A stretch of 33,874 nucleotides of DNA from an uncultured Burkholderiales bacterium (lineage in GTDB: Bacteria; Pseudomonadota; Gammaproteobacteria; Burkholderiales; Burkholderiaceae_C): NCBI GenBank assembly GCA_937873395.1, contig CALMYH010000166.1, positions 1 to 33,874 on the forward strand. The letters are read 5' to 3'. Below are positions 1 through 33,874 of this stretch, in pieces. A model generated the notes under the pieces. That model searched no databases and was not told the origin of the DNA. It saw nothing but the letters and a program-made list of their open reading frames with translations. How positions within the stretch are numbered: position 1 is the stretch's first letter; every line of letters starts with the position of its first letter. The translations under genes were made by a program, and so were the position numbers.

Positions 1-86
1 GTATTGCCCGGACTCCCCCCACCGCCACCGCAGGACGCCAGCGCCGCTGCGGTCAGCAGCGCCGCGAACATATTGAACAGCTTCAT
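1..86 (-). CDS. Lipoprotein, N-terminal fragment (runs off the window start)
   Basis: Only the first 28 or so codons are in the window. The start codon at 86 is preceded by a good ribosome binding site (GGAAGGAAAAACC on the coding strand). The peptide begins MKLFNMFAALLTAAALASC, a short charged start, a hydrophobic core and a lipobox (L-A-S-C, lipidated Cys at residue 19), followed by a glycine run (GGGGGS) typical of a flexible tether. It is therefore almost certainly exported and lipidated. It lies 43 bp downstream of pilQ on the same strand with no terminator visible between them, so it may be co-transcribed with the pilus operon. The function cannot be told from this fragment. In many relatives aroK follows pilQ, so this gene marks a departure from that order. 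Confidence 0.75.
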   Translation of the reverse strand, partial: MKLFNMFAALLTAAALASCGGGGGSPGN

Positions 87-129
87 GGTTTTTCCTTCCT
101 CTTGTTCTCTTCGTCTGACTGGCGGTTCC

Positions 130-2298
130 TCAGCGTGTCACGCCGCGGTCAGTGATGACGCGGGGCGTCAGGAACACCAGCAGTTCGGATTTGTTGGCGG
201 TGCGCGAACGGTTCTTGAACAGGTTGCCCAGCACCGGGATGTCGCCCAGCAGGGGCACCTTGGTCACGTCTTCGATCTCCGTGAGTTCGAAGATGCCGCC
301 GATGACCACCGTGCCGCCGTTCTCGACCAACACCTGGGTCTGCACCGCCTTGGTGTTGATGGCCACGCCCTGGAGGGTGGTCTCACCGCGGCTGTCCTTG
401 TTGACCGCCACGTCCATGATGATGTTGCCTTCGGGCGTGATCTGGGGCGTGACCTCCAGCTTCAGGCTGGCCTTGCGGAAAGCCACGGAGGTGGCGCCGC
501 TGGAGGTGGCTTCCTGGTAAGGGAACTCGGTGCCCTGTTCGATCATGGCCTTGACCTGGTCGGCGGTCACGATGCGCGGGCTGGAGACGATCTTGCCGCG
601 GCCGTCGGCCTCCAGCGCCGAGATCTCCAGGTTCAGGAAGCGGTTCGCGGCCGCGCTGAACAGCGACACCGCAAAGGCCGCCGGCGCGAAGCCGCCGGCA
701 CCGGCCGATGGCAGGTTGACGAACGAGGTGTTGATGGTGTCGAGCACGTTGACGCTCTCGCCGGTGGTGCTGGAGATGGCGTTGTAGCTGCCCCCGAGCG
801 CGAGCCGGTTGGAGCCGCCCACCGAATAACCGGGGTCGCCGCCGCGCACGCCGCGCAGGTCGCTGCCCCCCAGGCGCACACCGATGGAACGGCCGAAGCG
901 GTCGTCGGCCTCGACGATGCGTGCCTCGATCAGCACCTGGCGCACCGGAATGTCGAGCCGGGCAATGAGCTGCTGCACCTGTTCCAGGCGGGACGGAATG
1001 TCGGTCACGAACAGCTGGTTGGTGCGCGGCTCGGCAATGGCGCTGCCGCGCGGTGAGAGAATGCGGGCACTGGCCGCGGCACCGGGCGCGCCGCCGCCGA
1101 CCGCCCCCGAACCCATGATCTGCGCCGCCACATCGGTGGCTTTGGCGTAGTTCATCTGGAACGCCTGCGTCCTGACCGACTCCAGCGTTTCCACCGCAGC
1201 GCGGGCTTCGAGTTCCTGCTTCTCGCGGGCGGCGATTTCGTCATTCGGGGCGATCCACAGCACATTGCCGGTCTTGCGCATGCCCAGGCCCTTGGCCTGC
1301 AGGATGATGTCCAGCGCCTGGTCCCAGGGCACGTCGCGCAGGCGCAACGTCACCGATCCGCTGACCGAGTCGGAAGTGACGACGTTGAAGTTGGTGAAGT
1401 CGGCAATCACCTGCAGCAGCGCGCGGATCTCGATGTTCTGGAAGTTGAGCGAGAGTTTCTCGCCGCTGTAGCCCGGGCCCTGGGTCAGCTTGGACGGATC
1501 GACCGCCTGCTCGCGCACCTCCAGCACGAACTGGTTGTCGCTCTGATAGGCCGAATGCTCCCAGTTGCCGCGGGGCGTCACCTGCATGCGAACCCGGTCG
1601 CCCACCTGGGTGGTGGTGATGGTCTGGACCGGGGTACCGAAGTCGGTCACGTCCAGCCGGCGGCGCAGGCCCTCGGGCAGCGAGGTCTTGAGGAAGTCGA
1701 CCACCAGGTTCTGGCCCTGCTGGCGGATGTCCACGCCCACCTGGTTGCTGCCCAGCTCGACCACCACGCGACCGGTGTTGCCGGCGCCGCGCCGGAAGTC
1801 GATGTCGCGCAGGGCGGCCACGTCGCGATTGCGGCTTTCGGCGAACACGCTGGGTGCACTGACGGCGGTCGTGGTGGCTTCGGTGCGGCCCAGCACCACC
1901 AGCAGCGTGCGGCCGTCGGCGCTCGCCTCGTAGGAAGCCGGCTGCCTGAGGTTGATGACGACCCGCGTGCGGTCACCCGCCTGCACCACGTTGGCCGAGC
2001 GCAGGTTGCCCTGGTTGAGCTCGACCGCATTGCGTCCCACCGCATTGACCACGCCAGGGAAGTCCAGCGCGATCCGGGCCGGTGACTGGATGGTGAAGCC
2101 GCTGGGCACCGCCGTCAGCGGCTCGGCCAGCTGGATGCGCAGCACCTCGGAGCCGCCCTGCATGGATCCGGTGATGGACTGGATGGCGTTCTGGGCATGC
2201 GCCCACGCCGCTCCCAGACCCAGGACCGCCATGGCCGCTGTCTTCAGCAGGGTTCGTTGCACGGCGCCGGCCCGCAGGACCTTGCTTGGCTTGTTCAT
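130..2298 (-). CDS. pilQ: Type IV pilus outer-membrane secretin PilQ
   Basis: PilQ forms the outer-membrane ring through which type IV pili are extruded and retracted. The protein is 722 residues. A signal peptide ends near residue 35 (AHA-Q). Two AMIN-like peptidoglycan-binding regions follow (about 45-140 and 165-250), then a short secretin N-terminal (STN) domain beginning around the motif LSLNFQNIEIRALLQVIADF, a NolW/secretin-N region with a Gly/Ala-rich linker, and a C-terminal secretin barrel containing VPLLGDIPVLGNLFK, the secretin hallmark. The chosen ATG at 2298 overlaps the pilP stop (ATGA) and gives a proper signal peptide. A longer in-frame reading towards 2925 exists but would run through pilP. 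It is the last pil gene of the operon. Confidence 0.97.
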   Translation of the reverse strand: MNKPSKVLRAGAVQRTLLKTAAMAVLGLGAAWAHAQNAIQSITGSMQGGSEVLRIQLAEPLTAVPSGFTIQSPARIALDFPGVVNAVGRNAVELNQGNLRSANVVQAGDRTRVVINLRQPASYEASADGRTLLVVLGRTEATTTAVSAPSVFAESRNRDVAALRDIDFRRGAGNTGRVVVELGSNQVGVDIRQQGQNLVVDFLKTSLPEGLRRRLDVTDFGTPVQTITTTQVGDRVRMQVTPRGNWEHSAYQSDNQFVLEVREQAVDPSKLTQGPGYSGEKLSLNFQNIEIRALLQVIADFTNFNVVTSDSVSGSVTLRLRDVPWDQALDIILQAKGLGMRKTGNVLWIAPNDEIAAREKQELEARAAVETLESVRTQAFQMNYAKATDVAAQIMGSGAVGGGAPGAAASARILSPRGSAIAEPRTNQLFVTDIPSRLEQVQQLIARLDIPVRQVLIEARIVEADDRFGRSIGVRLGGSDLRGVRGGDPGYSVGGSNRLALGGSYNAISSTTGESVNVLDTINTSFVNLPSAGAGGFAPAAFAVSLFSAAANRFLNLEISALEADGRGKIVSSPRIVTADQVKAMIEQGTEFPYQEATSSGATSVAFRKASLKLEVTPQITPEGNIIMDVAVNKDSRGETTLQGVAINTKAVQTQVLVENGGTVVIGGIFELTEIEDVTKVPLLGDIPVLGNLFKNRSRTANKSELLVFLTPRVITDRGVTR

Positions 2299-2834
2299 CT
2301 GGTACCTTCCTCTTGTAGCTGCAGCGCCGCCGGGCGCTCGATCCAGTCGCCTGCACCGTCCTGCACGATCTCGCGCAGCACGACCTCGGTCTCGCTGATG
2401 CTGTTGACCCGGCCGAAGTTCTGGCCGAGGTAGTTGCCCCTGCGCACCTGGTACAACAGGTCGTTGACCTTGACCAGCGCCACCAGCTGCCCCTGACGCA
2501 TCAGGCTGCCCACCATGACCATGGTGTCCAGCGGATAGGCCTCCAGCGGCTCCTTGCGCCGATTCAGCTCGGCTTCGATCAGCGCGGAGTTGGACAGGGT
2601 CGGGGGCAGGCTGCCACGCAGCACACTGGTCAGCTTTTCGGGGTCGAAAGGCGGCTGTTCGGTCTCGCCGACATAGGCCTGCGGGTCGAATCGCGCAGGC
2701 GGCTCGATGGGCGTGACGCTGGGGCGGATGGAGTTGCGTTCGCTCACCATCCATTGCTGAAGTTCGCCTTCGGCCGACGGGCCGCAGGCGACCAGACCGG
2801 CCGCCGCCAGGGCCAGCAGGCCCGTTCGTGTCAT
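2295..2834 (-). CDS. pilP: Type IV pilus inner-membrane lipoprotein PilP
   Basis: PilP is the lipoprotein that links the inner-membrane PilNO complex to the PilQ secretin. The product from the ATG at 2834 is 179 residues: MTRTGLLALAAAGLVAC carries a lipobox with Cys at residue 17, and the C-terminal half has the compact beta domain expected of PilP (about residues 70-175, with YPLDTMVMVGSLMRQGQLVALVKV). The ATG has a well-placed AGGTGA upstream. A GTG at 2846 that overlaps the pilO stop (GTGA) is an alternative and would add four residues; the ATG is preferred because of the ribosome binding site and the compact signal peptide. The stop overlaps the pilQ start by 4 bp, which suggests translational coupling. 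Confidence 0.93.
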   Translation of the reverse strand: MTRTGLLALAAAGLVACGPSAEGELQQWMVSERNSIRPSVTPIEPPARFDPQAYVGETEQPPFDPEKLTSVLRGSLPPTLSNSALIEAELNRRKEPLEAYPLDTMVMVGSLMRQGQLVALVKVNDLLYQVRRGNYLGQNFGRVNSISETEVVLREIVQDGAGDWIERPAALQLQEEGTR

Positions 2835-2842
2835 GTTGGCTC

Positions 2843-3523
2843 TCACCTCGCTGCCCCCTGTCTCGGTGCCGCGGCCTGCTGCTGCGCGATTTCTTCCTGG
2901 TCCAGGTAGCGGAAGGTCTTGGCAATGCCTTCCATGGTCAGCACCCCGTCGCGGTCGCGCACCGGGGTCAGGTTCAGGTTGTTCAGCGTCACGATGCGCG
3001 ACAGGTTGGCGATGTCGGCCGCGAACAGGCCCATGTCGTGGTAGCGGCCAGTGACCCGGATGCTGATCGGCAGCTCGGCGTAGTACTGCTGGACGACCAC
3101 GTTGCCGGGCCGGAACAGCTCGAACTGCAGGCTGCGCCCCAGGCCGGCCTGGTTGATGTCGGAGAGCAGCGCATCCATCTCGGCCTTGCTGGGCAGCTGG
3201 CGCTCAAGCTGGTTCACATAGGTCTGCACCTGCTCGAGCTGCTTCTTGAGCGCATCGAGGTTGACTGCCTGCACCAGCTTCTTGCGGTAGTCCTCGCGCA
3301 ACTGGACTTCGCGCGTCTTCTCAAACTCGAGCTCTTCGTCGGCCTTGCTCAGCCAGGCGTACCAGAGCACCACCACCACCAGCACACAGACGCCGATGTA
3401 CAGCAGGTTGCGAGGAAGGGCCGGCCACTGGGACGGGTCGTTCGGATCGAGTCCGGTGAACTGCCGCTGGACCTGGTCCTGCAGCCGCTTGAAATCGATG
3501 TGGATGGCGGGTGATTTGGCCAT
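2843..3523 (-). CDS. pilO: Type IV pilus inner-membrane assembly protein PilO
   Basis: PilO pairs with PilN in the inner membrane and with PilP to form the alignment subcomplex of the type IV pilus machine. The 226-residue protein has a short cytoplasmic N-terminus, one transmembrane segment (about residues 40-60, LLYIGVCVLVVVVLWYAWL), a coiled coil (about 65-115, with repeated Lys/Glu/Leu, KKQLEQVQTYVNQLERQL), and a periplasmic ferredoxin-like domain ending near residue 205. Length and domain order match the family. It begins 17 bp after pilN and its stop lies next to the pilP start, fully inside the operon. Confidence 0.95.
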   Translation of the reverse strand: MAKSPAIHIDFKRLQDQVQRQFTGLDPNDPSQWPALPRNLLYIGVCVLVVVVLWYAWLSKADEELEFEKTREVQLREDYRKKLVQAVNLDALKKQLEQVQTYVNQLERQLPSKAEMDALLSDINQAGLGRSLQFELFRPGNVVVQQYYAELPISIRVTGRYHDMGLFAADIANLSRIVTLNNLNLTPVRDRDGVLTMEGIAKTFRYLDQEEIAQQQAAAPRQGAAR

Positions 3524-3540
3524 GGCGGTCTGTGCCTCGA

Positions 3541-4155
3541 TCAGCCCCTGCCGGGCGGGTTGGCGGCAGCGCCTGGCGCTGCCGGGGCATTGTCACTGCC
3601 GCGCTTGAGGGCCACGCGCATGGTGAAATTCGAGACCCGGCGCTGCTCACGGGCGGTCAGCGTGACCGTTCCGGCCACGATTTCCACCAGCTCGGGGCGG
3701 GTCAGCCAGGTGCTGTTGTTGGACAGGTTGCGCAACAGTTCGGACACGCGCTCCTGGGACTGGGCGACGCCGGTCAGCAACACGCTCTGGCCCTCCTGCT
3801 TCATGCCCATCAGGTAGACGCCGTCAGGCAGTTGGGCGACCAGTTCGTTGAGCAGATGGACCGGGATGTTGCGGTCGCGCTGCAGGTCCTCGACCGCGGT
3901 CTGCCTGGCCCGCAGGGAGGCAATTTCACGCTGCAGGTTGGCGATGTCCTTGATTTCTTCGTCCAGCTTGGCGATCTCGCGCTGGAGGAAGGCATTGCGG
4001 TCCTGTTGCGCGCTGATCTGGCCCTGGTACCAGGTGAACACGGCCCCACAGATGATGCCGCCCAGCAAGGCGGACATGCCCAACTGGGTGAAGAACTGTT
4101 CCTTTTGCTTCTTGCGCGCAGCCTCGCGGTGCGGCAGCAGGTTGATCAGGATCAT
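3541..4155 (-). CDS. pilN: Type IV pilus inner-membrane assembly protein PilN
   Basis: PilN is the partner of PilO; its cytoplasmic N-terminal tail binds PilM. The protein is 204 residues and opens with MILINLLPHREAARK, the conserved (I)NLLP(W/H)R tail that docks into the PilM groove. One transmembrane helix follows (about 27-45, LGMSALLGGIICGAVFTWY), then a coiled coil (about 55-85) and a periplasmic domain. The end is Ala/Pro/Gly-rich and looks disordered. The start overlaps the pilM stop as ATGA, consistent with coupled synthesis of the two direct partners. Confidence 0.95.
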   Translation of the reverse strand: MILINLLPHREAARKKQKEQFFTQLGMSALLGGIICGAVFTWYQGQISAQQDRNAFLQREIAKLDEEIKDIANLQREIASLRARQTAVEDLQRDRNIPVHLLNELVAQLPDGVYLMGMKQEGQSVLLTGVAQSQERVSELLRNLSNNSTWLTRPELVEIVAGTVTLTAREQRRVSNFTMRVALKRGSDNAPAAPGAAANPPGRG

Positions 4156-5231
4156 TGGTGAAACCTCCGCAAGGCAAGACCGGTGGAGGTCAGGTAGGAC
4201 GGGGCCTCGCGGGTGAGCTTGCGCGCCTGGACCGTCGAGGCCATCTCCATGGCATCGAAGGGGTTGATCACCATGCAGGCAAACGAGGTCTGGTGCGTCA
4301 CCGCCTCGGTCAGACCCGGCAGCGCCGCACTCCCGCCGGCCAGCAGGATGTGGTCGACCTTGTTGAAGGGCGTGCTGGTGAAGAAGAACTGCAGGGCCCG
4401 GCCCACTTCCTGCGCCATGCTTTCGATGAAGGGCTCGAGCACGGCGGTGCGGTAGTCGTCCGGCAGGTCACTGGAGCGTTTCTTGGCCTCGGCCTCGTCG
4501 GTGGAGAAGCCGTACTGACGGACGATCAGCTGGGTCAGCTGGGCACCGCCGAAAGCCTGGTCCCGCTCGTACAGCACCTCGTCGTTGCGAATGACCTGCA
4601 TGCTGGTGGTCATGGCGCCGACCTCGAACAGGGCCACCAGCGAGTCCATGCCCTGGTTGGGCAAGGTTTCGATGATGCGCCCGGCAGCCATGCGAGACGC
4701 ATACGACTCCACGTCCATCACGACCGGCTTGAGTCCGGCCGCCTCCGCCAGCCCCTGGCGATCGGAGACCTTTTCCTTGCGCGAGGCGGCAATGAGCACC
4801 TCGATGTCGCCCACCGAACTGGCGCTGGGACCGATGACGCAGAAGTCCAGACTGACCTCGTCGAGGGAAAACGGGATGTACTGGTTGGCCTCGGACTCCA
4901 CCTGGGCCTCCAGCTCCTTGTCGGACAGCCCTCCGGGGAGGATGATCTTCTTGGTGATGACGGCCGAGGCGGGCAATGCCATGGCCACGTTCTTGGTCCG
5001 GCTGCCGCTCTTGCGCACCAGGCGGCGAATGGCATCGGCCACTTCGTCGAACTTCTCGATGTTGCCATCGGTGATCCAGCCCCGCTCCAGCGGCTCGATC
5101 GCGCAACGCTCGAGCACCAGGTCACCGGCGCGGTTGCGCCCGAGCTCGACCAGCTTGACGCTGGAAGAACTGACATCGATGCCCAGCAAAGGAGCCGGCT
5201 CGCGACTGAACAAAGAACCCAATGAGATCAA
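4152..5231 (-). CDS. pilM: Type IV pilus actin-like ATPase PilM
   Basis: PilM is a cytoplasmic FtsA/actin-fold protein that binds ATP and the PilN tail, organising the pilus machine at the inner membrane. The product from 5231 is 359 residues, the usual size. Visible motifs are the phosphate-1 loop LLGIDVSSSSVKLVEL near the N-terminus and the adenosine motif HILLAGGSAALPGL near residue 287. The start is a TTG: the sequence upstream has GGAGGT five bases before TTG 5231, giving MISLGSLF. An earlier TTG at 5246 would place this strong ribosome binding site inside the coding region and is less likely. It is the first gene of the pilMNOPQ operon and is divergent from the PBP1A gene. Confidence 0.93.
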   Translation of the reverse strand: MISLGSLFSREPAPLLGIDVSSSSVKLVELGRNRAGDLVLERCAIEPLERGWITDGNIEKFDEVADAIRRLVRKSGSRTKNVAMALPASAVITKKIILPGGLSDKELEAQVESEANQYIPFSLDEVSLDFCVIGPSASSVGDIEVLIAASRKEKVSDRQGLAEAAGLKPVVMDVESYASRMAAGRIIETLPNQGMDSLVALFEVGAMTTSMQVIRNDEVLYERDQAFGGAQLTQLIVRQYGFSTDEAEAKKRSSDLPDDYRTAVLEPFIESMAQEVGRALQFFFTSTPFNKVDHILLAGGSAALPGLTEAVTHQTSFACMVINPFDAMEMASTVQARKLTREAPSYLTSTGLALRRFHQ

Positions 5232-5468
5232 GTTGACCTCCCCCAATGGCGGCGCAAAACCGCGCCAAACTTAAGAAATCACTTCAATGCTAGCAGTAAG
5301 CCCCTTGAGCAGCAAAGAATTTTGGCTCCTGCCTCTTGCCCAAGCGTTGTCAAAAGCATACGCGCCATCCCGGTCGGACGGGGTGTCTTTCCCCCTGGCA
5401 TCCGGTTGAAGTACACAAGAACTCACAATCGGCTGCCCGAATCCGGGTTTCTTGCAACACCCTATTTT

Positions 5469-5474
5469 TATAAT
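5469..5474 (+). promoter_or_regulatory. Putative -10 box (TATAAT) of the PBP1A gene
   Basis: A perfect TATAAT lies 24 bases before the start codon of the PBP1A gene, in the 266-bp AT-richer divergent gap between pilM and this gene. No good -35 hexamer is found at 16-18 bp upstream (only TTTCTT-like bases at 15 bp), so the -10 may be the main determinant. A start of transcription near 5481 would give a very short leader. Confidence 0.5.
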
Positions 5475-5497
5475 CGGCACTCACTTCCCACCCAGGC

Positions 5498-7924
5498 ATG
5501 GCCCAAAAAGACGCACCCGGCAAGAAACCGACGCCCGCGACAGTATCACCTCCCGTTCACCTGGCACGTGTGGTCGTGCGCCTTGTGGTGGCTCTGGTCG
5601 GACTGGCGGCAGCCGGTGTGGTTTCCCTGCTGATCATCATCGCCCTGGCCCTGGCCCTGGCCTACCCCAATCTGCCCGATGTCGGACACCTGGCGGATTA
5701 CCGCCCCAAGCTGCCACTGAGGGTGCTGACCATCGATGGCAAACCCATGGGCGAGTTCGGCGAGGAACGCCGAAGCCTGGTGCCCATCCGGGACATGCCG
5801 CAGGTCATGATCGACGCCGTGCTGGCGATCGAGGATGCGCGTTTCTTCGAACACGGCGGTGTCGACTACCGGGGCATGGTGCGCGCTGCCCTGGCCAACC
5901 TGGGCCAGGCCAAGAGCCAGGGGGCTTCGACCATCACCATGCAGGTGGCCCGCAACGTCTATCTCTCGGCCGAGAAGAGCTACACGCGCAAGATCTACGA
6001 GGTGCTGCTGACCTTCAAGCTGGAACACCAGCTGACCAAGGAACAGATTCTGGAGATCTACATGAACCAGATCTTCCTCGGTCACCGGGCCTACGGCTTT
6101 GCCATGGCGGCCCAGACCTATTTCGGCAAGCCGCTGGCCGATCTTTCGGTCGCCGAAGCCGCCATGCTGGCCGGCCTGCCCAAGGCGCCGTCGGCCTTCA
6201 ATCCGCTGTCCAACCCGAGGCGGGCACGGGCCCGGCAGCTGCACATCATCGACCGCATGCGCGAGAACGGCTTCATCACCGCCGCGCAGGCCGAAGAGGC
6301 CAAGGCCGAGAAGCTGCAGCTGCGCCGCCAGAACGTGGAACGGTCCCGGGCCGAGTTCGCCGCAGAAATGGTGCGCCAGGCGATCGTGGCCCAGTACGGG
6401 GAGGATGCCTACACCCGCGGACTGGTCGTGACCACCACCATCCGCTCCGACGAACAGCTCAGCGCCTACCGTGCGGTGCGTCAGGGTGTCATGGACTTCG
6501 AGGTGCGCCAGTTCTACCGGGGTCCCGAGCTCTTCATCGACCTGCCCGCCGACGAGGCCGCCCGCGAAGAGGCGATCGAACAGGTCCTGAGCGAACGTCC
6601 GGACAACGACGACCTGCTGTCGGCGGTGGTGCTCGAGGCCAGTGCCACGCGCGTGGTGGCCGTGCGATCGGACGGTGAGCCGATCACGATCACCGGTGAA
6701 GGCCTGCGCCCGGTGCGCTCCGGACTGGCCGAGCGCGCCGCTCCCAACATCCGCATCCGCCCGGGGGCGGTGATCCGCATCATGCGCACGGCCGGCAACA
6801 GCTGGCGCATCACCCAGCTGCCCGAGGTCGAGGCCGCCTTTGTGGCCCTGGACCCCCGGACCGGCGACATCCGTGCCCTGGTCGGCGGCTTCGACTTCCA
6901 GAAGAACAAGTTCAACCGCGTGACCCAGGCCTGGCGCCAGCCGGGCTCCAGCTTCAAGCCATTCATCTATTCGGCAGCGCTTGAAAAGGGCGTCATGCCC
7001 ATGACGGTGGTGAACGATGCACCGCTGTTTTTCAGCGCCCAGGAAACCGGGGGCAAGCCCTGGGAACCCAAGAACTACGACGGCACTTTCGAAGGCCCGA
7101 TGTCGGTGCGCCGCGCACTGGCCAAATCGAAGAACTCGGTGTCGATCCGGATCCTGCAGGTGGTTGGCACCGTGAGTGCGCAGCAATGGGTCAGCCGCTT
7201 CGGCTTCGAGCCTCAACGGCATCCGCCCTACCTGACGATGGCCTTGGGAGCCGGCTCAGTCACGCCGATGCAGATGGCCACCGGTTACGGCGTGTTCGCC
7301 AATGGCGGGCCTCTGGTCCCCCCGCGGCCTATTGCCCCGGGCACCGCCCACCAAGGCAAGGTGCCTTTCCAAGCGCGCCCGGTGGCGCTCGACGGCGCGA
7401 ATCGGGTCATCGATGCCCGCAACGCCTTCGTGACCAACAACCTGCTGCAGGAAATCACCCGCTCGGGCACCGCGGCGCGGGCACAATCCACCCTCAGGCG
7501 CCCGGACGTCTACGGCAAGACCGGCACCACCAACGATGCGGTCGATGCCTGGTTCGTCGGCTTCCACCCCACCGTGGTCGCGGCCACCTGGGTCGGCTAC
7601 GACACGCCCCGCAACCTGGGAAGCCGGGAGACCGGGGGCGGACTGAGCCTGCCGATCTGGATTTCCTACATGTCACATGCGTTGCGAAACCAGCCGGTGC
7701 AGGAATACGAAGTGCCGGCCGGCCTGGTCCGGGCCGGCGGCGACTGGTTCTACGAGGAGTTCGGACCCGGCATGGGTGTACAGGCCATCGGCATGGAGGA
7801 GGTGATGCCCGGCGTCGGACCGGCTGCCGCACCCACCGGCGGCTACGGCGAACTGCCGCTCACCGCGCCGCAGCCCTTGCCCAGCGACGATCGCCGGCGG
7901 ATTCTGGATCTGTTCAGGAACTGA
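5498..7924 (+). CDS. mrcA: Penicillin-binding protein 1A (class A PBP)
   Basis: Bifunctional cell wall synthase that polymerises lipid II and cross-links peptidoglycan. 808 residues: a cytoplasmic N-terminus, one transmembrane segment (about 27-54), a GT51 glycosyltransferase domain whose catalytic Glu is E112 in [11 protein letters not shown], an OB-like insertion (about residues 325-440), and a transpeptidase domain with SxxK at S484-K487 (GSSFKP), SxN at S544-N546 (SKNS) and KTGTT starting at K674. Size and order fit the proteobacterial PBP1A (PonA/MrcA) family. It is divergent from pilM, a pairing common in Proteobacteria. The last 11 bp overlap the end of the convergent cyaY gene. The ribosome binding site (AGG only) is weak. 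Confidence 0.97.
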
Positions 7925-8243
7925 AGCTCAGCGCACGGCCGGCCTGCTCGGAGGCGAAACGCGAGAGACAGTTGAAGAACTCGCCTTCGCCCTTGGTGTC
8001 CATCCACTGCGCGCCATCGTGGCGGAAATGGAAGCCCCCCGCCCTGGCGGCCAGCCACACCTCGTGCAGCGGCTTCTGCAGGTTGATGATGATCTGGCTG
8101 CGGTTGGGAAAGGTGAGCGTGATCATGCCACCCACGCGCTGGTTGTCCAGATCGGCGTCGGTTTCGTCGTTGATGCGGTCACATGCCAGTTCGACCGCGC
8201 GCAGCAAGGCCTCGGCCCTGTCGAGATAGTCCTGGTCGGTCAT
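7914..8243 (-). CDS. cyaY: Iron-sulfur cluster assembly regulator CyaY (bacterial frataxin)
   Basis: CyaY binds iron through an acidic first helix and modulates cysteine desulfurase activity in Fe-S cluster assembly. 109 residues, the normal length. Visible frataxin features are the acidic N-terminal helix ([14 protein letters not shown]...DETDADLD), the beta-sheet core [20 protein letters not shown], and the conserved tryptophan stretches [14 protein letters not shown] and QWMDT. It is convergent with PBP1A (11-bp overlap) and divergent from the lptM gene, with only 21 bp between the two start codons. Confidence 0.96.
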
Positions 8244-8264
8244 TGGAAAGCAAAGGTGAACAAC

Positions 8265-8462
8265 ATGGTGTCGATTCTAGGCCGCAGGACCTTGACCCGC
8301 CGCGTGTCAGGGATGCTTGTCGCGCTGCTGGCGGCCGCGGCGCTGGCCGCTTGCGGGCAGAAGGGGCCCTTGTACCTTCCCGAGCCAGCAGGCTCCGCCA
8401 CCGGCCAGGCCACGCCTGTGCCGGACGGGCAGACAGCGGATCGGCCGCCGAGAGCCCGCTGA
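8265..8462 (+). CDS. lptM: Small lipoprotein LptM (YifL family)
   Basis: 65 residues from the ATG at 8265, which has AAGGTG six bases upstream. A charged N-terminus and hydrophobic stretch lead to the lipobox LAAC with lipidated Cys30, followed at once by GQKGPLYLP, the signature of the LptM/YifL family. LptM helps the LptD-LptE lipopolysaccharide export complex to mature at the outer membrane. The rest is low-complexity Pro/Thr/Ala. As in many Proteobacteria it sits back to back with cyaY. A diaminopimelate gene (dapF or lysA) usually follows; here the next 76 bp hold only a GC-rich inverted repeat, and then the end of ccsB. Confidence 0.88.
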
Positions 8463-8502
8463 CCCGAGCCGGATCAGGAGCGCCGGAGCGCGGGCCAAGT
8501 CC

Positions 8503-8529
8503 CGGCGGCGACTGCGCCGCGGCGCCGCC
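8503..8529. repeat. GC-rich inverted repeat between convergent lptM and ccsB
   Basis: GGCGGCG and CGCCGCC arms enclose a GC-rich loop in the gap between the two convergent stop codons. There is no following T-run on either strand, so it is at best a weak bidirectional terminator. Boundaries are approximate. Confidence 0.35.
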
Positions 8530-8538
8530 GAGGCCCGA

Positions 8539-9903
8539 TCACAGTTCGCCGTAGCTGTGCAGGCCCGACAGGAACATGTTGACGCCCAGGAAGGCAAAGG
8601 TGGTGATGGCCAGACCGACCAGCGCCCACCAGGCGGCCACCGTGCCCCGCAGGCCCTTCATCAGGCGCATGTGCAGCCAGGCGGCGTAATTGAGCCAGAC
8701 GATCAGGGCCCAGGTTTCCTTCGGGTCCCAGCTCCAGTAACCGCCCCAGGCCTCGGCGGCCCACAGCGCGCCCAGGATGGTGGCGATGGTGAAGAAGGCA
8801 AAGCCGACGGCAATGGCCTTGTACATGACATCGTCCAGCACCTCGAAACTGGGCAGTCGGTCGGCGATGCGCCGGCGCGCGACCAGAATGCCGCCGATGA
8901 TGAATGCGGAGACGCCGAAGTACATGAACCAGAAACCGCCGCCCTGTTCGAGGGCGTTGCGGCTGAACACCAGGGGCTCCAGACACAGGGCCACGCCCAG
9001 CAGGAACAGAGGCGCCAGCTTGTACCACCGCATTTCGCCGGCGGCCTGCTTGACCAGGTAGGCGAATGCCAGCATGGCGGCAATGGCAAACGTCCCGTAG
9101 CCGACGAAGTTGGCCGGCACGTGCACCTTCATCCACCAGCTTTGCAGGGCGGGCACCAGCGGCTGGATCTCGTGCGCTTCGCGCACGACGGTGTACCAGA
9201 GCAGGAAACCCACCGCAGCGCTGACCACCAGCATCGAGAACGCCCCCATGGCGCGGGTGCGGTAGCGGTCTTCGTAGTACAGGTAGAAGGCGGTGGTCAT
9301 CCAGCAGAACAGGACGAACACCTCGTAGAGGTTGCTGACCGGAATGTGGCCGATGTCGGGACCGATCTGGTGGCTTTCATACCAGCGCACCATGGTGCCC
9401 ACCAGGGCCAGGGTGACCGCCACCCAGGCCAGCTTCGAGCCCAGGACCTCGAAAGACTCACCGGCGCGGGTCAGCAGGCCGATCCAGTAGAAGGCCGTGC
9501 TCATGAAGAACAGCACGCTCATCCAGAGGATGGCGGACTGGCTGGAAATGAAATACTTGAGCAGGAACGCCTGGTCCGCCCGCGCCAGATCGGCCCCCTC
9601 GGGCGTCTGGTACAGCCAGATGGCGGTCAGCGACAGCAGCGCCACCACGACGCTGAGCAGGCGCAAGGGCCGCCAGAACCAGCCCAGCCAGATCATGGAC
9701 GGCACGCAGCCGACCAGGATGGCCTTCTCGTAACCGTTCATGGCGTGGTCGTACTGCACGAACGCCCAGGCCGCCCCCGCCACCAGGAACAGCGCAAACA
9801 GCCAGTCCCAGAGGTCCCGACGGGCAAAATAACCGGGCTGCAGGCCGGCGCCGTCGCCGCCCTTCTTGAGGTCCACGGTTCGTGTGACGGTGGTCGTGTT
9901 CAT
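8539..9903 (-). CDS. ccsB: Cytochrome c synthase subunit CcsB/ResC (System II)
   Basis: Polytopic membrane component of the System II heme delivery and cytochrome c ligation complex. 454 residues. The N-terminal third holds several transmembrane segments. The C-terminal part contains the heme-handling tryptophan-rich motif WGGYWSWDPKETWALI and conserved His residues in transmembrane segments (for example KVHVPANFVGYGTF). In betaproteobacteria CcsB works with ResB (Ccs1) to carry heme across the membrane and attach it to CXXCH. The ATG at 9903 overlaps the resB stop (ATGA), so the two subunits are translationally coupled. It is the last gene of the cytochrome c - resB - ccsB run. Confidence 0.95.
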   Translation of the reverse strand: MNTTTVTRTVDLKKGGDGAGLQPGYFARRDLWDWLFALFLVAGAAWAFVQYDHAMNGYEKAILVGCVPSMIWLGWFWRPLRLLSVVVALLSLTAIWLYQTPEGADLARADQAFLLKYFISSQSAILWMSVLFFMSTAFYWIGLLTRAGESFEVLGSKLAWVAVTLALVGTMVRWYESHQIGPDIGHIPVSNLYEVFVLFCWMTTAFYLYYEDRYRTRAMGAFSMLVVSAAVGFLLWYTVVREAHEIQPLVPALQSWWMKVHVPANFVGYGTFAIAAMLAFAYLVKQAAGEMRWYKLAPLFLLGVALCLEPLVFSRNALEQGGGFWFMYFGVSAFIIGGILVARRRIADRLPSFEVLDDVMYKAIAVGFAFFTIATILGALWAAEAWGGYWSWDPKETWALIVWLNYAAWLHMRLMKGLRGTVAAWWALVGLAITTFAFLGVNMFLSGLHSYGEL

Positions 9904-12047
9904 GTGTTCACCTTCAGCAACTGGCTCTTGAGCAAATCGAATTCCTGGTCCACTTCCAGGGTCTTGCGGTTCGAGGAGAGGGCCATGGTGGCGCGCGACT
10001 GGCCATCCGCACCCGGCGTGATCCAGACCCAGAGTCGGCGGTCACGGACATACAGCATCGCAAAAATCCCGATGGTGAGCAACAGGCAGCCCAGGTAGAC
10101 GATGTTCTGGCCGGGTGCCCGGGCCACCTGGAAGACGCTGGCCTGCACGTGGTCGAAGTCGACCAGCTGGAAGGTCATCGGCGCCGGATAGAAGAAGCTG
10201 TCGCTCAGGCTCATGACGGAATTGGTCATGAACTGCTGGGTGGCCTCATCGCGCGGCAGTGGCGGCACACCGTCGGCCTGGCGGCTGAGCTGGGCCAGCT
10301 CGAACAGGGTGCCGTTGAGGATACGGATCAGCACGTCGCTGGCACGCTCGCGCTCCTGCGGGGGTACGTTGGCCTCCAGAAAGGCCGACACTGCCTGCAG
10401 ACCGCCCACCAACCTGGACTGGCCCAGTCCGTTGGTCACGCCCGGTGGCAGGTCGACGGGCTCGGCACCGGCAAACAGGTCGAGCGCACGGGCTGCGGAG
10501 ACCGCCAGCGCAGCGGCCAGCTCGGGCCGGCCACCCTCGACCGCCTCGATCGAATAGCGGCGTACCGCCTCGGCCCGCATGTCGGCATTGTCCAGCGCCG
10601 CACGAAGACGCAGGAAGCCGTCCATGCTGTCGTTTTCATCGGCCGGCACACGCAGGTAGCGGAAGGACTCGGACGGCGTCTCGCGAAGGCCCAGCAGGAA
10701 CATGCGCGAACCGTCGATGTCGATCGGCAGCATGTAGTTGTGGTATTCGATGGCCTGCCCGGCCGCATCGCGCAGCTTGTAGGTGATGCTCGGCCCGACA
10801 TTGCGCAGCACGCGCTCGGTCACGGTCTTGTTGCCGGCGCCCAGGCGGCTTTCGATGGCCTGGCGCAGGTCGACCCGTCGCACGTCGGCCGACTGCAGGC
10901 TTCTGTCGGAAGAAAAATTCTCGACGTTGATGATGCGAAGTCCGGTGTATTCGAGGATCAGCTCCTCATCCCCGTTGCTCAGCGGCGTCGAGCCACCGAT
11001 GGTGCCCTCGACCTCGAACGGCCGCGTGGGCCGGGTCAGCGCCCTGGCCTGGAGCTTCACACGCGAGCCACCGTCGTCGAAGCTGGACTGGTAGATGTTG
11101 ATGCCACGGTGCTGGGCCGGGTGGTTGACCTCGACACGGGCCGGTTTCTGCTCCCCGGTGATGTGGTCGTGGATGACGATGTCGCTCGCGAACAGCTTGG
11201 GCATGCCGTTCTCGTGGTACTCGACGATGAACTTCTGGAGCTCCACGGAGAAAGGCAGGTCCTGCAGCAGCACGCCGGTGGGCTGCGCCAGGATGGCCGT
11301 GCCGGCGGTGGTGCCCTCGGTGACCAGCAGGTTGCCCCGGAAGGTCGGATTGGTCGACGGCAGGCGGTGCTGGGGCGGCACGTCCGCGATCAGGCCACTG
11401 CCGGTGAACGGCTCCTTGCCGTTGAACCACATCTGCGCGCGCACCATCAGGTCCCCGTCGAGCAGGCCACCGACGCAGATCAGCACGATCGCGCTGTGCG
11501 CCGCGATGTAGCCCAGCTTGTTGGCCGCACCGGCCTTGGCGGCCACCATCCAGCCTTCGCCTGACGGGGTTTCCCGGGCCTGCAGGCGCACCCTCCAGCC
11601 CGAGCCGAGCAGCTGCTGGCCGATGCGGTGGGCCGCCGCTTCGGACGGCTCGGACAGGGCCGCTTCGGCCCGGTGGGGAAAAGCCTTGAGGCTTTGCTCG
11701 CGGATGCCCTCCTTGAAGACCTTGAAGTCGGCAAAGATCTTGGGCGTGGTGCGGGCAATGCACAGGCTGGTGCTGATGACGAGGAAGGCCAGGATGAGCA
11801 GGAACCACCAGGCGCTGTAGACGGAAAACAGGCTGGCGCTCGCAAACACCTCGGCCCAGAACGGGCCGAACTGGTTGACGTAGTTGTTGGCCGGTTCGTG
11901 CTGCTTGACCACCGTGCCGATGACCGAGGCGATGCAGATCACGGTCAGCAGCGAAATGGCGAAGCGCATCGAAGACAGCAGCTCGACCCATTCCCCCAGC
12001 CAGCGTGAACCGCTGCGCAGCTGAAAACCTTCGGTGGAAACGCTCAT
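9900..12047 (-). CDS. resB: Cytochrome c biogenesis protein ResB/Ccs1 (System II)
   Basis: Partner of CcsB in System II cytochrome c maturation. 715 residues from the ATG at 12047. Three transmembrane segments lie near the N-terminus (about 25-45 FAISLLTVICIASVIGTVV, 75-100, and about 170-190 LGYIAAHSAIVLICVGGLL). A large periplasmic domain follows, with a final transmembrane segment near the C-terminus (NIVYLGCLLLTIGIFAMLYV). This 3+1 layout is that of the ResB family. A longer in-frame reading to 12167 exists, but its first 40 residues are Pro/Arg-rich and unlike the family. The ribosome binding site upstream of 12047 is poor. It follows a diheme cytochrome gene after a 179-bp gap. Confidence 0.94.
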   Translation of the reverse strand: MSVSTEGFQLRSGSRWLGEWVELLSSMRFAISLLTVICIASVIGTVVKQHEPANNYVNQFGPFWAEVFASASLFSVYSAWWFLLILAFLVISTSLCIARTTPKIFADFKVFKEGIREQSLKAFPHRAEAALSEPSEAAAHRIGQQLLGSGWRVRLQARETPSGEGWMVAAKAGAANKLGYIAAHSAIVLICVGGLLDGDLMVRAQMWFNGKEPFTGSGLIADVPPQHRLPSTNPTFRGNLLVTEGTTAGTAILAQPTGVLLQDLPFSVELQKFIVEYHENGMPKLFASDIVIHDHITGEQKPARVEVNHPAQHRGINIYQSSFDDGGSRVKLQARALTRPTRPFEVEGTIGGSTPLSNGDEELILEYTGLRIINVENFSSDRSLQSADVRRVDLRQAIESRLGAGNKTVTERVLRNVGPSITYKLRDAAGQAIEYHNYMLPIDIDGSRMFLLGLRETPSESFRYLRVPADENDSMDGFLRLRAALDNADMRAEAVRRYSIEAVEGGRPELAAALAVSAARALDLFAGAEPVDLPPGVTNGLGQSRLVGGLQAVSAFLEANVPPQERERASDVLIRILNGTLFELAQLSRQADGVPPLPRDEATQQFMTNSVMSLSDSFFYPAPMTFQLVDFDHVQASVFQVARAPGQNIVYLGCLLLTIGIFAMLYVRDRRLWVWITPGADGQSRATMALSSNRKTLEVDQEFDLLKSQLLKVNT

Positions 12048-12191
12048 GAAACGGTCTGGCGGGTGGTGACGAAAAAAAAGGCGGCGCCGCTTGATCGGCC
12101 CCCGCCTCCTCTGATGGCTTTTCGGCGCATCGGTTCCGGGGCGGAAGGGACCGCCCGGATTGTGCACTCAAATATTATCTGCGACTTATAT

Positions 12192-12211
12192 GACCCCTGT
12201 GGCCAGGGGTC
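12192..12211. repeat. Perfect stem-loop after the cytochrome c gene
   Basis: GACCCCTG and CAGGGGTC form an 8-bp perfect stem with a TGGC loop, beginning 15 bases after the cytochrome stop codon on the minus strand. No U-rich tract follows, so it may be a weak terminator or an mRNA-protecting hairpin that separates cytochrome expression from resB-ccsB. The AT-rich stretch on its resB side (about 12170-12191) could hold a resB promoter, but no convincing hexamer pair is seen. Confidence 0.5.
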
Positions 12212-12226
12212 TTGCCCGACCGTCGT

Positions 12227-12838
12227 TCAACGCAACCCGGCGATGTAGTCGGAGACGGCCTGGATCTCGCGCTCGGTCATGTGGGCGGCGATCTGGCTCA
12301 TCTGGGTGCTGTTCTTGCGGACACCATCGCGGAACTGGCGCATCTGATCCACCGTGTATTCGGCGTGCTGGCCGGCCAGGCGGGGATACTGGGCCGGAAT
12401 GCCGGCGCCGTTGGGGCTGTGGCAGCCGGCACAGGCAGCGATCTGGCGGTCGGCGATACCGCCGCGGTAGATGCGCTCACCCAGCCGCACCAGATCCTTG
12501 TCCTGGGCAAAGCCGGGGGTGCCCTTCTGACCGGCCAGCCAGAAGGAGATGTTGCGCTTGTCCTCGTCGGACAGCGACGCGGCAAATCCCGACATGATGG
12601 CGTTCTGGCGCTTGCCGGACTTGTATTCCTGCAGCTGCTTGATCAGGTACTCGGGATGCTGCTGGGCCAGCTTGGGGTTGGCTGGCGTGGTCGAATTGCC
12701 GTCGGCGGCGTGGCAGGCGACGCACAACTGGCCGTACAAGGCCGCCCCCCTGGCCAGATCGGGCTTGACCGACTGGGCATGGACGCTGAAGGACAGGGCT
12801 GCGGCGGCAGCGCAAAGAAGCGAGACGGGCAATTTCAT
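12227..12838 (-). CDS. Periplasmic diheme cytochrome c (cytochrome c4/c553 type)
   Basis: 203 residues from the ATG at 12838, with a signal peptide ending near VHA-Q (residue 21). Two class I cytochrome domains follow: heme motif CVACH at residues 39-43 and CAGCH at 136-140. Each is followed by a likely methionine ligand (the IMSGFA region in the first half, STQMSQIA in the second). The duplicated fold and length are those of cytochrome c4, a periplasmic electron carrier that feeds terminal oxidases. It stands directly upstream of resB-ccsB, the machinery that would mature it, and is divergent from engB. The longer in-frame reading through 13669 is only the antisense of engB. Confidence 0.95.
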   Translation of the reverse strand: MKLPVSLLCAAAAALSFSVHAQSVKPDLARGAALYGQLCVACHAADGNSTTPANPKLAQQHPEYLIKQLQEYKSGKRQNAIMSGFAASLSDEDKRNISFWLAGQKGTPGFAQDKDLVRLGERIYRGGIADRQIAACAGCHSPNGAGIPAQYPRLAGQHAEYTVDQMRQFRDGVRKNSTQMSQIAAHMTEREIQAVSDYIAGLR

Positions 12839-12908
12839 GACGGGGCTGGCGTCGGCTGGCGACGAAATCGGTTGAAGAAGTGCACGTGGGCGTCTGCGAA
12901 ACCCAATG

Positions 12909-12918
12909 ATTTTACAAT
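12909..12918. promoter_or_regulatory. Overlapping -10-like elements for the divergent cytochrome and engB genes
   Basis: The ten bases ATTTTACAAT read TACAAT on the plus strand (12913-12918) and TAAAAT on the minus strand (12914-12909), both close to the -10 consensus, within the 102-bp divergent gap. Neither has a convincing -35 at 16-18 bp. The plus-strand element overlaps an upstream in-frame ATG at 12917, which is one reason to prefer the engB start at 12941. Confidence 0.4.
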
Positions 12919-12940
12919 GACCCACCGGGAAAACCCCCAA

Positions 12941-13666
12941 ATGACCCAAAGCCCCACTTCCGCGCCCCCCTCGCCACCCGTCCCGTCCGAGACCAGCCCG
13001 CCCGAGGCGGATGTGCGCGAGATGCACAGCTGGCTGCACACGGCCCGTTTTCTCACCACGGCCCCTCGACTGGAACACCTGCCGTCGCTGGACATTCCGG
13101 AGGTGGCCTTTGTGGGCCGCTCCAACGCGGGCAAATCGACCTGTATCAACACCCTGACGCAGCAACGCCGCCTGGCGTTTGCATCGAAGACGCCGGGGCG
13201 CACCCAGAGCATCAACCTGTTCTCGCTCGGGCGCAAGGGCCAGACCGATGCCGTGCTGGCCGACCTGCCGGGATACGGCTACGCGGCGGTGCCCCGCGAG
13301 GCCAAGCTGCGCTGGCAGCGTGTCATGGGCAACTACCTGCTCACACGGCCGAACCTCGCGGGCGTGGTGCTGCTGGTGGATCCGCGCCTGGGCCTGACCG
13401 AGCTGGACGACCTGCTGCTGGAAGCCATACGCCCCCGGGTGGAACAAGGCCTGCCCTTCCTGGTGCTGCTGACCAAGTCCGACAAGCTCAACCACGCCGA
13501 AGCCCAGAAAGCGCTCTCGATTGCCCGCCTTCAGGCCGGCGGTGGGCAGGCGCTGCTGTTCTCGGCCCTGAAGAAAAAGGGCCTGGACGACGTCGCCCGG
13601 CTGCTCTGGCAATGGACACACGCGCCGATTCCGGCCGCCGAACCCGGGCCGGACGACGGCGAATGA
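12941..13666 (+). CDS. engB: Ribosome biogenesis GTPase EngB (YihA/YsxC)
   Basis: Essential GTPase that assists large ribosomal subunit assembly. The protein is 241 residues from the ATG at 12941. A Pro/Ser-rich N-terminal tail (about 1-25) is followed by the TRAFAC GTPase core: G1 GRSNAGKST beginning at residue 59, the G2 region with TPGRTQ, G3 DLPGYGYA, G4 TKSD and G5 SALKKKG. An in-frame ATG at 12917 would add eight residues, but it lies on a -10-like element and has no ribosome binding site. The gene ends only 4 bp from the end of the convergent acyltransferase gene, and no terminator is seen there. Confidence 0.96.
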   Translation: MTQSPTSAPPSPPVPSETSPPEADVREMHSWLHTARFLTTAPRLEHLPSLDIPEVAFVGRSNAGKSTCINTLTQQRRLAFASKTPGRTQSINLFSLGRKGQTDAVLADLPGYGYAAVPREAKLRWQRVMGNYLLTRPNLAGVVLLVDPRLGLTELDDLLLEAIRPRVEQGLPFLVLLTKSDKLNHAEAQKALSIARLQAGGGQALLFSALKKKGLDDVARLLWQWTHAPIPAAEPGPDDGE

Positions 13667-13670
13667 CACC

Positions 13671-14591
13671 TCAGCGGTAGAACGAGTCCTGCCCCGGCGG
13701 GCGCGTCTTGAAGCGCTGGTGCACCCAGTAGTACTGCTCGGGGGCCTGCCGGATGAGGTCTTCCAGCTCCCGATTCATGCGTGCCGTGTCGGCCTCGACA
13801 TCGCGGGTCGGAAAACCGCTCCAGGCGGGATGCACGGTCACCTCGTAGCCTTCGGCGGTGAGCCGGCTGGTCACCGGCACCACCCGGGCATCGGCCAGGC
13901 GCGCAAACCGCGACAGCGAGGTCAGCGTCGCGGTCGGTATGCCGAAGAAGGGCACGAACACCGAGTCGCGGGCGCCATGGTCCATGTCGGGCAGCAGATA
14001 CAGCGGAAGCCCGGCGCGCAGGGCCGCCACCAGCGGTTTGAGCCCCTGCCTGCGGGCGACGATGCGGGGGTTGCCGAAGCGCTGGCGCCCGAGGGTCATC
14101 CAGCGGTCCACGTCGGCGTTGAGCTGGGGCGCATAAATGCCGCAGAAGCGGCGGTCCAGGTGCACGGTCAGCGCGGTCCAGCCCGCATCCATGCCGACAA
14201 AATGGGGAGCGAACAGCACAGTCGGCGCCTCACCTGCCAGCGCCTGCAGGTCGCCCTGCAGGCGCAAGCGGCTCTTCACCCGTGTCGGCTGCCCTTCCCA
14301 CAGCCAGCCGCGGTCCAGCCAGGCCTGGGCAAAGCGCACGAAATGCAGCCGCACGGCCCGATCGACCTGCAGCGGTGCGTGTTCCGGAAAACACAGGCGC
14401 CAGTTGGTCTTCGCGATCTGGCGCCGGCGGCGCGCGAACAGATACAGCAGCTGCCCGGTCAACCAGCCGAGGGCACGCAGCCAGGACAGGGGCAGACGCC
14501 CCAGCAGGCGCATCAGGCGCAGGCCCATGCGGTTGCGCCAGCCCGGCCAGCCCGGGGTGGGTGGCCGACCCGCGTCAAACCCTTCGCTCAT
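13671..14591 (-). CDS. Lysophospholipid/lipid A acyltransferase, LpxL/HtrB family (second copy)
   Basis: Inner-membrane acyltransferase that adds secondary acyl chains to lipid A. 306 residues from the ATG at 14591. There is a hydrophobic N-terminal anchor (about 35-55), the catalytic HX4D box at H130-D135 (HFVGMD), the later conserved block [25 protein letters not shown], and the C-terminal [16 protein letters not shown] typical of LpxL/HtrB enzymes. The ATG overlaps the stop of the upstream paralogue (ATGA), so the two are co-translated. Which position of lipid A each copy modifies cannot be told from sequence alone. Confidence 0.93.
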
Positions 14592-15460
14592 GCGGGTTCC
14601 CCCGCCGTGTGCGCATCGGCCCTGGGATGTTTGTACCGGTCGTAGGCCCAGAGATACTGGCTCGGGCATTCGCGGATCAGAGCCTCCATGGCCTGGTTGA
14701 GGGCGTGGGCCTGCTGCGCCGGGCTGGCCTGGGCCTCCAGGTCATCAAAGCCGTGGAACGGGCGCACATGGACCAGAAACCCGCGCCCCCAGGCCAGCCG
14801 CTCACCCCAGACCAGCACCACCCGCGTGCCGGGGCCGGAGGCGAGCCGGGCCGACAGGGTCATGGTGTAGGCGTCGCGGCCGAAGAAGGGGGCCCAGACC
14901 CCCTGTCCGATCGGCGGCACCTGGTCGGGCAACAGCCCCACCGCGCGCCCGGCGCGCAAGGCCTTGATGAGCTGCCTGACGCCGGCCAGCGTGGTGCTGG
15001 CCGCCTCCAGGCCGGGACGCTGGCGGGCCCGAGCCAGCAAGGATCGCAGCCAGGGCTGGCGGGCTGGCCGGAACAGTACGGTCATGGGCTGGCGGGCACC
15101 GAAGCGGTCCGCATACGCCTGTGCGGTGATTTCGAAGCAGCCCAGATGCGGAGTGAGGAACAGCACGCCACCCCCATGCGCCTGGGCCGCCTCGATGACG
15201 GCCGCGCCTTCCCATCCGACACGCACGGGGCGCCCGAACCACAGGCGGGGCAGCTCGGCCACCATCTTGCCGGACTCGGCCACCGAGGCCAGCGTTTCAC
15301 GCCTTCCGATGCCCGCCTGCCGCGCATTGCCCAGCAGCCGCCGCCGGTAACGGGCGGACAGCAGGAAGCTCAGCCAGCCCAGCACCCAGCCCAGCCCGTG
15401 CAGCACGGGCAAAGGCAGCCTGGACAGGACCTGGAACAGTGTCCGGATCAACAATTGCAT
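14588..15460 (-). CDS. Lysophospholipid/lipid A acyltransferase, LpxL/HtrB family (first copy)
   Basis: 290 residues. N-terminal hydrophobic anchor (about 15-35, [17 protein letters not shown]), catalytic HX4E box at H105-E110 (HLGCFE), the substrate block [24 protein letters not shown], and a C-terminal [13 protein letters not shown] motif. It is clearly a paralogue of the gene that follows but only moderately similar, so the pair probably performs two different acylations rather than being a recent duplicate. It is divergent from metK with 192 bp between start codons. The tandem-acyltransferase/metK arrangement recurs in Burkholderiales. Confidence 0.93.
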
Positions 15461-15536
15461 GTCGGTAATGTGTCACACCACCACCGGGCAGGCGACCGGC
15501 GGATCCCGTGGCCATGTCCGGTGCCGGACCTTGTTC

Positions 15537-15542
15537 TAGAAT
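15537..15542 (+). promoter_or_regulatory. Putative -10 box of metK
   Basis: TAGAAT (5 of 6 to TATAAT) lies about 110 bases before the metK start. The -35 region is poor. Transcription from about 15549 would give a leader of roughly 100 nt that contains the whole structured element described next. Confidence 0.35.
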
Positions 15543-15588
15543 GCACCCATCGCCGAGTTGATGAACTGATTGCGGGGCGATTCACAAA

Positions 15589-15652
15589 TGCCGCTAAAGC
15601 GTTCGCCGAACTCCGAAAAGCGGCAACGCCGTTCAACAACACCGGAGTTTAT
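15589..15652 (+). promoter_or_regulatory. Candidate pseudoknot riboswitch in the metK leader
   Basis: Helix 1 pairs TGCCGCT (15589-15595) with AGCGGCA (15619-15625). The loop of that helix contains AACTCCG (15609-15615), which is perfectly complementary to CGGAGTT (15643-15649), and this second segment contains the metK Shine-Dalgarno GGAG (15644-15647), five bases before the ATG. Together they make an H-type pseudoknot that would block ribosome binding. Two small hairpins compete: GTTC/GAAC (15601-15604 with 15608-15611) disrupts helix 2, and CGGC/GCCG (15621-15624 with 15628-15631) disrupts helix 1. The logic matches small SAM-responsive riboswitches known on metK in other bacteria, but I cannot match the sequence to a named class. 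Confidence 0.6.
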
Positions 15653-16837
15653 ATGGCGAATGACTTTCTCTTCACGTCCGAATCGGTCTCCGAAGGCCAC
15701 CCCGACAAGGTGGCCGACCAGATCTCCGATGCCATCCTCGACGCCATCCTGGCCCAGGACCCTGTCTCGCGCGTGGCCGCCGAAACCCTGACCAACACCG
15801 GTCTGGTCGTGCTGGCCGGCGAGATCACGACCCAGGCCAACGTGGACTACATCCAGGTGGCGCGGGACACCATCAAGCGCATCGGCTACGACAACACCGA
15901 GTACGGCATCGACCACAAAGGCTGTGCGGTGCTCGTGGCCTATGACAAGCAGTCCAACGACATCGCCCAGGGGGTCGACCGGGCCAGCGACGATTACCTG
16001 AACACCGGTGCCGGCGACCAGGGTCTGATGTTCGGTTATGCCTGTGACGAAACCCCGGAGCTGATGCCGGCGCCCATCTACTACGCCCACCGGCTGGTCG
16101 AGCGACAGGCCCAGTTGCGCAAGGACGGCCGCCTGCCCTTTTTGCGGCCCGACGCCAAGAGCCAGGTCACCCTGCGATATGTGGACGGCAAGCCGCACAG
16201 CATCGACACCGTCGTGCTGTCGACCCAGCACAGCCCTGACCAGAGCGAGACCGCCACAAAAATGAAGGCCAGCTTCATCGAGGCGGTGATCGAGGAGATC
16301 ATCAAGCCGGTGCTGCCCGGGGAATGGCTGCAGAACACCCGCTACCTGATCAACCCCACCGGGCGCTTTGTGATCGGTGGCCCGCAGGGCGACTGCGGCC
16401 TGACGGGACGCAAGATCATTGTGGATACCTACGGTGGCGCATGCCCGCACGGTGGCGGCGCCTTCTCGGGCAAGGACCCGACCAAGGTCGACCGCTCGGC
16501 CGCCTACGCGGCCCGCTACGTGGCCAAGAACATCGTCGCCGCCGGGCTGGCCCGCCAGTGCCAGATCCAGGTGGCCTATGCCATCGGCGTGGCGCGTCCC
16601 ATGAACATCACCGTCTACACCGAAGGCACCGGCGTCATCCCGGACGCCGACATCGCCAGGCTGGTGGAAGCCCATTTCGACCTGCGCCCGAAGGGCATCA
16701 TCCAGATGCTCGATCTGCTGCGCCCGGTCTACAGCAAGACCGCCGCCTACGGGCACTTCGGCCGCGAAGAACCCGAATTCACCTGGGAAAGAACGGACAA
16801 GGCCCAGGCCCTGCGTGCAGCGGCCGGACTGAAATAA
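15653..16837 (+). CDS. metK: S-adenosylmethionine synthetase MetK
   Basis: Makes S-adenosylmethionine from methionine and ATP, releasing phosphate and pyrophosphate. 394 residues, a standard bacterial length. Motifs include GHPDK at residues 15-19, the [12 protein letters not shown] signature, and the P-loop-like block [19 protein letters not shown] with the downstream RYVAKN. The ATG at 15653 follows GGAG by five bases, and that ribosome binding site can be sequestered by the leader structure. A strong intrinsic terminator follows 20 bp after the stop, so metK is a single-gene transcript divergent from the acyltransferase pair. Confidence 0.98.
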
Positions 16838-16856
16838 ATCCAAAGTCTTCTTTCAG

Positions 16857-16885
16857 GCCCCGCTTTGGCGGGGCTTTTGTTTTTT
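16857..16885 (+). terminator. Rho-independent terminator of metK
   Basis: A perfect 7-bp stem GCCCCGC/GCGGGGC with TTTG loop (16857-16874) is followed directly by TTTTGTTTTTT. It lies 20 bp after the metK stop codon. This is one of the clearest terminators in the window. Confidence 0.93.
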
Positions 16886-16996
16886 CAGCCGCCCCGACGC
16901 CGGCCCGCGACCGGTGGCTGAATTTTTCCGTCCACGCGCCGATAAAGGAGGGCAAGTACCTATCCGGCCGGATTCGGCCGCCGCTGCGGAGTCTTC

Positions 16997-18682
16997 ATGG
17001 ACATGACACTTCCCCCCCACACCTCGTTCGGCGACGCCCGGGAACCGGCTTCCCAGGGGAGCAGCCATCCGTCCGACACGGAAAGCCTGTTGCGCAGCAT
17101 CACCGACCGGATTCCGGCCCGGCTGGCCTACTACGACAAGGATCTGGTCTGCCGCTACTCGAACGCGGCCCATGCCAGCCGGTACGGCAGGAAACCCGAA
17201 GAAATGGTGGGCTCGCACCTCAGCGAAGTGGTGCGCCCCGACCTGCTGCCTGAAATCCTGCCCAGGGTGGCGGCTGCGCTCAGCGGCCACGCCCAGACCT
17301 TCGAAGCCGAGCGAACCGACGCGAACGGGCAGCGCCGCTACTACGAAATCCATTACCTGCCCGATCGCCGCAACGATGACATCCACGGCATTTTCATCGA
17401 GCTGCACGACATCACCGAACGCAGGCGCACGGAAGAAATCGTCCTCAACGCCAACCAGGACCTGGAGGAACGGGTACGTGCACGCAGCGCCGAACTGTTC
17501 CGCAGCGAGCAGCGCTTTCGCCTGATGGTCGATGCCATCCAGGACTACTGCATCTATTTCGTCGACGAGAACGGCCAGATCAACGAGTGGAGCGAGAGCG
17601 CCCAGCGCCTGCACGGGCATCGGCGGGACCAGATGAACGGTCGGCCTTTCAAGGTCCTGCTGGCCACCGACAACGCCGGGGAGGACGAGGTCGATCCCGA
17701 CCAGGTGCTGCGGCTGGCCAAGGCCCACGGCCAGTGGGAAAGCCGCGGATGGCGCCTGCGCGACGATGGCTCGCGCTTCTGGGCGCACACGGTGCTGACG
17801 GCGCTGCGCAACGAGGCCGGTGAGCTTCAGGGCCTGTCGGTCATCACACGCGACATGACCGCCGCCAAAAGCCTGGAGGACGTGATGAACGACCTCAACA
17901 AGGAACTGGAGAAGCGGGTGGCCGAACGCACCCAGCAACTGGTGGCGGCCAACAAGGACCTGGACGTGTTTTCGCACATGGTCTCGCACGACCTGCGCGC
18001 TCCATTGCGGCACATCTCGAGCTTCGTGACCCTGCTGCAGGAACAGATCGGCCAGTCGGGCGACGTGCTGACCCTGCAATACCTCAATTCGATCGTCAAG
18101 TCGTCCAAGCGCATGAGCCACATGATCGAAGGCCTGCTCGAATACGCCCGACTTGGACGGGTCGCCGTCGAGATGCAGCCGGTGCCGTTGTCCCCCTTGC
18201 TTGAAAGCGTGGTGGCCCACCTGCGTCAGGAAAACCCCGACCGCCACATCGATTGGATCATCGATCCGGAGCTGCCGGTGGTCAAGGGCGACGCCATGAT
18301 GCTGGCCCAGGCCTTCGGCTACCTGCTGAACAACTCGGTCAAGTACACCCGGCCGCGCGACCCCGCGGAGATCGAGGTGGGCTGGCAGGTCAACCCGGTC
18401 GGTGGACGCACCTTCTTCGTGCGCGACAACGGCGTCGGTTTCGACCTGGAGAAGGCCCACAACCTGTTCGTCATGTTCCAGCGCCAGCACCACTCGATGG
18501 ACTTCGAAGGCACAGGCACCGGCCTGTCGCTGTCGCAGCGCATCATCGAGCGCCACGGCGGACGCATCTGGTGCGAAAGCGCCCCCGGCCAGGGCTGCAC
18601 CTTCTATTTCAACCTGCCCCTGGAGGAAGAGCTGCCCGAGCTGACTTTCCCCGAGTCGGCCATGGCCAGTCTGGTGATCTGA
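16997..18682 (+). CDS. Cytoplasmic PAS-PAS sensor histidine kinase (orphan)
   Basis: 561 residues with no predicted membrane segment or signal peptide, so the signal is probably cytoplasmic. PAS 1 spans about residues 30-140 (ending HDITERRR), then a coiled coil (about 148-172), PAS 2 (about 175-290, ending VITRDMT), and a second coiled coil (about 295-322). A HisKA domain follows with the phosphoacceptor His331 in SHDLRAPLRH, then HATPase_c with the N box LLNNSVKYT (N445/N446), G1 box DNGVGFD (from D477), FVMFQR and G2 GTGTGLSL (from G505). The SHDLRAPLRH form is that of phytochrome-like and related soluble kinases. There is no adjacent response regulator. GGAG lies five to six bases before the ATG. 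The ligand is unknown. Confidence 0.93.
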   Translation: MDMTLPPHTSFGDAREPASQGSSHPSDTESLLRSITDRIPARLAYYDKDLVCRYSNAAHASRYGRKPEEMVGSHLSEVVRPDLLPEILPRVAAALSGHAQTFEAERTDANGQRRYYEIHYLPDRRNDDIHGIFIELHDITERRRTEEIVLNANQDLEERVRARSAELFRSEQRFRLMVDAIQDYCIYFVDENGQINEWSESAQRLHGHRRDQMNGRPFKVLLATDNAGEDEVDPDQVLRLAKAHGQWESRGWRLRDDGSRFWAHTVLTALRNEAGELQGLSVITRDMTAAKSLEDVMNDLNKELEKRVAERTQQLVAANKDLDVFSHMVSHDLRAPLRHISSFVTLLQEQIGQSGDVLTLQYLNSIVKSSKRMSHMIEGLLEYARLGRVAVEMQPVPLSPLLESVVAHLRQENPDRHIDWIIDPELPVVKGDAMMLAQAFGYLLNNSVKYTRPRDPAEIEVGWQVNPVGGRTFFVRDNGVGFDLEKAHNLFVMFQRQHHSMDFEGTGTGLSLSQRIIERHGGRIWCESAPGQGCTFYFNLPLEEELPELTFPESAMASLVI

Positions 18683-18723
18683 AGTCCGCCGCCGTTTCCC
18701 CGGCCTGGTCATGCCGGGCAACG

Positions 18724-18743
18724 CGGGGGCAGGAACGCCCCCG
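18724..18743. repeat. Inverted repeat downstream of the histidine kinase
   Basis: CGGGGGC and GCCCCCG form a 7-bp stem around an AGGAAC loop, about 40 bp after the kinase stop codon. No T-run follows, so it is a weak candidate for a transcript end. Confidence 0.35.
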
Positions 18744-18786
18744 GAGACCTTCGTTTCCGGGACTGCACAACGCTGCAGGAAGAAGA

Positions 18787-18817
18787 AGCGGGCCCCACCC
18801 CTTGAATTGGGCCCGCT
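18787..18817. repeat. 9-bp inverted repeat around the groESL -35 box
   Basis: AGCGGGCCC (18787-18795) and GGGCCCGCT (18809-18817) are perfectly complementary, and the 13-base loop contains the proposed -35 hexamer. As RNA it could end the upstream kinase transcript (though without a T-run); as DNA it could be a regulator site. Confidence 0.5.
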
Positions 18818-18830
18818 CTGCCCTTATGAT
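18802..18830 (+). promoter_or_regulatory. groESL promoter (sigma-70 type, with sigma-32-like features)
   Basis: TTGAAT (18802-18807), a 17-bp spacer and TATGAT (18825-18830) form a good housekeeping promoter whose last -10 base is the first base of the CIRCE operator. The same DNA also reads CTTGAAT-N13-CCCTTATGAT, close to the heat shock sigma-32 pattern CTTGAAA-N11-16-CCCCATNT, so dual use is possible. Confidence 0.65.
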
Positions 18831-18856
18831 TAGCACTCGCTGGGATTGAGTGCTAA
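18830..18856. promoter_or_regulatory. CIRCE operator for the HrcA repressor
   Basis: TTAGCACTC, nine bases, then GAGTGCTAA: both arms match the CIRCE consensus exactly and the spacing is the canonical 9-9-9. HrcA bound here represses groESL until heat shock. It directly abuts the -10 box and lies 87 bp before the groES start codon. Confidence 0.97.
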
Positions 18857-18879
18857 CAACACCGCTTCCACATCCATCC

Positions 18880-18903
18880 ACGCCAGACCGGCCGGTCTGG
18901 CGT
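18880..18903. repeat. 24-bp perfect palindrome in the groES leader
   Basis: Positions 18880-18903 are a perfect palindrome centred between 18891 and 18892; the left arm is ACGCCAGACCGG. In the mRNA it would form a hairpin of about ten base pairs with a minimal loop, 40 bp before groES, just after CIRCE. It could stabilise the heat shock transcript, attenuate it, or be a second operator. Confidence 0.7.
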
Positions 18904-18943
18904 CTTGTCTGATGTCACCAACCATTCTCATTCAGGAGATGCA

Positions 18944-19234
18944 ATGAAACTTCGTCCTCTCGCCGATCGCGTGATCGTCAAGCGCCTGGAAAACGAAACC
19001 AAGACCGCTTCGGGCATCGTGATCCCCGACAACGCCGCCGAAAAGCCCGACCAGGGTGAGGTGCTGGCTGTCGGCCCGGGCAAGACCAACGACAAGGGCG
19101 AAACCAAGGCCCTCAGCGTCAAGGTGGGCGATCGCGTGCTGTTCGGCAAGTACAGCGGCCAGACCGTCAAGGTCGACGGCGACGAGTTGCTGGTCATGAA
19201 AGAAGACGACCTGTTCGCGGTCGTTGAAAAGTGA
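18944..19234 (+). CDS. groES: Co-chaperonin GroES
   Basis: Ten-kilodalton lid of the GroEL folding chamber. 96 residues: the N-terminal [13 protein letters not shown] strand, the mobile loop [16 protein letters not shown] that touches GroEL, and the C-terminal [18 protein letters not shown]. The ATG at 18944 follows AGGAG by five bases; an upstream in-frame extension is part of the leader and not family-like. It is the first gene of the CIRCE-controlled groESL operon; groEL begins 122 bp later, and the gap holds three consecutive stem-loops, the first of which includes the groES stop codon. Confidence 0.98.
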
Positions 19235-19297
19235 TCGCGCAGCGATCACTTTCGTCGCAGGCTAACTTGGCGCAGCCAAGTTAAGGGCCACCGGCCC
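19228..19297 (+). promoter_or_regulatory. Three tandem stem-loops between groES and groEL
   Basis: First: an 11-bp perfect stem, 19228-19238 with 19242-19252, GCA loop, spanning the groES stop codon. Second: TAACTTGGC/GCCAAGTTA (19263-19271 with 19275-19283), also with a GCA loop. Third: GGGCC/GGCCC (19285-19289 with 19293-19297). None has a proper terminator T-tract, although TTT follows the first. They may set the groES to groEL ratio through processing, partial termination or mRNA protection. Confidence 0.6.
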
Positions 19298-19335
19298 GGC
19301 CGAAGACAAAAGCAGGTCGCACACCAACCCCTTGA

Positions 19336-21003
<1,668 letters not shown>

Positions 21004-21050
21004 TGGCCTGAGCCGGTCGGAGGGCTGCGGCCCTCCCATCGCCGACATAG

Positions 21051-21091
21051 AATCCCCGGCGGACCGTGCGTCCGCCGGGGATTTTTCTTTT
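21051..21091 (+). terminator. Rho-independent terminator of groESL
   Basis: A 14-bp perfect stem (21051-21064 with 21070-21083) around a CGTGC loop runs into TTTTTCTTTT. A smaller hairpin, GGAGGGC/GCCCTCC (21019-21025 with 21030-21036), precedes it. It lies 48 bp after the groEL stop. Confidence 0.95.
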
Positions 21092-21120
21092 GGCCGCCCC
21101 CCGGAGCCACCCGACACCAC

Positions 21121-22047
21121 ATGTCCCCTGCCTCTGCCTCCGACACGCCCGCAGTGGCCGAAGAACGCCGGGTGCTGCGGGCACCGGGCGCCGACGTCAT
21201 CTATCGCATCCGGCGCACCCACGCCATTGCTCCGGGCGCGCCGATCGTCTTCCTGCACGGGCTGGCCAGCAACATGTCGCGCTGGTCGGAGCTCACGCGC
21301 CTGACCACGCTGTCGCAGCGGCACGACCTGATCCGCATCGACCTGCTCGGGCACGGGGAATCGATGACCCGACGTCCTTTCGACACCCGCTGCTGGCGCG
21401 AGGACCTGCGCCTGCTGCTCGACAGCGAAGGCGCGACCACGGCCTACCTGGTCGGGCACAGCCTGGGCGCCACCGTGGCGATGGATTTTGCTGCCGCCCT
21501 GCCCGCGCGTGTGGCCGGGCTGGTCCTGATCGACCCGGTGTTCCGGGAAGCGGTGGTGCCCGAAAAGCGGCACCTTGTGCTCGGTGGTCCGGTGTTTCAG
21601 GCCGCGGCCCGTCTGCTGCGGGTTTTCAACCGGCTCGGCCTGCACCGGCGGCACCTGCCACCGCTGGACCTGGAGCGGCTGGACCAGCAGGCCCGCGCCG
21701 CGCTGGCCGACCCCGACCCGGCGCGACTCGAGGCCTTCGTAAGGCATTACAGCTCCGCGCGCGAAGACCTGCGCCACATTCCGCACGCCAACTACCTGCA
21801 GGATCTGGTGGAGATGTTCCGCCCCCTGCCCTGCCTGAGCACGGTCAGCGCCCCGGTGCTGGTGCTGCGATCGACCATCGCCGGCTTCCAGATCGAGGGC
21901 GAGGTCGCGCGCCGGCTGGCCGAATTCCCCCAGGTCCGCGTCGAGCCCGTCGACTGCCACCACTGGCCGGTGACCGAACGCCCGCTGGAAGTCAGGCGGT
22001 GGATCGAGGAATGGATTGACGAAATGGAAAAAGCCGTCAGGTCCTGA
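21121..22047 (+). CDS. Alpha/beta hydrolase fold protein
   Basis: 308 residues, no signal peptide, probably cytoplasmic. The oxyanion region is FLHGLASN (about 44-51), followed by IDLLGHGES (about 73-81). The nucleophile elbow is GHSLG with Ser114 and the catalytic His is in CHHWPVTE (His280 or 281). An acidic residue at the usual place after strand 6 is not obvious in VLVLRSTIAGFQIEG, so the third triad member is uncertain. A helical lid with many Arg and Leu lies at about 150-230. The substrate cannot be inferred. The start has no close ribosome binding site (GGAG is about 14 bases away). The gene begins 30 bp after the groESL terminator and is convergent with the flavoprotein gene. Confidence 0.88.
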   Translation: MSPASASDTPAVAEERRVLRAPGADVIYRIRRTHAIAPGAPIVFLHGLASNMSRWSELTRLTTLSQRHDLIRIDLLGHGESMTRRPFDTRCWREDLRLLLDSEGATTAYLVGHSLGATVAMDFAAALPARVAGLVLIDPVFREAVVPEKRHLVLGGPVFQAAARLLRVFNRLGLHRRHLPPLDLERLDQQARAALADPDPARLEAFVRHYSSAREDLRHIPHANYLQDLVEMFRPLPCLSTVSAPVLVLRSTIAGFQIEGEVARRLAEFPQVRVEPVDCHHWPVTERPLEVRRWIEEWIDEMEKAVRS

Positions 22048-22069
22048 ACGGCTGCGCCTGCGCGTCCGA

Positions 22070-23347
22070 TCAGACCGGGGCTTCGGCCAGCCGTTCGAGG
22101 TGGTCGGCAATCGCCCGCGCGATGGGCGCCTTGCCGTCCACCGTCCGCTCGGCTTCGGCCGTGAGCAGGTGGGCCCGCTGCTCCTCGCCCCGGGTCTCTG
22201 CACCGCGTGTGGCCACGACCAGGCTGGCGCGGCCCAGACGGCGCCGCGCCACGGCCAGCAGCTCGTCGGTGGACACCTGCTCCAGGTACTTGAAGGCGAC
22301 GCAGTGCATGGCCGGGTCGGCCGCGCAGGCCAGGTCGATCACCTTCTCGGTCGGCACCAGCTCCAGGTGAAGCGCCGGCTGGCCGGACGCGATCTTGCCG
22401 GCCACCGGCGCGCGCGGCCGGTAGTCGGCCACCCCGGCCGAGAACACGCCGGCAAACAGCCCCTGGCGCACCCGGTCCAGGCACAGATCACGGTAGTCGT
22501 CGTAGCTGCGTGCGATGGTGGTGGGCACCGGCGCCTTGGGCCGCCAGGCCCCGTCGCCCAGCAGCAGCTCGGCGTCGGCGCCGCGCCAGACCAGCTCCTC
22601 GGCCACCAGCGCACCGAGGCGCCCCCGGAAACGGTTGAGGATGCGCCGCACCCCGTCGATGGGCACCGGTGTCGGCCCTGCCGTCACCAGGATGCGTCGA
22701 CCCCGCAGCGCTGAACGGCTCAGGGCCCGCCCCACCGCCACGCACAGCAGCTCGGTATCGGGCAGGTTGTGTTTGCCGTAGGCGTCCCTGGGCGCCACGA
22801 AGCGAACGCCCAGGGCATGCAGCTGGCGTGCATTGCGCTCCAGCACGCTGTTGTGCAGGGTGCCGTGCATGGTCGGCGCCACCAGGATCTGCGTGCGGCC
22901 CTGCTCCATGCGCCCCAGCGCCGAAGCCAGCGCCGAGGTGACCACCGTGTCCGCGATGCCGGCCGCCATCTTGGCCATGGTGTTGTGGGTGGCCGGCGCC
23001 ACCAGGTAGGCGTCAAACGGGGTACCGTCCGACAGGTGCTCGGCGGCCCAGGTCAGATGGCTGACCACCGGATGGCAGGTGGCCCATTCGAGGGCCTCAC
23101 GCGCCACGTAGCGCAGCGCGTCGTCGGAGGCAAAGGCCACCACCTCGGCACCATGCCTGCGCAGGCCACGGGCCAGTTCGGGGGTCTTCATGGCGGCGAT
23201 GCCACCGGTCACCAGCAGGGCGATGCGCCGCCCCTGGAGGCGGTCGGAGGCCAGGGGCACATCGTGGTCGCCCATGGAGCTGGGCGTGGGCGGGGCGAAG
23301 TCCCAGTCGAATCGGATCATGTCAGGGGCGGGGGCGGAACGGGTCAT
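22070..23347 (-). CDS. Diverged CoaBC-like flavoprotein (PPC decarboxylase/synthetase fold)
   Basis: 425 residues. A 38-residue N-terminal extension precedes a flavoprotein (HFCD) domain: RRIALLVTGGIAAMKTPELA at 40-59, His104 in AEHL, LVAPATHNTMAKMAAGIAD at 115-133. A DFP/CoaB-like ligase domain follows: RRILVTAGPTPVPIDGVRRI at 217-236, VADYR at 306-310 and K318. It differs from typical bacterial CoaBC: the PXMN motif is PTMH (158-161), and the Cys motif that covers the active site is absent (PRDAYGKHNLPDTE instead). This recalls archaeal-type CoaBC enzymes. It may be a paralogue with another substrate, with a standard coaBC elsewhere. The ATG overlaps the stop of the upstream transglutaminase-like gene (ATGA), so both are coupled. 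Confidence 0.8.
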   Translation of the reverse strand: MTRSAPAPDMIRFDWDFAPPTPSSMGDHDVPLASDRLQGRRIALLVTGGIAAMKTPELARGLRRHGAEVVAFASDDALRYVAREALEWATCHPVVSHLTWAAEHLSDGTPFDAYLVAPATHNTMAKMAAGIADTVVTSALASALGRMEQGRTQILVAPTMHGTLHNSVLERNARQLHALGVRFVAPRDAYGKHNLPDTELLCVAVGRALSRSALRGRRILVTAGPTPVPIDGVRRILNRFRGRLGALVAEELVWRGADAELLLGDGAWRPKAPVPTTIARSYDDYRDLCLDRVRQGLFAGVFSAGVADYRPRAPVAGKIASGQPALHLELVPTEKVIDLACAADPAMHCVAFKYLEQVSTDELLAVARRRLGRASLVVATRGAETRGEEQRAHLLTAEAERTVDGKAPIARAIADHLERLAEAPV

Positions 23348-24444
23348 GTTAACCGGTGATCGGCCTGCGAAGCCGGCAGCGCCACGTCACTCCCGTCCGC
23401 CGGGATGTCCTTCCCTGGCCACGACAGGGGCTGCAGGCGCTGCGTCCAGACATGGTGCAGGCCGTGAACCTTGTCGAGGCGGGTATTGAGGGCCTCGAAG
23501 TGGTGCACCTCGAAGCGGCTGCGCTTGTTCAGCGTGCCGATCAGGTCCGGCCGGACTTCCACGTCGAACGGATCGAGTCCGACGATGCCCGCCACCGGGT
23601 GGAAGGGCTGTCCGACACCGAAGCGGGTGTGGCCGTGTGGTGCGAGGGAAGGATCGGCCTCGATGAAGAGGCGGATGGTTTCGTCGGAGAAGGACGCATC
23701 GGCCACCAGCCATTGCCCCTCCAGTAACACGGCAGCGCAGTAGTGCCGCACCCGCGCACGCATCAGCGGCACCCAGCGGGCCGGCATGAGCAGGGACAGC
23801 ACGCGCATGGGCAGCTCGATCTCGATGAAACCGGCCTGCAGACCCAGTGCGCGCCAGAGCGCCACCTGCAGGTGGGCCTTGGCGGTGCACACGCCCGCAC
23901 CCCGCAGCAGGGTGTCGGAGGCGCGCTCGTGCCAGCCCCCGAAGCGGTAAGGCATGCGCTGCACGAAACGGAACACCGCCTCGGCCGAGGCGGCCGGACT
24001 GTCGCCCCGCAGGCGGGCGGCGGCGTGCCGGATCAGCGGGTGCTCGTGGTTGCAGGGGTTTTCGGCCGGGGGCAGACGAAAGCTGGCCAAGGCGGCCTGC
24101 TCGGCGGCTTCCGCCGCCATCAGCGCGTCCAGCAGGTGCGTCTGGCCCGCCCCGACACCGGCCGTCAAGGTCCAGATGCGGGCGCCATGCTCACCGGCAC
24201 GCAGCGGCCCCGGCACATCCAGCAGGTGGTTGCCAGGGCCCCACCAGCGCGAGTCGCCCGACAACTGGCCCCGCAGCAGGACGGTCAGGCTGCCCTGGGG
24301 CAAGACCAGACTGCCGCCGGGCAGCAGGGTCAGGACACGGCCCCGCCCGAACACCTCATGGGCACGGCGCCCCAGGTAGAGCCCGAGCACGGACTCGACA
24401 AAGTCGACACGGGTGTCGGACGGATCGGGCCAAGCCATCATCAT
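23344..24444 (-). CDS. Transglutaminase-like protein with a possible cNMP-binding-like N-terminus
   Basis: 366 residues, no signal peptide or membrane segment. The C-terminal two-thirds hold a transglutaminase-like cysteine-protease core: Cys186 in GAGVCTAKAHLQ, His234 in RVRHYCAAVLL and Asp249 in WLVADASF, the order and spacing of the Cys-His-Asp triad. The N-terminal 100 residues (GRGRVLTLLPGGSLVLPQGS through WWGPGNHLLDVPGPLRAGE) read like the beta-roll of a cyclic-nucleotide-binding or cupin domain, but without a convincing phosphate-binding cassette, so that is tentative. Three consecutive ATG codons begin the gene after an AGGA. It is the first gene of a two-gene operon with the CoaBC-like flavoprotein. 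I do not know its function. Confidence 0.8.
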   Translation of the reverse strand: MMMAWPDPSDTRVDFVESVLGLYLGRRAHEVFGRGRVLTLLPGGSLVLPQGSLTVLLRGQLSGDSRWWGPGNHLLDVPGPLRAGEHGARIWTLTAGVGAGQTHLLDALMAAEAAEQAALASFRLPPAENPCNHEHPLIRHAAARLRGDSPAASAEAVFRFVQRMPYRFGGWHERASDTLLRGAGVCTAKAHLQVALWRALGLQAGFIEIELPMRVLSLLMPARWVPLMRARVRHYCAAVLLEGQWLVADASFSDETIRLFIEADPSLAPHGHTRFGVGQPFHPVAGIVGLDPFDVEVRPDLIGTLNKRSRFEVHHFEALNTRLDKVHGLHHVWTQRLQPLSWPGKDIPADGSDVALPASQADHRLT

Positions 24445-24483
24445 GGACGCATCCTAGCGAGACTCATGCCGGCCCGGCGACGC

Positions 24484-24505
24484 CCCCTGTCAGATCTGAC
24501 AGGGG
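24484..24505. repeat. 22-bp perfect palindrome upstream of the transglutaminase-like operon
   Basis: Positions 24484-24505 form a perfect palindrome; the left half is CCCCTGTCAGA. It lies 40 bp before the first ATG of the transglutaminase-like gene and 33 bp after the tal stop codon. With no T-run it is a poor intrinsic terminator for tal; it could be an operator for the downstream operon. Confidence 0.65.
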
Positions 24506-24537
24506 CCTGAACGGCCACTGCCCTGCGGCCCGGCCGA

Positions 24538-25485
24538 TCACACGGACTGCATCAGCTTTTCCAGCTTGAAGGTGTCCGCGGCAAAGGCGCGGATGCCCTC
24601 GGCCAGCTTCTCGGTCGCCATCGCGTCCTCGTTGAGGGCGTAGCGGAAACCGGCCTCGTCGTAGGTCACAAAGGCCTGGTCGCCGCGCTTCGACACCTCC
24701 GGATCCAGTGCACGCGCCAGCGGCGCGTCCGTGGCGGACAGCTGGGCCAGCAGCTCCGGGCTGATGGTCAGCAGGTCACAGCCGGCCAGCGCGGTGATCT
24801 GGCCGACGTTGCGGAAGCTGGCGCCCATCACCTCGGTCTCGATGCCGAACTTCTTGTAGAAATCGTAGATGCGGCGCACCGAGAGCACCCCGGGGTCGTT
24901 GGCCCCGGCCATCGCGGCTTCGTCCCAGCCGGCGCCGGCCTGCTTCTTGTACCAGTCGTAGATGCGACCGACAAAGGGCGAGATGAGCTGGACCTTGGCC
25001 TGGCCACAGGCGACCGCCTGGCAGAAGCTGAAGAGCAGCGTGAGGTTGGTGTGGATGCCGTCGCGTTCGAGCCGGGCCGCCGCCTGGATGCCTTCCCAGG
25101 TCGAGGCGATCTTGATCAGGATGCGGTCGACGTGCACACCCTCGCCCTGGTAGAGGTCGATGATGCGCCGGGCGCGCGTGACGGTGGCTTCGGTGTCGAA
25201 GCTCAGGCGCGCGTCCACCTCGGTCGAGACGCGCCCCGGGATGAGCTGCAGGATCTCGCAGCCGAAGCGCACCAGCAGCCGGTTCATGGTCTCGTCCAGG
25301 CCCTGGGCGCCGTAGCGCTGCACCGTCTCCTTGAGCAGGTGGGCGTACTCGGGCTTCTGGACCGCCTTGAGGATGAGCGACGGATTGGTGGTGGCGTCGC
25401 GCGGGGCGTAGGCGGCGATCTGGTGAAAGTCGCCGGTGTCGGCCACCACGGTGGTGAACTGTTTGAGGGCGTCGAGCTGGTTCAT
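24538..25485 (-). CDS. tal: Transaldolase (TalB type)
   Basis: Transfers a dihydroxyacetone unit in the non-oxidative pentose phosphate pathway. 315 residues. The Schiff-base lysine is K125 in [14 protein letters not shown]16 in ADTGDF and the [10 protein letters not shown] block complete the classic TalB active site. Other family blocks are [14 protein letters not shown] and the C-terminal [22 protein letters not shown]. It is divergent from an RpiR-family regulator with only 59 bp between start codons. That gap carries an inverted repeat likely to be the regulator's operator. The ribosome binding site is weak. Confidence 0.97.
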
Positions 25486-25518
25486 GGCCGCATTATCGGA
25501 TCAGAGCGTTTCATGATT

Positions 25519-25540
25519 CGATGTAACTCGATTACCATCG
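25519..25540. promoter_or_regulatory. Candidate operator between tal and the RpiR-family regulator
   Basis: CGATGTAA, five bases, TTAC, one base, ATCG: an inverted repeat with a single bulged base that ends five bases before the regulator's ATG. The GTAA-N5-TTAC core resembles the TGTAAT-type sites bound by HexR-like RpiR proteins. A repressor bound here would cover the regulator's own start and could also control tal. Confidence 0.5.
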
Positions 25541-25544
25541 GAGC

Positions 25545-26393
25545 ATGCTGGATCGCATCAAGGCCTCCCTGCCCTCGCTGGCCCCCGCCGAACAACGCGT
25601 GGCCCAGCTGGTGCTGGCCGATCCGCGCAGCTTCGCCAGCCAGCCGGTGTCGGAGCTCGCCCGTCGCGCCCATGTGAGCAAGCCCACCGTGGTCCGGTTC
25701 TGCCGCAGCATGGGCTACGACGGCCTGTCGGACTTCAAACTCAAGCTGGCCGGCACGGTCAGTGAAGGGGTGCCGTTCATCCACCGCAGTGTCGATGTCG
25801 ATGACAAAGTGGGCGACGTGCTGGTCAAGGTGATCGACAACACGGTGGCGGCCTTCCTCAAGTACCGCAACGATGCGTCCACCCACTCGATCGAGAAAGC
25901 GGTCGATGCCCTCGTGGCCACCTACGGCAAGCGGGGCCGCATCGAATTCTTCGGCGCCGGGAATTCGGGCATCGTGGCCCAGGACGCCCAGCACAAGTTT
26001 TTCCGCCTGGGCATCAACGCCATTGCCTACAGCGACGGCCACATGCAGGTGATGAGCGCGTCCCTGCTGGGCCCGGGCGACTGCCTGGTCATCGTCTCCA
26101 ACTCGGGCCGGACACGCGACCTGATGGACGCCGCGGACATCGCGCGCAAGCACGGCGCCACGGTCATCACCATCACGGCCAGCGGCTCACCCCTGGCGAC
26201 CGCCGGCCACATCCACCTGGCCGCCGACCACCCGGAAGGCTACGACCGTTACAGCCCGATGACCTCGCGCCTGATGCACCTGATGATCATCGACGTCCTG
26301 GCCACCTGTCTGGCCCTGCGCATCGGCGGCACCCGCCTGCAGCCCTTGCTCAAGGAAATGAAGAACAACCTGCGGAGCAAGCGCTACGCCTAG
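25545..26393 (+). CDS. MurR/RpiR-family transcriptional regulator (HexR-like)
   Basis: 282 residues. An N-terminal HTH_6 domain spans about residues 1-75 (AEQRVAQLVL, then the helix-turn-helix VSELARRAHVSKPTVVRFCRSMGY). A SIS sugar-phosphate isomerase-like domain spans about 125-255 (GRIEFFGAGNSGIVAQDAQHKF, then VIVSNSGRTRDLMDAADIA). Proteins of this type, such as HexR, sense KDPG or related sugar phosphates and control central carbon genes, which fits the divergent tal gene. GGAG sits only one base before the ATG, too close for a normal ribosome binding site, so the transcript may be leaderless or the start atypical. It is convergent with the next gene (15 bp). Confidence 0.92.
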   Translation: MLDRIKASLPSLAPAEQRVAQLVLADPRSFASQPVSELARRAHVSKPTVVRFCRSMGYDGLSDFKLKLAGTVSEGVPFIHRSVDVDDKVGDVLVKVIDNTVAAFLKYRNDASTHSIEKAVDALVATYGKRGRIEFFGAGNSGIVAQDAQHKFFRLGINAIAYSDGHMQVMSASLLGPGDCLVIVSNSGRTRDLMDAADIARKHGATVITITASGSPLATAGHIHLAADHPEGYDRYSPMTSRLMHLMIIDVLATCLALRIGGTRLQPLLKEMKNNLRSKRYA

Positions 26394-26408
26394 AGATTAC
26401 TCGGCGCA

Positions 26409-27044
26409 TCAGGACGCCGGTTTGTGCGACTTCAACTCGGTCAGGGTGCTGTTGTTCAAGCTGGAGTTGCGAAAGTCCTTGTAGTCGGACTTGACCATGC
26501 GACCGATGGCCGGAGCGTACCAGACGGTCTGTGTCAGGCGAAGTGCCCCTTGCCAGCTTACGCCATTGATCCAACCGCTCACCTCAATTCGAAAGGCGTC
26601 AAACTCTCCGCCAGGTGTCGTCACTTTCTCCTGTGCCGCCACCTTGACGTCCAGCACAGAACGGGAGCGCGCACCTGTCAGACTTACCACCTCGTTGCGT
26701 GCCTTCCAAGCATCACCCACCTTCAATGGAAACCGGTAGAACTCGAGCGCTGGCTCGAACTTGGCACCGGAGGTGCCTGACACCAGCGAATTCAGATCAA
26801 GGTTGAATACCCCTTCCAGCTCCGGAGGGTTGCGGTCGGGGCGAACATGCTTCGTCTTGATGAGCCCTTCTTCCACTGAAACGACCGTGACCGTCTCTTC
26901 CGACTGGGTGTTGTCGCCTCGGTTGTTGATGGCATACACCGTAACATCCCCCACTTTGAAAATGGGACGGGTGCTACCATCTGACTGAGCCAGAACCAGC
27001 ATCGGCCAAGCCAGGAACCCAACAAAGAGCTGTCTGAACAACAT
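26409..27044 (-). CDS. Exported protein of unknown function, lower GC than neighbours
   Basis: 211 residues. A signal peptide (MLFRQLFVGFLAWPMLVLAQ) ends near residue 19-20. The mature part is predicted beta-rich: ...FKVGDVTVYAINN..., FYRFPLKVGDAWKARNE, TPGGEFDAFRIEVSGW, VWYAPAIGRMVKSDYKDFR. The last pattern recalls DUF3108-like periplasmic proteins in Burkholderiales, but I cannot confirm the family. A strong AAGGAGG lies before the ATG. G+C is visibly lower (near 50-55 percent by eye) than the surrounding genes, and the upstream gap is AT-rich, which suggests acquisition by transfer. It stands alone between the RpiR gene and the ABC transporter operon, where relatives often have pgi beside tal-rpiR. 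Confidence 0.75.
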   Translation of the reverse strand: MLFRQLFVGFLAWPMLVLAQSDGSTRPIFKVGDVTVYAINNRGDNTQSEETVTVVSVEEGLIKTKHVRPDRNPPELEGVFNLDLNSLVSGTSGAKFEPALEFYRFPLKVGDAWKARNEVVSLTGARSRSVLDVKVAAQEKVTTPGGEFDAFRIEVSGWINGVSWQGALRLTQTVWYAPAIGRMVKSDYKDFRNSSLNNSTLTELKSHKPAS

Positions 27045-27116
27045 GAGGCCCTCCTTTCAGGCACACCAAATAATTACAGCATACGGCAAAGCGCTGCACG
27101 ACTCAAGCAACTGGCC

Positions 27117-28166
27117 TCAGATCCGCCCTTCTTCCACCGCGTGACAGGCGATGCGGATGCCGCCCAGGGTCTGCATGGCCGGGCGCTCGTGGCGGCAGCG
27201 GTCGTTGGCGTGGGGGCAGCGCGGGTTGAAGGCGCAGCCCGTCGGCGGATTCAACGGGTTGGGCACCTCGCCCTGGACCGGGGTGCGCGCCTTGCCGGTG
27301 TCGTGCATCTTGGGGATGGCATCGAGCAGCATGCGCGTGTAGGGATGGCGCGGCGTGTCGAACAGCGTGTGCTTGGGCGCAAGCTCCACCAGCCGCCCCA
27401 GGTACATCACACCGACCTGGTCACTCACGTGGCGCACCACCGCCAGGTTGTGGCTGATGAACAGATAGGTCAGGCCCTGGCGGCGCTGCAGGTCCTTCAT
27501 GATGTTGAGCACCTGCGCCTGCACCGACACGTCCAGCGCCGAGGTCGGCTCGTCACAGACCAGGAACTCGGGGTGCGTGGCCAGGGCGCGCGCGATCGAG
27601 ATGCGCTGGCGCTGACCGCCGGAGAACTGGTGCGGGAACTTGATCCGGTCCTGGGCTGCCAGCCCCACCGAGCTGAGCAGCTCCTCGACCCGCTCGCGCA
27701 GCGCGGCCTTGTCGGACAGGATGCCATGCTCGCGCAGCGGCTCGGCGATGATGTCTTCCACCCGCCAGCGGGGGTTGAGGCTGGCATAGGGGTCCTGGAA
27801 GATCATCTGGATGCGGCGGCGCAGCTGCCGGCCCTGGGGCGTGCGGAAGGCCGCGTGGGCGTCCTGACCGTCGAACTCGAAGCTGCCACGGGTCGGCGGG
27901 TACAGGCCCACCAGCAGACGGGCCACTGTGCTCTTGCCACACCCCGACTCACCGACCAGCGCCAGCGTCTGGCCACGCTGGATGTCGAAGGACACCCCGT
28001 CGACCGCCTTGAGCAGCAGGCGCGGCTGGCGCTCGATGACGCGGTTCAGCCAGGGCGCGGAGACGTCGAAGGTGCGCGCCAGGTCGGTCGCCCGCACCAA
28101 CGGACGCTGAGCCTCTGCCGAGGACGCGGACGAGACGGACGCCATTTCTCTGACGGTATCGGTCAT
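27117..28166 (-). CDS. Oligopeptide/dipeptide ABC transporter ATP-binding protein (OppF/DppF type)
   Basis: 349 residues from the ATG at 28166, which overlaps the stop of the upstream ATPase gene (ATGA). Walker A GESGCGKST, Q-loop MIFQDPYASLNPR, signature FSGGQRQRISIARAL, Walker B LVCDEPTSALDVS and switch His in FISHN. The C-terminal oligopeptide/dipeptide-transporter tail has four cysteines (C311 and C317 in GCAFNPRC, then C324 and C341), a pattern now linked in a mycobacterial OppD to an iron-sulfur cluster. It pairs with the upstream ATPase to drive peptide-type import. A longer reading to 28388 overlaps the neighbour and is rejected. It is the last gene of the operon. Confidence 0.95.
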   Translation of the reverse strand: MTDTVREMASVSSASSAEAQRPLVRATDLARTFDVSAPWLNRVIERQPRLLLKAVDGVSFDIQRGQTLALVGESGCGKSTVARLLVGLYPPTRGSFEFDGQDAHAAFRTPQGRQLRRRIQMIFQDPYASLNPRWRVEDIIAEPLREHGILSDKAALRERVEELLSSVGLAAQDRIKFPHQFSGGQRQRISIARALATHPEFLVCDEPTSALDVSVQAQVLNIMKDLQRRQGLTYLFISHNLAVVRHVSDQVGVMYLGRLVELAPKHTLFDTPRHPYTRMLLDAIPKMHDTGKARTPVQGEVPNPLNPPTGCAFNPRCPHANDRCRHERPAMQTLGGIRIACHAVEEGRI

Positions 28167-29152
28167 GCGGCCTCCCCGATGGTCTGGATGCTGGAGGCGT
28201 CGTGCAGCCAGCAGGCCGCGCGGGTGGCACCGGCCGGCATGAGGTCGGGGCGCTGCTCGTGGCAGCGCTCGAAACTGCGGTCGCAACGCGGATTGAACGC
28301 ACAACCGCGCGGAATGGCGTTGAGCCGAGGCATCGCGCCGTCGATCTGGTGCAGGCGCTCGCGGTCGGCCTCCATGTCCGGAATGCAACCCATCAGGCCG
28401 CGGGTGTAGGGGTGGGCCGGGTGGTTGATCACCTCGTGCACCGGCCCGATTTCGGCCACTCGGCCGGCGTACATCACGGCCACACGGTCACAGGTTTCGG
28501 CAATCACGCCCATGTCGTGGGTGATCAGCATGACCGCCGCGCCGCGCTCGCGGCAGATGGTCTTGAGCAGGGTGATGATCTGGGCCTGGATGGACACGTC
28601 CAGCGCGGTCGTGGGTTCGTCGGCCACGATCAGCTGCGGCTCGGCCGCCAGGGCCAGGGCTATCACGACGCGCTGGCGCATGCCACCGGAGAACTGGTGC
28701 GGGTAGTGGTCGATGCGCTGTTCGGCCGCCGGAATGCCGGTGTCCTTGAGCAGCTTGATGGCGCGCTGGCGCGCTTCGGCCTGGCTGACCGGCAAGTGGG
28801 TGGTGATGGTCTCGATGAGCTGGCGCCCGACGGAATAGAGCGGATTCAGCGAGGTCAGCGGATCCTGGAAAATGGCACCGATCCTGCGCCCGCGGATCTT
28901 GCGCATCGCGTCGTGGCGCAGGTTGTCGATGCGTTCGCCCTCCAGGCGGATTTCGCCACCCGCGATGCGCCCGGGCGGCTCCAGCAGGCCGATGATGGAG
29001 GCGCCGGTCAGCGACTTGCCGGCGCCCGATTCGCCCACCACGCCCAGGATCTCACCGGGGGCGATGTCGAAGGACACATCGTCGAGGGCGCGCAAGGTGC
29101 CGCGCCGGGTCGGGAACTCGACGACCAGATTCTTGACTTGGAGCAGGCTCAT
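28163..29152 (-). CDS. Oligopeptide/dipeptide ABC transporter ATP-binding protein (OppD/DppD type)
   Basis: 329 residues. Walker [11 protein letters not shown]-loop [16 protein letters not shown], signature [15 protein letters not shown], Walker [15 protein letters not shown] and switch His in LITHDMGV. Like its partner it ends in the oligopeptide-transporter C-terminal domain with four cysteines (C284, C290, C297, C314). The start lies 4 bp after the upstream permease stop, and the stop overlaps the OppF-type start. With the two permeases and the binding protein it forms a complete peptide-type importer; the exact substrate is unknown. Confidence 0.95.
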
Positions 29153-29156
29153 GGTC

Positions 29157-30068
29157 TTACTGAAGCCTCGGATTGAGCGCGTCGCGCAGCCAGTCGCCCA
29201 GCAGGTTCACCGACAGCGCGATCAGCACCAGCATGGCACCCGGGAAGATGGTGATCCACCATTCGCCCGAGAACAGGTAGTCGTTGCCCACGCGGATGAG
29301 CGTGCCCAGCGAAGGTGAGGTCGGCGGGGCACCGACGCCGAGGAAGGACAGGGTGGCCTCGGTGATGATGGCGGTGGCCACCTGGATGGTGGCCAGCACC
29401 AGCACCGGCCCCATGACGTTGGGCAACACGTGGCGGTGCATGATGCGCAGCGGGGCCACGCCGGTGACGCGCGCCGCCTGCACGTACTCCTTGCTGCGCT
29501 CGACCAGGGTCGAGCCGCGCACGGTGCGCGCGTACTGCACCCAGCCGGTCAGCGAAATGGAGATGATCAGCACGCCGAAGGCCAGGGTCTCGTGGGCGTT
29601 GGGGAACATGGCCCGTCCGACACCCGCGATCAGCAGGGCCACCAGGATGGCCGGGAAGGACAGCATCACGTCGCACAGGCGCATCAGGACGGCATCGATC
29701 CAGCCGCCCAGAAAGCCCGCCAGCAGACCAAACAGAACACCCACCACCACCGACAGGACCACCGACGCGAAGCCGACCGCCAGCGAGATGCGGGCGCCGT
29801 ACATCAGGGCCGACAGGATGTCTCGCCCCTGGTCGTCGGTGCCCAGCAGGAACTCCCGGCTGCCTTCGGCCTGCCAGGCCGGCGGCAGGCGCGCGTTCGA
29901 CAGCTCCAGCGTGGCCAGGTCGAACGGGTTGTGCGGTGCGACCCAGGGCGCAAACACCGCGCAGAAGATGCAGACAAAGGCAATCAGCGCCGCCACGATG
30001 GCGGTCGGTGAATGCAGGAAGCTGTGACCGACATCGCTGTCGGCCCAGCGTCGAACAGAGGCTATCAA
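29157..30068 (-). CDS. ABC transporter permease (OppC/DppC type)
   Basis: 303 residues with about six transmembrane segments. The first is at 23-45 (AIVAALIAFVCIFCAVFAPWV), followed by the OppC-specific extracytoplasmic stretch (NPFDLATLELSNARLPP...FLLGTDDQGRDILS). The EAA loop that contacts the ATPases is EYVQAARVTGVAPLRIMHRHVLPN. The last segments end at NLLGDWLRDALNPRL. The only start codon before the first membrane segment is TTG at 30068, with a weak ribosome binding site; a CTG further upstream is possible. The 155-bp gap after the binding-protein gene contains stem-loops that could lower expression of the membrane subunits. Confidence 0.93.
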   Translation of the reverse strand: MIASVRRWADSDVGHSFLHSPTAIVAALIAFVCIFCAVFAPWVAPHNPFDLATLELSNARLPPAWQAEGSREFLLGTDDQGRDILSALMYGARISLAVGFASVVLSVVVGVLFGLLAGFLGGWIDAVLMRLCDVMLSFPAILVALLIAGVGRAMFPNAHETLAFGVLIISISLTGWVQYARTVRGSTLVERSKEYVQAARVTGVAPLRIMHRHVLPNVMGPVLVLATIQVATAIITEATLSFLGVGAPPTSPSLGTLIRVGNDYLFSGEWWITIFPGAMLVLIALSVNLLGDWLRDALNPRLQ

Positions 30069-30082
30069 GTGAAAGGTCTCGC

Positions 30083-30204
30083 TGAAGGTGGGCGCCAGCC
30101 AGCTGGCGGATCAGAGGGCAAACCGGCCCGGCAACGGCAGCGCCGCGTGATGCGACGCCACCGGTGCCGGCCGCTGCGGACGGTGCCCGGCATGGGCACA
30201 CCCG
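30083..30204 (-). promoter_or_regulatory. Stem-loops between the binding-protein and OppC-type genes
   Basis: At least two perfect stems lie in this 155-bp gap: GTGCCC/GGGCAC (30183-30188 with 30194-30199) and CGCCAG/CTGGCG (30093-30098 with 30103-30108). No T-run follows either. In transporter operons such structures after the binding-protein gene often protect its mRNA and reduce downstream expression; that is inferred here. The feature bounds are approximate. Confidence 0.4.
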
Positions 30205-30223
30205 CTGGCCGCGCGGCAAAACT

Positions 30224-31801
30224 TCACTTCACGCTCAGGTAGCGGAAGGGCATGAAGTTGTCGGCCCGCTGCTTGAGCGTCACGTTGCCGGCGACACCCC
30301 AGGCCAGGGCCTGCTGGTGCAGCGGCAGGTGGCCGATGTCGTCGGCGTGGATCTTGAAGGCCTCGGAAATCATGGCCTGGCGCTTGGCCGGGTCGGTCTC
30401 CGACTGGATCTTGACGGTCAGCTCGTCCAGCTTGGGGTTGCAGTAGGAACCCAGGTTGAACTGGCCCGCGCCCTTGTCGTCGACACAACGCATGAGGGCG
30501 TTGAGCGGGTTGTGCGAGTCGTAGGTGCCGGGGGTCCAGCCCAGCAGGTAGAAGCTGGTGTCGCGGCGCAGGATCTTCGGGAAGTAGGTGCCCTTGGTCT
30601 CGGCCTGCAGGTTGACCCTGACGCCGATGCGGGCCAGGTTGGCGGTGACGGCCTGGCAGATCGCGCCGTCGTTGACGTAGCGGTCGTTCGGGCAGTTCAT
30701 GGTCACCTCGAAGCCGTTCGGGTAGCCGGCATCGGCCAGCAGCCTGCGGGCGGCCTCGGGGTCATAGGGGAGGCGGGTGTTGAGCTTGGGGTCAAAGCCG
30801 TTGATGCCGGGACCGACCATCAGGGCGGTCGGGTTCGAGGCGCCGCGCATCACGGTGCGCTGGATGCCGTTGATGTCGATGGCCTGATAGAAGGCCTGGC
30901 GCACGCGCTTGTCCTTGAACGGGTTCTTGCCTTTGACGTTGGAGTACAGCAGCTCGTCGCGCTTCTGGTCCATGCCCAGGAAGATGGTGCGCAACTCGGG
31001 CGCCTGCAGCACTTTCATCCGGCCGCTGGCGTTGATGCGGGTCACGTCCTGCAGCGGCACCGGCTCGATGACGTCGACCTGACCGGACAGCAGCGCGGCC
31101 ACGCGGGTGGCGTCGTTGCCAATGGGGGTGAATTCCACGTTCACCGCATTGCCTTCGATCTTGCCCCAGTAGTTGCCGTTGCGCACGAACGTGGTCCTGA
31201 CGTTGGGCTGGCGCTCGCGCAGGCGGAACGGGCCGGTGCCGTTGGCCCGGAAGGACGCCGCGTTCTCGACCCCGCGGCGACGGTCCACCGGGCGGGTGGC
31301 CTGGTTTTCCTCGGCCCACTGCTTGCTCATGATGTACACCAGCGAGATGACATCGGGCAGGATGGGGAACGGCGCCTTGGTCTCGATCTCGATCGTGTGG
31401 CTGTCGATCTTGCGCACCGCCTGAATGTCGTTGGTGTAGCTCTTCATGTCGGAGCCGTCCCCGGCCGCCCGCTCGAACGAAAACAGCACGTCGTCGGCGG
31501 TGAAGGGCTTGCCGTCATGGAAGGTCACGCCCTTGCGCAGTTCGAAACGCCAGACGGTGGGTGACGTCTGCCGCCAGCGGGTGGCCAGACCGGGGACCAG
31601 CTGCAGGTCAGCGTTGCGGTCCACCAGGGGCTCGTAGACGTTGCCGGTCACGCTCAGCTGAAGCGACTCGTTGAGCGAGTGCGGATCCATGGACAGGGCA
31701 TCGCCCTGGTTGCCGATGCGTACGGTCTGCGCCGAAACCGTGGCTGCCGTGGCCAGGGCAGCGGTCACCAGTGCGCTGGCCAGTGTCTTCTTGAAGTTCA
31801 T
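30224..31801 (-). CDS. Periplasmic substrate-binding protein, family 5 (OppA/DppA type)
   Basis: 525 residues. A signal peptide MNFKKTLASALVTAALATAA... is cleaved near residue 24 (VSA-Q). Family 5 landmarks are GDALSMDPHSLNES, YEPLVDRNADLQLVPGLATRW, LRKGVTFHDGKPFTADDVLFSFER, FKDKRVRQAFYQAIDINGI and RRLLADAGYPNGFEVTM. A good AGGAG precedes the ATG. This is the part that gives the transporter its specificity; family 5 members bind peptides, nickel, opines or glutathione, and sequence alone does not decide. It stands between an M20 amidohydrolase and the OppC-type permease, which suggests an N-acyl amino acid or small peptide as ligand. Confidence 0.94.
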   Translation of the reverse strand: MNFKKTLASALVTAALATAATVSAQTVRIGNQGDALSMDPHSLNESLQLSVTGNVYEPLVDRNADLQLVPGLATRWRQTSPTVWRFELRKGVTFHDGKPFTADDVLFSFERAAGDGSDMKSYTNDIQAVRKIDSHTIEIETKAPFPILPDVISLVYIMSKQWAEENQATRPVDRRRGVENAASFRANGTGPFRLRERQPNVRTTFVRNGNYWGKIEGNAVNVEFTPIGNDATRVAALLSGQVDVIEPVPLQDVTRINASGRMKVLQAPELRTIFLGMDQKRDELLYSNVKGKNPFKDKRVRQAFYQAIDINGIQRTVMRGASNPTALMVGPGINGFDPKLNTRLPYDPEAARRLLADAGYPNGFEVTMNCPNDRYVNDGAICQAVTANLARIGVRVNLQAETKGTYFPKILRRDTSFYLLGWTPGTYDSHNPLNALMRCVDDKGAGQFNLGSYCNPKLDELTVKIQSETDPAKRQAMISEAFKIHADDIGHLPLHQQALAWGVAGNVTLKQRADNFMPFRYLSVK

Positions 31802-31849
31802 GGAGTTGCTCCTGCGTGGGTGGGTGGCGGGTGATGGATTCAGACCGGA

Positions 31850-33067
31850 TCAGGCAGCGGCCGGCAGGGCAAGCCCCTGCTCGATCAGGCTGGCGTGGAG
31901 CGCAGCCCCCAGGGGCAGCACGTCGTCGTTGAAATCGTAGCGGGTGTTGTGCAGCATGCAGCTGCCTTCTCCGCCTTGCCCCAGGCGCAGGTAGGCGCCG
32001 GGCTTGACCTGCAACATGAAGGAAAAGTCCTCGGCACCCATGCTGGGTTCCATGTCGCGCTCGACGTGGTCCTCGCCCAGCAGGGACTCGGCCACGTCGG
32101 CGGCAAAGTTCGCTTCGCGGGCGGTGTTGACGGTGGCGGGGTAGATGCGCTCGTAGTTCAGGTGCACCGAGGCGCCCAGCCCCAGGGCCACGCCCGAGCA
32201 GACTTCGTGCAGGCGCCGCTCGACCATGTCCTGCACATCGGGGCTGAAGCTGCGCACCGTGCCCACCAGCGTGGCCTTGCCCGGCACCACGCTGAAAGCC
32301 GCCATGTCGCCGGCGTGCATGGCGCACAGGCTGATGACGGCGCTGTCGATGGCCCGAACGTTGCGCGAGACGATGCTCTGCACCGCGGTGATGATGTGCC
32401 CGGCCACCAGCACCGGATCGACCGTGAGATACGGATGCGCGCCGTGGCCGCCCTTGCCGGTGATCTCGATGGTGATGCGGTCCGCCGCCGCCATCATCGG
32501 GCCGGGGTTGACCCCCACCGTGCCCGGGCGCATCTGCGGCCAGTTGTGCATGGCATAGACCGACTGCACCGGGAACCGGTCGAACAGGCCGTCCTCGATC
32601 ATCGCCTTGGCACCGGCGAAACCTTCTTCGCCGGGCTGGAAGATGAGCACCGCCGAACCGTCGAACTGGCGCGTCTCGGCCAGGTAGCGGGCGGCTCCCA
32701 CCAGCATGGCGGTGTGGCCGTCGTGGCCGCAGCCGTGCATCATGCCGGGGCGGGTCGAGCGCCAGGCGAAGTCGTTCTGCTCGGTGATGGGCAGCGCGTC
32801 CATGTCGGCGCGCAGGCCGACCATGCGCCCGCTGTCGCGACGCACGCCGTGGATGACGCCCACCACGCCGGTGCGGCCGATGCCGGTGTGGATTTCGTCC
32901 ACCCCGCAGACCTTGAGCGCCTCGACCACGCGCTGGGACGTGTAGTGTTCCTCGAAGCCGATCTCCGGGTGCGCGTGCAGGTCACGGCGGAAGGCCGTGA
33001 GCTCCGGGTGCATGGCCGCGATGTGGGCGAAGGCGCGGCCGTGGGCCTTGATGCGGGGGGCAAGCAT
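31850..33067 (-). CDS. M20-family metal-dependent amidohydrolase (hippurate hydrolase/aminoacylase type)
   Basis: 405 residues, no signal peptide, so cytoplasmic. M20 features: LRADMDALP with the MHGCGHDGHTAM metal site, the catalytic Glu pair in PGEEGFAG, the dimerisation-domain motif GKGGHGAHPYLTVDP, and the second metal region GAEDFSFML with a final His in CMLHNTRYDFND. Enzymes of this type remove acyl groups from N-acyl amino acids such as hippurate, or cleave indole-amino acid conjugates and N-acetyl-diaminopimelate. It is placed inside the transporter operon, 16 bp after the OppB-type gene and 48 bp before the binding-protein gene. The simplest reading is that the importer's cargo is cleaved here. 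Confidence 0.93.
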   Translation of the reverse strand: MLAPRIKAHGRAFAHIAAMHPELTAFRRDLHAHPEIGFEEHYTSQRVVEALKVCGVDEIHTGIGRTGVVGVIHGVRRDSGRMVGLRADMDALPITEQNDFAWRSTRPGMMHGCGHDGHTAMLVGAARYLAETRQFDGSAVLIFQPGEEGFAGAKAMIEDGLFDRFPVQSVYAMHNWPQMRPGTVGVNPGPMMAAADRITIEITGKGGHGAHPYLTVDPVLVAGHIITAVQSIVSRNVRAIDSAVISLCAMHAGDMAAFSVVPGKATLVGTVRSFSPDVQDMVERRLHEVCSGVALGLGASVHLNYERIYPATVNTAREANFAADVAESLLGEDHVERDMEPSMGAEDFSFMLQVKPGAYLRLGQGGEGSCMLHNTRYDFNDDVLPLGAALHASLIEQGLALPAAA

Positions 33068-33083
33068 GTCGGGCAGCCTCGGT

Positions 33084-33874
33084 TCAGTGCCCGCCGCCGG
33101 CGCGCTCGACGCGCAGACGCGGGTCCACTGCGAAATACAGCAGGTCGACGATGAGGTTGATGACCACGAAGATCAGCGCGATCAGGCACAGGTAGGCGGC
33201 CATGACCGGGATGTCGGCGAAGGTCACCGCCTGGATGAAGAGCAGTCCCATGCCCGGCCACTGGAACACCGTTTCGGTGATGATGGCAAAGGCGATCAGG
33301 CCGCCGAGCTGCAGGCCGGTGATGGTCATCACCGGCACCAGGGTGTTCTTGAGTGCATGGCCGAAATGCACGGCCCGGTGGGTCAGCCCGCGCGCGCGGG
33401 CGAACTTGATGTAGTCGGTGCGCAGCACCTCCAGCATCTCGGCCCGCACCAGGCGCATGATCAGGGTCAGCTGGAAGACGGCCAGGGTGATGGCCGGCAG
33501 CGTGATGTGGTGCCAGCCCTTGGCCGTGAGCAGACCGGTGGTCCACCAGCCCACCTGGGTGACCTCACCGCGGCCGAAGCTCGGGAACCAGCCCAGGTTG
33601 ACCGCGAACACCAGGATCAGCAGGATGCCGATCAGGAAGGTCGGGAGCGACACACCCAGCAGCGACACCGTCATGAACACCTGGCTCAGGAAGGTGCCCC
33701 GCTTGAGCGCGGCGTAGACACCCATGGGAATGCCGATGAGCAGCGCCAGGCCGGCGGCCACCAGCGCCAGCTCCAGCGTGGCCGGAAAGCGTTCGGCGAT
33801 CAGGCGCGAGACCTTGGCCCCCTGGCGCAGGCTCAGGCCGAACTCGCCCTGGACCGCGTTGCCCAGGAAGGCGG
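33084..33874 (-). CDS. ABC transporter permease (OppB/DppB type), N-terminus outside the window
   Basis: The reading frame is open to the window end, so about 263 C-terminal residues are seen. The visible part begins AFLGNAVQGEFGLSLRQGAK, an OppB-type extracytoplasmic stretch, followed by LVAAGLALLIGIPMGVYAA and further transmembrane segments. The EAA loop is DYIKFARARGLTHRAVHFGHALKN, followed by PVMTITGLQLGGLIAFAIITETVF. An apparent ATG at 33761 lies within the first visible membrane segment and is not the real start. It is the most upstream gene of the transporter operon in this window, and the promoter must lie outside. Confidence 0.93.
   Translation of the reverse strand, partial: AFLGNAVQGEFGLSLRQGAKVSRLIAERFPATLELALVAAGLALLIGIPMGVYAALKRGTFLSQVFMTVSLLGVSLPTFLIGILLILVFAVNLGWFPSFGRGEVTQVGWWTTGLLTAKGWHHITLPAITLAVFQLTLIMRLVRAEMLEVLRTDYIKFARARGLTHRAVHFGHALKNTLVPVMTITGLQLGGLIAFAIITETVFQWPGMGLLFIQAVTFADIPVMAAYLCLIALIFVVINLIVDLLYFAVDPRLRVERAGGGH

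Follow-up and report, generated by a model that had tools for sequence, protein, structure and literature searches.

We propose that metK in an uncultured Burkholderiales bacterium is preceded by a divergent SAM-II riboswitch joined to a translational expression platform, and that SAM probably switches MetK translation off through this leader. The window, that is, the whole stretch of 33,874 nucleotides that was analysed, carries an initial annotation in which a SAM-sensing H-type pseudoknot at 15589-15652 hides the SD of metK. A SAM-type riboswitch hiding this SD, widespread in metK leaders of Burkholderiales, is still the best reading; however, the H-type pseudoknot is not the sensor. On comparison of the sequences, the sensor is best read as a divergent SAM-II pseudoknot at 15549-15604, with P1 starting 40 bases upstream of 15589; the annotated span starts 40 bases too late and splits this aptamer in two. 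The surroundings of the leader are as follows.

14588-15460, strand opposite to metK: lipid A acyltransferase-like gene, the upstream neighbour.
15537..15542, plus strand: -10-like box TAGAAT (direct reading), ending 6 bases 5' of P1.
15653..16837, plus strand: metK, S-adenosylmethionine synthetase (PF00438, PF02772, PF02773), with its ATG at 15653.

Because the acyltransferase-like gene lies upstream on the other strand, the metK leader sits within a divergent gap, and because the -10-like box ends 6 bases before P1, the transcript likely starts at P1 itself. In 72 of 104 leaders, 6 or 7 bases separate the end of a TANRAT box from P1; 9 more have such a box at other near distances, and 23 have none near; P1 is misassigned in 3 of the 104 in this parse. 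Termination in the window leader was considered and rejected, since its sole terminator-like site (15516-15529) is upstream of the aptamer. On the 3' side of metK, direct reading finds a terminator-like hairpin, GCCCCGC-TTTG-GCGGGGC, followed by a T run (16857-16880).

The comparison draws on a MetK search that found the protein in 39 of 40 relatives, from which 30 loci were used, the window's own among them, and on a further 80 named metK loci, for example from Hydrogenophaga, Acidovorax, Comamonas, Variovorax, Polaromonas, Rhodoferax, Roseateles, Undibacterium and Cupriavidus. The 110-leader set contains the window (L002) and at least one duplicate pair (L009/L034). The core motif GCTAAAG occurs within 260 bases of the start codon in 105 of these leaders; it is missing from L027-L030, members of more distant families, and from L079, whose leader ends at a contig end. 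All motif-bearing leaders except L056, which is cut, parse in the order P1, L1, UUGC, P1', L3, GCUAAAG (104/105). In many leaders (L037, L041, L049, L052, L064, L072, L078, L093), the loop from P1 to GCUAAAG holds an insert, 40 to 124 bases in all, which may fold as a hairpin. The aptamer of the window comprises the following parts.

15549..15554, plus strand: 5' strand of P1, AUCGCC, partner 15576-15581.
15555..15559, plus strand: pocket stretch of L1, GAGUU, covering SAM-II positions 8-12; position 10 (15557) is G where SAM-II has U; the register is from the Rfam alignment and the pocket positions are from the available text of PMC3764141.
15563..15566, plus strand: outer 5' strand of P2, GAAC, partner 15601-15604, with 97.4% of cells paired in 29 leaders.
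15570..15573, plus strand: inner 5' strand of P2, UUGC, SAM-II positions 20-23, without variation in 29 leaders.
15576..15581, plus strand: 3' strand of P1, GGCGAU, from the 29-leader alignment.
15593..15598, plus strand: inner 3' strand of P2, GC-U-AAA, SAM-II positions 42-47, without variation in 29 leaders, partly by selection because these were chosen via GCTAAAG.
15601..15604, plus strand: outer 3' strand of P2, GUUC, part of the contested strand, partner GAAC 15563-15566.

P1 is paired in 98.3% of cells of the 29 aligned leaders and changes on both sides in three of its six pairs. Taken together, P1 and P2 are paired in 98.5% of cells with four two-sided pairs, against 36-42% for slid versions. 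The outer part of P2 reads GAAC/GUUC, or GAC/GUC in other lineages, and all its pairs form in 101 of 104 leaders (with G-U counted and the best L1 place taken). The SAM-II pocket letters U11, U12, U20, U21, G22, C23, G42, C43, U44, A45, A46 and A47 are all in the window, in a numbering that rests on the Rfam alignment, and the U at 15595 would read the SAM adenine; the conservation of the pocket across relatives is partly by selection, as GCTAAAG and UU were required.

The exception is position 10, where the window has G, as do 103 of 104 leaders. A U at this position is reported as completely conserved in the SAM-II alignment of PMC3764141, as far as the available text goes, and with G10 in its place we label the element a divergent variant rather than a plain member of SAM-II. 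In the accessible part of PMC6061858, U8 of SAM-V, the equivalent of SAM-II U10, is bonded to the U by which the SAM adenine is held; therefore, G10 touches the pocket at second hand. Both the near-uniform G10 and this bond would fit a SAM-II descendant that now prefers another ligand or has lost SAM/SAH discrimination. We give this reading only a slim chance, considering that U11, U21, U44 and A47, which are said to read the sulfonium, the adenine and the methionine end, are kept in the window, that the gene is a SAM synthetase, and that the motif is otherwise the same in relatives with U10 (L022; L192 and L193, both at metK).

Profile searches point to the same family. At gathering scores, the whole window gave no Rfam match. 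In a relaxed search of 15440-15760, the best match was SAM_alpha (RF00521, SAM-II) at 15540-15618, with 22.4 bits and E 0.0046, below the cut-off of 36; it begins 5' of the 15589-15652 span and ends within it. The models of SAM-V (RF01826) and SAM/SAH (RF01727) had no match at E<=10 in the same stretch, and matches of CDKN2B-AS_2 and sR32 near the site, with E >1, were taken as chance. On 15 other metK loci, the SAM_alpha model listed two, at 21.6 bits. The initial annotation had left the choice between a new class and a distant variant; the latter fits, as a divergent SAM-II, and the former does not. A model (R2) was built from 17 typical beta-proteobacterial SAM-II elements, one of which (L120) is from the window's own genome, and searched against 45 metK leader sources, mostly without the long L3 insert. 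It found the leader in 44 of them at E<=1, 41 at E<=0.01, and matched nothing else; the best score was that of the window (44.8 bits, E 1.2e-10) and the sole miss was L037, with a long insert. In reverse, a model built from 31 metK leaders (R1) found the element at 39 of 39 typical SAM-II loci, the weakest at E 0.0036. Common descent of the metK leader element with typical SAM-II is what this reciprocal profile search argues for.

The H-type pseudoknot fares differently. The letters of its 7-bp helix are present as annotated (TGCCGCT 15589-15595, AGCGGCA 15619-15625), and so are those of two short hairpins (GTTC 15601-15604/GAAC 15608-15611; CGGC 15621-15624/GCCG 15628-15631). The perfect complementarity in the window would suit a new class with this helix and the SD pairing as the sensor. 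We regard such a class as extremely improbable: the helix is not kept in relatives and shows no covariation, and its 5' strand overlaps the SAM-II core. Only 66.5% of its cells are paired in 29 leaders, the pair 15590-15624 is unpaired in 25 of the 29, and on each of the five measures used, 120 to 193 of 500 shuffles do at least as well. The check for covariation across relatives, which the initial annotation had put forward, is thus passed by the SD helix and P1 and failed by the 7-bp helix. In folding energy, the stretch 15589-15652 does not stand out from its shuffles (z -0.91), of which 33 of 200 equal or surpass it, and none of three stretches of the leader alone has a strong fold (z -0.91, -0.40, -1.22).

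What the initial annotation saw correctly is that AACTCCG at 15609-15615 is complementary to CGGAGTT at 15643-15649, which holds the metK SD. This helix is the expression platform, and it lies among two smaller hairpins.

15599..15607, plus strand: 5' strand of the anti-P2 hairpin, GCGUU-C-GCC, with C15604 bulged, partner 15622-15629.
15609..15615, plus strand: anti-SD AACUCCG, helix P3, partner 15643-15649.
15621..15631, plus strand: P4, small hairpin CGGC-AAC-GCCG inside P3, put to the own-versus-dealt test.
15622..15629, plus strand: 3' strand of the anti-P2 hairpin, GGCAACGC, overlapping P4.
15643..15649, plus strand: CGGAGUU with the SD core GGAG (15644-15647), helix P3, partner the anti-SD.

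For the pairing test, eight leaders without a GGCAACGC-like motif were excluded and the remaining 97 were thinned to 69. Each anti-SD pairs with its own SD at -12.64 kcal/mol, versus -9.59 kcal/mol when the partners are dealt out, and 0 of 5000 permutations, which ignore the tree, reach the own value; the pairing is beyond chance. A rerun without L049 (n=68) gave z -11.0, with -1.8 for a reversed anti-SD and +1.1 and +0.6 for two upstream segments as controls. Among the helices, the one between SD and anti-SD has the strongest support, and at equilibrium it is stable. These two properties would also suit an SD hairpin that works independently of any ligand (steady repression, temperature sensing or a protein site) beside an aptamer-like relic. 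This, too, has little probability, as a relic does not explain why all 104 parsed leaders retain the pocket and P2.

The anti-P2 hairpin is paired in 96.1% of cells in 29 leaders with little variation, a conservation that is partly by selection, and one two-sided pair occurs, in 2 of the 29; its own-versus-dealt z is -5.0. Better support than this covariation comes from five leaders (L032, L035, L043, L046, L047), in which GUCGCAG has a local partner, CUGCGAC or CUGCGGC, and an alternative one, CCUGCGAUG, at the SD and start, so that the same contest of helices is written in another sequence. The local partner offers only 4-5 bp in L023, L025, L026, L031, L104 and L105. P4 reaches z -7.0; its reversed-arm control deviates as well (z -3.1), which weakens it as independent proof, and we do not use it as such.

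Comparison of the leaders establishes, at the level of sequence, the relation to SAM-II, the conservation of P1 and P2, the covariation of the SD helix and the mutual exclusion of helices. We infer further that SAM is the ligand, that its binding turns translation off and that the RNA makes its choice while it is still being transcribed. The following course is proposed. The transcript would start at P1. When SAM is bound, the pseudoknot helix P2 would be stabilised and GUUC (15601-15604) engaged, and the local anti-P2 hairpin (15599-15607 with 15622-15629) would be prevented. With anti-P2 absent, the anti-SD (15609-15615) would pair with the SD (15643-15649), P4 nested within, and MetK translation would go down. 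When SAM is scarce, the anti-P2 hairpin would form ahead of the transcription of the SD and keep the anti-SD in its loop, leaving the SD open. The case for the proposed off direction draws on the order of synthesis, the exclusion of the anti-P2 hairpin by P2, and the identity of the gene.

Folding of partial and complete transcripts bears on this course. In transcripts ending 3 bases past GGCAACGC, the anti-P2 hairpin has a mean probability of 0.92, and 91 of 96 leaders lie above 0.5; for the window transcript with the same end, it is 0.99. At full length and equilibrium, the SD is mostly paired in both states of the P2 strand, taken and free. Among 52 leaders given one common coding tail, occupation of the P2 strand brought no drop in SD access (unpaired 0.14 to 0.16, p 0.25), and among 96 leaders with their real coding starts, the unpaired fraction rose from 0.132 to 0.165, a small, significant change in the wrong direction. 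A simple equilibrium switch is not seen in these two sets of folds, in which SD access does not fall.

The full-length folds would suit an on switch with an unchanged aptamer: in its free state, the contested strand would work with the anti-SD to clamp the start region together with the SD, and SAM would pull the strand off and help translation. In the most stable of these folds, both the SD and the start region are hidden, and the SD and the start codon become slightly more accessible when the P2 strand is blocked. Nevertheless, we hold this to be unlikely, considering that the SD stays paired with the anti-SD once the strand is taken and that induction of SAM synthetase by SAM would amount to positive feedback, which sets it apart from the SAM riboswitches in the literature searched.

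Beyond the off switch, the contested strand may also reach into the coding sequence of metK.

15655..15662, plus strand: start of the metK frame, GGCGAAUG, which can pair with 15600-15607 (8 bp, one G-U; window fold).

Leaders of the main group offer CGUUCGCC another partner, AUGGCGAACG at the metK start. The pairing reaches 9 bp in 64 of 105 leaders, against no pairing of that length in three coding-region stretches of the gene taken as controls. Codon 2 (15656-15658 in the window) is GCG in 71 of the 83 leaders with alanine at this place and never GCC, the codon of 55% of the other alanines; after thinning, GCG stands in 44 of 55. As a sign of RNA pairing, both the codon bias and the pairing at the start are suggestive only, because the start of MetK is itself conserved. 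We advance tentatively, as a proposal with less than an even chance, that Burkholderiales hold a translational SAM-II subclass with G10, in which the frame start AUGGCGAACG mimics the pseudoknot strand of the aptamer and CGUUCGCC chooses during transcription among the SAM pocket, the local hairpin and the start codon; codon 2 of metK would thus be held by the RNA.

Compared with known systems, the metK leader shares with SAM-II (RF00521) the order of P1, L1 and the P2 pseudoknot, the UUGC/GC-U-AA core, all pocket letters but one, and matches of covariance models in both directions; it differs by G10, by a separate downstream anti-SD helix with a competing hairpin, and by a score under the Rfam cut-off. 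Typical beta-proteobacterial SAM-II elements have the same core, but with U10 and then terminator-like hairpins with T runs. The metK leader is proposed to be translational, whereas most SAM-II elements are transcriptional according to the available text of PMC6061858, which names the metX SAM-II as a rare translational one. SAM-V, including the SAM-II/SAM-V tandem, is likewise a SAM-II-like pseudoknot controlling translation (same text); it hides the SD in its own short P2a, whereas the SD of metK lies 38 bases beyond P2 (P2 ends at 15604, the SD begins at 15643). SAM/SAH (RF01727) is also a small pseudoknot-type element directly 5' of metK, but it is reported in Rhodobacterales only, in the accessible text of PMC2864571, and its model has no match in the metK leader.

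SAM riboswitches usually have SAM synthetase among their targets (PMC2864571, available text). In the available text of the survey of Leyn 2014 (PMC4239095), SAM_alpha is reported in Rhizobiales and Rhodobacterales only and beta-proteobacterial metK is left without an explained regulator; the metXZ element of that survey appears to be the typical SAM-II seen here. The available text of PMC9481103 has 44 tandem SAM-II elements, some with RBS control in the second place, and translational SAM-II as such is therefore already in print. No description of SAM-II at metK in Burkholderiales was found in the open-licence literature. The element fills a named gap, the regulation of beta-proteobacterial metK, and is not a new class. 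If the reading is true, metK control is supplied in many Burkholderiales, a translational branch of the SAM-II family escapes the Rfam SAM_alpha model, and the leader becomes a test case for one aptamer fold rewired from transcription to translation with a changed pocket. Both forms could be compared in one cell, as the window's genome also has a second, typical SAM-II element before a metX-like gene (G000:C66:14368-14443, L120:501-576; 37.9 bits).

Within the genus, R1 matches in 59 of 60 genomes, whichever gene follows, and the one miss (G019) is 59% complete. It matches in 189 of 300 genomes of the order at E<=0.01 and in 39 of 185 of the class at E<=0.001, counts that include typical SAM-II because R1 detects both kinds. 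With reference genes named by NCBIfam, 40 R1 places from the stronger end of the list fall before metK (19), a MATE transporter region (13), metZ (3) and other genes (5). RF00521 matches in 88 of 200 genomes of the order, in 37 over the Rfam cut-off, and 40 of its places fall before metX (17), metZ (13), metH (3), metK (2), a cystathionine gamma-synthase family gene (2), the MATE region (2) and one other. The two at metK (L130, L145) are typical SAM-II; the Rfam model already detects metK elements, of the typical form, in a few genomes of the order.

Some further arrangements were seen in passing. A SAM-II-like element precedes a protein of about 110 residues starting MYDC or MFDC, followed by a MATE transporter, at L161, L162, L169, L176, L180, L185, L196 and L147; two of these small proteins had no NCBIfam match and the first parts of two had no Pfam match. 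At L175 and L204, a metK-type element stands before a gene that resembles a MoxR-type ATPase by eye (GAHGTAKS, GPHGSAKS), with no NCBIfam match. Tandems, with a first SAM-II-like element and a terminator-like hairpin and then a metK-type element near the start codon, occur at L160, L161, L162, L163, L164, L166, L167, L168, L169, L181, L202 and L204.
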